64,000 bases of DNA from Pseudovibrio japonicus (lineage in GTDB: Bacteria; Pseudomonadota; Alphaproteobacteria; Rhizobiales; Stappiaceae). How positions within the stretch are numbered: position 1 is the stretch's first letter; each line of letters starts with the position of its first letter. The stretch covers positions 1 through 64,000 of the forward strand of contig NZ_BMXE01000008.1 in assembly GCF_014651595.1 (NCBI RefSeq), in the 5' to 3' direction. This document shows positions 1 to 64,000 of this stretch, piece by piece. The translations under genes and the position numbers were made by a program. A model generated the notes under the pieces. That model saw only the letters and a list, made by a program, of their open reading frames with translations. It had not been told where the DNA came from and ran no database searches.

Positions 1-55
1 GCTCGTCAGGCTCATAACCTGAAGGTCGTAGGTTCAAATCCTACCCCCGCAACCA
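1..55 (+). tRNA. tRNA-fMet (CAU), 3' portion; 5' end outside window
   Basis: The window opens inside a tRNA. The anticodon arm has a 5-bp stem around loop CTCATAA (anticodon CAT). A T-arm (GTAGG TTCAAAT CCTAC) and the acceptor 3' strand with encoded CCA at 53-55 follow. The acceptor strand ends CCCCGCA-A-CCA. In alphaproteobacterial initiator tRNAs this A faces C1, the unpaired end that marks initiators, so I call it initiator rather than elongator. The 5' acceptor and D-arm are outside the window, so the C1:A72 mismatch itself cannot be seen. Confidence 0.9.
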
Positions 56-61
56 AATATC

Positions 62-96
62 AAAACCCGCTAAGCTCTCGGCTTGGCGGGTTTTTT
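62..96 (+). terminator. Rho-independent terminator after tRNA-fMet
   Basis: A near-perfect inverted repeat (AAAACCCGC...GCGGGTTTT, with an AAGC/GCTT extension and one bulged base) is followed by a run of six T. It begins seven bases after the tRNA CCA, as expected for the terminator of a tRNA transcript. Confidence 0.85.
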
Positions 97-223
97 CGTG
101 GTGCGGAACTTGATAAACCGGACCAGCATTGGAACTCAATTTGCGCCTAGTGCATCGGATGAGAAAGATGTTGGATCTGCATTTGGCCATCTCTTTACAT
201 GATGGCTAGCTTTTCCCAGCTGA

Positions 224-970
224 CTAGTTGCCTGTATCGGATCTCATGTCGTCAAGAAAGGCTTCTATTCGGGCGGCATTCACGCCAAGATCACCCTCTC
301 CCACTCTTGAGCGGGAGCGCATGTCGAGTATTGAGCCGGTTCCGTCAGGGGTGATCCTGATAACGATGTCGTCAGCAAACCCGAACAGCCTGGAGTAGGC
401 CACAGCTTCAACCTCTCCCACTTCAGGTCTTTGGCCAAGTATCTGCCACCCGCGCGATCTGATCAGGCTCAGAGCGATGTTGTAGGTTGTATCTGGAGGC
501 GTGGACAGGTGCAGTGGGACAATATCGGGATAGCTTTGGCGTTGCTGCTGTGCGACGGCAGCGCCTCCATAGTTGGTGGCAACTGGTGCTGCCCAATACA
601 TGGGCGGGTTTTGCGTGTCGGTCGTGATGTCATTGATAAGCGGGTATTCAAACTGGCCGTATAGCATCTCTGCGCCAACACCGACCATTGGGACCGTTAT
701 GATAAAGGCCAGAATTGCAGAGAGAAGGCCGCGGCGCTTTTTAAGCAGTATCGCGGCCAGTGCAATCAGCGAAAGGACAAATGCAATTGCCGCAAGGGTT
801 GAGAAGATAACTGCCAGTATTACACCGGGAAGCACGCCCCACCAATCCTCCCGATAACCGACACCCGCCAGAAAGAGGCCGCAGATTGCAATTATCGCAA
901 GGACGAGCGAGCATATGGATAGTTTCGATGAGGGAGGCGTTGGTGGTGTTTGAATTACACTTTCCGACAT
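224..970 (-). CDS. DUF1499 family membrane protein
   Basis: A 248-residue protein. The first ~105 residues hold three hydrophobic segments (about residues 16-37, 45-75 and 80-102, the middle one long enough to be two helices). The C-terminal ~110 residues match the DUF1499 pattern: a PDIVPL entry, a GW motif, a GFxDDIVIRI strand and the closing SRSRVGEGDLGVNAxRI block. Family function is unknown; members are usually membrane-anchored with the domain outside the membrane. The start at 970 has a weak GAGAAA upstream. The gene stands alone between tRNA-fMet and an AT-rich gap. I see no operon partner. Confidence 0.85.
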   Translation of the reverse strand: MSESVIQTPPTPPSSKLSICSLVLAIIAICGLFLAGVGYREDWWGVLPGVILAVIFSTLAAIAFVLSLIALAAILLKKRRGLLSAILAFIITVPMVGVGAEMLYGQFEYPLINDITTDTQNPPMYWAAPVATNYGGAAVAQQQRQSYPDIVPLHLSTPPDTTYNIALSLIRSRGWQILGQRPEVGEVEAVAYSRLFGFADDIVIRITPDGTGSILDMRSRSRVGEGDLGVNAARIEAFLDDMRSDTGN

Positions 971-1288
971 GATCTGGTTTCTCGAGTTTCACGTAATTAC
1001 TATTAACTCACAAGATGTGCTGAGAACGACAGCTCAATGAGCTTACACTGATAAGTGTATACAGGTCTATGTGAAATATAAGATAAGTATACCAACCTTT
1101 GATTATGCGAAATTTATTCTAATTTCATGATTTTAAGTTAGTACATCAGATCATCTTTATTAATCAATATTTCACATCCTACTTCAAGAATACTGCATTA
1201 CTCCTCGGCAGTATGGCAGTACTAAAATATTGAGATTAGCGACAGTGAGCTTGTTGCCGCAAATATTGTTGTTCGGAGAGACTAATCG
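971..1288. other. AT-rich intergenic region between divergent genes
   Basis: About 320 bases separate the DUF1499 gene (minus) from the multicopper oxidase gene (plus). It is clearly more AT-rich than its surroundings and should hold both promoters. I see no clear operator, RNA structure or reading frame. A GGAGAG ribosome-binding site lies just before the oxidase ATG at 1289. Confidence 0.5.
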
Positions 1289-3229
1289 ATGAAAACTACT
1301 CCTCCATCTTCTGCAAGAGAAATAAACCATGTCCGTCGTCGGTTGCTTAAAGGCACGGTTGCGAGCAGCGCACTTCTGGGTTTGAACCTGGCAGGATGGG
1401 GGCCAACACTCAGTTTTGCTCAACCTGCGAGGCGGGTGACCTTGCTTGATCCATCAAGTCAGGAGAAATTTGTGAATCCGCTTCCTATGCCCAAGCGACT
1501 TTACACCGAGGAAGGTGACAGTCTGGTTCTGCCCATTGTGGAAGTAGAGCAATGGGTAGGCTTGAAGGATGCGAACGGAAACCACCTTACAACAACGTTT
1601 TACGGCTTTGAATATGAGGACGGGTCAGGATCACCGGGTCCAACGATTGTCACAAGGCAAAATCAGAATATTTCCGTAGAGTTTGAAAACCAATTGCCAA
1701 ACGACAAGCCGCCAATCTTCCCAGTTGATACAAGCTTGCATGTTCCGCACATTGATAACTTCGATCAGGAAAAACCAGTGGTTATCCATTTGCATGGCGG
1801 CCACACCCTGCCTGAGAACGATGGCGCTCCGCTCGCTTGGTATACCCAGAACTATCAGTCTAAAGGGGAGGACTTCGTAAATGAAGGTTATAATTATCAC
1901 AACACTCAGGAGGCCTGCTGTTTGTGGTATCATGACCATACCGTTGGAATGACGCGGTTGAATGTATACGGCGGGCTTGCTGGCTTTTACCTGATCAAAG
2001 ACGAAAACGAAGATCGCCTGATCGCCGAGAACATTATTCCCAATGACAGCAATATGATTGAGCTGGTGATCTCAGACGCATTGTTTGATGTTCAGGGTAA
2101 TCTCTATAATCCCGGCACTCATGGTCAGCCTATCAACCCGATCATTCAAAAGGAAATTCAGGATGACTGGCCAAACCCGACAGTCCTGGATGAGTTCTTT
2201 GGCGACTTCATAATGGTCAACGGGATGACGTGGCCCAAGCATGAGGTTGAGCCAACGCGATATCGGTTGCGCCTACTCAACGGTTCCAGTTCAAGAAGTT
2301 ATGTCCTCGAGTTTGAGAACGGGATGGAGTTCTATCAGATCGGTTCGGACGGCGGCTTTCTGGACTCGCCTGTGCAGCTCACACAGTTGGTTATCACCCC
2401 TGCTGAGCGCATGGATATTATCATTGACTTTACCGAGCATGCTGGTGAGCAAATCATCCTGAAGAACCTCGGACCAGAGTTGCCATTTAGAGGCTATGTG
2501 GACCCACAAGGTCCCGAAGGCTCTATGAAGCTTGTCTATAACGACGGCGGAGATCTGGCGATCACAAACGGGATGGATGGCCTTGCCCCAATCGCCCCTC
2601 CAGAATCCTCTGGTGTCGTCATGCGGTTCGATGTGGGGTCTGCAGAGGATAGTGTTCAGCCACAGGCAACAAACTTCAACCCGGCAGTGGAACTCCGCAC
2701 GCCGCTTGTACCGCTTCCACGAAATAATCCAGCGGTGGTGAGGCAACTCCCGCTCTTCAACCTCAGGGACGATATCGATCGAACAATCGTTCTTCTAGGA
2801 ACGATGGAGCGTGGCTCACTGTTCTTTATGGATGAAATCACCGAGATTATTGAGCCTGACACGGTTGAGATCTGGGAGATCTACAATACAACCGGCTCAG
2901 CACACCCAATTCACATCCACCAGGTACAGTTCGAAATCCTGAACCGACAGGAATTCGACGGGGATTTGGTAATGCGCGATCAGCCACTTATGGAAACAGG
3001 CCGCACATTCCAAGGCGCAACGCTGGACTTCCATGGCCTTAAAGGCGATCCGATACCACCACAGCCAAATGAGCAAGGCCGCAAAGACACTGCTTTAGCT
3101 CTAGCCGGACAAGTGACCCGCTTAATTATGCGCTTTGACACCCCCGGACAATACGTCTGGCACTGCCACATCATCACCCACGAAGACTACGACATGATGC
3201 GCAAGCTAGAGGTTAGGCCTGTTTCGTGA
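1289..3229 (+). CDS. Tat-exported multicopper oxidase (CueO/bilirubin-oxidase-like)
   Basis: A 646-residue multicopper oxidase. The N-terminus carries a twin-arginine signal (RRRLLKG at about residues 17-23, then a hydrophobic stretch ending near SFAQP), so the enzyme should fold in the cytoplasm and act in the periplasm. All copper motifs are present: HLHGGH near residue 167, WYHDHT near 212, HPIHIHQ near 538 and WHCHIITHEDYDM near 624. The Cys, the downstream His and an axial Met fit a type 1 site. The GGAGAG before ATG 1289 supports the start. The family couples one-electron oxidation of copper(I), metals or phenols to reduction of O2 to water. No copper-efflux partner lies beside it, so the substrate is open. 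Confidence 0.92.
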   Translation: MKTTPPSSAREINHVRRRLLKGTVASSALLGLNLAGWGPTLSFAQPARRVTLLDPSSQEKFVNPLPMPKRLYTEEGDSLVLPIVEVEQWVGLKDANGNHLTTTFYGFEYEDGSGSPGPTIVTRQNQNISVEFENQLPNDKPPIFPVDTSLHVPHIDNFDQEKPVVIHLHGGHTLPENDGAPLAWYTQNYQSKGEDFVNEGYNYHNTQEACCLWYHDHTVGMTRLNVYGGLAGFYLIKDENEDRLIAENIIPNDSNMIELVISDALFDVQGNLYNPGTHGQPINPIIQKEIQDDWPNPTVLDEFFGDFIMVNGMTWPKHEVEPTRYRLRLLNGSSSRSYVLEFENGMEFYQIGSDGGFLDSPVQLTQLVITPAERMDIIIDFTEHAGEQIILKNLGPELPFRGYVDPQGPEGSMKLVYNDGGDLAITNGMDGLAPIAPPESSGVVMRFDVGSAEDSVQPQATNFNPAVELRTPLVPLPRNNPAVVRQLPLFNLRDDIDRTIVLLGTMERGSLFFMDEITEIIEPDTVEIWEIYNTTGSAHPIHIHQVQFEILNRQEFDGDLVMRDQPLMETGRTFQGATLDFHGLKGDPIPPQPNEQGRKDTALALAGQVTRLIMRFDTPGQYVWHCHIITHEDYDMMRKLEVRPVS

Positions 3230-3342
3230 GGGGGATGGAAATTGGTTGTGCGAATTATTGACACGATCTCTATGGTGTGTATTCGGGTGGTAATGCACCT
3301 CCAATTTATGGCCTAGTTTGCAGTAGAGCTATGTCGCCAATT

Positions 3343-4250
3343 TCAGTTGTATTGCGAGTGTTCTTCCATCAATGGCCACGCTGGCCTTTTGTTGCTGTAA
3401 GTTCGGAGCCAGTTTTTTGCTTCTGCTTGTGCCTGTTTGATACCTTCAAAGCAGACCTGATCGTGCCATTCTTGTCGGACTGTGCTGATATTTTGTTCCA
3501 CATATGCATTTTGAGCAGGCATTCCAGGCTTAAAACGCCGGGTCTGGATGTTATCCGGGCGGTTGTCCGCACGACTTACCGTAGGCTTGCCCCGCCATTC
3601 AATAATCTGCTTTAAAGTCCGCATGACACTGAGTGCGGGCAGGTAGAAGTCAACTTCGATATCCAGCCTTTTCTGATAAAGTCATTAAGGGTATCGAGTG
3701 TATGTGACTGTCCGCCATCTTCCAGTACATTCGATAGACCGCTTATGGCTCGAAGCAAAGCCATTGATATTGCGGAAATAAAGAAAACTCAGAGCAACCC
3801 CTCAGGTTCAGTTGGTTGTGGTTAAACGCGCCAGCCAGTCCGCATTGGCTGCACTCTCGTTACGCCTGTTGCTCATACCGGTAGCAGTATATACTCGCAC
3901 AGAGGTGCAGGATGTCAGAACGATGGAATTCACGTTTATCTCAACGGCACATATAGCCACCTCACTGCGACAAGTTGACTTCAGTTTTTTGCAACCGTTT
4001 CGTTCAAAAGTTCATTATGTAGCGATAGTCGGCATATATTTTGGGGAACGACGCAGCACTGCTTCCGTAGATTTCAACGGCTAGATCAGCTGTGCATCAA
4101 AACCACGGAATCTTGCACTCTGTTTCTAATGGTCGCCGAGCTCATGCATCGCTCCCTTGACTGCTGAGCGACCGGCATACGGGTTTCACCTTGCTTCAAA
4201 ATAGCAATGATCTGCGTACCATTGAAACTAGATTTCTTCTTTAAATCAGT
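3343..4250 (-). mobile_element. Decayed IS3-family insertion sequence (orfA and orfB relics)
   Basis: Read on the minus strand, 4245-4110 keeps an IS3 OrfA N-terminus (KKKSSFNGTQIIAILKQ, later CMSSATI), the usual helix-turn-helix of that protein. Further on, 3730-3343 keeps the OrfB C-terminus: DTLNDFIRKG, a frame change near 3661, then IEVDFYLPALSV and QIIEWRGKP, and finally QNAYVEQ and TVRQEW. The stretch between is too degraded to align by eye. Stops and frameshifts rule out an active transposase, and I could not identify terminal inverted repeats. The region separates the multicopper oxidase from the glycan cluster. Confidence 0.8.
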
Positions 4251-4315
4251 CCTCAATATTAGGCGTCAATATCTCTATTTTAAAACTCGCTAAATGCTGG
4301 GGAGTTATCAATAGG

Positions 4316-4927
4316 TCAAGCAATCATATCGAAATATTTTTTGAAAATCGTGTTAATTCTATATCTTCTCGTTGGCATTAAATAAGCTCTGGAGCAATCC
4401 TTAAGAACCCAATTATTCCTCTCAATGAAATCTTGAAGTAATTCTCGCTCCCTTAAGAAATTGTGGGAACCTGTATTGTTTGCTTTTTCGTAGAAGCTTT
4501 TTGACGCCTTAAAATCAAAGCCAAAGATAGTGACTCTTGACGGGTTACATTGAGCTAGCAAGTAGGTGACCATTGCTCCAACAGAGGGTCTTGCTTCCAA
4601 GTTGGAATGTAACCTGCTCCATAATACTAAGGGGAAAAAAAGCTCGTTGCTTTGACTTGCTGATAGTATGCGATCTTTGGGGGACATGTATACTTTGTAG
4701 TCGCAGTCATAACTTTGATAAATGTCTTTGACGAGTTTGAAGGTGCTGTAACACCATACATTTGTCTTCGCACCAAAGCTGGTTTCCAGAGGAATAATTA
4801 TGCCGCGGTTCATTCTGATGACAATGTCATGGGAATCAATTTCACTCCCATATTCATAGCTAAAAAGATTTTGAGAGTTGCCGACAACTGCGACGGATTT
4901 ATTGGCAAGATATCTCTTGAGTTGCAT
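4316..4927 (-). CDS. GT29 (eukaryotic-type sialyltransferase fold) family glycosyltransferase
   Basis: A 203-residue protein with the sialylmotifs of CAZy family GT29 in order. The L motif is at residues 12-41 (VAVVGNS, then GSEIDSHDIVIRMNR). The S-motif-like segment is at 114-137 (PSVG to FGF). The very-small motif HxxxxE is at H155-E160. GT29 enzymes move sialic acid from CMP-sialic acid to glycans. Compact bacterial members exist, but their donors are mostly untested. No signal peptide or transmembrane anchor is visible, so a cytoplasmic enzyme acting on lipid-linked or nascent glycan is likely. It is the last gene of a four-gene minus-strand set, 19 bases behind the previous one. No CMP-sialic-acid synthesis genes are in the window, so the donor is uncertain. 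Confidence 0.75.
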   Translation of the reverse strand: MQLKRYLANKSVAVVGNSQNLFSYEYGSEIDSHDIVIRMNRGIIIPLETSFGAKTNVWCYSTFKLVKDIYQSYDCDYKVYMSPKDRILSASQSNELFFPLVLWSRLHSNLEARPSVGAMVTYLLAQCNPSRVTIFGFDFKASKSFYEKANNTGSHNFLRERELLQDFIERNNWVLKDCSRAYLMPTRRYRINTIFKKYFDMIA

Positions 4928-4946
4928 TTCAGGTCATTTCCGCAGT

Positions 4947-5585
4947 CTAAAGGTCGCTTACAAATTTTGGACTCACCGCCTCAGGGTTACTGGGTGGTTG
5001 AACTGGGTTGAGGGCTCTTGCACAGTCAACCTCTCCGTGTAGTTCTGACTTAATTAGATCAATCTCAACTTGTGCATCTTGAGGCATGACACCGACAACT
5101 GAGTTTAAGTCACTCACATAACCTCTAATTTGTTGTCGAATACAGCTATTGATTTGATCAGGTACTACACCCGCCGCTTTCATTTCGTCTGCTGCGGTAG
5201 TTTTTTTTCTCGGGTATCGATGCAGGTTCTCAATGATTATACCGCAGGTCCATGTCGGAGATTGGTTGTAAAAGGCATGGAAGTTCCGGACGAATACAAT
5301 ATCTATAACTTTTGGACCAACTCCGGCCTTATGAAGTCGACTTGCACTTATAAAGTTCTCTGCGGTACGTTGAGCTACGTCTTTTTGATAAATTTGTTGC
5401 CAGTCTTCAAGTGTATATCGGTCATTGTTTAAGGTTACACTTCCATTTATAACACTGTTTCGAGCAGGGGCTCCTTTTGAGATACAGTGACAATATCCGT
5501 CGTAGGAATGCAAGAGCTTCATCTGTAAGGATGGTAAGTAAAATGCCCATGAAGCAATATTTGCAGTGACTCTGGTGGCGTTCAC
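4947..5585 (-). CDS. Hypothetical protein of the glycan cluster (possibly 5'-damaged)
   Basis: I do not recognise a family with confidence. From a GTG at 5585 the frame gives 212 residues. The stretch LHKAGVGPKVIDI followed by TCGIIIENL resembles the N-lobe of small-molecule or sugar kinase-like folds, which is only a suggestion. No signal peptide or membrane helix is seen. The reading frame stays open upstream of the GTG to a TGA near 5685, encoding a plausible protein-like stretch (ERFWRRH...) without ATG/GTG/TTG near its beginning. Protein-like sequence also continues before that TGA. The gene may therefore have lost its N-terminus to a nonsense mutation. It lies between the GT29 and pyruvyl transferase genes. 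Confidence 0.55.
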   Translation of the reverse strand: MNATRVTANIASWAFYLPSLQMKLLHSYDGYCHCISKGAPARNSVINGSVTLNNDRYTLEDWQQIYQKDVAQRTAENFISASRLHKAGVGPKVIDIVFVRNFHAFYNQSPTWTCGIIIENLHRYPRKKTTAADEMKAAGVVPDQINSCIRQQIRGYVSDLNSVVGVMPQDAQVEIDLIKSELHGEVDCARALNPVQPPSNPEAVSPKFVSDL

Positions 5586-5761
5586 TCTTACTTGCTTCTT
5601 AAAGAAACGATTAGGCTTCGGTAGTTTAACAGTCTCTAGAGTAATAATGTGTCTTCTCCAAAAACGCTCTCACTCAGGGTAATATGCAAATTTGTCGTGA
5701 TGCTCGACGTTAATATTTGCTGGTCAAGAACTTCGAAGAGACGTAAATACCTTTGAAAGAT

Positions 5762-6730
5762 TTAGCAAGAACAAACTGCGTCAAACATTTTTTTCGTTTG
5801 AACGGATGCATTTTCGAGGTTTTCTTTAAGGTTTCCCTGCTCCTGCTCACTCCAGCTCCATTCTTCTGGAGAAGCAGATACTAGGTGTTTAAGATCTGAG
5901 AAGACACGGTTCGTATTCAAGCCCATGTCATGCAGCAGGTATGTGATCTTCTGAGTATTGGAGGCAACTGAGATGAAAGGAGTCCCTGCACAGAGTGCGA
6001 GGCAAGCACCATGGAAACGACCAGTGATATATAGCTCTCTAGAGCTGAGAAATTGTGAGAGTCCCACCTCATCGTCAAAGCAGGTGTAATGCTTCAGGCC
6101 GCAGACCAAACGGTATCTGAAGTCTTTGATGGGATGTGATGTGATAGGAGATCTTCTGCGTGGACGAATGCTAGCATAATAATTCTCGCCTGCGGCAGAC
6201 TTGAAAGCATTATATAAACCGCGACTTGTGTTTCTCCTGAGTGCATCGCCCCATGCAATGCCAATACGGTGAGAAATTGCTGATACAGGTCTGGAACTAA
6301 CGAGACTAAGATCTGGGCAGTATTGTGCTTCAATACCTAGAGAGTTAAGATTTCTTTGGCTGTTTGTGTCTCTAAGAGAAACATAACTTGCTGCTTTAAT
6401 TACTTCAGACCATTCTACCGGATTGTCCTGCCAGATACTGTTGATTAGTGCAATGCGTGTCTTAGTAGTGAAAGCATCAAAAATCCTCATACACTTCTCT
6501 GCGTCGTCGCTTCCGCTGTGAAATGAGCCTTCACCATTTATGAGAATGATATCCGCCTTTCTGGCCTGCTCAACAAAAGAAGTATCTTCCCACCAACTGG
6601 AGCCGACTCGAGACGAAGCAGTTAGCTTAAAACCCCGTAGAGACATTTCGCGTCTTATCACGCGCGATACAGCGCGACATCCATGGTGCCATGTGTCGAG
6701 TGTGTCATTCAATAGAACGTAATTAGGCAT
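5762..6730 (-). CDS. Polysaccharide pyruvyl transferase family protein
   Basis: A 322-residue soluble protein of the polysaccharide pyruvyl transferase (PS_pyruv_trans) family. Visible signatures are the N-terminal NDTxDTWHHGCRA loop, IILINGEGSFH near residue 60, an SLRDTNS block near 120, and the C-terminal ITGRFHGACLALCAGTPFI motif near 235, with the family's conserved RFHG. Members add pyruvate ketals from phosphoenolpyruvate to exopolysaccharide or cell-wall sugars, or act as related nucleotide-sugar transferases. Its ATG overlaps the stop of the upstream ELM1-like gene (TAATG), so the two are translationally coupled. The neighbouring glycosyltransferase supports a role in surface glycan decoration; the acceptor is unknown. 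Confidence 0.8.
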   Translation of the reverse strand: MPNYVLLNDTLDTWHHGCRAVSRVIRREMSLRGFKLTASSRVGSSWWEDTSFVEQARKADIILINGEGSFHSGSDDAEKCMRIFDAFTTKTRIALINSIWQDNPVEWSEVIKAASYVSLRDTNSQRNLNSLGIEAQYCPDLSLVSSRPVSAISHRIGIAWGDALRRNTSRGLYNAFKSAAGENYYASIRPRRRSPITSHPIKDFRYRLVCGLKHYTCFDDEVGLSQFLSSRELYITGRFHGACLALCAGTPFISVASNTQKITYLLHDMGLNTNRVFSDLKHLVSASPEEWSWSEQEQGNLKENLENASVQTKKMFDAVCSC

Positions 6731-7770
6731 TATGCTGCTGTCCGAGTAACTTTCTTGTTGAGCTCATTATGAACTGCCGCGAGAAACGTCTCTCTCCAGG
6801 AAACAGAGGGAAAACGCCGTGATTTGAGATCAATACGAGGAGTATTTATCGCATCAACAAGCAGTATCTGGTCAGTGGAAGATTGCTCTTCTAAGAATTG
6901 CGTTATTCTTCTTTCTTTGGGAAGTGATTGTTCAAACACCGCAAGTGTTTTCGCTGAGGCCGTAAGCGCTTCTGAAACCATTGATACGCTTTCCGCGCTT
7001 ACGATAGCCGCAGCTGCGTTGTTTAGCAAAGAACTCATGCTTGCTCGATCACCTCGGTTGAACAGGACCAACTGCTCTATCTCGAGGTTATTCTTATTAA
7101 TGTATTCTTGAATAACGCGTTCATTTTTCGTTCCGGTCCTATGCGAAGTCGTAATCTTCAGGGATAGTTGGTTTTCTTCTGCAATTGAGGCTGCAAATAA
7201 TAGGACTTTCTCATAGAATTGGGTTGAGTAAATAAGTGAGCCTGCATCCCCGCCGAAGGCTACGAGTAGGTCGTTCCTTTCATCATGGGGGAGTAGTTCC
7301 TCATGATTAATTTGAGAGGGAGCACAAGGAAGGCGGTATTCACTCGCTTTTGTAATATGGCCGGGATGTGAGATCACCATATCAATCATATGGTTTGGAA
7401 CGCGTTTGAGTTCACCCAAATGGATTGAAAATGCTCCCAATTTGGATAGGTAAGCAGCCGGGATCTCGCCTGCACCCAATGTGGAGATCACGAATGCACC
7501 ATTTATTTCCTCTCTAGCTGGAATGTCCCCGACGCAAAACCATGAAGCAATCTGATCCCATGCTCCCCCGTCATTCTTCTGCTGAAGAAGGCGGAGATAC
7601 AGAGCCTCCAACACTCGGCTTCGAAACTTGATGTTAATTAACCTGACTTTACCGCCAAACTCATTGGCTAGTGCTTTCGCAAGTCCTAGAAGGTTGTTTT
7701 GATCTCCCAAGATACTACAGCTAATTACAAAGATATCTTTAGTAGTATTTGCCATGTTTTTATTTTTCAT
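6730..7770 (-). CDS. ELM1/GtrOC1-like family protein
   Basis: A protein of about 350 residues resembling the bacterial 'mitochondrial fission ELM1' family, which has a GT-B-like glycosyltransferase fold. Signatures are a glycine-rich GGDAGS segment, KITTSHRTG in the middle, and the SAESVSMVSEALTA motif near the end that forms the nucleotide-sugar pocket in related folds. Bacterial members often sit in lipopolysaccharide or polysaccharide loci; the reaction is not established. The start is uncertain: the frame is open to a GTG at 7845, and ATGs occur at 7800, 7770 and 7755, none with a good ribosome-binding site. I chose 7770 because homology begins soon after. It is the first gene of the glycan cluster and its stop overlaps the next start. 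Confidence 0.65.
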   Translation of the reverse strand: MKNKNMANTTKDIFVISCSILGDQNNLLGLAKALANEFGGKVRLINIKFRSRVLEALYLRLLQQKNDGGAWDQIASWFCVGDIPAREEINGAFVISTLGAGEIPAAYLSKLGAFSIHLGELKRVPNHMIDMVISHPGHITKASEYRLPCAPSQINHEELLPHDERNDLLVAFGGDAGSLIYSTQFYEKVLLFAASIAEENQLSLKITTSHRTGTKNERVIQEYINKNNLEIEQLVLFNRGDRASMSSLLNNAAAAIVSAESVSMVSEALTASAKTLAVFEQSLPKERRITQFLEEQSSTDQILLVDAINTPRIDLKSRRFPSVSWRETFLAAVHNELNKKVTRTAA

Positions 7771-7845
7771 TCTGGGTAAAGAGATAAAATTAGATACCAT
7801 ATTTTTATAATCTGTACACCTTTGTGGGGCAAAAATACTCCTCAC

Positions 7846-8513
7846 AAAATAGATGGATCTAAAATTTAAGTCATCATTACCTTGCGTAAGTTTGTGATTT
7901 TTTTGAAAAAATCTTATCTCAATTGGATGACAACAATTGGAGAAAATGTCCGGAGGATAAGCTTTAGGGCGCCTTCACTGAACATATGCTAAATAGCTAG
8001 ATCAGAGATGGCGTAAAGCCATCGAACGAGACACGTGGGAGGCAACCAAGCGGCGGTGGTCATCTAAAACAATCAATAAAACGACATGGTTACAGGTGAG
8101 ATCGTATGTGCATGCAAAGATCTTTGGCGACATAACGCTATTGCAAAGTTTCTTTGAGATGGGGACGCAGCAGACCTTTGTGGCGCCATACGTCGGCACA
8201 CCTCTGGTGCTGAGTAGTACTCAACTGGATGTGTTTCAGGGTTATCAGCATGAAGAAAACTCTTAACGGGTGTGAAGTCGGCGTAACCAACATCTACGGG
8301 CAATCTGCTGATTGGAACCGTGACGCTCCGCAACGTTTCACCTTAACCCGCTACGCTTGTATGCGACTTAAATTGCACTCTGCAAGATAAATCCGCTAAT
8401 GACCTATTGTCATAAAAGTTGCAAAACGAGCTAAATTGACCGCTTTCCAAGTATAATGTTTCCCGACTACGCAGCCTTCACAGCACCAAGCCCCGCGAAA
8501 TGCCCTGTCGTAT
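7846..8513. other. Intergenic region, no confident gene
   Basis: About 670 bases upstream of the glycan cluster and downstream of the YheO-type regulator. The left part (to about 7990) is AT-rich and probably holds the promoter of the minus-strand glycan genes. The plus frame from 7997 to 8266 is open for about 89 codons without a convincing start and without a family I recognise; it may be a gene remnant. I see no clear RNA or repeat. Confidence 0.4.
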
Positions 8514-9158
8514 CTAAACTATCTTACCACGGGCGCTTTTCAGGTCGTTATAGATGGTTGCGCGGCTGACGCCTAAGACGCGGGCTATGTAAGAGGCAGC
8601 GTGTTTCTCTCGCAAGGCGTCTGTACCCAATATGGCCGAGAGCAGGTCTTTGCGGTCAGTGCGGTCGAGTGCTTCAACGGATTTGTTGCGCGCTTGGCAC
8701 CAGTTCACGATGAACAGGTTCATCTTTTCGTGCCAGTCGTTCTTGAACAGGGCTTCAGAGCCTTGAGTAGTGGCCGGTGTCCCAATCAGTGCCGTGATCG
8801 CATTCTGTGCGGCCATGATTTCGGAGAGGTCATAGTTGAAGCAGGCCAGAGCAACCGCTTTCCCGGTATCATCACGTAGCACCGAGCTGATGGAACGGAT
8901 TAGCCGCCCATCCCAATTGACTCGCTCAAACGGGCCGATAACATTCTCGCCCTTGCGAAAGTCGATCTCCGAAAGAAACGAAGGATCGCCAATCTCGCGC
9001 TTAGAAAACGGATTGCAGATATGGGCAACGGTTTCGGTGACAAGGGAGTGAACGACAATTTCAACGTTAGAACCCAGCAGCTTTGAGAGCGCCTCCGCCA
9101 TAGGGACAGCGACGTTCTCAATAACGCGGTTTTCTGGCTCTGCAGCTGGCTCAGTCAT
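8514..9158 (-). CDS. YheO/DauR-type transcriptional regulator
   Basis: About 214 residues. The N-terminal half matches the YheO PAS-like sensor domain (AEALSKLLGSNVEIVVHSL, then the GPFERVNWDGRLIRSISSVLRDDTGK core). The C-terminus (AASYIARVLGVSRATIYNDLKSARG) is the helix-turn-helix typical of DauR-like regulators. DauR represses D-arginine catabolism in Pseudomonas, and relatives commonly control amino-acid or derivative degradation from small ligands. I chose ATG 9158, with GGGGA upstream, over an in-frame ATG at 9188 that lies inside an inverted repeat. The gene follows the deacylase, aminotransferase and EutC-like genes on the same strand and is the likely local regulator of that module. 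Confidence 0.85.
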   Translation of the reverse strand: MTEPAAEPENRVIENVAVPMAEALSKLLGSNVEIVVHSLVTETVAHICNPFSKREIGDPSFLSEIDFRKGENVIGPFERVNWDGRLIRSISSVLRDDTGKAVALACFNYDLSEIMAAQNAITALIGTPATTQGSEALFKNDWHEKMNLFIVNWCQARNKSVEALDRTDRKDLLSAILGTDALREKHAASYIARVLGVSRATIYNDLKSARGKIV

Positions 9159-9172
9159 CTCAGTGTCCCCCG

Positions 9173-9205
9173 GCATTCCATGACACAACTATTTGTATGG
9201 AATGC
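9173..9205 (-). promoter_or_regulatory. Perfect 9-bp inverted repeat before the YheO-type regulator
   Basis: GCATTCCAT (9173-9181) and ATGGAATGC (9197-9205) are perfect complements separated by 15 bases, in the gap between the deacylase stop and the regulator start. As RNA it would form a hairpin ending about 15 bases before the regulator ATG. As DNA it could be an operator for autoregulation. The sequence does not decide between these. Confidence 0.45.
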
Positions 9206-9251
9206 TTCAAAATCTCCATTCTAGAAACCTGTTTTGCCTGCGATTTGCAAG

Positions 9252-10256
9252 TCAAGTTTCAACGTGTCCCACAACGGCAAGCGCGTCACCTCTTTGCACC
9301 AGACCTTGCCCGGCGGTACAGAACAGAACGCCCGAAGTATTGGCTGTCACAGGCAAGGGCGGACGCTCCACCCGGTCAGCAAAATGCAGGTAGCCGATCT
9401 GCTGGCCCTTTTCTACATAAGCCCCTAGCTCATGGGAGCATTCATAGATGCCGGTTTCATCTGCGTAGGTGTAATGCTGCAAACCATCCACCAGAAGCGT
9501 TTGCCTATCGCTCTGCGAAGCCTCCGGGCCTGTCCAGACCGGATTCTCTGCAATAATGCCCATTGCATGCAAAACACCGCGTAACCCGTGATGAGTGATA
9601 GCAACAGTCGTGGCGCTCGCAAGGGCTGAGCCGCCTAGCTCTGTCGCCAAGATACGTTTGTCTTGTTGCTCCACTTCGGTATCAATCATCTCCGCTGCTG
9701 AAGGCTCGCGGATGATCACGGTTAGCGGCGCATCAAATGCGTTGGCCAGCTTCATGATCTCTTGCGTGGCCGCATCAGTTTTCTGCACTGGTACAAAGGC
9801 ACAGGGAATAAAGTTCAGCGAACGTCCGCCCGAATGTAGATCAACCACCACATCACAGCGTGGGATCAGTTCGCGGGTGACAAAGTCCGCGATACGCTCA
9901 GTGATCGTCCCGCGCGGGTTGCCCGGAAAAGCCCGGTTCATATTGCCACCATCCAGCGGTGACAACCGCGCCCCAGCTTGCACAGCAGGTGTATTGAGTG
10001 CAGGCAGAACAATCACCTGACCCTGAATGTCCTCAGGCTGCAAACCGCCATGGACCAGATGGGAGAGGGCAATCGGTCCTTCATACTCATCCCCATGACT
10101 ACCACCCAGCAACAAGCAACATGGTCCCTCACCATTCTTGATGGAGAACAACGGCACGCGCTGGTTTGACCACGCGCTGTGGTTCATGGAAGCGGGCACA
10201 TTAATATAACCGGCATGAAAGCCATCGCGATCCAACGGGACAGAGGTCGAGGGCAT
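9252..10256 (-). CDS. DoeB/EutE-like deacylase (succinylglutamate desuccinylase/aspartoacylase family)
   Basis: A zinc carboxypeptidase-like deacylase of 334 residues. The metal and substrate motifs are clear: GGSHGDEYEG (His and Glu of the HxxE site) near residue 55, then NMNRAFPG, then VDLHSGG with the second zinc His. The C-terminal barrel ends with GxVxxGxxLAVVG. It is closest to DoeB/EutE, which removes acetate from N-alpha-acetyl-diaminobutyrate in ectoine breakdown. The ectoine-ring hydrolase that makes this substrate is not in the window, so another N-acyl amino acid is possible. Start 10256 has GGAAGA seven bases upstream. The gene lies between the aminotransferase and the YheO-type regulator genes on the same strand. 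Confidence 0.8.
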   Translation of the reverse strand: MPSTSVPLDRDGFHAGYINVPASMNHSAWSNQRVPLFSIKNGEGPCCLLLGGSHGDEYEGPIALSHLVHGGLQPEDIQGQVIVLPALNTPAVQAGARLSPLDGGNMNRAFPGNPRGTITERIADFVTRELIPRCDVVVDLHSGGRSLNFIPCAFVPVQKTDAATQEIMKLANAFDAPLTVIIREPSAAEMIDTEVEQQDKRILATELGGSALASATTVAITHHGLRGVLHAMGIIAENPVWTGPEASQSDRQTLLVDGLQHYTYADETGIYECSHELGAYVEKGQQIGYLHFADRVERPPLPVTANTSGVLFCTAGQGLVQRGDALAVVGHVET

Positions 10257-10366
10257 GAAAATCTTCCAAAAACAACTAAAGAAACCGAGGGTGGACAGGT
10301 GCAAGAAAGACCAGTGCTTGGGTGGCGTAATTGCCGGGTCTTCTGCACCTGCCCTGGGGACCAGTG

Positions 10367-11494
10367 TTAGGCCGTTTCCAAAATGGAGCCGACCACCTTG
10401 TTCAAGCGGTTTAGGCCTTCACGCAAATGCGCTTCTGGCAGAGCTGAACTGAACCGGAAGTGATTTTCAACGTGGAAGCGGCTGCCCGGAATTACCAGAA
10501 CGTCTTGTTCTGCATGCAAACGGCGACAGAGAGTTTCCGAGTCCACCGGCAAATCAAACCGGATGAAGGACATGGCAGATGCCTTTGGCGGCGAAACGGT
10601 GAACACGCCTTGATGCACCTTTAAAGCTTCGGTCAGAGTTTCAAAGCCGGTGCGGATCAAACGACGCGCCCGCTCCACCAAAAGGCCACGTGCAGGCTCG
10701 GCAAGAGCAGCTTCCGCAAGACGCATGGAAAGGGTGGTTGCAGCGACGGTCGCGTATTCATGACGGCGCCAGCTCGCTGTGATCGTGTCCTTCGGCGCAA
10801 CCATCCAGCCAAGCCGCAGACCCGGCAGGCCATAAGCCTTACTCATGGAGTTCAGCACGACCACCTTGTCGTAGTCCCCCCAGAAGCTCTTGGTCACTTC
10901 GTCAGTGTCGCGTTCAGTACCGATGTAAACCTCATCCGCAACAATCCAGGCACCAACCTTGGCTGCCGCTGCAATGATCGCATCGCGCTCTTCCTGACTT
11001 ACCACCTGTCCGGTTGGGTTGTTCGGGTTGATGATGTGAATGACCTTGGTGTTCTCATCCACCGCATCCATCAGCGCTTGCGGGTCAATCTTCCAGTCGT
11101 TGTATGGGTCCAGATCAACATAACGCACTTCAATGCCGCGATTGCGTACATCGCCGGTCAACTGCTCATAGATAGGCCGGAACGCCACCATGTTGTCGCC
11201 GGGTTCAAGCAGTGTATTGGCCACCAGCGTGTTGGCCTCGGATGCGCCCGCCGTCACCAGAATATTCTCAGCGTCGGCGCCCTCATACATCTTGGCAATG
11301 TGCTCGCGCAGCAGGGTCGATCCGTTCACCTGTGGGTAGTCCAGCACGGTGCTCCAGATGGTGTTCGGATCAAGCCCTGTCAACTTGATCAGCTCTTCAA
11401 CCTTCATCGGGTGCACGCCACTTTCAGAATAGTTGTATTTTACACCGTGTTCCAATTCCGACAGGAACTGCTCAACGTGGAAGGGGTGAAACAT
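10367..11494 (-). CDS. PLP-dependent aminotransferase, class I/II
   Basis: About 375 residues with fold-type I features: GASEANTLVANTLLEPGDNM for cofactor phosphate binding, NPNNPTG, VADEVY with the Asp that contacts the pyridine nitrogen, and SMSKAYGLPGLRLGW with the Schiff-base lysine. The C-terminal RFDLP...FRFS region carries the substrate-carboxylate Arg. The substrate cannot be read from sequence. Neighbours (deacylase, OCD-family reductase, threonine-dehydratase-like enzyme) suggest a role in amino-acid derivative catabolism. Start 11494 has AGAGGA upstream. An upstream in-frame extension to 11602 looks non-coding and has no ribosome-binding site. Confidence 0.87.
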   Translation of the reverse strand: MFHPFHVEQFLSELEHGVKYNYSESGVHPMKVEELIKLTGLDPNTIWSTVLDYPQVNGSTLLREHIAKMYEGADAENILVTAGASEANTLVANTLLEPGDNMVAFRPIYEQLTGDVRNRGIEVRYVDLDPYNDWKIDPQALMDAVDENTKVIHIINPNNPTGQVVSQEERDAIIAAAAKVGAWIVADEVYIGTERDTDEVTKSFWGDYDKVVVLNSMSKAYGLPGLRLGWMVAPKDTITASWRRHEYATVAATTLSMRLAEAALAEPARGLLVERARRLIRTGFETLTEALKVHQGVFTVSPPKASAMSFIRFDLPVDSETLCRRLHAEQDVLVIPGSRFHVENHFRFSSALPEAHLREGLNRLNKVVGSILETA

Positions 11495-11617
11495 GAGGTG
11501 TCCTCTCTTTCGAATAAGGCATATCTTTTTCCCAGTGTCGAAAATATGGCTGCAAGCAACAAAACCACGCACTGGTAGATCAATCTGGTGGCGACAAGAC
11601 ACTCAAAAAGCGCAGGG

Positions 11618-11629
11618 GTCCTTAAGGAC
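11618..11629. promoter_or_regulatory. 12-bp perfect palindrome upstream of the aminotransferase gene
   Basis: GTCCTTAAGGAC is a perfect palindrome about 125 bases upstream of the aminotransferase start and 100 bases downstream of the EutC-like gene. Its GTC...GAC ends resemble the GTCTAAATTAGAC palindrome in the eutB/eutC gap, but the centres differ. It is a candidate operator at most. Confidence 0.3.
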
Positions 11630-11730
11630 AATTTCCGCGCAGTTCTGGTCAAATCCAAAATCTGGCAATTCCGCTGGTCACTACGGTCGCTGGCGTACCA
11701 CCAGAGTGTCAGAGCAGCGCAATTACGGGG

Positions 11731-12696
11731 TTAGGGGCGGGCAGAATTGCGTTCGACACTGTTCCAAACTGATTTCGCAATCGCAGCATCCTGCACGGCA
11801 ACACCTGTCAGGTCCGCAATGGTAATATCCTCATCACTACGCGGTGCAGCCCCGTTCGCGAGTGCTTCACCCAGCGGGGTCAAATCCGCTTCTGCAACCA
11901 ATCCTGCCTTGATCGCATTGGCCGTTTCGCCATGTTCAACACACTGAGATGGCGAATCCACGAAGACCTGAGAAGCTTTCGCAAACAGCTGCGCATCAAT
12001 CTCCTGCTTGCCCGGGGAGTCCGCACCAACAGCGACGATATGAGTGCCCGGCCTTACCCAATCGGCTTGAATGAGCGGCTCGCGGGATGGCGTGGTGGTA
12101 ACAATCACATCCGCCTGCTCGCACAGCGCTTCTGCTGTGGGAGCTTGTGCAACCTCCACCGCTGGCAGCTCGGAGCCCAGTGTCTTGACCAGCGCCGCGA
12201 CTTTCTCGGCATTGCGTCCCCAGATGACAACGGACTTATACCCCAGCAGCTCACAAATCAGCTTGGCTTGCAGGTGCCCCTGAATGCCATTGCCGATGAT
12301 GCCAATGGTCTTGGCAGAGCTCCGCGCACCCAAACGGGTTGCAATCACTCCGGCAAGTGCTGTGCGCAGATCTGTCAGAACGCCTTCATCCTGCAAAATC
12401 GCAAGCGGCGTGCCGTTAACCGCAGAAATCACTGCCATAAAGCCATTGGAGGAGGGCAGGCCCTTTGCAGGATTATCATAAAAGCCGGTGGCGAGTTTGA
12501 CCGTGAAGACGCTATCATCTGCAACATGGGCACACTTGATATGGCATTCCCCATTTGCAGCGTCAAAACCAAGATGGGTAACGGGTGCAACCTGTGCCTT
12601 GCCAGCAGCAAAAGCCTTGAAGCCGTTTTCTATATCGCCCAGCACGGCCCGCACGTCCACATGCTTAAGGATCTCTGCTTTCCCAATGATTTGCAT
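11731..12696 (-). CDS. eutC: EutC-like protein, ornithine cyclodeaminase family
   Basis: About 321 residues of the ornithine cyclodeaminase/mu-crystallin family. There is an N-terminal substrate half (GECHIKCAHVADDSVFTVKLATGFYDN) and a Rossmann half with the GIIGNGIQGHLQA NAD(P)-binding loop near residue 125, followed by ADVIVTTTPSREPLI. It best fits EutC of ectoine/hydroxyectoine utilisation. Relatives of the same family (BhcD) reduce iminosuccinate to aspartate. Start 12696 has AAGGTGAG upstream, better than the ATG at 12720. It is transcribed divergently from the EutB-like gene across a palindrome-bearing gap. The family call is strong; the exact reaction is inferred from its neighbour. 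Confidence 0.78.
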   Translation of the reverse strand: MQIIGKAEILKHVDVRAVLGDIENGFKAFAAGKAQVAPVTHLGFDAANGECHIKCAHVADDSVFTVKLATGFYDNPAKGLPSSNGFMAVISAVNGTPLAILQDEGVLTDLRTALAGVIATRLGARSSAKTIGIIGNGIQGHLQAKLICELLGYKSVVIWGRNAEKVAALVKTLGSELPAVEVAQAPTAEALCEQADVIVTTTPSREPLIQADWVRPGTHIVAVGADSPGKQEIDAQLFAKASQVFVDSPSQCVEHGETANAIKAGLVAEADLTPLGEALANGAAPRSDEDITIADLTGVAVQDAAIAKSVWNSVERNSARP

Positions 12697-12721
12697 CGCG
12701 ATTATCTCACCTTCATGCATC

Positions 12722-12752
12722 GTCTGGTTTGGACTTAACGTCTAAATTAGAC
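12722..12752. promoter_or_regulatory. Tandem 13-bp palindromes in the eutB/eutC gap (candidate operators)
   Basis: GTCTAAATTAGAC (12740-12752) is a perfect 6+1+6 palindrome. GTCTGGTTTGGAC (12722-12734), a degenerate copy with the same GTC...GAC ends, lies 18 bases away centre to centre. Both sit in the roughly 100-base gap between divergent eutC-like and eutB-like genes. The geometry fits cooperative binding by a dimeric regulator, possibly the YheO-type protein at 8514-9158. Confidence 0.5.
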
Positions 12753-12797
12753 TAAACAGTATATAGAAACATTTCCTATGACAAGCCGGAAAACGCC

Positions 12798-13778
12798 ATG
12801 ACAATTGAAATTGCCCATATTCGCCAGGCGCAGGAACGAATCTTTCCTTACGTGCAGCCTACGCCGTTGCGACCGTCCCACGCCTTGAGTGAACGGCTGC
12901 AGGCCAAGGTATCTCTCAAATTTGAAACCATGACGGCAACCGGGGCATTCAAGCTGCGCGGGGCGACCAACAAATTGTTGAACCTGCCGGAAGATCAGCG
13001 CGCACGCGGTGTGATCACAGTCTCCAGCGGTAATCATGGTCGCGCGGTCGCCTATATCTCCAAGGCGCTCGGCATCCGGGCCGTCGTCTGCATGCCAGAG
13101 ATCGTTCCGCCCGAGAAAGTCGCCGGACTGCGCGACTTCGGCGCCGAAATTGTAATCCATGGCCAAAATCAGGATGAAGCCGATGCCGAAGCCCGCCGGA
13201 TCGGTCAGCGGGACGGATTACTCTTCGTCTCGCCATTTGATGATGCGGATGTCATCGCAGGGCAGGGCACTATTGGGCTGGAGCTTCTCGAAGTCGCGCC
13301 GCAGCTGGATACCGTACTGGTCCAGCTCAGCGGCGGTGGTTTGATGAGCGGTGTCGCAAAAGCCCTCAAAAGCATAAAGCCAGAGATCGAGGTGATCGGA
13401 ATTTCCTCTCTCCATGGCGCTGCGATGCTGGAGAGCATTCGCGCCGGAAAGATTGTCACCGTCGAGGAAGAGCCGACCATCGCAGATGCCCTGCCGGGGC
13501 CAATTCCACCTGATAACCGCTACACCTTCGCCATGTGCCGTGAGCTGGTGGACGACCACATTCAGGTCTCCGAAGATCAGATCGCTGAGGCGATGGCCTA
13601 CATCCTGCACAACGAAAAGTGCATCGTCGAAGGCGCAGGCGCCGCTGGCGTTGCCGCACTGCTCAATCACCCGGATCGGTTCAAAGGCAAAAACGTTGCC
13701 GCCATCCTCACCGGCGACAACATCAAAGTAGAGCGAGCCCTGTCCATCATTGCGAAGGCACAATCACCGCGCACCTGA
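12798..13778 (+). CDS. eutB: EutB-like threonine dehydratase family enzyme
   Basis: A 326-residue fold-type II PLP enzyme. The PLP lysine lies in FETMTATGAFKLRGATN near residue 50. The phosphate and substrate loop is VSSGNHGRAVAYI, and a glycine-rich VQLSGGGLMSGVA loop follows near 180. It lacks the C-terminal ACT domain of biosynthetic IlvA and matches the short EutB/serine-threonine dehydratase type. EutB is associated with hydroxyectoine use; relatives such as BhcB dehydrate 3-hydroxyaspartate to iminosuccinate, which an OCD-family partner reduces. Pairing with the divergent EutC-like gene supports that two-step logic here. ATG 12798 is adopted without a strong ribosome-binding site. Confidence 0.8.
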   Translation: MTIEIAHIRQAQERIFPYVQPTPLRPSHALSERLQAKVSLKFETMTATGAFKLRGATNKLLNLPEDQRARGVITVSSGNHGRAVAYISKALGIRAVVCMPEIVPPEKVAGLRDFGAEIVIHGQNQDEADAEARRIGQRDGLLFVSPFDDADVIAGQGTIGLELLEVAPQLDTVLVQLSGGGLMSGVAKALKSIKPEIEVIGISSLHGAAMLESIRAGKIVTVEEEPTIADALPGPIPPDNRYTFAMCRELVDDHIQVSEDQIAEAMAYILHNEKCIVEGAGAAGVAALLNHPDRFKGKNVAAILTGDNIKVERALSIIAKAQSPRT

Positions 13779-13850
13779 CGGAATGACCACTCTAAGTGTA
13801 ACCCGGTCTTGTTTGCGGGGGAGTACGCCATCGTCTCCCCCGCACAGCTG

Positions 13851-15044
13851 TTACTTCCGCGTCATTGCAAGCAACGGCCCGTACGTCCAAACATACACCG
13901 CAAACGCCAAGATCCACGCCAGTGCTGAGGCATCGTAAAAGCGCATGGCCAGATCAGGCGCAAATCCCGCTGCAAAACGAAACAGCACGGAAGCCGCCAT
14001 CGCGCAGTAAAGGAAGGTGGTACTACGACTGGCTGTCAGGTCCTGTCCGGTATGGCCTAGAGTAGAGCGGGTCATCACTGCCAAAGTCATCATGCCCATC
14101 ACGCCCGCCATTAGCAGGTGTTGTGCTCCCGCCAGATCCAGCAGGCTCGGGGCAAGAATGGCGAGACCGAGCACCAACAGTCCTGTCGGCAAAAACAGAT
14201 AGCTCGCGTGTAGCACCAGAACCAGCGGCTCCCTGAACGTGTGCAGCCCCTTCCAGCGAGCCAATCGCGCAAAGTGCAGTAAACCAGCCGCCACCAGCAT
14301 GACGCCAGCGAGCCAGTGTTCGTCAAGCGCAGTCCAGATCAGCAGAGCAATCAGCAAAAACAGCAGGCAAACCTTGTCGAATAACTGCATCGGCCCAACG
14401 GGAAGATCCTTACTGCCTTGCTTCACCAGCCAGTTGCGGGTGAAGGAGGGAATGATCCGCCCGCCAATCAGCCCGACCATCAAAACCATCGTGGAGATAC
14501 CAAGACGCATACCATAGCCCTGCGCGGCATACTCACCGACCCACGCTTCCCAATGGAACAACAGGTTCGCCGTAATCAGCAGCCCGAGCAGTGCAAGCAC
14601 AATCAGGTTACGCCAGTTCTTGCCTGCCATAATCTCGCGCAGGCACGCCACCGCCAGCATCACCGGCATGGCAATATCAAACGCTGCAACAAGCCCAGCC
14701 GGAAGATAGGCCCCAAACAACACCGCGACACGGCCAAGCACCCAAAGGCTGAAGAGGAAAATCAACGGCTTGCCAACAATTGGCATGCGCCCCGTCCAGT
14801 TGGGAATAGCCGTTAGCAAAAAGCCCGCAACAATGGCACTCAGATAACCAAACAGAAATTCGTGTGCGTGCCACGAAACCGCATCAAACGCGACAGGAAG
14901 GTCAATATGGCCGGAAATGAGAGGAATCCAGAGCAGCATAAGCAGGATTGCCCAAACGGCGCTGGCGAGGAAAAATGGTCTGAACCCATAGCTAAAAAGC
15001 GCAGGGCCTTGCCAGGATCTGACTTGTTCCATAGTGGTCGACAT
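13851..15044 (-). CDS. nnrS: NnrS family membrane protein (nitric-oxide stress)
   Basis: About 397 residues, almost entirely transmembrane (roughly 12 helices). The family features are YGFRPFFLAS near the N-terminus, the WHAHEFLFGY histidine motif after the second helix, GGRIIPSFTRN and MTRSTLGHTG. NnrS is a haem- and copper-containing inner-membrane protein, regulated together with nitrite and NO reductases in denitrifiers, and helps cells resist NO-derived damage. ATG 15044 is preferred; an in-frame ATG at 15083 adds 13 unrelated residues. An NNR-like box lies about 100 bases upstream, in line with control by nitrogen oxides together with the nir genes 4 kb away. Confidence 0.92.
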   Translation of the reverse strand: MSTTMEQVRSWQGPALFSYGFRPFFLASAVWAILLMLLWIPLISGHIDLPVAFDAVSWHAHEFLFGYLSAIVAGFLLTAIPNWTGRMPIVGKPLIFLFSLWVLGRVAVLFGAYLPAGLVAAFDIAMPVMLAVACLREIMAGKNWRNLIVLALLGLLITANLLFHWEAWVGEYAAQGYGMRLGISTMVLMVGLIGGRIIPSFTRNWLVKQGSKDLPVGPMQLFDKVCLLFLLIALLIWTALDEHWLAGVMLVAAGLLHFARLARWKGLHTFREPLVLVLHASYLFLPTGLLVLGLAILAPSLLDLAGAQHLLMAGVMGMMTLAVMTRSTLGHTGQDLTASRSTTFLYCAMAASVLFRFAAGFAPDLAMRFYDASALAWILAFAVYVWTYGPLLAMTRK

Positions 15045-15140
15045 AAGGCGCTCTTGTATTTTTCTCGATGCGCTTGTGCACATTCAGTGATCTATGGTTT
15101 AGCGGTACCATCAGCTTCACCAATCTCAAAGGCCATGTCC

Positions 15141-15154
15141 TTGACTATTATTAA
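15141..15154 (-). promoter_or_regulatory. NNR/FNR-type box upstream of nnrS
   Basis: On the minus strand this reads TTAAT-N4-GTCAA, close to the TTAAC-N4-GTCAA boxes bound by NNR-type Crp/FNR regulators in Paracoccus. Its centre is about 103 bases from the nnrS start. The same type of box lies before nirS at 24313-24326. Confidence 0.55.
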
Positions 15155-15780
15155 GTGCGCTCTGCATTTAAAGGGCTGCAATATTTCGGAGCGCGAATGT
15201 CCCGCCGTGCCTCTCAGCTGATTGAGGCAAAGGTACGCACCAAAAGCACCACATGGCGTTCCATGCAGTGTTGAACCTAAGTCTCCCGAGAAACGGGGTG
15301 AGCAAGGCGAACAGGCGATGCCTGCGCTACTTGTTTAGATTAGTTTCTTCGGCATTGGCTGACGCCTTGCCCGGATGTTTTTGTAGGAGGCTATGGCCAA
15401 GCTCCAAAAGACGCTTTGAGAAGGCACCCCTGTTACGAGAATGACTCCCAGTGCTGACGCCCTTTAGTTTGACCGCGCATCCTCCCGCCCCAACACTCAT
15501 GGCGTTTGGGCAACCTCCACGGACCTGCTGCAAAATACGTTACCTTCCGCAGTAGCCCCATCCAACCCACGACAAACTGACGGACGGTCCACCAGCAACC
15601 CGCTACGTAGGCATAGCATTAGTATGGGCACATCTTTGGAGGAGGGGGATAAGTTTCTTGTGACCCGCCATGCGCATCATATCTACTTTTAAACTCGTTC
15701 AATTAACGGGAGGATTACCAGCGCGCAACAGCCCAATTTTTTAGCTTAAGCAAACGGCAACCAGTCCAAATACCCAGTGA
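15155..15780. other. Intergenic region between nnrS and the ECF41 operon
   Basis: About 630 bases with no reading frame I can support. Several short frames are interrupted, and their translations look like no known family. I see no RNA gene or repeat. The ECF41 promoter lies just beyond its right end. Confidence 0.4.
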
Positions 15781-15792
15781 ATGATGGTGCTC

Positions 15793-15819
15793 TGTCACAA
15801 ACCGAAAGTCTACCTCGTC
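15793..15819 (+). promoter_or_regulatory. ECF41-type promoter (TGTCACA-N16-CGTC)
   Basis: TGTCACA (15793-15799), a 16-base spacer, then CGTC (15816-15819) is the published consensus for ECF41 sigma factors. Transcription should start near 15826. That leaves a roughly 30-base leader before ATG 15856 and rules out upstream start codons. The operon it drives ends with an ECF41 sigma factor gene, so autoregulation is likely. Confidence 0.8.
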
Positions 15820-15855
15820 CTTAAGGGTGACAATGATTTCACAACGGGGAGCGGT

Positions 15856-16242
15856 ATGACGCGCATCTTACTTCTAGTTATTGGGGCCTATTATTTCGCA
15901 AACGGCCTCTTCATGATGGCAGCACCAGAAAATTGGTATCAGCTGACTCCTGGTGTCAGCATGACAGGCCCATACAACTGGCACTTCATTATCGACATTG
16001 CTCTCATCTATATGATCAGCGGCGCTGCTTCGATGTGGGGATCGTGGAATAACAATTTGACCTCCATCTTCGTGGGGCTTAGTTGGCCGGTCTCGCATGC
16101 TGTATTTCATATTTACGTTTGGGTTGAGCGCGGTGCGCCAGCCGACTTGATCGCCCTCGCAAACCTTGCTGGGATCCAGCTGCCCGCGTGGATAGGCCTC
16201 TTAATTCTTGCAAAATATCAAAACGCTAAACCGTCACAATAA
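15856..16242 (+). CDS. Small integral membrane protein, first gene of ECF41 operon
   Basis: A 128-residue protein with four predicted membrane helices (about residues 3-22, 42-62, 68-90 and 103-121). The loop PENWYQLTPGVSMTGPYNWHFIIDI joins the first two. I do not recognise a named family; the layout is DoxX-like in a general way. ATG 15856 follows GGGGAG and lies about 30 bases after the predicted ECF41 transcription start. A longer frame from 15781 would begin upstream of the promoter and is rejected. It is followed after 33 bases by the AhpD-like gene. ECF41 operons typically carry carboxymuconolactone decarboxylase-like, oxidoreductase or epimerase genes; here a membrane protein leads. 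Confidence 0.75.
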   Translation: MTRILLLVIGAYYFANGLFMMAAPENWYQLTPGVSMTGPYNWHFIIDIALIYMISGAASMWGSWNNNLTSIFVGLSWPVSHAVFHIYVWVERGAPADLIALANLAGIQLPAWIGLLILAKYQNAKPSQ

Positions 16243-16275
16243 AACTGCAGTCACAAAGAGTTAGGGAGAAAGTTG

Positions 16276-16824
16276 ATGCTGAAGTGGATTATCCATAGCG
16301 GCTTGAGAAAGTTTTCCAAGCGCTACGACTACGACAATCAATACATGCATAGGCTTGTAGATACCTCCACATCTGTGGGCGTAGGTATCGCCTGTTTGCC
16401 ATTGTTATCGCAATTCCGTAGGCCAAAAGAAGCGGTAGATATCTGGGCTGGGGCAATGCTGGCTTCTACTTTGGATGGCGGCTGTAGCCAATGTGCAGAC
16501 CTGATCGTCAAACAGGCCGTGGAAGCTGGGGTAAGCGAAGCAAAACTAGCTGCTTGCAGGCAAGGCAGCGCAAAACAAGCGGGCGAAGTTGGGCTTGGGT
16601 TTCGGTTTGCCGTTGCTGTTATTCAGGATGATGCAGCTCGTGACGAATTGCGCCGTGAAATAGACCTGCGTTTCGGCAATAGTGCTGTGGTTTCTGCTAC
16701 TCTTGCAGCGGCAACAGGGAGGATGTTCCCCGTGATGAAACGTGGCTTAGGCCGGGCTGCCATTTCACCAGTTTACCTCTATGATCCAGAGGCCTTACCA
16801 ACTGATAAGAATGCGCGCCCATGA
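16276..16824 (+). CDS. Carboxymuconolactone decarboxylase/AhpD-like protein
   Basis: A 182-residue soluble protein. The stretch IWAGAMLASTLDGGCSQCADLIVKQAVEAGV carries a CxxC pair (CSQC) in the helix position expected for AhpD/carboxymuconolactone decarboxylase folds. The rest (AKLAACRQGSAKQAGEVGLGFRFAVAVIQDD) fits the helical core. Such proteins often act as peroxidase partners or redox-active enzymes. No His follows the second Cys directly, unlike classical AhpD, so the catalysis is uncertain. AGGGAG precedes TTG 16273 and ATG 16276; I use the ATG. The stop overlaps the ECF41 start (ATGA). This partner type is the commonest one known for ECF41 sigma factors and strengthens the call. Confidence 0.7.
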   Translation: MLKWIIHSGLRKFSKRYDYDNQYMHRLVDTSTSVGVGIACLPLLSQFRRPKEAVDIWAGAMLASTLDGGCSQCADLIVKQAVEAGVSEAKLAACRQGSAKQAGEVGLGFRFAVAVIQDDAARDELRREIDLRFGNSAVVSATLAAATGRMFPVMKRGLGRAAISPVYLYDPEALPTDKNARP

Positions 16825-17714
16825 AAATAGAGACTGGCCTCTTTGAGCAAGAGCGGACACAGCTGACTTCTCTGTGCTACCGAATGCTTGGGGAGCGCGC
16901 TGGGGCGGAAGACGCGGTACAAGATACGTGGCTGCGTTGGTCACTGGCTGATAAAACTAAAATTCATAATCCGCGTGCATGGTTGCGCCGAACGGCAACT
17001 AATATCGCCATAGATACTCTTCGCTCTGCACGGGCACGCCGCGAAACCTATGTGGGGCCTTGGCTGCCCGAACCGCTCGTCGGCAGTGATATTGCTACAG
17101 GTGAAGATCATTTCGTTCTGGCTCAGGAATGTGAGTTAGCGCTGCTCTGGGCAATGGAGGTGCTCGGTGAGCATGAAAGAGCAGCCTTCATTTTGCGCGA
17201 GGCTTTTGACATCGATTATAACGAGATCTCCGAATGTCTTGGCAGCACACCAGCAGCTTGCCGGCAGATGGTCAGTCGCGCTCATAGAAAACTGCAGAAT
17301 TCCGGTCCTCGTTTTAATGTCCCTCCTGACATAAAGGAGGACCTGCTTTTTCGTTTCTTTAAAGCAGTAGAGGCCGAAAATGCTGCGGAAATACTGAAGT
17401 TGCTCTCTCCAGATACGGTGACTGTTTCAGATGGGGGCGGTAAAGTTAGCGCCGCGCTTCGACCGCTCTTCGGCCCACAGGACGCGCTAAAGCTGCTTAC
17501 GAGAGCCATACAGAAAGCAAAGCAGAATAACGAGTTGACTGTTGAGCTTATCACCGCAAACGACAGCCCGGCCCTGGTGATCAAGGGGTTAAGCGGAGAG
17601 ATTGAAAATCTTGTTACCATCTCTCCTGATGACCAAGGGCGCGTAGGATGGATATATATAATGCGAAACCCGGATAAACTGCCGAGGTTGAACTTAAGCA
17701 GCGTCAATCTTTGA
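16821..17714 (+). CDS. ECF41-family RNA polymerase sigma factor
   Basis: A 297-residue extracytoplasmic-function sigma factor. Region 2 is at residues 10-75 (LTSLCYRMLGERAGAEDAVQDTWLRW, then NPRAWLRRTATNIAIDTLRSARARR). A WLPEPL linker is near residue 93. Region 4 is at about 130-165 (LREAFDIDYNEISE...ACRQMVSRAHRKL). A C-terminal SnoaL-like extension carries DGGGK near 208 and NPDKL near 288. WLPEPL, DGGGK and NPDKL are the diagnostic ECF41 motifs. In that group the extension controls activity in place of a separate anti-sigma factor. The start overlaps the AhpD-like stop by four bases. The promoter at 15793-15819 matches the group's target. Confidence 0.95.
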   Translation: MKIETGLFEQERTQLTSLCYRMLGERAGAEDAVQDTWLRWSLADKTKIHNPRAWLRRTATNIAIDTLRSARARRETYVGPWLPEPLVGSDIATGEDHFVLAQECELALLWAMEVLGEHERAAFILREAFDIDYNEISECLGSTPAACRQMVSRAHRKLQNSGPRFNVPPDIKEDLLFRFFKAVEAENAAEILKLLSPDTVTVSDGGGKVSAALRPLFGPQDALKLLTRAIQKAKQNNELTVELITANDSPALVIKGLSGEIENLVTISPDDQGRVGWIYIMRNPDKLPRLNLSSVNL

Positions 17715-17722
17715 CGCTGCTT
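17696..17722 (+). terminator. Terminator at the end of the ECF41 operon
   Basis: AAGCAGCGTCAA pairs with TTGACGCTGCTT around a very short loop. The hairpin includes the sigma factor stop codon and is followed by ACTTT. The stem is long and perfect, but the T-run is weak. Confidence 0.6.
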
Positions 17723-17871
17723 ACTTTACAATTGCATTCAGAAAATCTGACAGCCCCATCATCGAGGCTGTTGTTGCTATCGTTCTTTCTGTCTGCTTAG
17801 AAGTGTTTCTTTTTTGACATTTGAGACCGAATTACCTGCGAACAGTAGCTCAGCGAGACAAAGCGGCTTCT

Positions 17872-18258
17872 TCAAAAGGGCGCAGCATCGACGGTCTTCA
17901 TCCATACTTTTCGCCACTCAGGCGCAGGGTAATTATCGGGCCAGAATTCCTTTTGGCGCAAAATCAATCCATCACGTAAGGTGTGGAACGTAATGACTCG
18001 ATCCTTTCTGATCCCGTCTGTTACTTTGACGTCTGATACGGCGTTTTCGCCATCCGAAATGATAGACTGAACCGCAAATGACCATTGTCCAGCAGCGGGA
18101 TACGCAGCATTGAATGCGACGAAGTTTGATCTGCCCTGCAGATACTCACGGGTTTGAGGCATGTAATATTCAAAGTCAGGATGCAACCATTTGCTTGCAA
18201 ACTTGAAATCATTGGAACTCATGGCATCCCAGAAATCAGCAATCGTTTTTTTTGACAT
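17872..18258 (-). CDS. SnoaL-like/NTF2-fold protein
   Basis: A 128-residue protein of the SnoaL-like polyketide-cyclase/NTF2-like fold: IADFWDAMSSNDFKFASKWLHPDFEYYMPQ at the start, then a GRSNFVAF segment and strands ending FHTLRDGLILRQKEFWPD. Such small alpha+beta cones are often enzymes or ligand binders of unknown specificity. It lies convergent to the ECF41 operon, whose sigma factor carries a SnoaL-like domain too, but it is on the opposite strand and shows no ECF41 promoter upstream. I therefore cannot link the two functionally. Confidence 0.75.
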   Translation of the reverse strand: MSKKTIADFWDAMSSNDFKFASKWLHPDFEYYMPQTREYLQGRSNFVAFNAAYPAAGQWSFAVQSIISDGENAVSDVKVTDGIRKDRVITFHTLRDGLILRQKEFWPDNYPAPEWRKVWMKTVDAAPF

Positions 18259-18514
18259 TTGGTCACCCCATCATGAATCTTCGAGTAAATGCTAATTTCA
18301 AGTGATGTATGAAGTCAATTTGGGCACATTGGTTACTTTCCTACAGATCGTAACCGGCTCAGTTTTTTGGTATGCAGGTGCCGGAATTGAGAGGAAATAA
18401 TAGCCATCAGCACGGATCATTAACGGTCAGAGAGCTGTCGCAGAGTGGAGGCATTCTTCTACACTCACCCGATAGGCGCTTCTCCTGTCTGGACGACAAC
18501 AGAGGGCAAACAGA

Positions 18515-20047
18515 CTAATTACCAACACTCTGAACACGCATAATTCGGTTCCCCACATTGTACTTCCCCTGCGGCTTTCTCATCGGCAGGCGGTGGGTCT
18601 CTTCCAGTGTCTGCGCGTCATACACAACAACAGCGCCATCCTCTTCCCAAACAGAGACCATCGCGTATGTGCCATCCTTTGTGAACTCAACATGCGCAGC
18701 GCGTGATCCCTTCTGAGGGCGCAGGGTCTTCACGATCTCAAGGCTTTGCTTGTCGATCACCTGAATGGCGTCCTGATCAGGACCAAAAAACACATCCACC
18801 CAGATATACGGTGAGTTCTCGTGGGTGCGGGTAAAGAAACCCGATCCAAGCATTTTGATCTGCTTGACGGTTTCCCATGTCTTCATATCAACAATGGAAA
18901 CAAGCGGTTCCCTCAGATGCGGCGTGGCCATCACGGTGCGGTCCCCCACCTGCCACGTCGAGCCGGACCCAAGATGCGGCATACCCGCCAGATCCAGATT
19001 AGCGATCGTGTGCCCGATCACCAGATCCACCACCTGACCACCAGTGCCGCTGGGCGACGCCCCCATCACGTATTCATCGGTTGGATCGAGATAAAAATCC
19101 TCAACCAGACTTTTCAGGGTGATCGTGCGTAGCGGGAACGGATCTTTATTTGGCGCTGGCCCTTCAATCCGCCAGTCATGGGCAAAGCCGTAGTGTGGCG
19201 GGTTGGGGCCATAAAACACCTCCCAGATGGAGGGCGCATCCTTCAGCGCCAGCACAAAACTCTTGCGTTTGGCGGCAAGATAAACAGCCGAAACACGGCT
19301 GGGCAACCCATCCTTGCCTTGCACCGCCTCTACCTTCTGCGGGCTCAAATCATCAGCGGAGAGAATAACAAACGTGTTGGGCAGATAGTTTGCAACAGCA
19401 ATCCATTTGCCATCGTGGCTCAAAACAATATTTCGACTGTTCAAACCAGCCCGGACGCGGCGAACTTCCTGCAGTGAATAAAGATCATACTTCTGGATCC
19501 AGCCATCGCGGGACATGATGTAAACGTACCGCCCATCCGGCGAAAACTTTGGCTGGCCGCGCGTGCCAAATGGTGTCTCAAAGCGCGTCAAAACCTCAAA
19601 GCTATCGCCGTCCACCACGCTGACAGAGTGGTCAGTGGTCTCCACTACCAGTGTCAGGTTCATTGGATCAGCCGACCAAAGGGGCTCGTCGATCGGTTCG
19701 TAGTCTTCGTTGATCAAGAGGCTCGAAGAGATCTGCTCTGGTCCCCAGTGTGGGGCAGGGGCCAGTGGCGTTTTCAAAAAGGCACTCAGCCCCTCAATTT
19801 GCTGATCGCTCAACACCTCCCGAAAGGCGGGCATCTCCGTCGCCTCTCGCCCGTTCTTGATCGTGTCCTGCAAGGCAGTGCCGCGCAGGCTGCCAAGCGT
19901 CTCAGGAAGCAGCGCCGGACCAATCAATCCCAAACGGTTCTCACCGTGACACTCCACACAATGTGTCTGATAAAGAGCTGCCGGTTCGGCAAGCACCAAC
20001 GATGCTGTCAGAACAGCCGACCCAAAAGAAATAAGGAGCCTGATCAT
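18515..20047 (-). CDS. nirN: NirN-like protein (c-haem plus d1-type beta-propeller)
   Basis: A 510-residue periplasmic protein with a signal peptide ending near residue 20 (LVLAEPA). A cytochrome c domain carries CVECH near residue 30 and MPAF further on. An eight-bladed propeller of the NirS/NirF/NirN type ends GKYNVGNRI. The c-haem domain separates it from NirF, and the short c domain and weak match to the nitrite site separate it from NirS. NirN in Pseudomonas oxidises dihydro-haem d1 in the last step of cofactor synthesis and helps load NirS. It is the last of four genes in the nir cluster. The other haem d1 synthesis genes (nirE, nirJ, nirF, nirDLGH) are not in the window. Confidence 0.83.
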   Translation of the reverse strand: MIRLLISFGSAVLTASLVLAEPAALYQTHCVECHGENRLGLIGPALLPETLGSLRGTALQDTIKNGREATEMPAFREVLSDQQIEGLSAFLKTPLAPAPHWGPEQISSSLLINEDYEPIDEPLWSADPMNLTLVVETTDHSVSVVDGDSFEVLTRFETPFGTRGQPKFSPDGRYVYIMSRDGWIQKYDLYSLQEVRRVRAGLNSRNIVLSHDGKWIAVANYLPNTFVILSADDLSPQKVEAVQGKDGLPSRVSAVYLAAKRKSFVLALKDAPSIWEVFYGPNPPHYGFAHDWRIEGPAPNKDPFPLRTITLKSLVEDFYLDPTDEYVMGASPSGTGGQVVDLVIGHTIANLDLAGMPHLGSGSTWQVGDRTVMATPHLREPLVSIVDMKTWETVKQIKMLGSGFFTRTHENSPYIWVDVFFGPDQDAIQVIDKQSLEIVKTLRPQKGSRAAHVEFTKDGTYAMVSVWEEDGAVVVYDAQTLEETHRLPMRKPQGKYNVGNRIMRVQSVGN

Positions 20048-20131
20048 TGAATTAACTCAGAATTTTGGAGCGTAGTCCCGAAACAGAAAAGCCCGTCTGC
20101 CAACAGGAATAGGCCACAGAAAAGCCGCCAC

Positions 20132-20551
20132 CTATGGCGTGACTGTCACCATGCCGATCATCTTTCGGGTCTCCCAATGGGGACCACACAGATACTGCTG
20201 AGAACCAGCGCTCAGGAACGTGAACTCAAAATCTTCTTCAGGAAACAGCCGCTCGGACTCTTTCTCGCCCGCTTCATTCAAATGAACCGTATGGCTGGTG
20301 CGTTTGTCCACGTTCACCCAGCGCACAGTGGTTCCAACGGGCACAGTCAGTTGTTCAGGACAGAAGCGGTATTTGTACATCTTCACAACAATGACGCCCT
20401 CTGCCTCAGCCGATGGATGCCCGAACATGTCCACATAACGCACTTCAGCTTTGCCACACAGCGCAGCGGCTTTGTCATCTTCGGCCTGTGCCGGTGTTAC
20501 CATCAAAAGGCCCAATAGAACTGCGGAACCTTGAAGAAGTCGTGCGTACAT
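20132..20551 (-). CDS. Periplasmic cupredoxin (type 1 copper protein)
   Basis: A 139-residue exported protein: the signal peptide ends at about residue 23 (PAQAEDD) and a cupredoxin domain follows. The first copper ligand is the His in KRTSHTVHL. Cys, His and Met follow in LCGPHWETRKMIG, completing a type 1 site. Two further cysteines (ALCGKAE and YRFCPE) could form a disulphide. Position between nirN and the multihaem cytochrome suggests an electron donor in the nitrite reductase chain, like pseudoazurin or azurin in other denitrifiers. This role is inferred from context. A strong AGGAGGGGG precedes the start, and a hairpin separates it from the preceding gene. Confidence 0.83.
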   Translation of the reverse strand: MYARLLQGSAVLLGLLMVTPAQAEDDKAAALCGKAEVRYVDMFGHPSAEAEGVIVVKMYKYRFCPEQLTVPVGTTVRWVNVDKRTSHTVHLNEAGEKESERLFPEEDFEFTFLSAGSQQYLCGPHWETRKMIGMVTVTP

Positions 20552-20576
20552 AAGGTGCCCCCTCCTAAAAGAAAAA

Positions 20577-20600
20577 GGGTGGCCAATTGCTCGGCCACCC
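20577..20600 (-). terminator. Hairpin with T-run between the NirT-like and cupredoxin genes
   Basis: GGGTGGCC and GGCCACCC form a perfect 8-bp stem around 8 bases. On the minus strand it is followed by TTTTTC. It lies between the NirT-like stop (20611) and the cupredoxin ribosome-binding site and may act as a partial terminator that sets relative expression. Confidence 0.65.
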
Positions 20601-20610
20601 TCTGTCTGCT

Positions 20611-22398
20611 TTAACGTCCTACCACATTGATTTGGGCAGTTTCGTCATCCAGAGCCAGACTGGTGTTCAGTGTCACGTGGTGGAAACGTGCCGCTGAGAA
20701 GTCATCGTGGATGGCGAACCCAACTGTGTAGGTCTTGCCTGCTTCAAGTGGAACATCACCCGGCGTGTCACTTGCCAGCGGACGGGAGAAGACCACAGTC
20801 CACATACCTGCAGAAAGCTTGGCAGAAGCTGCGATGTCACCATCATTCTGCACGCGGCGCTCAAGCAGGTAGCCGTTGGTTGCAGAGCCGTCTGCATAGA
20901 CGCGCATCAGATCCATGAAGGTGCCGTCAGCCAGCAGCTGGTCGATCTCTTCAGCAGACTTCATCTTGTCCCAGCCACCCTGAGCCTTACCGCGGCGACC
21001 TTTGACCTCGACCTTGGTGCGGGTCTCGCTCAGGTACTTCTGGATGGACTGCTTGGCTTGCAACATGCTTGCGACATCACCGTTTGCAGCGATTGCTTCC
21101 GGACCCGGATCAAACGGCATGTAGGTGTTGTCTGCGTGGCATGTTGCCCAGCAACCAACCTGTTCACCCATCTTGATGCCGGTACCTGTGATCATCATGG
21201 CAACCTTGATCTGGTTATCAGGGTCCATCTTGCCACCGTCCACGAATGGAGCAGGGGCATGAGGCGTATCTGGCCATTGCAGGCGGAAGTAGACGTTTTC
21301 ACTATCGTGAGCAGCCTGCATCGTCGCGTTAATCACACCGCGTTTGCCCGGAATTGGGGTAGGCTCGGTGTTTTCAGTACCCTTGACGATCTTGTTGCCG
21401 ATGTTGTTCAGCTCTTTTGCGTGACAGGTCGTGCACTGGTCACCACCCTTGGTCAGCGGACGAGCTCCACCATGTTGCTTGCCGTTCTGCACGAACTCGA
21501 AGGACGCCTGACCAGGGTAGAACAATGTCATGTCTACGGTGTCTACGCCGCTCCAGTCGATGTTGGCCCCAACGGTGTTACCAGCATCAGCAGCGGTTGC
21601 TTCGCCAGCAGCTTTGGCGCGTTCTTCCTCAACAGCAGCATCTACAGCCGCCGCGATCTGAGCCTGAACAGCTTCCTGCTGTGCTTTCTTTGCAGTGCTT
21701 GCAGCTTCAGCTTCAACCGCTTCCTTGGCTTCAATGCGGGCGAGGCTTTCCAGATACTCTTTCGGAACCTCGCGCACGAAGTTCTGGTTCGGCGCTTCGA
21801 TCATTTCCAGATATTCGTCAGAGGCGCGATCACGAACGTTGGAGTGTGCAATACCCTTGTGGCAATCAATACAGGTCTGACCTGTCTTCATTGCATTCAG
21901 GTGCTGCTGACGTGCGCGTGGCTGCTGGAATTCCGGCATCATGGATTCAAAGTCATGACAGTTACGGCATTCACGAGAGTCAGAGGACTTCATCCGCGCC
22001 CATTCGTTCTTGGCAAGGTGCAGGCGTTTGGCCTCGAATTTCTCGGGTGTGTTGATCGTACCAGTGATCTTGCCCCAAACTTCCTTGGAGGCCTTGATCT
22101 TGCGGATGATCTTGTGTGTCCAGTCTTTTGGTACGTGACAGTCCGAGCAAACTGCACCGACACCAGACCGGTTTACGTCGTGGATCGTGCCCTGGTATTC
22201 CTGATAGACAAAGTCATTCATCTCGTGGCACGAGACGCAAAATTCTTTTGTGTTTGTCGCTTCCATGGCGGTGTTGAAACCACCCCAGAAGATAATGCCG
22301 ACGACAAAGGCCGCCAAGAGGCCACCTACCGGCATTCCCCATAGGAAATACCTGCGCCAGATCGGCTTTTTCTTTTCCGTATCGTTGGACTGGGTCAT
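20611..22398 (-). CDS. NirT/NapC-type tetrahaem cytochrome fused to an EB_dh-like haem domain
   Basis: A 595-residue multidomain cytochrome. After a cytoplasmic start there is one membrane anchor (about residues 18-40). Four CxxCH motifs (CVSCH at 54-58, CSDCH, CRNCH, CIDCH) make a NapC/NirT quinol-oxidising domain. A long Ala/Glu-rich, coiled-coil-like linker (about 220-280) follows. The C-terminal half resembles ethylbenzene-dehydrogenase gamma-like (EB_dh) domains, with CTTCH and an unusual CWATCH (CxxxCH) motif. It probably passes electrons from membrane quinol to periplasmic NirS. ATG 22398 with GGAG upstream is preferred; the frame upstream to 22518 looks non-coding. It lies between nirS and the cupredoxin gene. 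Confidence 0.85.
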   Translation of the reverse strand: MTQSNDTEKKKPIWRRYFLWGMPVGGLLAAFVVGIIFWGGFNTAMEATNTKEFCVSCHEMNDFVYQEYQGTIHDVNRSGVGAVCSDCHVPKDWTHKIIRKIKASKEVWGKITGTINTPEKFEAKRLHLAKNEWARMKSSDSRECRNCHDFESMMPEFQQPRARQQHLNAMKTGQTCIDCHKGIAHSNVRDRASDEYLEMIEAPNQNFVREVPKEYLESLARIEAKEAVEAEAASTAKKAQQEAVQAQIAAAVDAAVEEERAKAAGEATAADAGNTVGANIDWSGVDTVDMTLFYPGQASFEFVQNGKQHGGARPLTKGGDQCTTCHAKELNNIGNKIVKGTENTEPTPIPGKRGVINATMQAAHDSENVYFRLQWPDTPHAPAPFVDGGKMDPDNQIKVAMMITGTGIKMGEQVGCWATCHADNTYMPFDPGPEAIAANGDVASMLQAKQSIQKYLSETRTKVEVKGRRGKAQGGWDKMKSAEEIDQLLADGTFMDLMRVYADGSATNGYLLERRVQNDGDIAASAKLSAGMWTVVFSRPLASDTPGDVPLEAGKTYTVGFAIHDDFSAARFHHVTLNTSLALDDETAQINVVGR

Positions 22399-22535
22399 TT
22401 CCAGGCTCCATTTTGGATTGTCTGTCGACCCATCCTGCCGGGTCGTGAGCGGTCGGCCTTCAAGATGCGGGGAGCAAATCCGCCGTCTCCGGCCACTGGG
22501 CAGCCGTTGCAGTCTCATACCGCTGATACAAAGAA

Positions 22536-22556
22536 GGGCGGGCGTGATGCCCGCCC
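22536..22556 (-). terminator. Strong hairpin downstream of nirS
   Basis: GGGCGGGC and GCCCGCCC pair perfectly around GTGAT, between nirS and the NirT-like gene. On the minus strand TTCTTTG follows, a weak T-run, so it may stabilise the abundant nirS message or terminate partially. Confidence 0.6.
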
Positions 22557-22579
22557 CTCAAAAGGATCGCTAGATCGCA

Positions 22580-24253
22580 CTAGGTGACGTGGTTCGAACG
22601 GATATGAACGTTGAACTTGCCGGTTGGAGCGTAAAGGCCCTTAATCCGGGTTTTCTCTTCCAGGGTTTCAGCGTCGTAAACAACGATTTCACCGTTTGGT
22701 GCAAGAGAGTCGCCCATGTTCCAGTTGGAAACCCAAACTTCAGTACCGTCAGCGTTGAACTCGAAGTGAACAGCAGCATTGCCGTCTGTTTCAGTAACCT
22801 GGATTGTCTTTACAATCTCACCGGTTTCTTTCGAGATCACCTGTACAGCCTGCTGTACTTCAGGGTCTGGGTGTTTGGTCTGGTCTGCCCATACGTACTT
22901 GGAGCTCGGGTGTGTACGAATGAACAGGCCTGGGCCATCAGTTTCAACTTCGTAACACGTCTTCCATGCATCATCCGGACGGCCTGCTGGGTCGTTTGCC
23001 CATACAGTCACAGTACCAACGCCGAGGTGGGTTGTACCTGCAACCGGACCACACTTAGGATCAACCCAGTTTGCGCCTGGACCTGGGTGTGGAAGAGCAG
23101 CAACGTCGATCATAGCTTCAAGCTTGCGATCTTTGGTGTCCACTACAACCATTTTGTTCGATGCGTTTGCAGCGATCTGGAAGTAACGGCCAGTTGGATC
23201 GAAGAAGCCATCATGCAGGAACTTTGCGGAGTCGATTTTGTCGATACGCAGATTGTCGATATCGCTGTAATCAACCTGCCACATCTGGCCAAGTTCTTTA
23301 ACAGCAATCAGCCATGTTGGCTCATTAGGCGTGGTGTAAACTGCAGCAACGCGGCTTTCTTCCACATAGTCGCCGTCGGTGTTGTAACCGCGGGTGGACA
23401 CCACTTTCAGAGGCTCCATGGTCACAGCGTCAACGATTGCGAAGTGTGGAGGCCAGTAAGCACCACCGACTACGTATTTGCCGTCGCCAGAGATCGCTAC
23501 GTCGCGTGCGTCATAACCGATAGTAACTTCGGATACCAACATCTTGTCTGGTGTCTGCCAGAGGTCGATCTTGGTCATCTTGCCGTCACGACCCATGGTG
23601 TACCAGAAGCGACCTGGGTCTTCTGGTTCTTCCAGTTTGTGGTGCTCGGATGCTTTGATCACGTGCACTGCATAACCGGTAGGAATGTGAACCAGAACTT
23701 CCTTGGTATCGCCGTCGATGACTGCAACTTTACCTGCATCACGCTCGATAACGACGAAGAAGTTTTCCCAGTTGCGGCCATGAAGTGGCTCGGTTGGGTA
23801 GTCTTTTTCTTCGACGTAAATCTTACGTGTCTGCTTCATCTGAGCGAGCGACATCTCAGGTGGCTTTGGCGGATCCAACATGATGTAGGTCGCCATGTCC
23901 TTGATTTCATCCTCGGTCAGAATTTCCGAGAAGTTGTTCATACCGCCCTCTGTGCCCCAGGCGATGATCTTCTCAAGGCGTTCCTGACCCAGCTGAAGAG
24001 TGCCACCTTCAGTCACGGTGCCATCTGCAGCCGTTTTCTTCCAATGAGGCTCCAGGTTTTTACCTGTTGCACCCTTACGGAGAACGCCGTGACAACCTGC
24101 GCACTGCTCAAAATAGAGCTGCTTAGAGCGCTCAAAAGCCTCTTCGCTCAGTGTCGGACCTTCTGCAAAGGCGGGCGCAGCTGCACTTCCGAGCAGCATC
24201 GCAAAGCCGGCCGCTAACGCGTAACCTGACCCACGTCTCTTATTTTGTAACAT
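22580..24253 (-). CDS. nirS: Cytochrome cd1 nitrite reductase NirS
   Basis: About 557 residues, normal for NirS. A signal peptide (to about residue 30, APAFAEG) is followed by a cytochrome c domain with CAGCH near residue 52. The d1 propeller shows the family blocks FFVVIERDAGKVAVIDG, RFWYTMGRDGKM, GYDARDVAISGDGKYVVGG and ALPHPGPGANW with the active-site histidines. The C-terminus is GLYAPTGKFNV. The enzyme reduces nitrite to NO in the periplasm. ATG 24253 has TGGAG seven bases upstream and is preferred to TTG 24259. An NNR box lies about 60-70 bases upstream. It heads the nir cluster. Confidence 0.98.
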   Translation of the reverse strand: MLQNKRRGSGYALAAGFAMLLGSAAAPAFAEGPTLSEEAFERSKQLYFEQCAGCHGVLRKGATGKNLEPHWKKTAADGTVTEGGTLQLGQERLEKIIAWGTEGGMNNFSEILTEDEIKDMATYIMLDPPKPPEMSLAQMKQTRKIYVEEKDYPTEPLHGRNWENFFVVIERDAGKVAVIDGDTKEVLVHIPTGYAVHVIKASEHHKLEEPEDPGRFWYTMGRDGKMTKIDLWQTPDKMLVSEVTIGYDARDVAISGDGKYVVGGAYWPPHFAIVDAVTMEPLKVVSTRGYNTDGDYVEESRVAAVYTTPNEPTWLIAVKELGQMWQVDYSDIDNLRIDKIDSAKFLHDGFFDPTGRYFQIAANASNKMVVVDTKDRKLEAMIDVAALPHPGPGANWVDPKCGPVAGTTHLGVGTVTVWANDPAGRPDDAWKTCYEVETDGPGLFIRTHPSSKYVWADQTKHPDPEVQQAVQVISKETGEIVKTIQVTETDGNAAVHFEFNADGTEVWVSNWNMGDSLAPNGEIVVYDAETLEEKTRIKGLYAPTGKFNVHIRSNHVT

Positions 24254-24259
24254 TCTCAA

Positions 24260-24692
24260 ACTCCAATGCTGGTGAGACGAGGTAACAGTGAAGTGATCGG
24301 CCCCAAGGCTCCTTGACCAATGTTAAGCAGCAAGATCCGGAGTGCTGTTCTGAAACATCACGCCCCTAAAAATCAGCGAAAACTCACGAGTTCTGAAAAC
24401 TTGCGACAGAGTGTCTCAACCCGAACTTTCATGTAGTGGACAACATTGATCAGGCCCGATTGATCGGCTCCGGCAGGACGTGACAGGCGAGTGGCGCTGG
24501 AAATAACATATTGAAAATATTGATATTAGCGTTGTTATCCACCCAGCGCCTTGGTGTTTGAAAAGCCCGCGTTCAACACCGCGTACTGATTCTTTTGCAC
24601 GCAATCAGGTTAAACGCGCATCCTGCAGCACAGATGGAAACCTTAAGCGACTCAGCAAGGTCCAGGGGGAACATAGAGCGGGAGAACTCTTG
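24260..24692. other. nirS promoter region
   Basis: About 430 bases between nirS and the end of the thiamine operon. The nirS-proximal part holds the NNR box (24313-24326). Further out, GATCA-N8-TGATC around 24450 is a loose inverted repeat. No gene is supported. Confidence 0.5.
24313..24326 (-). promoter_or_regulatory. NNR box upstream of nirS
   Basis: On the minus strand this is TTAAC-ATTG-GTCAA, an exact match to the TTAAC-N4-GTCAA pattern of NNR boxes at Paracoccus nitrite reductase promoters. Centred about 66 bases before ATG 24253, it would place transcription near 24278 if it sits at -41.5. That fits a class II Crp/FNR-type activator responding to nitric oxide. Confidence 0.8.
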
Positions 24693-25658
24693 TTAGCTCG
24701 CCATGTCAGCAATCAGCGCGACGCTCTTGTATCCCCGCTTTGACAGACCCTGCGCCCCGCGCCATGCCCGCAAGCCTGTCTTGCAGCAAAGCACAACGCG
24801 GTCAGCATCGCTGAAGTCATGCATTGCAAGTGCGTCCGGCAGAACACGAATAGCACCCGCACAAACGCGTTCCGGCGCCTCAGCGCTGTCCCGAAGTTCA
24901 ACAATCAGATCAGTCGATCCAAGGTCACCCACGCTTATAAACGGAGCATGCCACTCTGGTTCCTTTGCGTTGAGAAACGAGAAGCCGCCAAATGCAAAGC
25001 TTTTCAAATCAACAGTCACGAGCCGGCCCAACGGACTGGGAGAGAACCCCAGCAAGACACTAAGAACCATCTGAGCCTGCATAGTCCCGATAGTGCCCAC
25101 AGCAGGGCCAAGAACACCTGCAGTGGAGCAAGTGGCGCCATTGCTCGGAGGCGCTGGAAAGACAGCTCTCAACGAAGGTGCCCCTCCACAAAAGCCCCCA
25201 AGATAGCCCGAGGTTCCAAGAACCGAGGCTGAGATGAGCGGCTTCCCCTGTCTGTAGCATTCATCGGAGAGAGTGTAGGACGCCGCAAAAGTGTCCGCTG
25301 CATCAACAATGATGTCAGCCTGATCAACCAACTCACCTGCATTTGCCGGGGTCAGCGCTATGCCCAGCGCGCGCACCTCCACCTCAGGATTATAATCGCG
25401 CAAACGAGCTGCAGAAGCAGAAGCCTTGTTCTTGCCAATGTCGGTCAGCGAGTAAAGCGGCTGCCGGTGCAGGTTACTCTCATCAACCACATCAGGATCA
25501 ACCACAGTAAGTGTGCCAAGGCCAGCCCCTGCAAGATACTGCAACACCGGACAACCCAAGCCACCGGCCCCGACCACCAGAACATGGGAGTTCCTCAAAC
25601 GGTCCTGACCATCCCGCCCAACCTCCGGCAGGATCATCTGGCGGTCATAGCGCGTCAT
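24693..25658 (-). CDS. thiF: ThiF-type adenylyltransferase with C-terminal rhodanese-like domain
   Basis: About 321 residues. The E1-like domain comes first: RYDRQMILPEVG, the GAGGLGCPVLQYLAGAG nucleotide loop and DNLHRQ-like ESNLHRQPLY. A rhodanese-like tail carries VVLCCKTGLRAWRGA, with Cys in the active loop. The E1-like domain would adenylate the ThiS C-terminus and the rhodanese part supply sulphur for the thiazole. A CxxC zinc pair is not obvious. ATG 25658 overlaps the ThiE stop by four bases. It is the last gene of the thi operon. MoeB/MoaD-type activity is possible by sequence alone, but the operon points to ThiS. Confidence 0.87.
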   Translation of the reverse strand: MTRYDRQMILPEVGRDGQDRLRNSHVLVVGAGGLGCPVLQYLAGAGLGTLTVVDPDVVDESNLHRQPLYSLTDIGKNKASASAARLRDYNPEVEVRALGIALTPANAGELVDQADIIVDAADTFAASYTLSDECYRQGKPLISASVLGTSGYLGGFCGGAPSLRAVFPAPPSNGATCSTAGVLGPAVGTIGTMQAQMVLSVLLGFSPSPLGRLVTVDLKSFAFGGFSFLNAKEPEWHAPFISVGDLGSTDLIVELRDSAEAPERVCAGAIRVLPDALAMHDFSDADRVVLCCKTGLRAWRGAQGLSKRGYKSVALIADMAS

Positions 25659-26248
25659 GGCTTGCAAGCCTCCACCCATTCCTGCGTACGGGCAACCGGG
25701 TCCGGTGCCTGCAAGATGTCCGTAACCACCGCAGCACTGTCCGCACCCGCCTCAAACACGCCAGCAAGTCGCTCTGGCGTTAGGCCGCCAATGGCAACAA
25801 GCGGGGTTTGACCCACCATCTGTTTCCAGCGCTGAACACGCTCCAGACCCTGTGGCGCCCATTTCATCTTCTTCAGTTTGGTTGGATAAACTGGCCCCAG
25901 CGCCACATACTCCGGCTTATAAGACAGAGCGCGATCCAGTTCCGCCTCATCATGGGTGGAGAGCCCAAAACGAACACCAGCCTTGCGTAGAGCCGCAAAG
26001 TCAGCGCTGTCCATATCTTCCTGCCCCAGATGAACGAAATCGCAGCCAAGCTCCAGCGCAACCTGCCAGTAATCATTGACGATGAGTTGGGTACCGTGCT
26101 GCCTACAGAAGTCGCGTGCTCGTGCTACCTGTCGGCACACCTCCGTCTCCGGCTGATCCTTTATCCTCAGCTGCACCAGCTTGACGCCATGGGGCACCAG
26201 CTTTTCGATCCAGTCCACACCACCGGTAATCAGATAAAACCGTTCCAT
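25655..26248 (-). CDS. thiE: Thiamine-phosphate synthase
   Basis: A compact TIM barrel of about 197 residues. Visible blocks are VKLVQLRIKD for substrate pyrophosphate and metal, QLIVNDYWQVALELGCDFVHLGQED, then FGLSTHDEAE, YVALGPVYPTKLK and PLVAIGGLTPERL. These are the standard ThiE landmarks. The enzyme joins the hydroxymethylpyrimidine pyrophosphate and thiazole phosphate to give thiamine phosphate. ATG 26248 overlaps the ThiG stop (TGATG), which implies coupled translation. It is slightly shorter than many ThiE proteins, but all core motifs are present. Confidence 0.93.
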   Translation of the reverse strand: MERFYLITGGVDWIEKLVPHGVKLVQLRIKDQPETEVCRQVARARDFCRQHGTQLIVNDYWQVALELGCDFVHLGQEDMDSADFAALRKAGVRFGLSTHDEAELDRALSYKPEYVALGPVYPTKLKKMKWAPQGLERVQRWKQMVGQTPLVAIGGLTPERLAGVFEAGADSAAVVTDILQAPDPVARTQEWVEACKP

Positions 26249-27015
26249 CACACCAACTCCGCCATACCGAGGATAGGGGTGGAGGGCACCGCCATGTCCC
26301 GTGGGTCCATAGGGTCAGCGACCCATCCATTGTGCCCCGCTTCAATCGCCTGTGCCATGGCCTGAGCCATCAAAACCGGATCACCTGCTTTGGCAACTGC
26401 CGTATTCAAAAGCACAGCATCCATGCCCAGCTCCATGGCGCGTGTCGCATCAGAGGGCCGCCCGATCCCCGCATCAACAATGAGTGGGATGTTGGGGAAA
26501 TAGGCCCGCATGGCGCGCAGTGCATCAGGATTGCGCAAACCCTGACCGGAACCAATGGGAGCACCCCATGGCATCAGCACTTCACATCCGGCTTCCAGCA
26601 GTTTCTCACCAACCACCAGATCCTCCGTTGTGTACGGGAACACCTTGAACCCGTCCGCACAGAGGATCTTCGCAGCTTCCACAAGACCAAACACGTCAGG
26701 CTGCAAACTTTCGGAGTGACCAATCACTTCCAGCTTGATCCAGTCGGTTCCAAATAACTCCCGTGCCATCTGCGCTGTCGTCACCGCTTCCTGAACACTA
26801 TGGCAGCCAGCGGTGTTTGGCAGAAAGTGGCAGTTGCACGCCTTCAAAAGATCCCAGAAGCCAGCCCCGGACCCATTCGCCGTTTCCCGCCGCAACGAAA
26901 CCGTGATGATCTCTGTCCGGCTTGCGGTGATCGCGTCTTTTAAAACAGCCGGAGAGGGGTATTGTGCAGTCCCCAGCAGAAGGCGTGACTGCACCTTTTT
27001 CCCGTAAACCTCCAT
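26248..27015 (-). CDS. thiG: Thiazole synthase
   Basis: About 255 residues with the ThiG barrel signatures: [12 protein letters not shown] at the start, ITVSLRR with preceding [27 protein letters not shown] and [15 protein letters not shown], then [21 protein letters not shown] and [11 protein letters not shown]. It condenses deoxyxylulose phosphate, dehydroglycine and the ThiS thiocarboxylate to the thiazole. The glycine oxidase ThiO upstream would supply the imine, as expected in aerobic thiazole synthesis. Start ATG 27015 lies one base after the ThiS stop; the open frame upstream to 27108 is only the shadow of thiS. Confidence 0.95.
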
Positions 27016-27016
27016 C

Positions 27017-27210
27017 TCACCCTCCCTGCATGGGCGCGAGAACTTCCAGCCGGTCGCCGTCAGAAAGCGGCGTATCCGGGTAGTTCTCGCGAGGAATGAA
27101 ACAACCATTCACCGCAGTTGCGATGGCGGGACTGGTGAATTCCAGCTCTTGAAGCGCCTCCTCCAAGGTCTCTGCAGCAACGTCGCGCGGTTCTGCATTC
27201 ACTATAATGT

Positions 27211-27214
<4 letters not shown>
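27017..27214 (-). CDS. thiS: Sulphur carrier protein ThiS
   Basis: A 65-residue ubiquitin-like protein ending in the diagnostic Gly-Gly (VLAPMQGG), the residue adenylated by ThiF and converted to a thiocarboxylate. [25 protein letters not shown] matches the family core. Its ATG overlaps the ThiO stop by four bases, and ThiG starts one base after its own stop. Confidence 0.95.
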
Positions 27215-30182
<2,968 letters not shown>

Positions 30183-30226
30183 GATTTTGCTAGAACGATT
30201 ACAAATAGTTGTCAAGGTGAAGTCGG

Positions 30227-30367
30227 ATGAATGAAGCCTCGGAAAACAGGTCTGTCGGGGCCGTAAACAAAGAAGAGTTGCAGCTCTCTATTGGACTTAC
30301 GGGTTTGCGTACCTATTTCTCCTCTGACAATTTTACCTCTGGATATCGCAACCAAGAATATCAATAA
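30227..30367 (+). CDS. Possible 46-residue small protein coupled to the PhoD-like gene
   Basis: A short frame (MNEASENRSVG... to GYRNQEYQ) starts at ATG 30227 behind AAGGTGA at a suitable distance. It ends with TAA directly before ATG 30368 of the phosphatase gene. The phosphatase has no good ribosome-binding site of its own, so translation coupling would make sense. No family, signal peptide or membrane helix is recognised. It could also be an untranslated or regulatory leader. Confidence 0.4.
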   Translation: MNEASENRSVGAVNKEELQLSIGLTGLRTYFSSDNFTSGYRNQEYQ

Positions 30368-32335
30368 ATGCCTGAAACACGTTCTCTCCCCCCCGTTCTT
30401 GCTGGTCCGATGTTGCGACGTCTGGAGACCACGCGTTTAACGCTATGGCTGGCTGTCCGCGCTCCTGCAGACGTGAAACTGGAGCTGATGCCGCAAGATG
30501 ATGCGCCGCAAACCTACCAGCTGTCCAAGGACCAGCCGGAGGTAAAGCTGATCACAGCCGGTCAGCACCTGCATTACCTGCTGATCGATCTGCCGCTGGA
30601 AAAGCCCCTCCCACAAGACTGCTGGATCAGCTACCGCCTTTCACTGCGCATGGACGACGAAGAGGGCGCGGGTTGGCAGGACCATACAGTCTGGGCACCT
30701 GATATCTGCTATGAGAACCAGAGCCTCCCCGGTTTTCTGCTCAGCTCTAAAGTCTCATCACTTCTGCATGGCTCCTGCCGCAAACCGCACCACGATTCTG
30801 GAGATGGCCTCGTCGCAGCCGACCAGTTTCTGGCAAAGCACATCACCGCAGAAGAGGGGGCAAAGGTTGATCAGGAGAAATGGCCCGCTGCTCTGGTGAT
30901 GAGTGGAGATCAAATCTACTCTGATGATGTGGCCGGCCCCATGTTGCGGGCTATCCACTCCCTCATAAAACGGCTCGGCATTAACGACGAACAACTGAGA
31001 GGGCTGGAGAGTAAAGTTCCCGACACCGCATCAGGCCTGTATCGCCATGAGGACACATACTACCGCCGTGAAAAGTTCCTCCCCAATCTGGAGAAGGACA
31101 GAGCGCTCTGGATGGTGTTGTTCGGCGGGGTCGAAAAGCCGATCTTCACCGCGGACCACGCCCACAACCACCTGATTACGCTTGCCGAGTTTCTGGCAAT
31201 GTATCTGCTCGTCTGGTCGCCCGCAGCCTGGGATTTGGTCAAAACTGATATCCCTCAGAGACTGACACCTGACGAAATCACAGAGTATGTCAGCGAACAG
31301 CAAGTTCTGAAGGACTTTGTCGCTGGTCTCGGCCAGGTCCGCCGGTTGTTCGCTCATCTCCCCGTTGCCATGATCTTCGATGACCACGATGTTACCGACG
31401 ACTGGAACCTCAACCGCGACTGGGAAGAAACCGCCTACAGCCACCCGTTCTCACGCCGGATCATAGGCAACGCCCTGTGCGCCTACATGCTCAATCAGGG
31501 CTGGGGCAACAAACCAGAGGCATTCTCCGCTGAGTTGCTTGAGCAGATGAGCCAAGCCTACAAGGTGCCCGGAACCAGCGTTTACGATGAGTTTCTCGAC
31601 ACCCTCCTTGCCTTTGAGAACTGGGATTACCACTGGGAGCTGGACCCACCACTGCTGGTTCTAGATACCCGGACACGCCGCTGGAGGTCAGAGCGATCAG
31701 GCCATCTGCCCTCCGGTCTTTTGGATTGGGAAGCGGTAACCGACCTGCAGCGCTCCTTGCGCGGCAAAGACGCTGTTCTGCTCGTATCAGCTGCCCCGAT
31801 CTTTGGTGTGAAGCTGATCGAAACCCTGCAAAAACTCCTCACCTTCATGGGCAAGCCATTGATGGTGGACGCAGAATATTGGATGGCCCATCCCGGAACC
31901 GCAGACGGTATTTTGAACGTGTTCCGCCACAGAAAAACGCCAGATCGCTTTACGATCCTTTCCGGCGACGTGCACTACTCCTTCGTTTACGATGTGGAGC
32001 TGCGCGGTCACTCCCGTGGTCCAGATATCTGGCAGATCTGCAGCAGCGGCATCAAAAACGAGTTCCCCGCCAAACTGCTCGACAAACTCGACCACCTGAA
32101 CCGCTGGCTCTATGCCCCGCGCTCTCCGCTGAACTGGCTCACCAGACGGCGTGGAATGAAGGTGATCCCCCGCAAGCCAGTGGGCACGCATCACGGCAGA
32201 CGCCTGCTGAATGCAAGCGGAATTGGGTTAGTTGAATTTGATGACCACGGCGGTCCGGATAAAATTAGCCAGCTGCTACCGGATGGGGAGCAGGTAGTCT
32301 TTGTGCGTCGTGAAGAGGAAGCCCGCTGGGATTAA
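30368..32335 (+). CDS. PhoD-like metallophosphatase family protein
   Basis: A 655-residue protein. An N-terminal beta-rich domain (to about residue 120) precedes a PhoD-type metallophosphatase domain. Metal-binding motifs are visible: LLHGSCRKPHHD near 135, VMSGDQIYSDD near 178, IFDDHDVTDDWN near 337 and ILSGDVHYSF near 535. No signal peptide is seen, unlike classical secreted PhoD, so it is probably cytoplasmic. Substrate unknown; relatives hydrolyse phosphodiesters or phosphomonoesters with calcium and iron. The start directly follows the stop of a possible small upstream gene. Confidence 0.8.
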   Translation: MPETRSLPPVLAGPMLRRLETTRLTLWLAVRAPADVKLELMPQDDAPQTYQLSKDQPEVKLITAGQHLHYLLIDLPLEKPLPQDCWISYRLSLRMDDEEGAGWQDHTVWAPDICYENQSLPGFLLSSKVSSLLHGSCRKPHHDSGDGLVAADQFLAKHITAEEGAKVDQEKWPAALVMSGDQIYSDDVAGPMLRAIHSLIKRLGINDEQLRGLESKVPDTASGLYRHEDTYYRREKFLPNLEKDRALWMVLFGGVEKPIFTADHAHNHLITLAEFLAMYLLVWSPAAWDLVKTDIPQRLTPDEITEYVSEQQVLKDFVAGLGQVRRLFAHLPVAMIFDDHDVTDDWNLNRDWEETAYSHPFSRRIIGNALCAYMLNQGWGNKPEAFSAELLEQMSQAYKVPGTSVYDEFLDTLLAFENWDYHWELDPPLLVLDTRTRRWRSERSGHLPSGLLDWEAVTDLQRSLRGKDAVLLVSAAPIFGVKLIETLQKLLTFMGKPLMVDAEYWMAHPGTADGILNVFRHRKTPDRFTILSGDVHYSFVYDVELRGHSRGPDIWQICSSGIKNEFPAKLLDKLDHLNRWLYAPRSPLNWLTRRRGMKVIPRKPVGTHHGRRLLNASGIGLVEFDDHGGPDKISQLLPDGEQVVFVRREEEARWD

Positions 32336-32495
32336 GCGCGGGCAATTTAGGTCCAAAATAATACCTGCACGCTGCACCTGACTTGCGGATAATTGCTTCG
32401 TATGCTGCCAGTTTAACGTAAATGTTCTCCGATTTAAAATATATCATTGTCATATTATGAGTTATTGGTATGATATTGGTATCAGGGAGAAGCAT

Positions 32496-33452
32496 GTGTC
32501 CGGCATATCGAGAAAACTGGGATTCCCAGAAAAGCCCAATCCGCAGGAGTGGCGTGAAACCGAGCAAAGATCTTCACGTTTTGCAGGCTTGGAAACCTGG
32601 GGAACCAGTGAAGTTCTCAAAGCATTGCTGGGCGGCCAAATGCAGGCCCTCAATGCAGTTTGGGCAGCTCTTGACGATTTGGAGGCCGCTGTCGATTCCG
32701 CAGCCCAAAGGCTGCAAACAGGCGAGGGCAGGCTTGTTTATGTGGGCGCTGGAACCTCCGGCAGATTGGGTGTCCTCGACGGTATCGAACTCATTCCTAC
32801 ATTCGGATGGCCTGACGAACGCCTGCTCTACGGCTTGGCTGGCGGCGAAGCTGGTCTCTTGCACTCGCAAGAAAGGGCCGAAGACAGCGCTGAAGTGGGC
32901 CGGAACTTTATCCTTGAACACGATGTTGGCGCAAATGACGTAGTGCTGGGACTGGCTGCGAGCGGAACCACACCGTTTACCCGCGCTGCCATTCAGGCAG
33001 CCCGCGCATCCGGCGCACTCACCATTGCTTTGGCAAACAATCCAGAAAGCCCGATGCTGTATGATGCGGATCACCATATCCTTTTAAGAACGGGCGCTGA
33101 GGTTCTGGCAGGCTCAACACGCCTTTCTGCAGGAACCAGCCAGAAGGCAGCGCTGAACCTGTTCTCGACGGGGCTTATGGTGCGCCTGAAGAAGGTGTAT
33201 CGCGGTTATATGGTTGATATGCAGCTGACCAACACCAAGCTCACACAACGGGCAAAGGATATGGTTGTTGCACTCACCGGCTGCTCTCAGGAAAGAGCAA
33301 CAGCTGCCCTGCAGGAAAGCGACAATCAGATTAAACTGGCCGTACTGATAGTGTTTGGCGCCACAAAAATACAGGCGACCAATGTACTGGCAGAAACACG
33401 AGGAGATTTGGGAGAGTCTCTTCAGGTCCTCGGGTTGCATCAACCCGACTGA
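32496..33452 (+). CDS. murQ: N-acetylmuramic acid 6-phosphate etherase
   Basis: About 318 residues with a SIS-domain sugar-phosphate fold: LVYVGAGTSGRLGVLDGIELIPTFG near residue 82, GLAGGEAGL, VVLGLAASGTTPFTRAAI and GSTRLSAGTSQKAALN. MurQ splits MurNAc 6-phosphate into GlcNAc 6-phosphate and lactate during cell-wall recycling. GTG 32496 has AGGGAG six bases upstream. An ATG at 32457 adds 13 residues with no ribosome-binding site. It stands alone apart from a downstream fragment of a sugar ABC-transporter ATPase, which suggests a lost transport operon. Confidence 0.93.
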   Translation: MSGISRKLGFPEKPNPQEWRETEQRSSRFAGLETWGTSEVLKALLGGQMQALNAVWAALDDLEAAVDSAAQRLQTGEGRLVYVGAGTSGRLGVLDGIELIPTFGWPDERLLYGLAGGEAGLLHSQERAEDSAEVGRNFILEHDVGANDVVLGLAASGTTPFTRAAIQAARASGALTIALANNPESPMLYDADHHILLRTGAEVLAGSTRLSAGTSQKAALNLFSTGLMVRLKKVYRGYMVDMQLTNTKLTQRAKDMVVALTGCSQERATAALQESDNQIKLAVLIVFGATKIQATNVLAETRGDLGESLQVLGLHQPD

Positions 33453-33455
33453 CTT

Positions 33456-33668
33456 GGCGTCTGTGACTCGGCATCCGTCCGTCCCAATGTGCACTGCATG
33501 AGGTTGAAGGGGAGGGGGTACCTGAAAGTGGAGGTCCTGCTTGAGGAGTATCTGGGCGACACCACTTACGTTTATGTGGAACTGGAAACCGGAGAACACA
33601 TGATCATCCGTCAGGACCTCGAGGTCTCTCGACAAGCTGGTGATGTGGTGTTTGTGGAACTTGCCTAG
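33456..33668 (+). pseudogene. C-terminal fragment of a MalK/UgpC-type ABC-transporter ATPase
   Basis: Directly after murQ, a frame reads SVRPN, then LKVEVLLEEYLGDTTYVYVEL, RQDLEVSRQAGDVVFVELA and a stop. This matches the TOBE domain that ends sugar-import ATPases (VRPE..., VE.LG, GD.V). The whole nucleotide-binding domain is missing. It is most simply the stump of a deleted sugar transporter gene next to murQ. Confidence 0.65.
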
Positions 33669-33706
33669 TGCGGAAAAGGAAACCGAGGAGGGGCTGCTGC
33701 CTCTCC

Positions 33707-34633
33707 TCAATTGTCATCGATTTGCGGTTTATAGTCGAACTCAATGAACTGTAGGAATTTGCGCAAGATATCTGTCTCGTAGTTCTTCTTATAAATCGCG
33801 CAAAGGTCAGCCGGAATTTCTTCTTTCAGACGAATGAACCGCACGTTCTTGGATTTCTGGCTGCGAAAACAATCGCTGACCAGAGCAATCGCCTGTCCTG
33901 AGGCGACCAGCGCCAGCAACGTGCTGGGCTCCAAAACCTCAAAGGCAGCTTTCGGGTAAAATCCCTGTTCTTTACACTTGGCAATCAGATACGGCGTGGT
34001 GTTCGACATGCTGCGATCCAGCACCGCCATTTCCTCATCTTTCAGCTCTTCCAGTGCCACCAATCGCCGGTCCTTGAGCGGGTGAGTACTGGGGACAGCC
34101 AGTGTAAGCGGTTCTTTCACCAGCACCTTTGAATTCAGCGCGGGCTCATTGAGCGTATCGCCATAACGGCAGATGCCCAGATCCACTACACCACCCTTCA
34201 AAGCCTCTTTTTGCTGGTTTGGTGCCAATTCTGTAAAATTTAATGCACAATCTGAATGCTTGGACTTGAAATCCGACAATAAGTTCGCAAATCCATCGAG
34301 GAATGCGCTGCTCACGATCCCGATGTTAAGGGTAAAGTTCTCTGCACGCCCCTGACGCTGGGTGTTTGTGATGGCGTAATCAAGAGTATTGAAGATCTGT
34401 TCGCACTCCCGCTTCAGGACCCGCCCTGCAGCAGTCAGTGTGACGTTTCGGGAATCCCTGTGAAACAGAGAAAGTCCGAGAGCGACTTCCAACTCTTTGA
34501 TTTGTATAGACATTGGTGATTTGGAAATATGCAACTCTTCAGCCGCCCGACCAAAGTGCCCACTTACTGCGACTTGATGAAAGTAACGCAGCATCTTTAA
34601 AGTAATGCGGCCTGATGTAATAAGTTCATGCAT
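33707..34633 (-). CDS. LysR-type transcriptional regulator
   Basis: A 308-residue LysR regulator. The N-terminal winged helix (MLRYFHQVAVSGHFGRAAEELHISKSPMSIQIKELEVALGLSLFHRDSRNVTLTAAG) is complete. A periplasmic-binding-like effector domain follows from about residue 95. It is divergent from the nupC locus across about 250 AT-rich bases, the usual arrangement for a LysR protein and its target. A TTCGAACTTCGAA repeat in that gap is a possible site. The effector is unknown; a nucleoside or related metabolite would fit the neighbour. Confidence 0.9.
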   Translation of the reverse strand: MHELITSGRITLKMLRYFHQVAVSGHFGRAAEELHISKSPMSIQIKELEVALGLSLFHRDSRNVTLTAAGRVLKRECEQIFNTLDYAITNTQRQGRAENFTLNIGIVSSAFLDGFANLLSDFKSKHSDCALNFTELAPNQQKEALKGGVVDLGICRYGDTLNEPALNSKVLVKEPLTLAVPSTHPLKDRRLVALEELKDEEMAVLDRSMSNTTPYLIAKCKEQGFYPKAAFEVLEPSTLLALVASGQAIALVSDCFRSQKSKNVRFIRLKEEIPADLCAIYKKNYETDILRKFLQFIEFDYKPQIDDN

Positions 34634-34818
34634 GAATTTGTTATGTTTTTTTTGTTTTTCGCGGTGTTGTAGAGCTTAAAATTCTACTATTTTTATTTTA
34701 TATATTCCGCAAGAGCTTTGATCTACGAAATAATCCGTAATCTGCGCTTTTTTCTACGTAATATTTTATAATTCGTTTCGAACTTCGAAATGATTGATGT
34801 ATTTAAAAAACTTAAAAA

Positions 34819-34880
34819 TTGCCTCATATGCAATTAGGTTGCCCTCACCGAAGGGAATTAATTAAAAGGTGAGGCAAATT
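34819..34880 (+). promoter_or_regulatory. Leader with two mutually exclusive anti-Shine-Dalgarno segments
   Basis: The ribosome-binding site GGTGAGGCAA (34868-34877) can pair with TTGCCTCA (34819-34826), giving 8 bp, or with TTGCCCTCACC (34839-34849), giving 10 bp with one bulge. Both upstream segments compete for the same site, a layout suggestive of a translational switch before the 34881 frame and nupC. Confidence 0.45.
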
Positions 34881-35135
34881 ATGCAATCGGGTCAGTCCAT
34901 ATTCGCACCTGCACAAGGTGGGTGTACTGAGCCAGTCGTATGCTTTTCTTTTGGGGACGCCGAAGGCTCCTACCCAAGAACTCCCACAGCTAATGTTTCT
35001 ACAGCAGCGATAATTCCCGGTGAAGTACCAAAAGGGTCTACAGCCGCAGGTGTTTTGCATTGTTTTTCAATGGCAAAGCATTTGTTGGATGCGGGTGGCC
35101 ATCACAACTATCCACGCGAAGGTGGGTACGGTTAG
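34881..35135 (+). CDS. Possible 84-residue protein or leader peptide upstream of nupC
   Basis: The frame starts at ATG 34881, seven bases after a strong GGTGAGG, and runs 84 codons (MQSGQSIFAPAQGG... to NYPREGGYG). I recognise no family and no signal or membrane segment. The sequence is rich in Gly, Ala and Pro with two Cys. It ends 76 bases before nupC on the same strand. The site can be masked by upstream RNA pairing. It is either a small coupled protein or part of a structured leader. Confidence 0.45.
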   Translation: MQSGQSIFAPAQGGCTEPVVCFSFGDAEGSYPRTPTANVSTAAIIPGEVPKGSTAAGVLHCFSMAKHLLDAGGHHNYPREGGYG

Positions 35136-35211
35136 TCGCCTTCTGGCACTTCAGAAATTCTCCCCAACCATAATCAACAACCTATCTCAGAGCCTCTGGG
35201 AGGAGCTCACA

Positions 35212-36474
35212 ATGTTCGCTACAGGTTTTCTAGGCATCGTTACTCTAATCGTTATTGCTGTATTGGTTTCAACCAACCGCAAAGCGATTAACCTCCGCAC
35301 CGTAGGTGGTGCGCTGGCACTCCAGATCGGTATTGGCGCATTCGTTCTTTATGTCCCGGCTGGCCGTGCCATGCTTCATGGAATGTCACAGGGCATCGCC
35401 GGTGTTATCGCTAGTGGTCGTTCGGGCGTCGACTTCCTGTTCGGTAACCTCACTAATGGTTCTCTTTCCGATACTGTTGGGTTTGTGTTTGCCTTCAACG
35501 TACTTTGCCTGGTTATCTTCTTCTCCGCTTTGATTGCGGTGCTGTACCACCTCGGCGTTATGCAGATCGTCATTCGCGTCATTGGTGGCGGTATGGCAAA
35601 GCTTCTCGGCACCTCCCAGGCAGAATCCATGTCTGCAGTTTCCAACGTGTTCGTCGGCCAGACCGAGGCTCCACTCGTTGTGAAGCCATACATGTCCAAG
35701 ATGTCTGACAGTGAGTTCTTCGCCATCATGTGTGGTGGTATGGCATCTGTCGCGGGTACCGTTCTTGGCGGTTACGCGCTGATGGGCGTTAAGATTGAAT
35801 ACCTTCTCGCAGCATCCTTCATGGCTGCTCCAGGTGGTCTTCTCTTCGCAAAACTCATCCTGCCAGAAACCAAAGACACCAACTATACCGTCGACAAGAA
35901 CGTCAGCTTTGACGAAGAGCATCCTGAGAACGTGCTTGCGGCAGCCGGTCAGGGCGCAATGAATGGCCTCAAGCTCGCAGGTGCAATCGGCGCAAACCTT
36001 GTTGCGATGATCGGCCTGATCACTCTGGTTAACATGATGCTCGGCGGTCTTGGTGGTTTCGCAGGTTTGGAACTGTCTCTGGAAATGATCCTCGGTTGGA
36101 TCTTCGCTCCAGTTGCATTCCTACTGGGTGTTCCATGGGCAGACGTTGATGTTGCAGGTTCTCTGATCGGTAAGAAGCTGGTGGTCAACGAGTTCGTAGC
36201 TTACCTCGACCTGAAGAACTACCTCGTGGATGCCAAGGCATTGGAAATGGGTCTGCCGGTCATTTCTGAAAAGACCAAGGCGATTGTTTCCTTCGCACTC
36301 TGCGGCTTCGCGAACATCTCCTCCATGGGCATTCTCATCGGTGGTCTGGGTGTTCTGGCTCCAAAACGCATGAACTTCATCGCGAAGTACGGCCCACGCA
36401 CCCTGCTGGCTGCGACCTGCTCAAACCTTATGAGCGCCGCGATCGCAGGTATCTTTATCTCATTGGCAATGTAA
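35212..36474 (+). CDS. Concentrative nucleoside transporter (NupC/CNT family)
   Basis: A 420-residue inner-membrane protein with about ten or more helices. CNT signatures are GVMQIVIRVIGGGMAKLLGTSQAESMSAVSNVFVGQTEAPLVVKPY (the conserved helical hairpin region with the QTEAP substrate motif), MASVAGTVLGGYALMG and VVNEFVAYLDL. Members import nucleosides with protons or sodium. ATG 35212 has AGGAG upstream; a longer frame from 35020 overlaps the small upstream frame and is unlikely. A good terminator follows. Divergent LysR and the leader at 34819-34880 are candidate regulators. Confidence 0.93.
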   Translation: MFATGFLGIVTLIVIAVLVSTNRKAINLRTVGGALALQIGIGAFVLYVPAGRAMLHGMSQGIAGVIASGRSGVDFLFGNLTNGSLSDTVGFVFAFNVLCLVIFFSALIAVLYHLGVMQIVIRVIGGGMAKLLGTSQAESMSAVSNVFVGQTEAPLVVKPYMSKMSDSEFFAIMCGGMASVAGTVLGGYALMGVKIEYLLAASFMAAPGGLLFAKLILPETKDTNYTVDKNVSFDEEHPENVLAAAGQGAMNGLKLAGAIGANLVAMIGLITLVNMMLGGLGGFAGLELSLEMILGWIFAPVAFLLGVPWADVDVAGSLIGKKLVVNEFVAYLDLKNYLVDAKALEMGLPVISEKTKAIVSFALCGFANISSMGILIGGLGVLAPKRMNFIAKYGPRTLLAATCSNLMSAAIAGIFISLAM

Positions 36475-36509
36475 GAGAGTTTTCTTCCTTAATCTCTGAA
36501 TTGCCATTA

Positions 36510-36537
36510 CGGGGGGAGCTTTGCTCTCCCCGTTTTT
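36510..36537 (+). terminator. Terminator of the nucleoside transporter gene
   Basis: CGGGGGGAGC and GCTCTCCCCG form a 10-bp stem with one G-U pair around TTT, followed by five T. It ends about 20 bases before the convergent GFA-family gene. Confidence 0.85.
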
Positions 36538-36557
36538 ATTTGTCTTATGGCTCACCA

Positions 36558-37007
36558 TCATTTCATTGCGCCATCGTCGATAACTTCGCGAGACCCCTGC
36601 GGCGGCATTTCAGGGAAGGCCTGCAGGCTCTCATCAATCTTATCCCAGGACGGGGCTCTGCTGGAATAAACAGTCACCTGAGCCTCAATCACATCTGGCT
36701 GATCGATTGTAGACGCTCGAACAAAAATCAGATCTGACATCGAGGAATTGAGCGAGTAAACCGCACTTCCGCAATTCGGGCAGAAGGCACGCGAGATAAC
36801 GTTCCCGCTATCAGCAGGCTTGTCGAATAATGTGAGCTCCCCAGTCACTTCGACTGCCTCTTTTGGCAGCGCCGTATGAGTGCAGTGGCCTGTTCCCGAT
36901 GACTTGCGACAGTCATCACAATGGCAATGTGCGGTCATTTGCGGCCTCACTTTTGATTTCAGCTGTACATTCCCGCAAAGGCAGGACCCTGTAAATGCGC
37001 TTTCCAT
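36558..37007 (-). CDS. GFA/CENP-V family zinc protein
   Basis: A 149-residue protein of the GFA (glutathione-dependent formaldehyde-activating) family. Zinc ligands appear as GSCLCGNVQL, HCHCDDCRKSSG and FCPNCGSAVY. Members bind two zinc ions, and some react with glutathione adducts, but most have no proven activity. It is divergent from an HxlR regulator across an 84-base gap containing an inverted repeat, which suggests HxlR control. Confidence 0.88.
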   Translation of the reverse strand: MESAFTGSCLCGNVQLKSKVRPQMTAHCHCDDCRKSSGTGHCTHTALPKEAVEVTGELTLFDKPADSGNVISRAFCPNCGSAVYSLNSSMSDLIFVRASTIDQPDVIEAQVTVYSSRAPSWDKIDESLQAFPEMPPQGSREVIDDGAMK

Positions 37008-37041
37008 GATACTATCCTTAGTCAGAGATAAGAGATGTTTT

Positions 37042-37066
37042 AGTAACTTGTAAATTGCAAGTCACT
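37042..37066. promoter_or_regulatory. Inverted repeat between the GFA and HxlR genes
   Basis: AGTAACTTG-N7-CAAGTCACT is an inverted repeat with 9-base arms and one mismatch. It lies in the short gap between divergent genes, and HxlR proteins bind dyads of similar size. It is a candidate HxlR operator. Confidence 0.5.
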
Positions 37067-37091
37067 ATTCACCATAGGAGAGAGTGGCGGT

Positions 37092-37448
37092 ATGTCAACC
37101 GAAAACCGTTCCGGCTGCCCCATTGCGAATACGCTCGACATCGTGGGAGACCGCTGGAGCCTTTTGATCCTGCGGGATATGTTCAACGGAAAGAAGATCT
37201 TCTCCGAGTTTCTAAGCTCGCCGGAAAAGATCACAACCAGCGTCCTGACAGTCCGCCTGAACCAGCTCGAGGCAGCTGGCATGGTAACCAAGGAACTCTA
37301 CCAAACGAATCCCAAACGCTATCAATATCTACTCTCGGAACGGGGGAGGGACATCCTGCCCGTTCTTCAGGAAATGTGCCGATGGGCTAACAAACACATG
37401 CCGGAAACATGGATCCCGCCAGAAAGCTTCATGCAAATGCGCCCATGA
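37092..37448 (+). CDS. HxlR-family transcriptional regulator
   Basis: A 118-residue winged-helix protein with the HxlR start CPIANTLDIVGDRWSLLILRDMFNG (conserved N-terminal Cys at about residue 9), a recognition region FLSSPEKITTSVLTVRLNQLEAAGMV and the GRDILPVLQEMCRWANKH tail. Some HxlR members sense electrophiles through the N-terminal Cys. Pairing with a GFA-type gene may fit an aldehyde response. Ends next to a bidirectional terminator shared with the hut operon. Confidence 0.92.
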   Translation: MSTENRSGCPIANTLDIVGDRWSLLILRDMFNGKKIFSEFLSSPEKITTSVLTVRLNQLEAAGMVTKELYQTNPKRYQYLLSERGRDILPVLQEMCRWANKHMPETWIPPESFMQMRP

Positions 37449-37450
37449 AA

Positions 37451-37475
37451 AAGGCCGGAAACAACATCCGGCCTT
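37451..37475. terminator. Bidirectional terminator between hxlR and hutU
   Basis: AAGGCCGGA and TCCGGCCTT are perfect arms around seven bases. On the minus strand TTTTTC follows, and on the plus strand TCCTCT. It lies directly between the two convergent stop codons. Confidence 0.8.
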
Positions 37476-37501
37476 CCTCTAATTTCAGTTGTCCGTGCCA
37501 G

Positions 37502-39187
37502 TTACTTTCCCAGAGATGGCAAGTTCAATCCATTCTCCCTGGCGCAATCAATTGCCAGTTGGTAGCCCGCATCCGCATGGCGCATCACACCGGTCGCCGG
37601 ATCATTCCAAAGTACACGGCCAATGCGCTCATCTGCTTCCTTGGTACCATCACAGCAAATCACCATGCCGGAATGTTGGGAGAAGCCCATGCCGACGCCG
37701 CCGCCGTGGTGCAAAGACACCCATGTGGCGCCGGAGGCGGTGTTCAGCAGCGCGTTGAGCAGCGGCCAGTCAGAAACCGCATCAGAGCCGTCCATCATGG
37801 ACTCAGTCTCACGGTTCGGCGAAGCTACAGAGCCGGAATCCAGATGGTCGCGACCAATCACAACAGGCGCCTTCAGCTCGCCATTGCGAACCATCTCGTT
37901 AAACGCTAGGCCAAGACGGTGACGCTGACCCAGACCAACCCAGCAGATACGAGCTGGCAAGCCCTGGAAGGAAATACGCTCCCGCGCCATATCGAGCCAG
38001 TTGTGCAGGTGCGGATCATCAGGGATGAGTTCCTTCACCTTCTGGTCAGTCTTGTAGATATCCTCCGGATCACCGGAAAGCGCAGCCCAACGGAACGGGC
38101 CAACGCCCTTACAGAACAACGGGCGAATGTAAGCCGGCACAAAGCCCGGGAAGTCGAAGGCGTTTTCAAGACCCTCTTCAAACGCCACCTGACGGATGTT
38201 GTTGCCGTAATCAACGGTCGGAATACCACGCTCATGGAAGTCCAGCATGGCTTTCACGTGGACCTTCATGGAAGCACGTGCAGCCTTCTCAACCGCCTTT
38301 GGATCGGTTTCGCGCTTTTCCTTCCACTCCGCCATGGTCCAGCCCTGTGGCAGATAGCCGTTGATCGGGTCATGGGCGGAGGTCTGGTCCGTCACGATAT
38401 CCGGACGCACGCCGCGCTCAACCAGTTCTGCAAAAATGTCAGCCGCATTGCCCAGCAGACCAACCGACTTGGCTTCACCAGCTGCCGTCCAGCGCTCAAT
38501 CATCTCCAGCGCTTCATCCAGAGACTTGGCTTTCTCATCAACGTATTTGGTGCGTAGACGGAAATCGATGCTGTCTTCGTTGCACTCAACGGCCAGACAA
38601 CAAGCCCCGGCCATCACAGCAGCAAGTGGCTGAGCACCACCCATGCCGCCAAGACCACCGGTTAGGATCCACTTGCCTTTCAGGTCCCCGCCATAGTGCT
38701 GACGCCCCGCTTCAACAAAGGTCTCGTAAGTGCCCTGAACAATGCCCTGAGAGCCAATGTAGATCCACGAGCCAGCTGTCATCTGGCCGTACATGGCCAG
38801 TCCCTTCTTATCCAACTCGTTGAAGTGATCCCAGTTCGCCCAGTGAGGGACAAGATTGGAGTTGGCGATCAACACCCGAGGTGCGTTTTCATGAGTGCGG
38901 AATACACCGACAGGCTTGCCGGATTGAACCAGCAACGTCTCATCAGCTTCCAGCTTTTTCAGCGTGTCGACAATGGTATCGAAGTCTTTCCACGTTCGCG
39001 CAGCACGGCCAATTCCGCCATACACCACCAGCTCATGCGGGTTCTCAGCCACATCCGGGTGCAGGTTGTTCATCAGCATGCGCAGCGGTGCTTCTGTCAG
39101 CCAGCTCTTCGCGTTCAGCTCCGGTCCGGTTGGCGGAAAGATATCGCGTGTGTTCTTGCGAGGATTTTGAGTGAGCGTATCTGTCAT
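37502..39187 (-). CDS. hutU: Urocanate hydratase
   Basis: A 561-residue HutU of normal length. Family landmarks are [24 protein letters not shown] at the start, the [16 protein letters not shown] loop near residue 175, [17 protein letters not shown] near 270, [16 protein letters not shown] and [19 protein letters not shown] near the end. It adds water to urocanate to give imidazolonepropionate using tightly bound NAD. It is the last gene of a hutI-hutH-hutG-hutU run on the minus strand. Confidence 0.98.
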
Positions 39188-39198
39188 TGTCGGCTCCG

Positions 39199-40026
39199 TT
39201 AGCGATCAGAAGTGGCGCTTGAAAAGACCCCAGCAAGGGCCTGCGCTTCTAACTGGGTAAGAATGGATTTGAGAGTGGCTCGCGTTTTGTTCGCGCGTTC
39301 CGGAGCATACGCCCAGGGGCCCTGCTCAAACATATAGGCCCGCTGCGCGGTCTCCATCTGAATAGCGTGGATGCCCGTTGCTGGCTGTCCGTAATGGCGG
39401 GTTGTCCAGCCACCCTTGAAGCGTGCATTCACAACAGTTTCCACGCTTTCATCCATCCGGCAGGCCTCAACAGTGATCTGCTCAATCATCGACGCGCACG
39501 TTTGCCCAACATTGGTGCCTATATTGAAGACGGGCAGTTCACCATCAAACAAATACGGGATGTTGGAGCGGATCGAGTGGCAATCATAAAGCACCGCCAC
39601 GCCAAATTTCTGACGAACCCGCTCAAGCTCTTCTGCAATTGTCGCATGATAAGGCGCATGAAAATTGCCTCGGCGCTCCTCGATCTCATCAACGGAAGGC
39701 TCCTGCCCATCGCGATAAATCGGGCGCCCGTCAAAGTCCGTCAGCGGGCAGAGCGTGGTTGTATTCTGCCCCGGATAAAGCGAGGCACCAGCAGGGTCAC
39801 GGTTCGCATCAATCACATATCGATGCACCGGCGTCTGGATCACACTAGCGTTTACCAGCAGACCATCATAAAGGCGGTTGATGTGCCAGTCCGTATCAGC
39901 CAGTGCTTGCCCAACTGCGTTGAACCGATCCCAGATGGAAAGGGGCACGTCGGTGCCCCCATGCGGCTGGGCCAGCACAATCGGGCTGTCACCCCGTTTG
40001 ATCAATGGCGAAAAGGAATAGGTCAA
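39199..40026 (-). CDS. hutG: N-formylglutamate deformylase
   Basis: A 275-residue zinc hydrolase of the HutG/FGase type: [31 protein letters not shown] and [11 protein letters not shown]. It releases formate from N-formylglutamate, the final step when formiminoglutamate is first deiminated by HutF, which is also present here. Start is TTG 40026, directly after the HutH TGA, with a perfect AGGAGG located inside the end of hutH. Confidence 0.95.
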
Positions 40027-41595
40027 TCAGGCCTCCTCTAAGGCGAAGAATTGCGCCTCGCTCGCTGCTTCAAAGATCTGGCCAGAGGCAACAAGGTCAG
40101 CAGCCTTTTCCAGATCCGGTGCCAGATAGCGGTCGTCTTTTAGCTCTTCCACCTCAGCTCGTATTGCCGCCACAACACCCTGCAGGATCGGGCTGGTTGC
40201 GATTGGTGCACGGAACTCAATGCCCTGAGCGGCCATCAGCAATTCGATGCCGATAATTCTTGATAGGTTGGCATTCATGTCGATCAAACGCCGCGCCGCA
40301 TGGGTGGCCATGGACACATGATCTTCCTGATTGGCACTGGTTGGCGTGGAGTCCACAGAACACGGCGCCGCCCTCTGCTTGTTCTCGCTGTAAAGTGCCG
40401 CAGAGGTCACATCCGCAATCATAAAGCCGGAATTAAGACCCGGATTAGGCGTCAGGAAAGGCGGCAGACCATAGTTGAGCGCTGGATCGACAAGCGTCGC
40501 GATCCGCCGCTGCGCAATCGCCCCAATCTCGGCAATAGCAAGCGCGGTCTGGTCAGCTGCAAAGGCAACAGGTTCTGCATGGAAGTTGCCGCCGGAAACG
40601 ATGGAACCATCCTTGAAGACCAGCGGATTATCCGTCACCGCATTGGCTTCAATCTCAAGCGTATAAGCAACCTGTGCCAGAAGCCCCAGAACAGCACCCA
40701 TCACCTGAGGCTGACAGCGCAGGCAGTATGGATCCTGCACCCGCTCATCATCTTCGCGGTGGCTTTCGCGAATTGCAGATCCAGACATCAGCTCACGAAT
40801 GGTGGCTGCTGCCGAAATCTGCCCTTTATGCCCGCGTAGTTCGTGAATTTCAGGACGGAACGGAGCTCCGGACCCCATCAGTGCATCAACGGACATCGCA
40901 CCCGTAATCAGCGCGGTCTTGGCAAGGCGGTGAGCCTGGAACAGACCAGCCAATGCAAGCGCGGTCGAAACCTGCGTTCCGTTGATCAGTGCCAGACCTT
41001 CTTTTGCTGCCAGCTCAATGGTCGGGATGCCCGCCAGCTGCATGGCTTCCTTGCCGGAAACACGCCGCCCCTCATAAAAAGCTTCCCCTTCACCCAGCAT
41101 CACCGCCGCAACGTGGGAAAGTGGCGCCAGATCACCAGACGCGCCCACGCTGCCCTGACCCGGGACGACCGGTACAACATCATGCACCAGCATTTGTTCA
41201 AGGCATTCAATCAGCTCCCAGCGCACACCGGAGGCACCGCGGCCCAAAGAGGCGAGTTTGAGCACAATCACCAGCCGGACGATGTTTTGCGGCAGTACCT
41301 CACCAACACCGCAACAGTGCGAAAGAATAAGGTTTCTCTGAAGGGTAGCCGTGTCTTCAGCAGGAATTTTAACGGAGGCAAGCTTGCCAAACCCCGTGTT
41401 TACCCCATACACCGGTGTATCACCCTGTGCCGCTTTATGAACAATCGCAGCTGCACGCTCAACGCCCTCTTTGCAAGAGCGGTCTAGCTCCACAATCGCT
41501 TCTTCCCGATAGATTTTACGAAGCTGAGAAAGGGTAAGCTCTCCCGGCTTTAAAACCAATCTGGGTTTGGAGGGGACGGAAGGGGTAATATTCAT
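40027..41595 (-). CDS. hutH: Histidine ammonia-lyase
   Basis: A 522-residue lyase with the MIO-forming triad in [16 protein letters not shown] near residue 150. Other blocks are [40 protein letters not shown] and [13 protein letters not shown]. It removes ammonia from histidine to give urocanate, the first step of the pathway. It is directly linked to hutG downstream and is 14 bases behind hutI. Confidence 0.98.
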
Positions 41596-41609
41596 GTGTG
41601 CCTCAGAGC

Positions 41610-42845
41610 TTAATTTGCTTGTGTTTTTGTGATGTCTTCGCCGAGGAAAAACAGGCGGTTCAATGGGTTAAATCCAATGCGATAGGCCAGTTCAGCTGGC
41701 TCCCGCACATCCCAGATCGCAATGTTTGCTTGCTTGCCAGCCTCAAGCGTGCCGCAGGCCTCTGCCTGCCCCAAAGCCCGTGCCGCATTACGGGTAATCC
41801 CGGCCAAGGCTTCCTGCGGTGTCATGCGGAACAAGGTGCACGCCATATTCATGCAAAGCAGAAGCGAGGTGAGGGGAGAGGACCCCGGATTAGCATCCGT
41901 CGCAATCGCAATCGGAACACCCGCATCCCGCAGATCCTGAAGTGGAGGATGCTGGGTCTCGCGCAGAAAGTAGAAAGCGCCCGGCAGCAAAACCGCAACG
42001 GTCCCGGCCTCCTTCATACTTTGAATGCCCGCCGCATCCAGATACTCCAGATGATCAGCAGAAAGCGCCTCGTGGCTGGCTGCCATGGAAGTGCCGCCAA
42101 GGTTGGAAAGCTGTTCGGAATGAATTTTCACCGGCAGACCAAGCGCCTGCGCCCGGTCAAACACGCGGCTAACCTGCTCAGGAGAAAAAGCAATGCCCTC
42201 ACAGAATGCATCGACCGCATCCGCAAGCTTTTCAGCCTGAACTGCCGGAAGAACCTCATCACACACGAAGCTGATGTACGCGTCACTGCGTCCTTCATAT
42301 TCCGGCGGCAAAGCATGGGCGCCAAGAAAGGTGGTCACTACCTTCACAGGGCGAAGCTCACCAATTCGGCGCGCAACGCGCAGCATCTTGAGCTCAGTCT
42401 CCAAGTCCAGCCCGTAGCCGGACTTGATCTCCAAAAGCGTCACTCCTTCAGCCAGCAGAGCATCCACGCGCGGCAGTGCATCGGCCAGCAACTCATCCTC
42501 ACCCGCAGCACGGGTTGCAGCAACCGTTGAGCGAATGCCGCCACCAGAACGCGCAATCTCCTCATAAGTGGCTCCATTTAGCCGCATCTCGAACTCGCGC
42601 GCGCGGGAGCCGCCGTAGACGATGTGTGTGTGGCAATCAATGAAAGATGGCGTGGCAAGGCGTCCATTCAGGTCTGTGCGCGGAACGTCTTGCCAGTCCT
42701 CTGGCAGCTCCTCCAATGGCCCGACCCAGCAGATCTTATCTGCTTCAATCGCAATTGCTGCATTCTGGATCAGACCATACCCGTCTGCATCTGCAGACAT
42801 AGTCGCAGCTGTAAGGTTGCTGAGAACGGCTCTCCCGCGTGTCAT
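41610..42845 (-). CDS. hutI: Imidazolonepropionase
   Basis: About 411 residues, an amidohydrolase-fold enzyme. Metal and substrate motifs are [58 protein letters not shown] and [11 protein letters not shown]. It opens imidazolonepropionate to formiminoglutamate. Start ATG 42845 follows GGGAGG; an upstream in-frame ATG at 42875 is less likely. It is the first gene of the minus-strand hut operon, facing hutF across a 270-base gap with candidate HutC sites. Confidence 0.96.
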
Positions 42846-42905
42846 GGACCCTCCCAAGATTCCACGTGCATTCACTTCAGCAAAAATCTACATGGAAATC
42901 ACTTA

Positions 42906-43057
42906 ATGTCTATACATAAAAATTGTGTAGTGTGATGCTTGTGGAGACACGAACACGGAAAAAACTAGATAAATAGCCCAATTAAGCCATTTATGCCATT
43001 TGCTGGTGATGTCCAGACGAAAAACTCTGGTTGTATAGATTGTTATTATGTATATGC
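42906..43057. promoter_or_regulatory. Candidate HutC operators between hutI and hutF
   Basis: ATGTCTATACAT (42906-42917) lies about 60 bases before hutI. Two related half-palindromes, TTGTATAGAT (43031-43040) and ATGTATATGC (43048-43057), lie about 60-90 bases before hutF. HutC repressors bind TGTA...TACA-like dyads, so these are likely but unproven sites controlling both divergent operons. Confidence 0.45.
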
Positions 43058-43118
43058 TTAATGTTGCAAAAAAGATCAGAATTGATTGATGTTTCACCTC
43101 AAACCTATTGAGTGAGCA

Positions 43119-44495
43119 ATGAAAACCATCTTCGCAGGACAGGCTTTACTCCCCACAGGTCTGACGGAAAATGTGCGTTTGCACTTGGAAGACAACGGCA
43201 CAATCACGTCCATTGAGCTTGGTGTAACGCCTGAAGGCGAAGAGGTTTCTGGCAAAAACAGGCTCATCTGTCCGGCCCCTGCCAATCTGCACTCCCATGC
43301 CTTCCAGCGGGCAATGGCAGGCATGACCGAGGTCCGGCAGAAGGGAAGGGACAGCTTCTGGACATGGCGCGAGCTCATGTATCGCTTTCTGGGCAAGTTG
43401 AGCCCGGAGCAGGTCGAAGCAATCGCCGCGCTGGTATACATGGAGATGTTGGAAGCTGGGTACGCCAGTGTGGGCGAGTTCCACTACCTTCACCATCAAC
43501 CAGACGGCACACCCTACGATAACCTTGCGGAAATGAGCCACCGCATCTTTGCAGCCGCCAACCAGACAGGCATTGGCCTCACCCACTTGCCAGTGCTGTA
43601 CGCATACGGCGGAGCAGGGGAGCAGCCACTCAGCGGCGGCCAGCTGCGGTTTGGCAATGATCTGGAACGCCATTTGCAACTTATTGAAGATGCGTCGAAA
43701 ACACTGGCGAGCTGCCTGCCAGCGGACTGTCAGCTCGGCATTGCACCTCATTCCTTGCGCGCAACTGATCCGGCACAACTGCGCCACATCGCAGCGGTCT
43801 TTGCAGGCAAGCCAATCCACATCCATATCTCCGAGCAGATGCAGGAAGTGGAGGTCGTACAGGAGTGGCTCGGGGCACGGCCCATTGAATGGCTGCTGGA
43901 TAATGTGGATGTGCGTGACAACTGGTGCTTAGTGCATGCCACACACATGACCAACGCAGAAACCGTCGCCATGGCGAAAGCAGGTGCAGTCGCTGGCCTA
44001 TGTCCAATCACGGAAGCAAACCTCGGTGACGGCATCTTCAACGGCCCCACATTTATTGAGGCTGGCGGCGTTTATGGTGTCGGGTCTGATAGCAATCTGC
44101 GTATCGCGCTCTCTGAAGAACTGAGAATTCTGGAATACAGCCAGCGCCTGCGCGACCAGTCCAGAAACGTCATGCAGCTTGGAGAAGGCTCCGTCGGTAC
44201 AGCCATGTATCAGGCAGCTGCCAAAGGTGGAGCACAGGCCCTTGGCCGCAACACAGGTGAGCTGAAAGCCGGATATCTGGCGGATGTGGTGGCAATCGAC
44301 ACTGCACGCGTCGAGTTCTCCGGCCTGAAACCTGACCAATATCTGGACTATTGGATCTTTGCAGGCGATGACCGCGTCATCACCGATGTCTGGTCGGCTG
44401 GCCGTCATATGGTGAAGGATGGGCAGCACGTCAACCGCGCGGCAATCACCGATAAATACAGGGAACAGCTTGCAGTTTTGCTGCAAGCAGCCTAA
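43119..44495 (+). CDS. hutF: Formimidoylglutamate deiminase
   Basis: A 458-residue amidohydrolase. HutF signatures are CPAPANLHSHAFQRAMAGMTEVRQKGRDSFWTWRELMY at residue 50-90, HLPVLYAYGG, IHIHISEQMQEVEV, HATHMTNAE and GVGSDSNLRIAL. It converts formiminoglutamate to formylglutamate, which HutG then cleaves. This is the five-step histidine pathway common in Pseudomonas and alphaproteobacteria. It is followed after 43 bases by hutC. Confidence 0.96.
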   Translation: MKTIFAGQALLPTGLTENVRLHLEDNGTITSIELGVTPEGEEVSGKNRLICPAPANLHSHAFQRAMAGMTEVRQKGRDSFWTWRELMYRFLGKLSPEQVEAIAALVYMEMLEAGYASVGEFHYLHHQPDGTPYDNLAEMSHRIFAAANQTGIGLTHLPVLYAYGGAGEQPLSGGQLRFGNDLERHLQLIEDASKTLASCLPADCQLGIAPHSLRATDPAQLRHIAAVFAGKPIHIHISEQMQEVEVVQEWLGARPIEWLLDNVDVRDNWCLVHATHMTNAETVAMAKAGAVAGLCPITEANLGDGIFNGPTFIEAGGVYGVGSDSNLRIALSEELRILEYSQRLRDQSRNVMQLGEGSVGTAMYQAAAKGGAQALGRNTGELKAGYLADVVAIDTARVEFSGLKPDQYLDYWIFAGDDRVITDVWSAGRHMVKDGQHVNRAAITDKYREQLAVLLQAA

Positions 44496-44538
44496 CAGAG
44501 CGGCAATTAAGGCCAATAGAGAATGACGGGAATAACGC

Positions 44539-45249
44539 TTGCGATCCTATAAGGAAATTCGAGATATCTTGCAAGAACGGATCACCAGCCAGCAATGGCA
44601 ACCGGGTGATCTCTTGCCAAGTGAGCAAGCGCTCTCTGAAGAATTCGGCTGTACCCGCGCAACCGTCAACCGCGCTATGCGGGAGCTGTCAGATGCGGGC
44701 CTTGTGGAGCGCCGTCGCAAAGCCGGAACTCGCGTTGTTCAGCCGAGCTCCCACCCCGCCACTATCACGATCGCGATAATCCGGCAGGAAATCGAGAACA
44801 AAGGCCAGACCTATAAATACCTTCTCCTGGAACGTCTGGAAGCCTTGCCGCCAGAAGATGTCCGCGTACAACTCGGGCTGGAGCAGAACGAGAAGGCATT
44901 GTTCCTGAAAAGCCTGCACTACGGGGACGGCATCCCGCAACAGCTTGATGTCCGCTGGATCAACCTGTCCGCACTGCCGCAAGCAGCTGATGAAAGCTTT
45001 GCAGATATCGGCCCTAATGAATGGCTTTTACAACGCGTGCCGCACCCAAATATTGAGCATGTTTTCCGCGCCGAGAAAGCCACTGCTGAAGAGCAAAGGC
45101 TCCTTCAACTCCAGGAATGCGAACCTGTCTTTGTCATAGAGCGCCGCACATGGATCTTAGGGCAGGGCATAACGTATGTACGTTTGGTGCATCCGGGCAG
45201 CCGCTTCCAGATGGCAACACGTAGCTCAGCAGAGCCAATCTTCAACTAG
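44539..45249 (+). CDS. hutC: Histidine utilisation repressor HutC (GntR family)
   Basis: A 236-residue GntR/HutC regulator: an N-terminal winged helix (SYKEIRDILQERITSQQWQPGDLLPSEQALSEEFGCTRATVNRAMRELSDAGLVERRRKAGTRV) and a UTRA effector domain with FLKSLHYGDGIPQQLDVRWIN and the closing FVIERRTWILGQGITYVRLVHPGSRFQ. Urocanate is the expected inducer. Start is TTG 44539 with GACGGGAA upstream; no ATG fits the frame. Co-transcription with hutF suggests autoregulation. Confidence 0.95.
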   Translation: MRSYKEIRDILQERITSQQWQPGDLLPSEQALSEEFGCTRATVNRAMRELSDAGLVERRRKAGTRVVQPSSHPATITIAIIRQEIENKGQTYKYLLLERLEALPPEDVRVQLGLEQNEKALFLKSLHYGDGIPQQLDVRWINLSALPQAADESFADIGPNEWLLQRVPHPNIEHVFRAEKATAEEQRLLQLQECEPVFVIERRTWILGQGITYVRLVHPGSRFQMATRSSAEPIFN

Positions 45250-45274
45250 CACCGCCTTCACAGGTGGGTACTGG

Positions 45275-46144
45275 TTAGCCAGCGTCTTGTTTGTCTCTCT
45301 GCGCCAGTTCTGTAAAGTGATCTTCAAGCCGGATTTTGCCGTAGGATTTCCCAACCATATCCATCCGCAGGGCGCTCAGGAAAAACTGAAACGGGCCATA
45401 CGTCTTCACGGGGGTGAACGTTTCCAGCCCCTGCTGCAAGGCAACGCTCATCCAGTTAGGCAAGTGTGTGATCTTCGGTTTCTTGCTCAGGCTTTTAAAG
45501 GCAATCTCTGCCAGCTCATTTTGCGTATATTTCACCGGTCCGCCCACCTCAGCGTAGGCCTGCCCCTCCTCAATAATCGTGTAGCACGCAGCCGCAAGAT
45601 CAGCCCCGTGAATAGGATTAATACGATACTCACCTGACCCAAACAGGTAGACACGGCCAGACTTCGCCATGCCCCAAAGCTCTTCAATGTCGGAGAAAAA
45701 ACCGCTTGGAGAAATTACCGTGCTCTTGATTGGCGCCCCTTGCAGCACCTCAACAAAGTGCTGCTTTGCGCAAACCAGTTGTACATCCTGCAGCTTGTTT
45801 GCGTTCAGCACATGAATGTAGGCAAACTGCGGGACGCTGTTTTCGACCGCAAGATCAAGCAGGTTCTTGTTTGCCTGAAAGTCCACGTCATCGTAACTCA
45901 ACCCATCCTTCTGACGGGTAATGCCAAGCGCGGATATGACCAGATCCACACCCTCCATCAGGCCACGTAAACTGTTGGGGCTGGTGGCTTCACCCTCAAA
46001 GAACTCGCTGGCCTCAAGGCCTTTGTCACGCGCCGCCTGTTCATTGCGCACGAGAGCTCGAACAAACCATCCTCGTTGCAGATAATACGAGGTGAGATAG
46101 GAGCCCAGATAGCCGGTTGCGCCTGCAATAACGACGGTCTTCAT
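45275..46144 (-). CDS. NAD(P)-binding SDR/NmrA-like protein
   Basis: A 289-residue Rossmann protein. The N-terminal GATGYLGSYLTSYYLQRGWFVRALVRN loop marks an atypical or extended SDR/NmrA-like family, and DLVISALGITRQ and SPSGFFSDIEELW follow. Catalytic YxxxK is not obvious, so it may be a sensor or a non-classical reductase. It is convergent with hutC and has no operon partner. Substrate unknown. Confidence 0.82.
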   Translation of the reverse strand: MKTVVIAGATGYLGSYLTSYYLQRGWFVRALVRNEQAARDKGLEASEFFEGEATSPNSLRGLMEGVDLVISALGITRQKDGLSYDDVDFQANKNLLDLAVENSVPQFAYIHVLNANKLQDVQLVCAKQHFVEVLQGAPIKSTVISPSGFFSDIEELWGMAKSGRVYLFGSGEYRINPIHGADLAAACYTIIEEGQAYAEVGGPVKYTQNELAEIAFKSLSKKPKITHLPNWMSVALQQGLETFTPVKTYGPFQFFLSALRMDMVGKSYGKIRLEDHFTELAQRDKQDAG

Positions 46145-46586
46145 TACAATTTCCTCAAACGCTCAGGTGCCGCAAAAGGCCTGCTACCCACGAAAATGCG
46201 AGGGCACGAATTACCTTTTCGGTGCTCGCCTCAAGTGAAGCTGCTCTCCCAACTTAAGCTCTTCAAAAGGCGATAGATATCAATATTTCTACGGGATGGA
46301 ATCGAGTAGAACGCATTGCAACCAGTTACATTCCCATCCCCACAATTTGGGATGTTCTGCCGACAAAATCAACGGGTGATTGTACCGAGCCGGCCCCGCA
46401 CTGCAGTGAAGAGCGACCAAATCGAGAGTACACGATAAAAAAGGAGAGCGTTCGGGCTCTCCCTTTGTTGCTGCTGCACGAAGGCTTGCTTTTACCTAAC
46501 GTTATCTGCCGTGGATAGTCTCCAGCTCCTGCTCTCAATTAGAATTATCAAAGTCGCCCAGTAGACCAGAGAGAAAGTGTTTTGCT
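46145..46586. other. Intergenic region with one terminator
   Basis: About 440 bases between two minus-strand genes. It contains the terminator at 46439-46466 for the upstream SDR gene and otherwise only short frames without family resemblance. Confidence 0.5.
46439..46466 (-). terminator. Terminator downstream of the SDR gene
   Basis: On the minus strand AAAGGGAGAGCCC...GCTCTCCTTTTTT forms a stem of about nine pairs with a T-run. It lies about 120 bases after the stop at 46587. Confidence 0.75.
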
Positions 46587-47267
46587 TCAGTAGCTTAGCT
46601 TATTTCCATTGTATTCCGCGTAGGTTCCGGTGGTCTCCAGTGAGAGCGCATGGAACTGATTGAGCAATCCAGCGGCGCTATCGGCTGGTGTGACAGGAGC
46701 GGTTTCTCCGCCCATATCTGTGCCCACATGGCCGGGATGAAAAGCGCCAACTGCAACGCCGTCTTGTTTGAGGTCTATGGCAAGGTTGCTTGCCAGATTG
46801 GTCGCGGCTGCTTTTGAAGCGCGGTAGATGTACGAGCCACCAGACACGGAATCCGTATTTGACCCCATGCGCGAGGAAATAATGGCGATCTTTCCGCCGG
46901 GTTTAGCAAGGAACGGCAAAAAGGCGCGGGTGGTAAAAAACGCGCCGGAAACATTCGTTGCCAGAACCTCCGCCCAGTTATCCGGCGTATAGGCTGGATC
47001 ATCCATGCGGCCCCTTACGCGGTACTGACCCGCATTGCAAACCAGCAGATCAAGCGGCCCAAAGGCGGTTGCTGCCTCCTCGCAGGAGGCAGGGTCGGTT
47101 ACATCGACGACCGCTACGCTTACGCCTTTTAGCCCTTCCAGCGAAACAGCCGTTTCTGGTGAGCGAATGCAAGCAAGAATCTCATCGCCATTTGCAGATA
47201 GTTGCTTGACCATCTCCAGCCCGATGCCGCGATTAGCCCCGGTAATTGCTACCCGTTTCATATTCAT
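46587..47267 (-). CDS. Short-chain dehydrogenase/reductase
   Basis: A 226-residue classical SDR. The TGANRGIGLEMVKQL cofactor loop is at residue 9, LDLLVCNAGQY near 72, IAIISSRMGS (catalytic Ser) near 128 and YIYRASKAAATNLA (catalytic YxxxK) near 145. HPGHVGTDMGG follows as in sniffer/carbonyl-reductase-like members. Substrate unknown. ATG 47267 and 47261 are both possible behind GGGGAA. Stands alone. Confidence 0.9.
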   Translation of the reverse strand: MNMKRVAITGANRGIGLEMVKQLSANGDEILACIRSPETAVSLEGLKGVSVAVVDVTDPASCEEAATAFGPLDLLVCNAGQYRVRGRMDDPAYTPDNWAEVLATNVSGAFFTTRAFLPFLAKPGGKIAIISSRMGSNTDSVSGGSYIYRASKAAATNLASNLAIDLKQDGVAVGAFHPGHVGTDMGGETAPVTPADSAAGLLNQFHALSLETTGTYAEYNGNKLSY

Positions 47268-47446
47268 TCCCCAAAACTACGCAGAAGTAAAACGCAAAAA
47301 ATCACGCTCTTCCTATGCTGCCTGCATATCAGCAAGAACCATAAGGTTAAATTGTTCGTTCGCCTAAAGCCTGTTGAAGCCGCGTAAAACTATATAGTCG
47401 CCTAGGCCATTGATTTGTCGTGCGATCGCCCTTCAAAAAGACGGTT

Positions 47447-49252
47447 CTAACTCACATCAGCGCTAAGAGAGACAAGGCTGGCTTTCATCAATCCACGCAG
47501 GGAGTTGCCTATATAAACAGCGTCGGCTTGCTGCAAGTCGGTGAGGGTTAGATCCGCTTCCTCCGCATAGCCGTGCTCAAGCAAACCAGCGCGAAAGACC
47601 CCCGGCAACAACCCGTGTTTAAGAGCTGGCGTCAGGAGGATGCCGTCCTTGCGGATAAACAGGTTGGTAAAGCTACCCTCGGTCAGGTATCCAGCTTCAT
47701 TCAGGAAGATTACCTCAGAGCACCCATATCTGGCGGCATAGTCAGTGCGGGTTTGATCATAAAAACTGCGTCGGCTGGTTTTGTGAAACAAAAAGCGGTC
47801 CTGCGAATGGACAGTCTCTTTCGCCACACAGATGCGCCAGTCATTCCCGCTTGCAGCTGGCATTTCCTGCGCGGTTACCTTCAGTTGACCATCCTCAGCA
47901 AGATCAAGCCGGACCCGCATGGCACCATCAAATCCTTCAGCATGTTCCCCAAGCACGCGTATCGCTTGCTCCAAATCCCAATTGAAGCCGAAGTAAGCTG
48001 CGCTATCCGCCATCCGCTGCAAATGCCGTTCGAGCAGCGTGTAGCCATCCTCTGGTGTCCAGCCTATGGTTTCAAACAGGGTGAACCGCTCGTCAGATGC
48101 TCGCAGGAAGTCCAGCTTCAATAAGCATTCTTCATACTCAGGAGATGCACCGGAATCGAACACCACACCGGAGCCTGTTCCCATCTCTGCAGCCCCATCC
48201 TCATCAATCACAAGGGTTCGGATTGCCACGTTGAAGGTGAAATCACCATTCGGCTCAATCATGCCGATGGAGCCCGTATAGATTCCACGTGGGCTCTTCT
48301 CCAGATCGTCAATAATCTCCATCGCCCGTAGTTTCGGCGCTCCGGTAATCGAGCCGCACGGGAACAACTCCTCAATAATTTCAGGAAGTTCGGCACCGTC
48401 CACCAGCTCGCCAGTGGTAGTGGAGGTCATTTGGAACAGGCTGCGATACTGCTCAACCTCACAATGAGAGGGAACACAAACACTGCCTGCTTTGGTGATC
48501 CGCGAGAGGTCGTTGCGCATCAGATCAAGGATCATGGTGTTCTCGGCGCGCGACTTCACATCGCTTTGCAGTCTGTCCTGAACACGTGCATCTTCTTCCG
48601 TCGTCCGTCCTCGCTGCGCAGTCCCTTTCATCGGTCGCGTCGTGAGCTGCTTTCCTTTGCGCTGTAAGAACAGCTCGGGCGAAATAGAGAGAATTTTCTG
48701 GTCGCCTAAATGCAGAAGGGACGCATACCCAACTGGTTGCTGGAACAGCAGATTATCAAACAACGCTGCAGCACTGCCGGTCTGTTCAAGCTCGGCCCGC
48801 ATGGTCAGGTTGATCTGGTAGATATCACCCTGCACCAAATGCTGCTGCGTCTTGGCAAAGGCAGCCTCATAGTCGCCCTGGGTCATATCAAACTGGTTGA
48901 TGTGAATAGAGGGCGCAGCCTCGTTTCCCGCTGCCTCAGTCAGCCACTGCGCTTCTTCAGCGTGCGAGAGCAGCTGAGGTGCATTATAAACCCCAAACCA
49001 GGCCAGAGGGACATTGCCACTGCCAGAAAAACGCCGTTTCAGCTTCTCTTCAAAGGCAAAGCCGAATTCATAGGAAAAGAAGCCCGCCAGAAAATGGCCT
49101 GCTTTGCGCTCCTGTTCCAAACGCTGAAGAAATTGGGGGACTTCAGACAGATCCTGGCAAATAAGCACGCGCTTTGGGTCTTGGAAGAGACGCGCAGGCT
49201 CATGACTAAGCCTATCGACAAGAAGTACTGTTCCAAACGCAAACTGCGCCAT
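47447..49252 (-). CDS. pabB: PabB-PabC fusion (aminodeoxychorismate synthase component I / ADC lyase)
   Basis: A 601-residue two-domain enzyme for p-aminobenzoate in folate synthesis. Residues 1-390 are a chorismate-binding domain with LTTRPMKGTAQRG (the Lys of the aminodeoxychorismate synthase-type PIKGT motif), AENTMILDLMRNDLSR and CGSITGAPKLRAMEIID. Residues 395-601 are a PabC-type PLP fold (LFETIGWTPEDGY, RSFYDQTRTDYAARYGCSEVIFLNEAGYLTEGSFTNLF). Such fusions occur in many proteobacteria. The glutaminase subunit PabA would be encoded elsewhere. Confidence 0.93.
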   Translation of the reverse strand: MAQFAFGTVLLVDRLSHEPARLFQDPKRVLICQDLSEVPQFLQRLEQERKAGHFLAGFFSYEFGFAFEEKLKRRFSGSGNVPLAWFGVYNAPQLLSHAEEAQWLTEAAGNEAAPSIHINQFDMTQGDYEAAFAKTQQHLVQGDIYQINLTMRAELEQTGSAAALFDNLLFQQPVGYASLLHLGDQKILSISPELFLQRKGKQLTTRPMKGTAQRGRTTEEDARVQDRLQSDVKSRAENTMILDLMRNDLSRITKAGSVCVPSHCEVEQYRSLFQMTSTTTGELVDGAELPEIIEELFPCGSITGAPKLRAMEIIDDLEKSPRGIYTGSIGMIEPNGDFTFNVAIRTLVIDEDGAAEMGTGSGVVFDSGASPEYEECLLKLDFLRASDERFTLFETIGWTPEDGYTLLERHLQRMADSAAYFGFNWDLEQAIRVLGEHAEGFDGAMRVRLDLAEDGQLKVTAQEMPAASGNDWRICVAKETVHSQDRFLFHKTSRRSFYDQTRTDYAARYGCSEVIFLNEAGYLTEGSFTNLFIRKDGILLTPALKHGLLPGVFRAGLLEHGYAEEADLTLTDLQQADAVYIGNSLRGLMKASLVSLSADVS

Positions 49253-49478
49253 GCCCGTCCATTCTCATTTGGATTGCCCTTATTAAGAATGCTCAATACC
49301 AGCCCGTCAGACCAAGGCAATCACAAAATTGTCTCTAAGTCTGTTTACCGAGTGATTTTGCGTAGTTTATGACAGATTTCCCTCGGTATCCCACAAAGGG
49401 CTTTCAGCTGCCATGTAAGCTGAGAAGCATAACGGACCATCAATGACAGCCCGTTTCTGTCAAAACTTGAGGTGAGGC

Positions 49479-50957
49479 TTAGGCAACCTCGTGAAAGAAG
49501 CGCTCCAGCGTGTCGTGGACCTCACTGAGATCACCATCGACCTTGCTCGCTTTCTCATTCACATCATACACCGAGCTTGTCGCTTCAGTCATCGCTTCAC
49601 TCAGGCTCGCAATATTCTGCGAAACCGCCATGGTTCCATCCGCAGCAGCTGCGATATTGGCGGAAATCTCGTTGGTTGCGTCTCCCTGCTGGGTCACTGC
49701 TTCCGCAATCGCTCCAGTATGCGAGTTTACCTCATCCATGGTTTGAGAGATGGAACCAATCGCCTCCACAGCTTCGCGGGTTCTGCCCTGAATGGCGGAA
49801 ACCTGAGAAGCAATCTCTTCCGTGGCTTTGGAGGTCTGGTTCGCCAGCTCTTTAACTTCCGCCGCCACAACCGCAAAGCCCTTGCCAGCTTCACCCGCAC
49901 GAGCAGCCTCAATGGTTGCGTTCAGCGCCAATAGATTGGTCTGCTCTGCAATTGCCTGAATGAGCGTTACAACTTCACCAATGCGGCTTGCAGCTTCAGC
50001 AAGGCTGCCGATGGTATCATTGGTCTCCTGCGCCCCGCGTGTGGCCGCTTCAACCATCTCGTTCGCCTGCGCAATCTGGCGAGCAATCTCGGAGATGGAG
50101 GAGGAGAGCTCTTCAGAAGCAGCTGACACAGTCTGCACATTGCCAGATGCAGCATCAGAAGATATCACAACCTGCGTCGTGTGGTTGGAGCATGTATGTG
50201 TCGTGTTTTCCAGCTCCTTCGAAGCGGAAACTATGCTGTGTGTGTTTTGCGAAAGGCTCTTAAGCTGGTCGTCCACCGTATCTCGTAGCGCGGAAACATG
50301 CTTTTCGAAGAACGCAATCCGTTCGGCCTGCTCCGCTTGCACCTTCTTGTATTCAGCAAGCTCAGCAGCAGCCTGCGCTTCGTGGGAACCAACTGAGGTT
50401 TCAGTCGCGTTTGCGCCAGAAGCACCGCTATCCCTGTGTGCACCGAGCAACGCCAGTGTGAGACCAGTAAGCAAGCCAAGAACGATTAGATTACCTGACA
50501 GACTGCTCTGATCGCTGAGCAAAAAGTCAGGCAAAACAAACAGACCGCCGAGTAGGTAAACCGCTGAAACTACCAGAAATCCAACAAATGCAACCGCCTT
50601 GCGGGAAGAACCCAGCACGACCAGTGGGGCAAAGAACAGGATGTTGAAGTCCACCTGCCAGCCTTCCGCATATCCACCAAGCGAAGCCGCAGAGCTGGCA
50701 ATGGCAGCCAGAATGGCCAAGGACACGCCGGAAGCCAGTACCGTCATGTCGGAGCCTTTATCCTTCAGCCACAACGCAGTTGGAATGGCCGCAAGCAGGA
50801 ACGCTGATCCAGACAGAACGCTCATCCAGCCGGTGTCACCCGCCCAGCTCATTCCAAAGCTCAGAAGAGCCAGAACCCAGCCCAAGGTAATCGGCCAACT
50901 GGTTGAACCCATGTCAGATCGGCCTACCTCTTCTTCAAATCCGACTGCAGCACTCAT
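49479..50957 (-). CDS. Methyl-accepting chemotaxis protein with multi-helix membrane domain
   Basis: About 492 residues. The N-terminal ~180 residues form about six hydrophobic segments with short loops. No periplasmic ligand domain, PAS domain or clear HAMP follows. The C-terminal half is a standard signalling domain with the hairpin tip [39 protein letters not shown]. The sensing part may therefore lie within the membrane. ATG 50957 with AGGGAA upstream is preferred over 51053. No che genes are nearby. Confidence 0.9.
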
Positions 50958-51053
50958 CTCTGGTCTTCCCTTAATCGTATCGGTGCAGGCGACGCCCAAT
51001 ACATCTACCCCAATTATCATCGCGCATGCGCCCAGATAACTCTCTGAAGACAA

Positions 51054-51371
51054 AGAGGAACACGCACTATCTCAAACAACCGTTCAGCTATTTTGCAAGC
51101 TGCGGTCCGCTTTGTTGAGTGTAGGAAGTAATACGCATAAATGAGGAAACCGCGTAGTCGTCGTCCCCTGAAGAGACCGCCCTCAATATTAAATTGCGTA
51201 AATCATCCCATTCAAATCTCAGTTGTAATTTGTATGGGATTTACACTTAAGAGAAGTTTAACGGAAAGTGATGGGTACGCAAAATCAAATAACACCGAAG
51301 CAAAAGGCTCCGGTGTTTCTGTGCTAAGTTCAAATTAGAAGAAATAAAGCCAAGACTGGAAAGTGTCTGCT
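51054..51371. other. Intergenic region with a hairpin
   Basis: About 320 AT-rich bases between the chemoreceptor and MarR genes. It contains the MarR terminator candidate at 51291-51317 and presumably the chemoreceptor promoter. No gene is supported. Confidence 0.4.
51291..51317 (-). terminator. Terminator candidate downstream of marR
   Basis: AACACCG and CGGTGTT with inner AGC/GCT form an imperfect stem around AAAA. The minus strand continues ATTTGATTTT. It lies about 55 bases after the MarR stop. Confidence 0.5.
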
Positions 51372-51851
51372 TTAGGCTGGTTCGTTCTCAGCCGTTTCTT
51401 CATCTTCCATCGGGTCATCATAGCAAAAGCGTGTGCAAGCAGTGCTTTCAACGTCATGCAGGATCAAGTTGAGCACAGCAGACAGGTTGTCCAATTGGCT
51501 GTCATCCATCTCGCTCAGCAATTCGTGAGCAGCTTTGCGGCGTGCCTCGGCAACTTCAACAGCCTTTCGTTTGCCACGAACAGTCAATTCCACCATCACT
51601 TCCCGACCTCTGCGGCGCAGACGTCGAACCAACCAATCCTTTTCAAGGCGATCAATAAGACGAACGGTAGCGGAATGGCTCAAACGCACTTCTTTCGCAA
51701 CTGTCCCGATGGAGATTGCTGGTGAGCGCCTCATGATAAGAAGGGCTGCAACAGCACTGGTTGAAAGATCTCCGTAAGCATCAACACTTGCATCTTCCAA
51801 TGCTGTACTTACTGCGGAAAGTTGGTCTGCAATATGATTGGTTTTCATCAT
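51372..51851 (-). CDS. MarR-family transcriptional regulator
   Basis: A 159-residue MarR protein. The winged helix ISIGTVAKEVRLSHSATVRLIDRLEKDWLVRRLRRRGREVMVELTVRGKR includes the conserved wing (R-x-G-R-E). The C-terminus has two Cys (ACTRFC) and an acidic tail (DDPMEDEETAENEP). A TTGCA-N10-TGCAA dyad lies upstream (51918-51937) and is a candidate autoregulatory site. The target is unknown; MsrA is upstream on the same strand. Confidence 0.9.
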   Translation of the reverse strand: MMKTNHIADQLSAVSTALEDASVDAYGDLSTSAVAALLIMRRSPAISIGTVAKEVRLSHSATVRLIDRLEKDWLVRRLRRRGREVMVELTVRGKRKAVEVAEARRKAAHELLSEMDDSQLDNLSAVLNLILHDVESTACTRFCYDDPMEDEETAENEPA

Positions 51852-52060
51852 AAATTTAAATCTCTAAAATACTGGCCCGAAGATTCTGACTTAACGTCAC
51901 TAGAGTTAAACCTAAAATTGCACTTTAACAAATGCAAGTTTAATAAAATTCAAAATAATAAGTATTCCACATGAGTGCAACCTGCAAAATCACTAGAAAC
52001 TGCCGCTTCGGCCCCCGAATATTAGCAGATTGCAATTTTCCATAAATTATTTTTTATCAC

Positions 52061-52741
52061 CTATTCCTGAGGGGAAGGCGAGGAGGCAGGTAAAGGACAA
52101 GTCGCACCTGTTCCACCAAGACCACAGTATCCATCCGGGTTTCTTGCCAGATACTGCTGGTGATACTCCTCGGCATAGTAGAAGGCATCGAGCAGCCCGA
52201 TTTCTGTGGTGATCTGCCCGTCCTTACCGATTTCCTTCAAGGCGTTCTGGTAGGCCGCAGCGGTTTCCTGAGCAATTTCAAGATCAGCCTCGCTCGTCAA
52301 GTAGAGCGCGGATCTATACTGCGTTCCAACGTCATTTCCCTGCCGCATGCCTTGTGTTGGGTCGTGACGTTCCCAAAAGACCTTCAAAAGTTCGTTCAGA
52401 GAGACCTCTTTTGGATCGTAGACAACTTTCACGATTTCAGTATGGCCGGTCTGACCAGTGCACGTTTCGTGGTAAGTTGGATTCTTGGTGATCCCACCTG
52501 CAAAACCAACTGCTGTTACATACACACCAGGCAGCTCCCAGAACGCGCGCTCCGCGCCCCAGTAACATCCCATGCCCACATAGAGCTCTTTCATCCCTTC
52601 AGGATACGGCCCGTCCAGATCCCGTCCATTCACCACGTGCTTTCCGGGTGTCATGATAGGAGTATCCCGTCCAGGCAGCGCGGTGCTTGCATCCGGCATT
52701 TTAAACTTGTTTGAGAGCATTCTGAGAAACGACATTTTCAC
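52061..52741 (-). CDS. msrA: Peptide methionine sulphoxide reductase MsrA
   Basis: A 226-residue MsrA. The catalytic motif is [16 protein letters not shown] (Tyr in place of the commoner Phe), followed by [44 protein letters not shown] and a resolving Cys in [12 protein letters not shown]. It reduces methionine-S-sulphoxide in proteins. The N-terminal ~55 residues precede the core; no signal peptide is clear, so it is probably cytoplasmic. It is 20 bases downstream of a small membrane-protein gene. Confidence 0.95.
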
Positions 52742-52761
52742 TTACCTGTACAGACTCTGCA

Positions 52762-53079
52762 TCACAGCAGGGTTGTGCTGATGCGACGCCTTTTATCACC
52801 ATACCATAGCATAATTAGACCAAGAGGTCCGAATATAACCCACGGTGGCATCAACAAGATGCTCTGAAGAACAGGATCCCAGAGAAAAGGGCTCACGTAT
52901 CTTTGGATTGCTGCCTGCGATGCATTAAGCGTTCCAGGTGACAGGTCAAACCAGATTATCCCCAGAGGCGTCGTGGTCCAACTGGACATCGCGATGCTCT
53001 TGGTCGCGTCCACGACAAAGGACACCAGCGCTATTGCAACAAACCACACACCTATAAACCGCAGTAAAAATCCAAACAC
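52762..53079 (-). CDS. Small membrane protein of unknown function
   Basis: A 105-residue protein with two membrane helices (about residues 5-25 and 73-92) and a basic tail (YGDKRRR). The FVVDATKSIAMSSWTTTPLG segment after the first helix looks conserved in style for small alphaproteobacterial membrane proteins, but I cannot name a family with confidence. It precedes msrA by 20 bases and may share its transcript. Confidence 0.7.
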   Translation of the reverse strand: MFGFLLRFIGVWFVAIALVSFVVDATKSIAMSSWTTTPLGIIWFDLSPGTLNASQAAIQRYVSPFLWDPVLQSILLMPPWVIFGPLGLIMLWYGDKRRRISTTLL

Positions 53080-53484
53080 GTGTTTGCCTCCTTTTCCTGT
53101 CAGCTTTCAGAGCGTGCTCCATTTGACCTGATTGGATCAAATGACAAAAAACGCTCAAACTAAAAGTCCAAGCGCGATGGGTAAATGCAGATGAACGCGA
53201 TGTGCTCAAAAACTGACAATGAGCCCGCGTGTACCCACAGTACCTCATGCAATCATGGGTGCAACCTATCAGAATATGCGAGGCTCCGCTCTGAAAACTG
53301 GGTCAAAACTGCGCAACGAATTGTGATTGGTCACGTGTGTGAACCCGGAAAAACGCCTTTGTTTTCATTCTGCTTCCACAGAGTGGGGAAACATGCAAAA
53401 AAATGAAAAAGCCCTCTTGCGCCCCCCAATAGTTTTGCCTATACCCCCTCTCACGCCGCCGGGGACACTCGGTGAGCAGATTGC

Positions 53485-53574
53485 GGAGAGGTGGCCGAGT
53501 GGTCGAAGGCGCACGCCTGGAACGCGTGTAGGCGGGTAACCGTCTCCAGGGTTCGAATCCCTGTCTCTCCGCCA
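53485..53574 (+). tRNA. tRNA-Ser (GGA)
   Basis: A 90-base class II tRNA. The acceptor stem (GGAGAGG with TCTCTCC) has one G-U pair. The anticodon stem-loop is CACGC-CTGGAAC-GCGTG (anticodon GGA). A long variable arm (about TAGGCGGGTAACCGTCTC), a T-arm with GGTTCGAATCC and encoded GCCA at the end complete it. Confidence 0.97.
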
Positions 53575-54211
53575 TTTTCCTTCTTAAGTTATTGATAATA
53601 AATAATAAAAATATAGAACTATTTGTTAACCCATCATAGCGCCCATCATCCCTAAAGTTCTTAATTGTCATTTAGCCGATGCAGACAAGTAGCTATGTGC
53701 ACCACGGGTAACGACGTTCTGGCTTGTCCCAGCAGCACTCGTAAATGCTCATTAAACCTGACCTAACGGTCGAGGGCGTTGTTCATCTACCCTTTGAGCC
53801 GTTATTTCCGGGTGAAATCAATTGATGAGGGGCGGTAAACGCATTGGGATGAAGCAAACAAGCCATCGTTTTGTTGGCAGACGTTTGAATGGAGCTTGCC
53901 GATCAGTAGAGAGCTAAACGCTCTGATATCACATATTCTTGGCTTACTCACTGAGTGAAAAATCTCTGCGTCAGTCCTGTCTGGCTCAAAAGCCATTCTA
54001 AGGTTGCAATGTAACTGTCTAAAGATCTCTGGCATTTCAAAAGTAGAAGGCTGACAACGCTTTGGAGCCTAAAGTAACTGTTTCTGTTGCCTGTCTAACC
54101 TTGTTCGGCCGCTTGAAAAGCAAAAGTGCGAAAGATCTTTGACACTAAACACGGCAATCGGTATACATTTTTTATTTAATTACGCAGAATTGTTTCACTA
54201 TCGATATTCAT
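53575..54211. other. Intergenic region after tRNA-Ser
   Basis: About 640 bases, AT-rich on both ends, between the tRNA and a GC-rich gene block. A minus frame (53802-54035) translates without recognisable family and is not called. I see no integrase and no copy of the tRNA 3' end that would mark an attachment site. Confidence 0.45.
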
Positions 54212-54937
54212 ATGATCCGTTTTATTCGACTGTTCTTCTTTGCCAGCTTCTTCGCAATGCCTCATTGGAGTTCTGCGCAGCAGTCTTCCGATACACCGTT
54301 AGAAATTGGGGGGAGCGGCGAGGCATATCTGAAGGCGATTATGTTCCGCGGTATAGACTCGGATGTTGCTTATTTTGACCCATCCAGCCCGCCGCCTCCG
54401 ATGGAGACTGAGCAGGAGCCAAAGGCACCGCTTGAACAGTCTTATCGGGATGCGGAACGGTCACTGGGCAGTGTTAATACTATAGCCTTTTTGATTTCGG
54501 CCACAGTGTTGCTGGCAATTGCCTATGTGTTTGCGCGTTACGGCGGCAGCATTTCGGTCTCGTTGAGATGGGATGCTGGCAACGCTGCGCGGGAAGGCGG
54601 CAGGGCGGCCCGCAGTAGCGGAACTTTGCACCAATCAGTACCAAGCAATTTGGTCAGCATTCTGCGTCTTCAAGACCGGCGGGAAGCCCTGATTCAGCTG
54701 GCTCAGGCGGCTCTGGCGGCGGCGGTTTCAGCAGAGGGGGTGCTGCTGCAGCGCAGCTGGACAGCGCGCGAAGCCCTGCGTCACTTACCGGGGAATCAAA
54801 GCCACATAAGCGCGCTGCGCAGCCTTGTTCACGCCAGCGAATTGGTACATTTCGGCGGCCGGGACGTGAGCGAAGAGGAATTCCAGTCGCATGTCGATGA
54901 CATACGGCCGCTGCTGCAGTCCGAGGCGCGCGCATGA
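54212..54937 (+). CDS. DUF4129-like membrane protein of the MoxR cluster
   Basis: A 241-residue protein with a signal peptide (to about residue 22), a proline-rich segment (SSPPPPME), one membrane helix near residues 88-108 and a cytoplasmic C-terminal part (RREALIQLAQAALAAAVSAEGVLLQRSWTAREALRHLP) typical of DUF4129 proteins. These accompany MoxR ATPases. Function is unknown. It overlaps the next gene by four bases (ATGA) and begins a six-gene run. Confidence 0.75.
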   Translation: MIRFIRLFFFASFFAMPHWSSAQQSSDTPLEIGGSGEAYLKAIMFRGIDSDVAYFDPSSPPPPMETEQEPKAPLEQSYRDAERSLGSVNTIAFLISATVLLAIAYVFARYGGSISVSLRWDAGNAAREGGRAARSSGTLHQSVPSNLVSILRLQDRREALIQLAQAALAAAVSAEGVLLQRSWTAREALRHLPGNQSHISALRSLVHASELVHFGGRDVSEEEFQSHVDDIRPLLQSEARA

Positions 54938-56259
54938 GCCTTTCCGAACTTGGCATGAACCAGAACAGGCCACGGCTTGAAACGCTGGCAATTGTCGTCT
55001 TTGGGGGGCTACTCCTTTTTGTTTTGTTCTATGCCTTCTCGCAGCGTCAGCAGGTTCTGAGAGCCTCTCCTTCCGGGTTCGACGGGTTGCAGACCTGGCT
55101 CACATCCGAAGGTGTGAGTACGCAGAGCTTCCTCGGCGGCTGGCAGGTTGATCAAAACTCAATCGGACTGCTGGTGGTACCGCTGTATGACACAGTGCTG
55201 GACAGCGATCGCAGCCACCCGCGGACCAAGACCGAGCTGTTGTTTCAGCAGGATGAGTATGATCTGGAATTGGCTGTGATCCAGGAAAAGATCCGCCGGG
55301 TGCCAACGCTCGTCATCCTTCCGAAATGGCGCAGCGGAATGCGTCTGGCCGGGGTCGCGCATCCAGTCCTGCTGAACGAACGTTCTGCGGTGGAAGAGTT
55401 GCTCAGGAACGTTACCGGACAAAGTGCTGCGAAAATCGTGAATGCCGACGTGCCCTTTAGCGACTTCAGCTATACCGCAGGCAGCGGTCAAGGGTTCTCC
55501 GCAAAGCTTTATGCAGCGCAGATGTTCACGGGCCCTGGCTGCACGCCGATTATCGGATCAAACGAAGCAATGGTGCTGGCTGAATGCTCTGTGTCCCGCG
55601 GCAAGAGTAAGGCGAAGGGTAAACGGTTGCTGGTGTTGTCAGATCCTGATCTGTTGAACAATCACGGGCTGCGCATGGCAGATAACTCCGCGATTATCCG
55701 CGATTACCTACGGGAGCATACCACGGAGCGTAATGTGATGATCGACTACAGCCGCGGTATGTGGTTGACCGACCCGAAACATGGCGTACACCGTGAGCGA
55801 AGCTGGGCCGATCTCAAACGTTTCTTCGATCCGCCGTTTCTGACGCTCTGGCTGGGCGGATTTCTAACACTAGTTCTGTTCGTCTGGCGTTCCTGGCTGC
55901 GCTATGGCCCGGTGCGTCACCTGCCTGTGGCCGGTACTAGCAGTAAGGCGTTGGCCCTTCAGGCGCAGGCTAGGCTGATGCGGCTTTGCGATCAGGATGG
56001 GGCGTTGATCCGCGATTACGCACTTGCCCGGCTAGTGACCACGGCAGCGGCGCTCTTCGGCCCTGCCTTCTCCCGGCACTATGCAGAGCCTACCACTTTT
56101 CTGGGGTATGTCACGCGCCGCCATCCCGAGTGTGCCGCTGCTCTAGAGAGCGTCCTGACAGCAATTCAAAGTCTTCCGCCGCGGATATCCCCGGTGGAGG
56201 CGATCCGCCATGTTGATGAACTTGAAGCGCTATTGGAACAGATAATCCATGACACTTGA
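54934..56259 (+). CDS. DUF4350 domain protein of the MoxR cluster
   Basis: A 441-residue protein. An N-terminal helix (about residues 19-37) is followed by a DUF4350 region (SPSGFDGLQTWLTSEGVSTQSFLGGW, then LLVVPLY and LVILPKWRSGMR) and a second membrane helix near residues 305-323. The family is a regular partner of MoxR and DUF58 genes. Biochemical role unknown. It starts in an ATGA overlap and its end overlaps the MoxR start by 11 bases. Confidence 0.78.
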   Translation: MSLSELGMNQNRPRLETLAIVVFGGLLLFVLFYAFSQRQQVLRASPSGFDGLQTWLTSEGVSTQSFLGGWQVDQNSIGLLVVPLYDTVLDSDRSHPRTKTELLFQQDEYDLELAVIQEKIRRVPTLVILPKWRSGMRLAGVAHPVLLNERSAVEELLRNVTGQSAAKIVNADVPFSDFSYTAGSGQGFSAKLYAAQMFTGPGCTPIIGSNEAMVLAECSVSRGKSKAKGKRLLVLSDPDLLNNHGLRMADNSAIIRDYLREHTTERNVMIDYSRGMWLTDPKHGVHRERSWADLKRFFDPPFLTLWLGGFLTLVLFVWRSWLRYGPVRHLPVAGTSSKALALQAQARLMRLCDQDGALIRDYALARLVTTAAALFGPAFSRHYAEPTTFLGYVTRRHPECAAALESVLTAIQSLPPRISPVEAIRHVDELEALLEQIIHDT

Positions 56260-57205
56260 AACTCTGCTAAGCCGATCCGATGCTCTGCGGTCCGAGATCG
56301 GCAAGACCGTTCTGGGCCAAGAAGAGGTCGTCGATATGCTCCTGATCGCGCTGTTCGCGCGCGGCCACGTGCTGCTGGAGGGGCCCCCTGGTACTGCCAA
56401 GACTTTGCTCGCGCGCAGTTTTGCTGCCGCTATGGATCTGGAGTTTGGACGTATCCAGTTCACGCCCGACCTGATGCCGGGTGATGTTCTGGGCACCTCG
56501 ATCTTTAATTTCCAGACCAATGAATTTGTTCTGGCACCGGGTCCGGTCTTTACTCAGGTTCTGCTGGCCGACGAAATTAACCGCGCCCCTCCCAAGACTC
56601 AGGCAGCCCTGCTGCAGGCGATGAACGAACGTATTGTCAGTATTGATGGCACAGACCATTCGCTGGGACGTGAGTTCATCGTTGTTGCCACTCAGAATCC
56701 AATCGAGCAGCAAGGTACCTATCCTCTGCCCGAGGCGCAGCTGGACCGTTTCCTGTTTAAACTCGTGATCGATTTCCCGCCTGAGAACGTCGAAATGGCC
56801 ATTCTGCGCCAGCACGCCGGGGCGCCAATGGAATCCGGGATGGAAACTCGGGGGCTAGCAAAAACCCTTGATGCCGTGGCCCTAGCCAACAGCCGTGCGT
56901 TGATTGACGGAATCATTCTGGACGACGACATTCTGGCCTATATCCTACGCTTGGTCCGTGCCACGCGCGAAAGCTCCGAGATTGCCTTTGGCGCGTCGAC
57001 CCGGGCCGCTGATGCACTTGCGGCGGCGACTCGGTCGCTGGCAGGGCTGAGTGGGCGTGATTTTGCCATTCCCGACGACGTCAAGCGGTTGTTTGTCCCA
57101 GCACTGCGCCACCGCGTCGTGCTAAGCCCGTCGGCTGAGATCGAAGGCCGCAGTTCCGCTATGGTGCTTGAAAACATTCTCAATCAGATCGAGGTTCCCC
57201 GCTGA
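56249..57205 (+). CDS. MoxR-family AAA+ ATPase
   Basis: A 318-residue AAA+ protein: Walker A GPPGTAKT near residue 47, Walker B LLADEINRAPPKTQAALLQAMNE near 108, sensor 1 FIVVATQNPIEQQGTYPLPEAQLDRFLFK and sensor 2 in the C-terminal lid (FGASTRAADALAAATRSLA). MoxR proteins are chaperone-like ATPases that act with a DUF58 or VWA partner, here the next gene. Starts inside the end of the DUF4350 gene. Confidence 0.95.
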   Translation: MTLETLLSRSDALRSEIGKTVLGQEEVVDMLLIALFARGHVLLEGPPGTAKTLLARSFAAAMDLEFGRIQFTPDLMPGDVLGTSIFNFQTNEFVLAPGPVFTQVLLADEINRAPPKTQAALLQAMNERIVSIDGTDHSLGREFIVVATQNPIEQQGTYPLPEAQLDRFLFKLVIDFPPENVEMAILRQHAGAPMESGMETRGLAKTLDAVALANSRALIDGIILDDDILAYILRLVRATRESSEIAFGASTRAADALAAATRSLAGLSGRDFAIPDDVKRLFVPALRHRVVLSPSAEIEGRSSAMVLENILNQIEVPR

Positions 57206-57249
57206 TCCGTCCCTCACCCCGACTTCTGTTCGCCACCTGTATTGCACTG

Positions 57250-58500
57250 GTGGTGTCGATGCTGAGCATCGTCTTTGCTGATAGCCAGCGCGGGATCGCG
57301 CTGGCGCCCTGGGGGCTGCTTGCAATTCTTGCGGCGGCTGATCTGCTGCTGTCTTTCACCCGTAGGAAACAGCTTAACTACAGTATACCCACGGAGATTT
57401 TCATCGGTGAAAGCCAGACCCTAAAGCTGGAGATCCGCTGGATGCCTGCCAGCCTGCGTGCACAGCTTTCCTGGCCCGAGGGCCTTAGTGGCGCCGCTGA
57501 GATCAACTTTACGCCGCAAGCGGACGGCACCGGCTTCGCAGAGATTGCGTGCCGCGGTGTACGGCGCGGTGTTTGGGCCTTTGAGCACATCTGGCTGTGT
57601 TGGAGGTCACAGTTGAAACTGTTTGAATTTGTGCCGCGACTGGAATTTGATCTGGAGGTTCGGGTGGTCCCCAACATCCGGCTGGTGCAATCGGGCGAGA
57701 TTGCCACAACAGTGCAATCCGCCCTCTACGGCGTAAAGGAAAACCGGGCGATCGGCGAAGGGGCGGAATTCCATCAGTTGAGGGACTTCGTCCAGGGTAT
57801 GGACGTCAAATCCATCGACTGGAAACGGTCGGCCAAACGCCGGTCACTGGTGGCCAGGGAACTGCGCGCCGAGCGTAACCACCACGTGATCCTGGCGCTG
57901 GACACTGGCTACCTGATGCGCGAGGAAATTTGCGGCTTACCTAAGATCGACCATGCGATGACGTCCGCGCTGGCAGTGGCCTGGGCGGCGGCCATTGGCG
58001 GCGACCAGGTGGGTTACTATGCCTATAACCTCCGCCCGCGTTCCTTTGTGGCCCCGACGCAGGGCCGTCAGGCCTTTGCCCGGCTACGTAGCTGGGGCGC
58101 CGAACAGACTTATTCAGAGCATGAAACCAATCACACGCTTGCCCTGACTGAACTGAATGCGCGTACCCCAAAGCGCAGCCTGATCATTGTGTTCACAGAC
58201 TTCATCGATACCACTTCAGCTGAATTGCTGGTCGAGAACTTGGCCATTCTGTCCAAGCGACATTTGCTGATTTTTGTTGCCATCCGCGATCCTGAGGTCG
58301 GAACCCTGGTGGAGACTGCACCCGAGGACCTTGATGGAGTTGCGGTTCTGGTGGCGGCAAACCAGGCGATCAACGAGCGCCGACTGGTGCTGGAACGGCT
58401 GACCCGCTTAGGTGTCACTGTGCTGGATGCCACGCCGGAAACCATCACCGGCCGGTTGATCGCGACCTATCTGGAAATCAAGGCACGGGAGATGATCTGA
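57250..58500 (+). CDS. DUF58 domain protein, MoxR partner
   Basis: At least 416 residues. The N-terminal part spans two membrane helices; the DUF58 motif FHQLRDFVQGMDVKSIDWKRSAKRRSLVARELRAERN is near residue 175 and a VWA-like fold follows (VILALDTG, LIIVFTDFID). The GTG at 57250 is the conservative start. The frame is open back to CTG 57202, overlapping the MoxR stop, and encodes IRPSPRLLFATCIAL, which looks like the true N-terminus. The stop overlaps the next ATG by one base. Confidence 0.87.
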   Translation: MVSMLSIVFADSQRGIALAPWGLLAILAAADLLLSFTRRKQLNYSIPTEIFIGESQTLKLEIRWMPASLRAQLSWPEGLSGAAEINFTPQADGTGFAEIACRGVRRGVWAFEHIWLCWRSQLKLFEFVPRLEFDLEVRVVPNIRLVQSGEIATTVQSALYGVKENRAIGEGAEFHQLRDFVQGMDVKSIDWKRSAKRRSLVARELRAERNHHVILALDTGYLMREEICGLPKIDHAMTSALAVAWAAAIGGDQVGYYAYNLRPRSFVAPTQGRQAFARLRSWGAEQTYSEHETNHTLALTELNARTPKRSLIIVFTDFIDTTSAELLVENLAILSKRHLLIFVAIRDPEVGTLVETAPEDLDGVAVLVAANQAINERRLVLERLTRLGVTVLDATPETITGRLIATYLEIKAREMI

Positions 58501-59498
58501 TGTCCAAAGCCGATCTCATCCGTTCGACCCGGTTCCGGAAAGAACGTGAAGCCGACTGGCAGCGGCTCGAAGCGCTGGTGGCCCAGGCGGAGCGTGACGG
58601 CCTACAGCGGATGGATTTTACCGAGGCGCGCGATCTTGCCACTCTCTACCGGCAGGCCACAAGCTCACTGGCAATCGCCCGCGAAATCTCGTTGGATCAG
58701 GCGCTGCTGAACTACCTAGAAGCGCTGACCGCTCGGGCCTATCTGTCGGTCTACGCACCGCAGGAACGACTGGGAGGACTATTCCGCAAGTTTTTCGTCC
58801 AAAGTGCGCCACAAGCGATGCGCCGGTCATGGCTGTTTATCCTCATCGGCTTTCTGTGCATGGGGCTGGGGGTGCTGGCCGGCTATCAGCTCTATCTGGA
58901 AAACCCAGCCTGGTACCATGTGTTCATGCCGCCGGAGCTTGCTGGTGGTCGCGGCCCGTCCTCGACCACCGAGGAACTGCGCCGGGTGATCTATGACGAG
59001 AACCCGTCAGCCTCCGGTCTGGGTGCATTTGCAACAACCCTGTTCTCGCACAATACCCGCATTGCCATTTTTGTCTTCGGCCTGGGGGTATTCCTCTGCG
59101 CCCCGGCAATCCTTCTGACGTTCTACAACGGTCTGATGCTGGGGGCCTTCTTTGCCCTGCATGCTGAACGCGGGCTAGGCCCCGATCTGGGCGGCTGGCT
59201 GTCTATCCACGGGGTCACCGAGATTTCCGCGATCTGCGTTGCTTGCGGCGGTGGGGTGCAATTGGGCGCGGCGGTGCTATTTCCTGGCGATAAGACCCGC
59301 ACCCAAGCGCTGTACCATGCAGGGCGGGACGCGGCAAAACTGGCCCTGGTGGCTGCGGTCATGCTAATCGCAGCCGCTCTTCTGGAGGGATTCGGCCGAC
59401 AGCTCGTTCAGGACGTATCCATGCGTTATGCGCTAGGCTGGGGGATAGGCCTGTGCTGGTTTGTCTGGTTCGGACTGGGCGGAAAGGCGCGTCAATGA
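58500..59498 (+). CDS. SpoIIM/DUF95 family membrane protein
   Basis: A 332-residue protein. A cytoplasmic helical start (FRKEREADWQRLEALVAQAE) resembles this family. At least five membrane helices then run from residue 108 on, with FATTLFSHNTRIAIFVFGLGVFLCAPAILLTFYNGLMLGAFFALHAERGL and WLSIHGVTEISAI as the conserved core of stage-II-sporulation-M-like proteins. The name is historical; no sporulation is implied. It is embedded in the MoxR cluster with overlaps on both sides. Confidence 0.88.
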   Translation: MSKADLIRSTRFRKEREADWQRLEALVAQAERDGLQRMDFTEARDLATLYRQATSSLAIAREISLDQALLNYLEALTARAYLSVYAPQERLGGLFRKFFVQSAPQAMRRSWLFILIGFLCMGLGVLAGYQLYLENPAWYHVFMPPELAGGRGPSSTTEELRRVIYDENPSASGLGAFATTLFSHNTRIAIFVFGLGVFLCAPAILLTFYNGLMLGAFFALHAERGLGPDLGGWLSIHGVTEISAICVACGGGVQLGAAVLFPGDKTRTQALYHAGRDAAKLALVAAVMLIAAALLEGFGRQLVQDVSMRYALGWGIGLCWFVWFGLGGKARQ

Positions 59499-60415
59499 AG
59501 CTGCGATGGAGGAAAAACACCAAGCCCAAACCGCCGGTAGGAAAGTTGGTGCCACCTGAGGGCGTGCCCCTGAAACTGGAAGTGGCAGGGCTGGGGGTGC
59601 GGCTGGCCGCGCAGATCACGGATGTTATCCTTACTCTGATTGCTGCGGTTTGCTTGTTGATCCTTGTTGCGTCCCTGGGGTTCAGCTCCCCGGGAACGCT
59701 CATAGCCATTGGGAGCCTGATGTTCTTCGTCATTCGGGTGCCGTATTACGTTATGTCCGAGCTTGCTTGGAACGGCCAGACTCTGGGAAAGCGTCTGATG
59801 AAGATTAAGGTTGTGTCACACGACGGAACATCACTTAGCACCCATTCACTTGTGCTGCGCAATCTTATGAAGGAAGCTGAGATTTTCCTGCCCGCCACTT
59901 TGCTGCTGTCACTTGATGCGGCCTCTCCGTTGGCTTCGGGGTTGGCCCTTGGCTGGATGGCTGCCGGGCTGATGGTGCCGCTCTGCAACAGGTACCGGCA
60001 AAGGCTGGGCGACCTGGTAGCGGGCACCCACGTCATCCACCAGCCGGTGCCCGTGCTGCTGAAGGATCTTGCCGAACAACCCGCAGTGCAGACCGCCAGG
60101 CAAGAAGGGGGGGGCTTTCTTACGCACCAGCTTGAACATTACGGTGCTTTTGAGCTGCAGACCCTGGAAACCCTGCTGCGCGCTCAAGAGACTACGGTGC
60201 GAGCGGGGAGCAACCGCAAACGGGACGCCACCATTGAAGCCGTTGTCGAGAAGATTCGTCAAAAAATCGGCTATGCCAATAAGGTGCCCGCGGCACAGAG
60301 GCTGGAGTTTCTGAGGGCATTCTACAATGCGCAACGCGCGCATTTGGAGCAGCGTCAGTTGTTTGGGGAGCGGCGCAACGACAAGCATTATGCCGCAGAA
60401 GACATGTCGCCCTGA
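59495..60415 (+). CDS. RDD-family membrane protein
   Basis: About 306 residues. After a basic start comes an RDD domain with helices near residues 42-62, 67-85 and 126-160, and the motifs VRLAAQITDVILTL, NGQTLGKRLMKIKVVSHDG and NRYRQRLGDLVAGTHVI. A long charged cytoplasmic tail follows (about 115 residues). ATG 59495 overlaps the SpoIIM stop (ATGA). It is the last overlapping gene of the MoxR block. Exact role unknown. Confidence 0.87.
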   Translation: MKLRWRKNTKPKPPVGKLVPPEGVPLKLEVAGLGVRLAAQITDVILTLIAAVCLLILVASLGFSSPGTLIAIGSLMFFVIRVPYYVMSELAWNGQTLGKRLMKIKVVSHDGTSLSTHSLVLRNLMKEAEIFLPATLLLSLDAASPLASGLALGWMAAGLMVPLCNRYRQRLGDLVAGTHVIHQPVPVLLKDLAEQPAVQTARQEGGGFLTHQLEHYGAFELQTLETLLRAQETTVRAGSNRKRDATIEAVVEKIRQKIGYANKVPAAQRLEFLRAFYNAQRAHLEQRQLFGERRNDKHYAAEDMSP

Positions 60416-60568
60416 GGCACTGACACTACAAATGCCTTTGTTTTTCGCGTAACCGGCTTGCAAATTGCTTCTTCCGATTTCAATAATGATATTAATAAAC
60501 CTATACGAGTATACGTCGGGGCGGGGAACCCGTAACGGCAGGCAACGATACAAGACTGAAGGATAACC

Positions 60569-61342
60569 ATGACCAGTTCAGCAGATATTGGCGACCATAT
60601 GGCGCTTGGCGTCGGCGCTATCATCGGAGAGAGCTTCTCAATTTTTTTGAAACACCTTATTCCAGTGGCCCTCATGGCCTTGGTGCCCAGCCTGCTAAGC
60701 CTGCTCGCCAGTGGTGCGCTGATTGGAGTAGATGTGACGTTGGGTGCCGCCGAGCCCGAGTTCAACGCGTCATTCGGGTTCGGGGCTTGGGCAATGGCGA
60801 CAGTGCTGCAAATGTCTTTCTACAGCTTGACGACTGCACTGCTTGTACAGCTGGCTTATGATGCAAAGCTCGGGCGGACAATCCAACTTGGCCGCTATGT
60901 CGCGCCAGCCATCCGTGCTGCTGTTCCGATTACCGTTCTTTCCCTGATTGCTGGTGTATTGATGGGCGTTGCGAGTATAGCGCTGATCATTCCTGGCCTG
61001 TGGGTGTATGCTGTGTTTTCTATGATCGCCCCGGCGGTTGTGATCGAGCGTGTTGGTTTCGGTGGTCTTGGGAGAAGCGCGAATCTGACCAAAGACTACC
61101 GCTGGCCGATCCTCGGTGCGCTGATCCTGATTGGTATTGTCGTCGTTATTTTCAACTTTATTGCGGGCTTTGCCGCAGAGCTCACCGCTGACTCGGGACA
61201 GTTCGTGGCAGCGCTTGCTTATCTCATCCCTACGACTCTAGGCGCTGGCCTGAGTGGCGTTTGCATTGCACTGATCTACGCAAGGCTGCGTGAGATCAAG
61301 GAAGGCGTGAGTGTCGATGAGATCGCGTTGGTGTTTGATTAA
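60569..61342 (+). CDS. Multi-pass membrane protein, glycerophosphodiesterase-membrane-domain/YciC-like
   Basis: A 257-residue, very hydrophobic protein with about six helices and a repeated pattern in which helices precede an ERVGFGGLGRSANLTKDYRWPIL loop. That loop is typical of YciC-like and glyceroPDE membrane-domain-like families. No catalytic motif is visible. It lies 150 bases after the RDD gene and may be a loosely linked member of the same region. Confidence 0.65.
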   Translation: MTSSADIGDHMALGVGAIIGESFSIFLKHLIPVALMALVPSLLSLLASGALIGVDVTLGAAEPEFNASFGFGAWAMATVLQMSFYSLTTALLVQLAYDAKLGRTIQLGRYVAPAIRAAVPITVLSLIAGVLMGVASIALIIPGLWVYAVFSMIAPAVVIERVGFGGLGRSANLTKDYRWPILGALILIGIVVVIFNFIAGFAAELTADSGQFVAALAYLIPTTLGAGLSGVCIALIYARLREIKEGVSVDEIALVFD

Positions 61343-61429
61343 CGCACAGACCAAGCGGGCTGCGCAAGCGAAACGCGGGCACATACCAACAGGACCTGGA
61401 AAGCAAGGGCGGGTAAGACCGCCCTACGG

Positions 61430-62194
61430 TCCAGACCCATAACCAGCAACAGATAACGGTGACCAGGCTGAGCGTGGACAGAAAATTCAAAGCATTTCGG
61501 TCATATCTGGTTGCGATCTTGAGGAAATCCTAGTCCTGAAAAACATGCACTTGATTGTATTACGATCTTTGTAAAGAACTCGTGAGAAGCAGCTGTTCCA
61601 TTTTCGATTGGCCTTAGGCGGGATGTTTGGTACAGTGCCTTGCATTTTGATTTGCGTGCGCAAAGTATCACTGTCATTGACTTTATCTGCGCTCAGCATG
61701 CGGCATCTGGAAAGTTTTTCCAGTAACAGCTTTGCGACAGAGCAGTCTGCCACTTGTCCGCCTGTTGGCAAAAAAACAAGGGGATGGCAGGCAGCATTAC
61801 TTCATGCATGGATCTTGTTTGTCCGGCCACCGCGTGAACGACTTATGGCTTGCGCTTTCTCCCCCTTTACCGCCTACAGCACAGCGATACGCTTTCGCGG
61901 CTGGACTATCGATCATGACACTGCCAAGAGGTCTATCTGCCGCCGGCAAAGCGACAAACAGTACTTCGCAAACACCTTTTCAGATCAGCACACAAAGCGA
62001 TTGTAAAACGGTTTTTGGGGCCCCTAAATTTCAAATGTATCAACTCAGCGGCACTGAGACTTAAAAACATGAATAATACCACTGATAACACGTCGGTCAT
62101 ACACCCGCAGTTTACCCCCTGAATTGGTCGGAAGGTGCGGCTTTATCTGCTCAAATTGTTTTTGCAAAGGCCAAAAGTGGGAACCTGACAGCAT
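61430..62194 (-). mobile_element. Decayed IS5-family insertion sequence (IS427-like transposase relic)
   Basis: On the minus strand, an IS5 transposase can be followed through several frameshifts and stops. The start is MLSGSHFWPLQKQFEQIKPHLP at 62194, then KLRVYDRRVISGI and YNRFV. Next come a degraded SRSRGGRTNKIHA, LLADKVND-like LSADKVNDSD, and IPPKANRKW near 61600. IATRYDRNALNFLSTL is the last part (61430-61500). It cannot encode an active enzyme. Ends of the element were not determined. It separates the MoxR block from the ABC transporter genes. Confidence 0.85.
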
Positions 62195-62658
62195 ACTCAC
62201 CGGTTGGCTTTATGATGAAACCAACATCAAGCATATAAACGCGATGAACAACCTCTTTAGAAAACTCAACTAGGACCCTTCAAGTAATTATTGAGCCCTA
62301 TACGGGCGACTGGAAATATGTTCCCGTAAAGACTGACGCAACCCATAGTAGAAGTCTTCGAGGGTCCGGTTATGGCCACCGCGTCAGCAATGACCTACTA
62401 TTTGTTACAAATTTCGCACCTGCAGCAAATGGCCGCTTTGTCCCGACTACGGCCACTGGCGTCGTGCTAAAGCGTGATCCGCACACTCAGCAAGTTCACC
62501 TTCCTCGGAGCATCCTCAGCGGTGCCCGTCACCTTCTAGCCCTGTCGTCCTGCGATATATGAGGTCCTCGTTCTCCAGGGGCAGGGCGCTTGTGCAAGGT
62601 ACAACACCGAGCCTGTCATTACCTCAGCAATGACACTTCTGAGCTTTTGCAATTGAGA
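62195..62658. other. Non-coding region between the IS5 relic and ABC genes
   Basis: About 460 bases with short broken frames only. Nothing resembles a known gene or RNA. It may contain further decayed insertion-sequence DNA. Confidence 0.4.
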
Positions 62659-63411
62659 TTAGTTGGAATGTTCCATATGAGAGTACTTCGAGATTTCCAC
62701 AAAACGTTGTGACACCGGAAATTTAGGCGCAGCAAAGAACTCCTGGGTCTTTTTGTGTTCCACGATCCTCCCCCCATCCATGACCGCAATATCATCAGCG
62801 AGTTTCGCAAGCGTTTGTAGGTCGTGAGAAATGATCAGGATGCCCATGTGCATCTCGGTGCGCACTTTGCGTAGTAGTGATGTGACCTGTTCTTGCGTTA
62901 CCAGATCGAGTGCTGAAAGTGGTTCGTCCAGGACAAGAAACTGGGGTTTCACTGCCAGTGCGCGGGCAAGAGCAATGCGTTGGCACTGACCGCCGGAAAG
63001 CTGGTGTGGGCGTTTTGCGGCGCATGTCGGATCAAGTTCGACCATATTCAACAGTTCATGTGCGCGCTGCTGCCGAGCCTTCTTTGGCATTTTGTGAATG
63101 GCCTTTAGGGGTTCGCTGATTAGGTCTAGAGCATTCAAGAATGGGCTTAAGGAGGCCATTGGGTCCTGCCACATGTAGTGCACGGTATTGCCGGTTTGGG
63201 CAGGGTTTGGCAGGAAGTGCTCGTCATTTAGGAACAAAGTATCTTGAGGGGCCTGGATGATCCCCGTCATAGCCTTTGCAAGCGTTGACTTACCGCAGCC
63301 AGAGCGACCTATAAGGCCCGTTGTTCTGCTTGGATGCAGCGTGAGATTGATCTGTGAAATGACTTGAGTCTGCCCATAGGCAATGGAGAGATTACGTATC
63401 TGGAGGGTCAT
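62659..63411 (-). CDS. ABC transporter ATP-binding protein, peptide/nickel type (NikE/DppF-like)
   Basis: About 250 residues: Walker A GRSGCGKST near 35, a Q-loop in HYMWQDP, signature LSGGQCQRIALARALA near 140, Walker B FLVLDEPLSALD and switch His in IISHD. It resembles the second ATPase of dipeptide, nickel or metallophore importers. ATG 63411 overlaps the stop of the first ATPase by four bases. The upstream open frame to 63492 has no ribosome-binding site. Substrate cannot be read from the ATPase. Confidence 0.92.
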   Translation of the reverse strand: MTLQIRNLSIAYGQTQVISQINLTLHPSRTTGLIGRSGCGKSTLAKAMTGIIQAPQDTLFLNDEHFLPNPAQTGNTVHYMWQDPMASLSPFLNALDLISEPLKAIHKMPKKARQQRAHELLNMVELDPTCAAKRPHQLSGGQCQRIALARALAVKPQFLVLDEPLSALDLVTQEQVTSLLRKVRTEMHMGILIISHDLQTLAKLADDIAVMDGGRIVEHKKTQEFFAAPKFPVSQRFVEISKYSHMEHSN

Positions 63412-64000
63412 AATTGAAGTCTTTCCATGGCACCGGTGATTTCTGCGGTTGCAGGGTGGCAACTTGGAACAATCGGTTGGTTCAGGTCGCATGTCTCAAC
63501 AAGTCGGCCAGCATCCATCACCAGAACTGACGTGCAGGTTTGGCGGACTATACGTAGGTCGTGGCTGACAAAGAGCAGAGCCGAGCCGGTTTCCCGTTGC
63601 ACGACGTCGAGCGCCTGCAGTGTTTCAAACTCCGTAATCACATCAAGACCGGTAGTGGGCTCATCGGCAATTAGAATGGTTGGTTTCAGGATCAGCGCCA
63701 TTGCCATCATCACACGTTGCTTCATGCCCCCGCTCAAAGCATCGGGATATTGGTGCAGGCAACGTTTGGGGAGCGAGACAGCATCGAGTGCTTGATAGAC
63801 TGCATGCCTGGCGACTTCACCGAACAGAGAGGCAGCGCCGGTCGTTTCCAGTAGCTGTGTTTCAATCGTAAGGCTTGGATGAAGCGCACTGCCGGGGCTT
63901 TGGAAAATGCAGAAGACACCAGTTCCCCTGACCTTTTGCCTTTCAGCAAGGGGCATTGTCAGCAGGTCTCTGCCCTGAAACCGGATTACGCCGCTTGAGG
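63408..64000 (-). CDS. ABC transporter ATP-binding protein (NikD/DppD-like), 5' end outside window
   Basis: The C-terminal ~197 residues of the first ATPase: SSGVIRFQGRDLLTM leads to FCIFQSPGSALHPSLTI (Q-loop), DALSGGMKQRVMMAMAL (signature), TILIADEPTTGLD (Walker B) and LFVSHD (switch His). The frame is open to the window edge and Walker A must lie beyond. ALHP after the Q-loop and the two-ATPase arrangement are typical for dipeptide/oligopeptide/nickel importers. It overlaps the next ATPase gene (ATGA). Confidence 0.92.
   Translation of the reverse strand, partial: SSGVIRFQGRDLLTMPLAERQKVRGTGVFCIFQSPGSALHPSLTIETQLLETTGAASLFGEVARHAVYQALDAVSLPKRCLHQYPDALSGGMKQRVMMAMALILKPTILIADEPTTGLDVITEFETLQALDVVQRETGSALLFVSHDLRIVRQTCTSVLVMDAGRLVETCDLNQPIVPSCHPATAEITGAMERLQL

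Follow-up and report, generated by a model that had tools for sequence, protein, structure and literature searches.

The window considered here is a stretch of 64,000 nucleotides of Pseudovibrio japonicus DNA (contig NZ_BMXE01000008.1), which harbors, close to its start, an operon of four genes in the order ELM1-like protein, pyruvyl-transferase family protein, a protein of no recognized family and, last, a GT29 protein, along with a transposase remnant and a pair of possible inverted repeats (Table 1). The pyruvyl-transferase-like, ELM1-like and unknown neighbors named in the sequence-only reading were confirmed by PF04230, by PF06258 and by the lack of any family over cut-off, respectively, and the assignment of these genes to a glycan island is backed by profile, fold, conservation and synteny. 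The end of the ELM1-like ORF, previously put at 7770, corresponds to a later ATG, and the first in-frame start extends it to 7845.

Table 1. Features of the glycan island and its surroundings (positions in the window).
Feature	Position	Strand	Evidence or remark
Possible IS terminal inverted repeat next to the relic	3317..3340	+	21/24 complementary to 8124-8147
IS3-type transposase fragment (relic), 93 aa	3343..3624	-	PF13683 rve_3, E = 7e-12
GT29 (sialyltransferase-fold) protein, 203 aa	4316..4927	-	last operon gene; proposed CMP-ulosonate transferase
Protein of no recognized family, 212 aa	4947..5585	-	no profile above any cut-off
Polysaccharide pyruvyl transferase family protein, 322 aa	5762..6730	-	PF04230, 57.6 bits, E = 2.5e-15, cut-off 25.3
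ELM1-like protein, 371 aa (start: first in-frame GTG)	6730..7845	-	PF06258, 66.2 bits, E = 3.5e-18, cut-off 27
Possible partner inverted repeat, far side of the glycan genes	8124..8147	-	pairs with 3317-3340

The ELM1-like protein is a probable glycosyltransferase; PDB sequence searches with this protein and with the PF04230 protein returned no match. The latter scored 34.7 bits against the CsaB model TIGR03609, far under the cut-off of 213.1, and hence does not pass as a CsaB equivalog. Relatives of the 212-aa protein beyond its orthologue in Pseudovibrio sp. Ad37 (58% identical; of 202 nucleotide differences, 111 fall on the third base of a codon) were absent from the loci searched, and a plasmid search with it found nothing. 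A kinase-like N-lobe, suspected by eye in this protein, was dropped: the fold model, based on an alignment of two sequences, was poor (pLDDT 31.6), and a PDB profile search yielded only E = 0.054.

Conservation and origin of the operon

The genome of Pseudovibrio sp. Ad37 contains orthologues of all four genes in the same order, with amino-acid identities of 57-72% (67% for GT29 and 65% for the ELM1-like protein). By blastn, its DNA is 68-71% identical to that of the window along the operon; the same search against P. exalbescens M63 gave no match. Third codon positions hold 54-60% of the nucleotide differences between the window and Ad37 in the four genes. Together with the Ad37 orthologues, this bias makes all four ORFs, including the 212-aa one, look like real coding genes. 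For the ELM1-like gene, dN/dS was 0.10; dS was saturated in the other three.

The AT-rich block beside an IS3 relic, described earlier from the sequence, is indeed there: the GC content of the island is 0.430 vs. a window mean of 0.531, the lowest-GC 3.5-kb stretch of the window starts at 4501 (scan step 500), and the relic carries the rve_3 domain. Besides itself, the relic has one match in its own genome, 68 bases long at 74%. The low GC and the relic suggest that the operon was probably acquired horizontally. The pairing of the flanking repeats is marginal, since at least 21 matches arose in 7 of 150 dinucleotide shuffles, and one of 12 simple shuffles equaled the 21/24 score; hence, a composite transposon around the island is not claimed.

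The low GC, the relic and the marginal repeats on both sides would also suit a decaying or silent island devoid of current function, as would the lack, in P. japonicus, of the two GT2 genes preceding the operon in Ad37. Yet none of the four ORFs is disrupted, their differences from Ad37 lie mostly at third positions, and the dN/dS of the ELM1-like gene speaks against decay as well, making this explanation very improbable.

Membership of the 203-residue protein in GT29

The 203-aa ORF is a genuine member of the GT29 family by its profile match (PF00777, 64.8 bits, E = 1.1e-17, cut-off 23), fold and motif residues. All the motifs pointed out in the sequence-only reading are present, namely an L-motif block reading VAVVGNSQNL...IDSHDIVIRMN, an S-like block reading RPSVGAM...IFGFDF, and HxxxxE in the form of HNFLRE (H155, E160). 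For the ST3Gal1 structures 2wml and 2wnb, the match to the ORF has E = 2.1e-7 and is strongest in residues 4-56, i.e., the L-motif block. The predicted model of the protein (pLDDT 86.7), when compared with PDB by Foldseek, retrieved mammalian GT29 chains at all of ranks 1-24 (E from 3.9e-9 to 1.5e-5, query TM 0.54-0.65). A chance origin of the motifs was rejected on the strength of the PF00777 match and these fold matches.

The main alignment comprised 45 rows, i.e., the window protein and 44 of its 55 non-redundant relatives; G16, I30, R38, G52, P114, G117, G136, D138, H155 and E160 were invariant in all of them. In a second set of 28 further, more diverged GT29 rows, H155 and E160 were kept in 26, the exceptions being one row with Cys for His (L017) and another unaligned at this site (L150). 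Thus, the motif residues are retained in homologues, H155 and E160 in 71 of the 73 bacterial rows. Neither outcome named beforehand as speaking against the sequence-only reading, a predicted fold lacking a GT29 match or motif residues lost in close homologues, was observed.

Membership in GT29 does not prove a CMP donor, since a galactosyltransferase function has been proposed for plant GALT29A, which would make UDP-Gal the donor of at least one member of the family. With just ~20% identity to characterized GT29 structures, the window protein might likewise combine the GT29 fold with a donor other than an ulosonate. Still, the motif residues, including the VS-type His/Glu pair, are retained as described, and such a donor would not account for the genomic association with ulosonate genes seen in two lineages (see below); we regard it as quite improbable.

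Genomic clues to the donor sugar

As stated in the sequence-only reading, the window contains no genes of CMP-sialic-acid synthesis. Among the 50 genomes with related GT29 genes, NeuB is missing in 45, including Ad37 and P. exalbescens M63, so NeuB is present in only 5 of these 50 genomes, though the host itself has it. A strong KdsB match (TIGR00466, E = 2.4e-35 or better; the strict cut-off is passed by 7 of 51 only) was found in 49 of these genomes and, with the host, whose KdsB passes NF003952 (226 bits, cut-off 193), in 50 of 51. CMP-Kdo should thus be available in nearly all of them, the exception being a Microbacteriaceae MAG with weak matches. In Ad37 and M63, KdsB is the sole strong match of the CMP-ulosonate-synthetase type, further matches having E of 4e-5 or worse. 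KdsB is expected in nearly all Gram-negatives, and its presence by itself is no positive evidence. Because most related genomes lack NeuB yet possess KdsB, CMP-Kdo is favored as the donor.

Gene neighbors were scored by homology searches, since ORF-length clustering was misled by antisense ORFs in GC-rich genomes. In the MAG, kdsA, kdsC, two GT29 genes and a PF04230-like gene form a contiguous run, which counts for CMP-Kdo. Its kdsA, a fragment at the contig end, reached 305 bits with NF003543 (cut-off 242) and missed TIGR01362 (294.6 vs. 314), and kdsC reached 133 bits with TIGR01670 (cut-off 107) and missed NF007019 (143 vs. 208). At the same time, this linkage comes from a single MAG with weak KdsB (best match 8e-11, within its NeuA-HAD gene), which counts against CMP-Kdo; kds genes near GT29 were absent from the other 78 of 80 loci. 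In favor of CMP-Kdo are also the long Pseudovibrio GT29 fusions, of which 6 of the 7 examined have as partner domain PF05159 Capsule_synth, which we take to be the family of KpsC-type beta-Kdo transferases. PF04230 relatives lie close to GT29 in 9 of the 80 loci, a pairing that fits the known pyruvylated Kdo and pyruvylated Kdn glycans (PMC6801904).

The nonulosonate donor guessed at in the sequence-only reading is possible in the host. From position 71,385 of the same contig, 7.4 kb past the window and 66.5 kb from GT29, it encodes NeuB and a fused cytidylyltransferase/HAD protein, whose HAD half was closest to the Kdn-9-phosphatase profile NF058599 (110 bits, under the cut-off of 180), and a DUF6716 gene for a putative transferase adjoins NeuB. 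A Kdn-like or other nonulosonic acid made by this set could be what the GT29 protein transfers. The host NeuB and fused protein count against CMP-Kdo, as does the sialic acid reported in the LPS of Rhodobacter capsulatus (PMC9631793). In the order of the MAG, which has NeuB as well, all 10 other GT29-bearing genomes possess NeuB vs. 20/80 of those devoid of GT29, so some GT29 proteins very likely use nonulosonates; of 10 actinobacterial stretches (up to 19.5 kb), 5 have a DUF6716 gene in the vicinity of GT29. Against this, Ad37 has the orthologous operon but lacks NeuB, as do most related genomes; NeuB as a companion of GT29 was rejected in Pseudovibrio (5/11 genomes with GT29 vs. 1/5 of those lacking it, p = 0.59); and the DUF6716 protein could itself be the transferase of the NeuB pathway. 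Overall, a nonulosonate appears unlikely as the donor for the window protein, and CMP-Kdo is more likely. Nothing was found in favor of the "host-like" glycan suggested earlier.

A tree of bacterial GT29 sequences revealed a second, mostly actinobacterial branch with NeuB in 13/13 genomes, compared with 8/34 on the side of the window. Both MAG proteins fall on the latter side, the joining node having a support of just 88/80. The tree has long branches and unsettled bootstrap values, and the residue composition of the window row is atypical.

Taken together, it seems rather probable, judging from sequence comparisons, that the window GT29 protein is a CMP-ulosonate transferase of an acidic-glycan operon, most likely using CMP-Kdo. 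A single-domain protein with no recognized membrane anchor, it would take a CMP-beta-ulosonate, most likely CMP-Kdo from the housekeeping KdsB, and transfer the ulosonic acid with inversion, giving an alpha linkage, to a surface glycan, probably lipopolysaccharide or another exported polysaccharide. The ELM1-like protein would probably attach another sugar and the PF04230 protein a pyruvate ketal, and the combined product would be an acidic decoration. The order of these reactions, like the donor, the acceptor and the pyruvylation, is what we infer.

Relation to known systems

Bacterial GT29 proteins have been published as the source of eukaryotic sialyltransferases (PMC5811610; Petit et al. 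2018) in a set with 21 to 23 sequences from bacteria, of which 19 are alphaproteobacterial, so their mere presence in Alphaproteobacteria is not new. In that work, they were named sialyltransferases, and the plant lineage was taken to have shifted to Kdo at a later time; its main text mentions neither an operon nor neuB nor pyruvyl. For many hosts of the window's branch, mostly with KdsB and lacking NeuB, the name "sialyltransferase" is probably wrong. We tentatively put forward, as a possibility with less than even chances, that bacterial GT29 is a CMP-ulosonate family of two branches, a mainly alphaproteobacterial one using CMP-Kdo (that of the window) and a mainly actinobacterial one using nonulosonates (Kdn-like). 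In that case, the ancestors of animal sialyltransferases would be bacterial Kdo transferases, the plant Kdo enzyme would keep the older donor, and GT29/PF04230 pairs would build pyruvylated Kdo caps. The animal and plant part of this proposal draws on the literature and on inference, the tree covering bacterial sequences.

We know of no bacterial GT29 with demonstrated activity. With bacterial proteins of ~200 residues, the ancestral GT29 donor sugar becomes directly testable, and expression of these small proteins may prove less difficult than that of the plant Kdo transferase, which is reported to have failed in E. coli (PMC11288761).

GT42 enzymes, e.g., Campylobacter CstII, have a related fold (best E = 3.7e-5), first appearing at rank 25 behind the 24 GT29 chains. 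Pyruvyl transferases of the CsaB/Pvg1p type share the PF04230 family with the neighbor, which scores far below the CsaB cut-off. Arabidopsis RCKT1 (MGP2) is also a GT29 enzyme, with genetic evidence for CMP-beta-Kdo as its donor: Kdo was reported as undetectable in RG-II of the mutants (PMC11288761). It differs in its location, the plant Golgi, and in its substrate, the pectin RG-II, and the likeness is one of family. With the mammalian enzymes ST3Gal1, ST8SiaIII and ST6GalNAc2, the window protein has in common the fold, the L motif, the S-like motif and HxxxxE; unlike them, it is bacterial, has 203 residues and ~20% identity, and belongs to a group in which 45/50 genomes lack NeuB.

The 203-aa protein and its island

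The 203-aa protein, claimed in the sequence-only reading to be sialyltransferase-like, is a member of GT29: it scores 64.8 bits against Pfam PF00777 (cut-off 23) and is matched with ST3Gal1 by phmmer (E = 2.1e-7). Its AlphaFold2 model, built on a 45-row alignment (the window protein with 44 of 55 non-redundant relatives), had a mean pLDDT of 86.7 and a pTM of 0.86; when this model was compared with the PDB by Foldseek, the first 24 matches were mammalian GT29 chains, with GT42 CstII next. The motif seen earlier also persists in close homologs: across the 45 rows, H155 and E160 of HxxxxE are invariant, as are eight other residues. The pair is retained in 26 of 28 more diverged rows (fusions and actinobacterial proteins), the exceptions being L017, where Cys replaces His, and L150, unaligned at that place. 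Motif names follow the earlier reading, common usage and PMC5811610.

The gene lies in an AT-rich block between the genes for a multicopper oxidase and a YheO-like regulator; the window itself covers the initial 64 kb of C8, a contig of the 4.96-Mb genome. The ELM1-like and PF04230 genes overlap by one base and the remaining gaps are 176 and 19 bases long; therefore, the four genes are taken as one operon, with a GC content of 0.430 vs. 0.531 in the window. An inverted repeat (21/24), marginal relative to shuffled sequences, encloses the operon and the transposase relic, and a stretch at the Ad37 contig end matches 20 of 24 letters of its degenerate pattern. The genes at 8514–13778 encode a YheO-like regulator and an AstE/AspA-type hydrolase (both by Pfam), then aminotransferase, cyclodeaminase-like and threonine-dehydratase-like proteins (by eye), a set which we take to resemble an ectoine-degradation cluster.

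Coordinates of the operon, its surroundings and the features compared with it (window positions unless a contig or locus is named)
Feature	Position	Strand	Match
ELM1-like gene	6730-7845	minus	
Pyruvyl-transferase family gene	5762-6730	minus	PF04230
Unknown protein	4947-5585	minus	
GT29 protein	4316-4927	minus	PF00777
Transposase fragment, 93 aa, downstream of operon	3343-3624		PF13683
Inverted repeat	3317-3340 and 8124-8147		
Repeat-like stretch, Ad37	L045:5678		
Host NeuB	C8:71,448-72,215		PF03102
Host NeuB, cytidylyltransferase/HAD, DUF6716 set	C8:71385-75110 (L026:11385-15110)		
Host KdsB	C3:356,493		
Diverged GT29-like gene, M63	L046:9606-10358		
Diverged GT29-like gene, Jannaschia	L048 from 7167		
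GT29 gene, phage DLP_6	L155:4965-5756		PF00777
GT29 relative and sulfotransferase, plasmid	L154:8854-10316		PF03567 (sulfotransferase)

Relatives, partners and fusions

Relatives are encoded in 314 stretches found by scanning GTDB species genomes; the best 80 (L045–L124) were used. The nearest among these belong to Pseudovibrio sp. Ad37 (67%), P. exalbescens M63 (36%), Rhizobium sp. Leaf453 and Jannaschia rubra; the remainder are mostly from Rhodobacterales, judging by record titles. The Ad37 and M63 loci recur letter for letter in two of 15 same-genus genomes (G009 and G015), which places the host in Pseudovibrio or close to it. A PF00777 match is present in 11 of 16 Pseudovibrio genomes, the host included, and the window protein was matched in 13 of 87 genomes of the family. 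In Ad37 all four genes are present and their order is unchanged, but two GT2 genes that have no counterpart in the window stand in front of them. In each of the four genes the two operons differ chiefly at third codon positions; hence, the unknown gene is also considered real, and in the loci and plasmids searched it was not found beyond Ad37.

Relatives of the PF04230 protein occur in nine of the best 80 loci, one MAG being counted twice, through its contigs L100 and L112. The gene adjoins a GT29 gene in six of them (L046, L066, L088, L098, L100, L112), is one gene apart in L045, L048 and the window, and lies ca. 3 kb off on the opposite strand in L047; the strand is shared in 8/9 loci. The well-supported branch of the window protein (99/94) has five rows (window, L045–L048), each from a locus with this gene.

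GT29 is fused to Capsule_synth (PF05159) in six of seven long Pseudovibrio proteins (L010, L015–L019; in L011 this partner was not recognised), some of them cut at stretch ends. Other partners are Methyltransf_23 (L005, L049, L055), GT4 (L081, L141) and GT2 (L036), while in the longer Rhodobacterales ORFs L090, L099, L107, L115 and L116 the GT29 domain alone was recognised. An 800-aa protein of Rhizobium Leaf453 matches PF04230 and GT29, both below cut-offs. M63 and Jannaschia harbor, in the cluster with the regular GT29 and PF04230 genes, a second, diverged GT29-like gene (VVGPA/VIGPA in place of VVGNA); the M63 copy, missed by Pfam, was caught by a profile built here, and the Jannaschia copy was identified by eye.

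GT29-type genes were also seen on a phage and on a plasmid. In Stenotrophomonas phage vB_SmaS-DLP_6 (KU682439.2) a "hypothetical" gene scores 31.8 bits against Pfam GT29 (cut-off 23); genes nearby carry the annotations methyltransferase, nucleotide-diphospho-sugar transferase and glycosyl transferase. On the Qingshengfaniella plasmid NZ_CP042264.1, a sulfotransferase gene directly follows a relative of the window GT29 that carries the annotation hypothetical.

Donor genes in the host and its relatives

The genome search for neu genes was productive outside the window: NeuB, a marker of nonulosonate synthesis, lies 66.5 kb from the GT29 gene, next to a fused cytidylyltransferase/HAD protein (387 aa), whose HAD half is nearest Kdn-9-phosphatase (under cut-off), and a DUF6716 putative transferase. 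The GC content of this set is 0.456 vs. 0.515–0.522 in its flanks. Its presence is compatible with the earlier suggestion of a related nonulosonate as donor; against it, NeuB is absent from 45 of the 50 genomes surveyed among the best 80 loci (49 isolates and one MAG), Ad37 and M63 included, and was detected in L047, L053, L074, L098 and L100. CMP-Kdo is, hence, predicted as the likeliest donor in this host. KdsB (TIGR00466) was matched in 51/51 genomes, the host included (E of 2.4e-35 or better in 50), with 7/51 passing the strict NCBI cut-off; in the MAG G122 (Microbacteriaceae) the matches are weak, the best lying inside its NeuA-HAD gene. Among 15 other Pseudovibrio, NeuB is present in 4/10 with GT29 and 1/5 without.

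In a 73-row, midpoint-rooted tree of bacterial sequences, good support was obtained for 26 of the 70 inner branches; the warnings on it concern an unsettled bootstrap, long branches and rows of unusual letter make-up, the window's among them. One side, separated with support of just 89/82, has 13 rows, namely the 10 from actinobacteria plus the Rhizobium fusion, L012 and L036, and NeuB is present in 13/13 genomes; the other comprises the window protein, kdsA-linked proteins (joining its branch at 88/80), Capsule_synth fusions and the rest, with NeuB in 8/34 distinct genomes tested and 17 rows outside the count (p = 1.4e-6). For alphaproteobacteria alone the figures are 3/3 vs. 7/33 (p = 0.017). 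Leaf453 is counted on both sides.

Of 297 genomes sampled from the order of G122 (Actinomycetales), 11 match PF00777 (10 over cut-off). Excluding G122, NeuB is present and KdsA absent in all 10 GT29-bearing genomes; NeuB occurs in 20/80 GT29-negative genomes (first 80 of 286), and the Fisher p of 5e-6 is not a true probability, the genomes being related. NeuB and GT29 are no more than 20 kb apart in 5/10, and DUF6716 genes occur near GT29 in 5/10. Fused cytidylyltransferase/HAD genes similar to that of the host were also noticed near GT29 in actinobacteria. G122 has NeuB too, and its contig L112 carries the run kdsA, kdsC, GT29, GT29, PF04230-like. The kdsA, truncated by the contig end, passes NF003543 (305 bits) and falls under TIGR01362 (294.6); kdsC passes TIGR01670 and falls under NF007019. 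GC is alike in three G122 contigs (0.577–0.591); this being a MAG, the linkage may reflect a binning error.

Predicted reaction and known counterparts

We read the window protein as a predicted inverting CMP-ulosonate transferase. It would transfer the sugar from a CMP-ulosonate, probably CMP-Kdo, with inversion, and the PF04230 partner would add pyruvate, yielding an acidic decoration; the acceptor and the order of steps are our inference. The titles and abstract openings searched, mostly outside subscription journals, contained neither a Kdo assignment to a bacterial GT29 nor a GT29/PF04230 pair.

Petit et al. 2018 (PMC5811610) describe bacterial GT29, mostly alphaproteobacterial, as sialyltransferases from which the eukaryotic enzymes descend, Kdo use being a later shift in plants. 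Sialic acid is reported in Rhodobacter capsulatus LPS (PMC9631793), which would count against a Kdo-only rule. A genetic precedent comes from plants, where RG-II of rckt1 callus is described as lacking detectable Kdo (PMC11288761). Pyruvylated Kdo in Cobetia marina and pyruvylated Kdn in Promicromonospora citrea are described (PMC6801904), and the GT29/PF04230 pairing would fit such a pyruvate-bearing acidic decoration.
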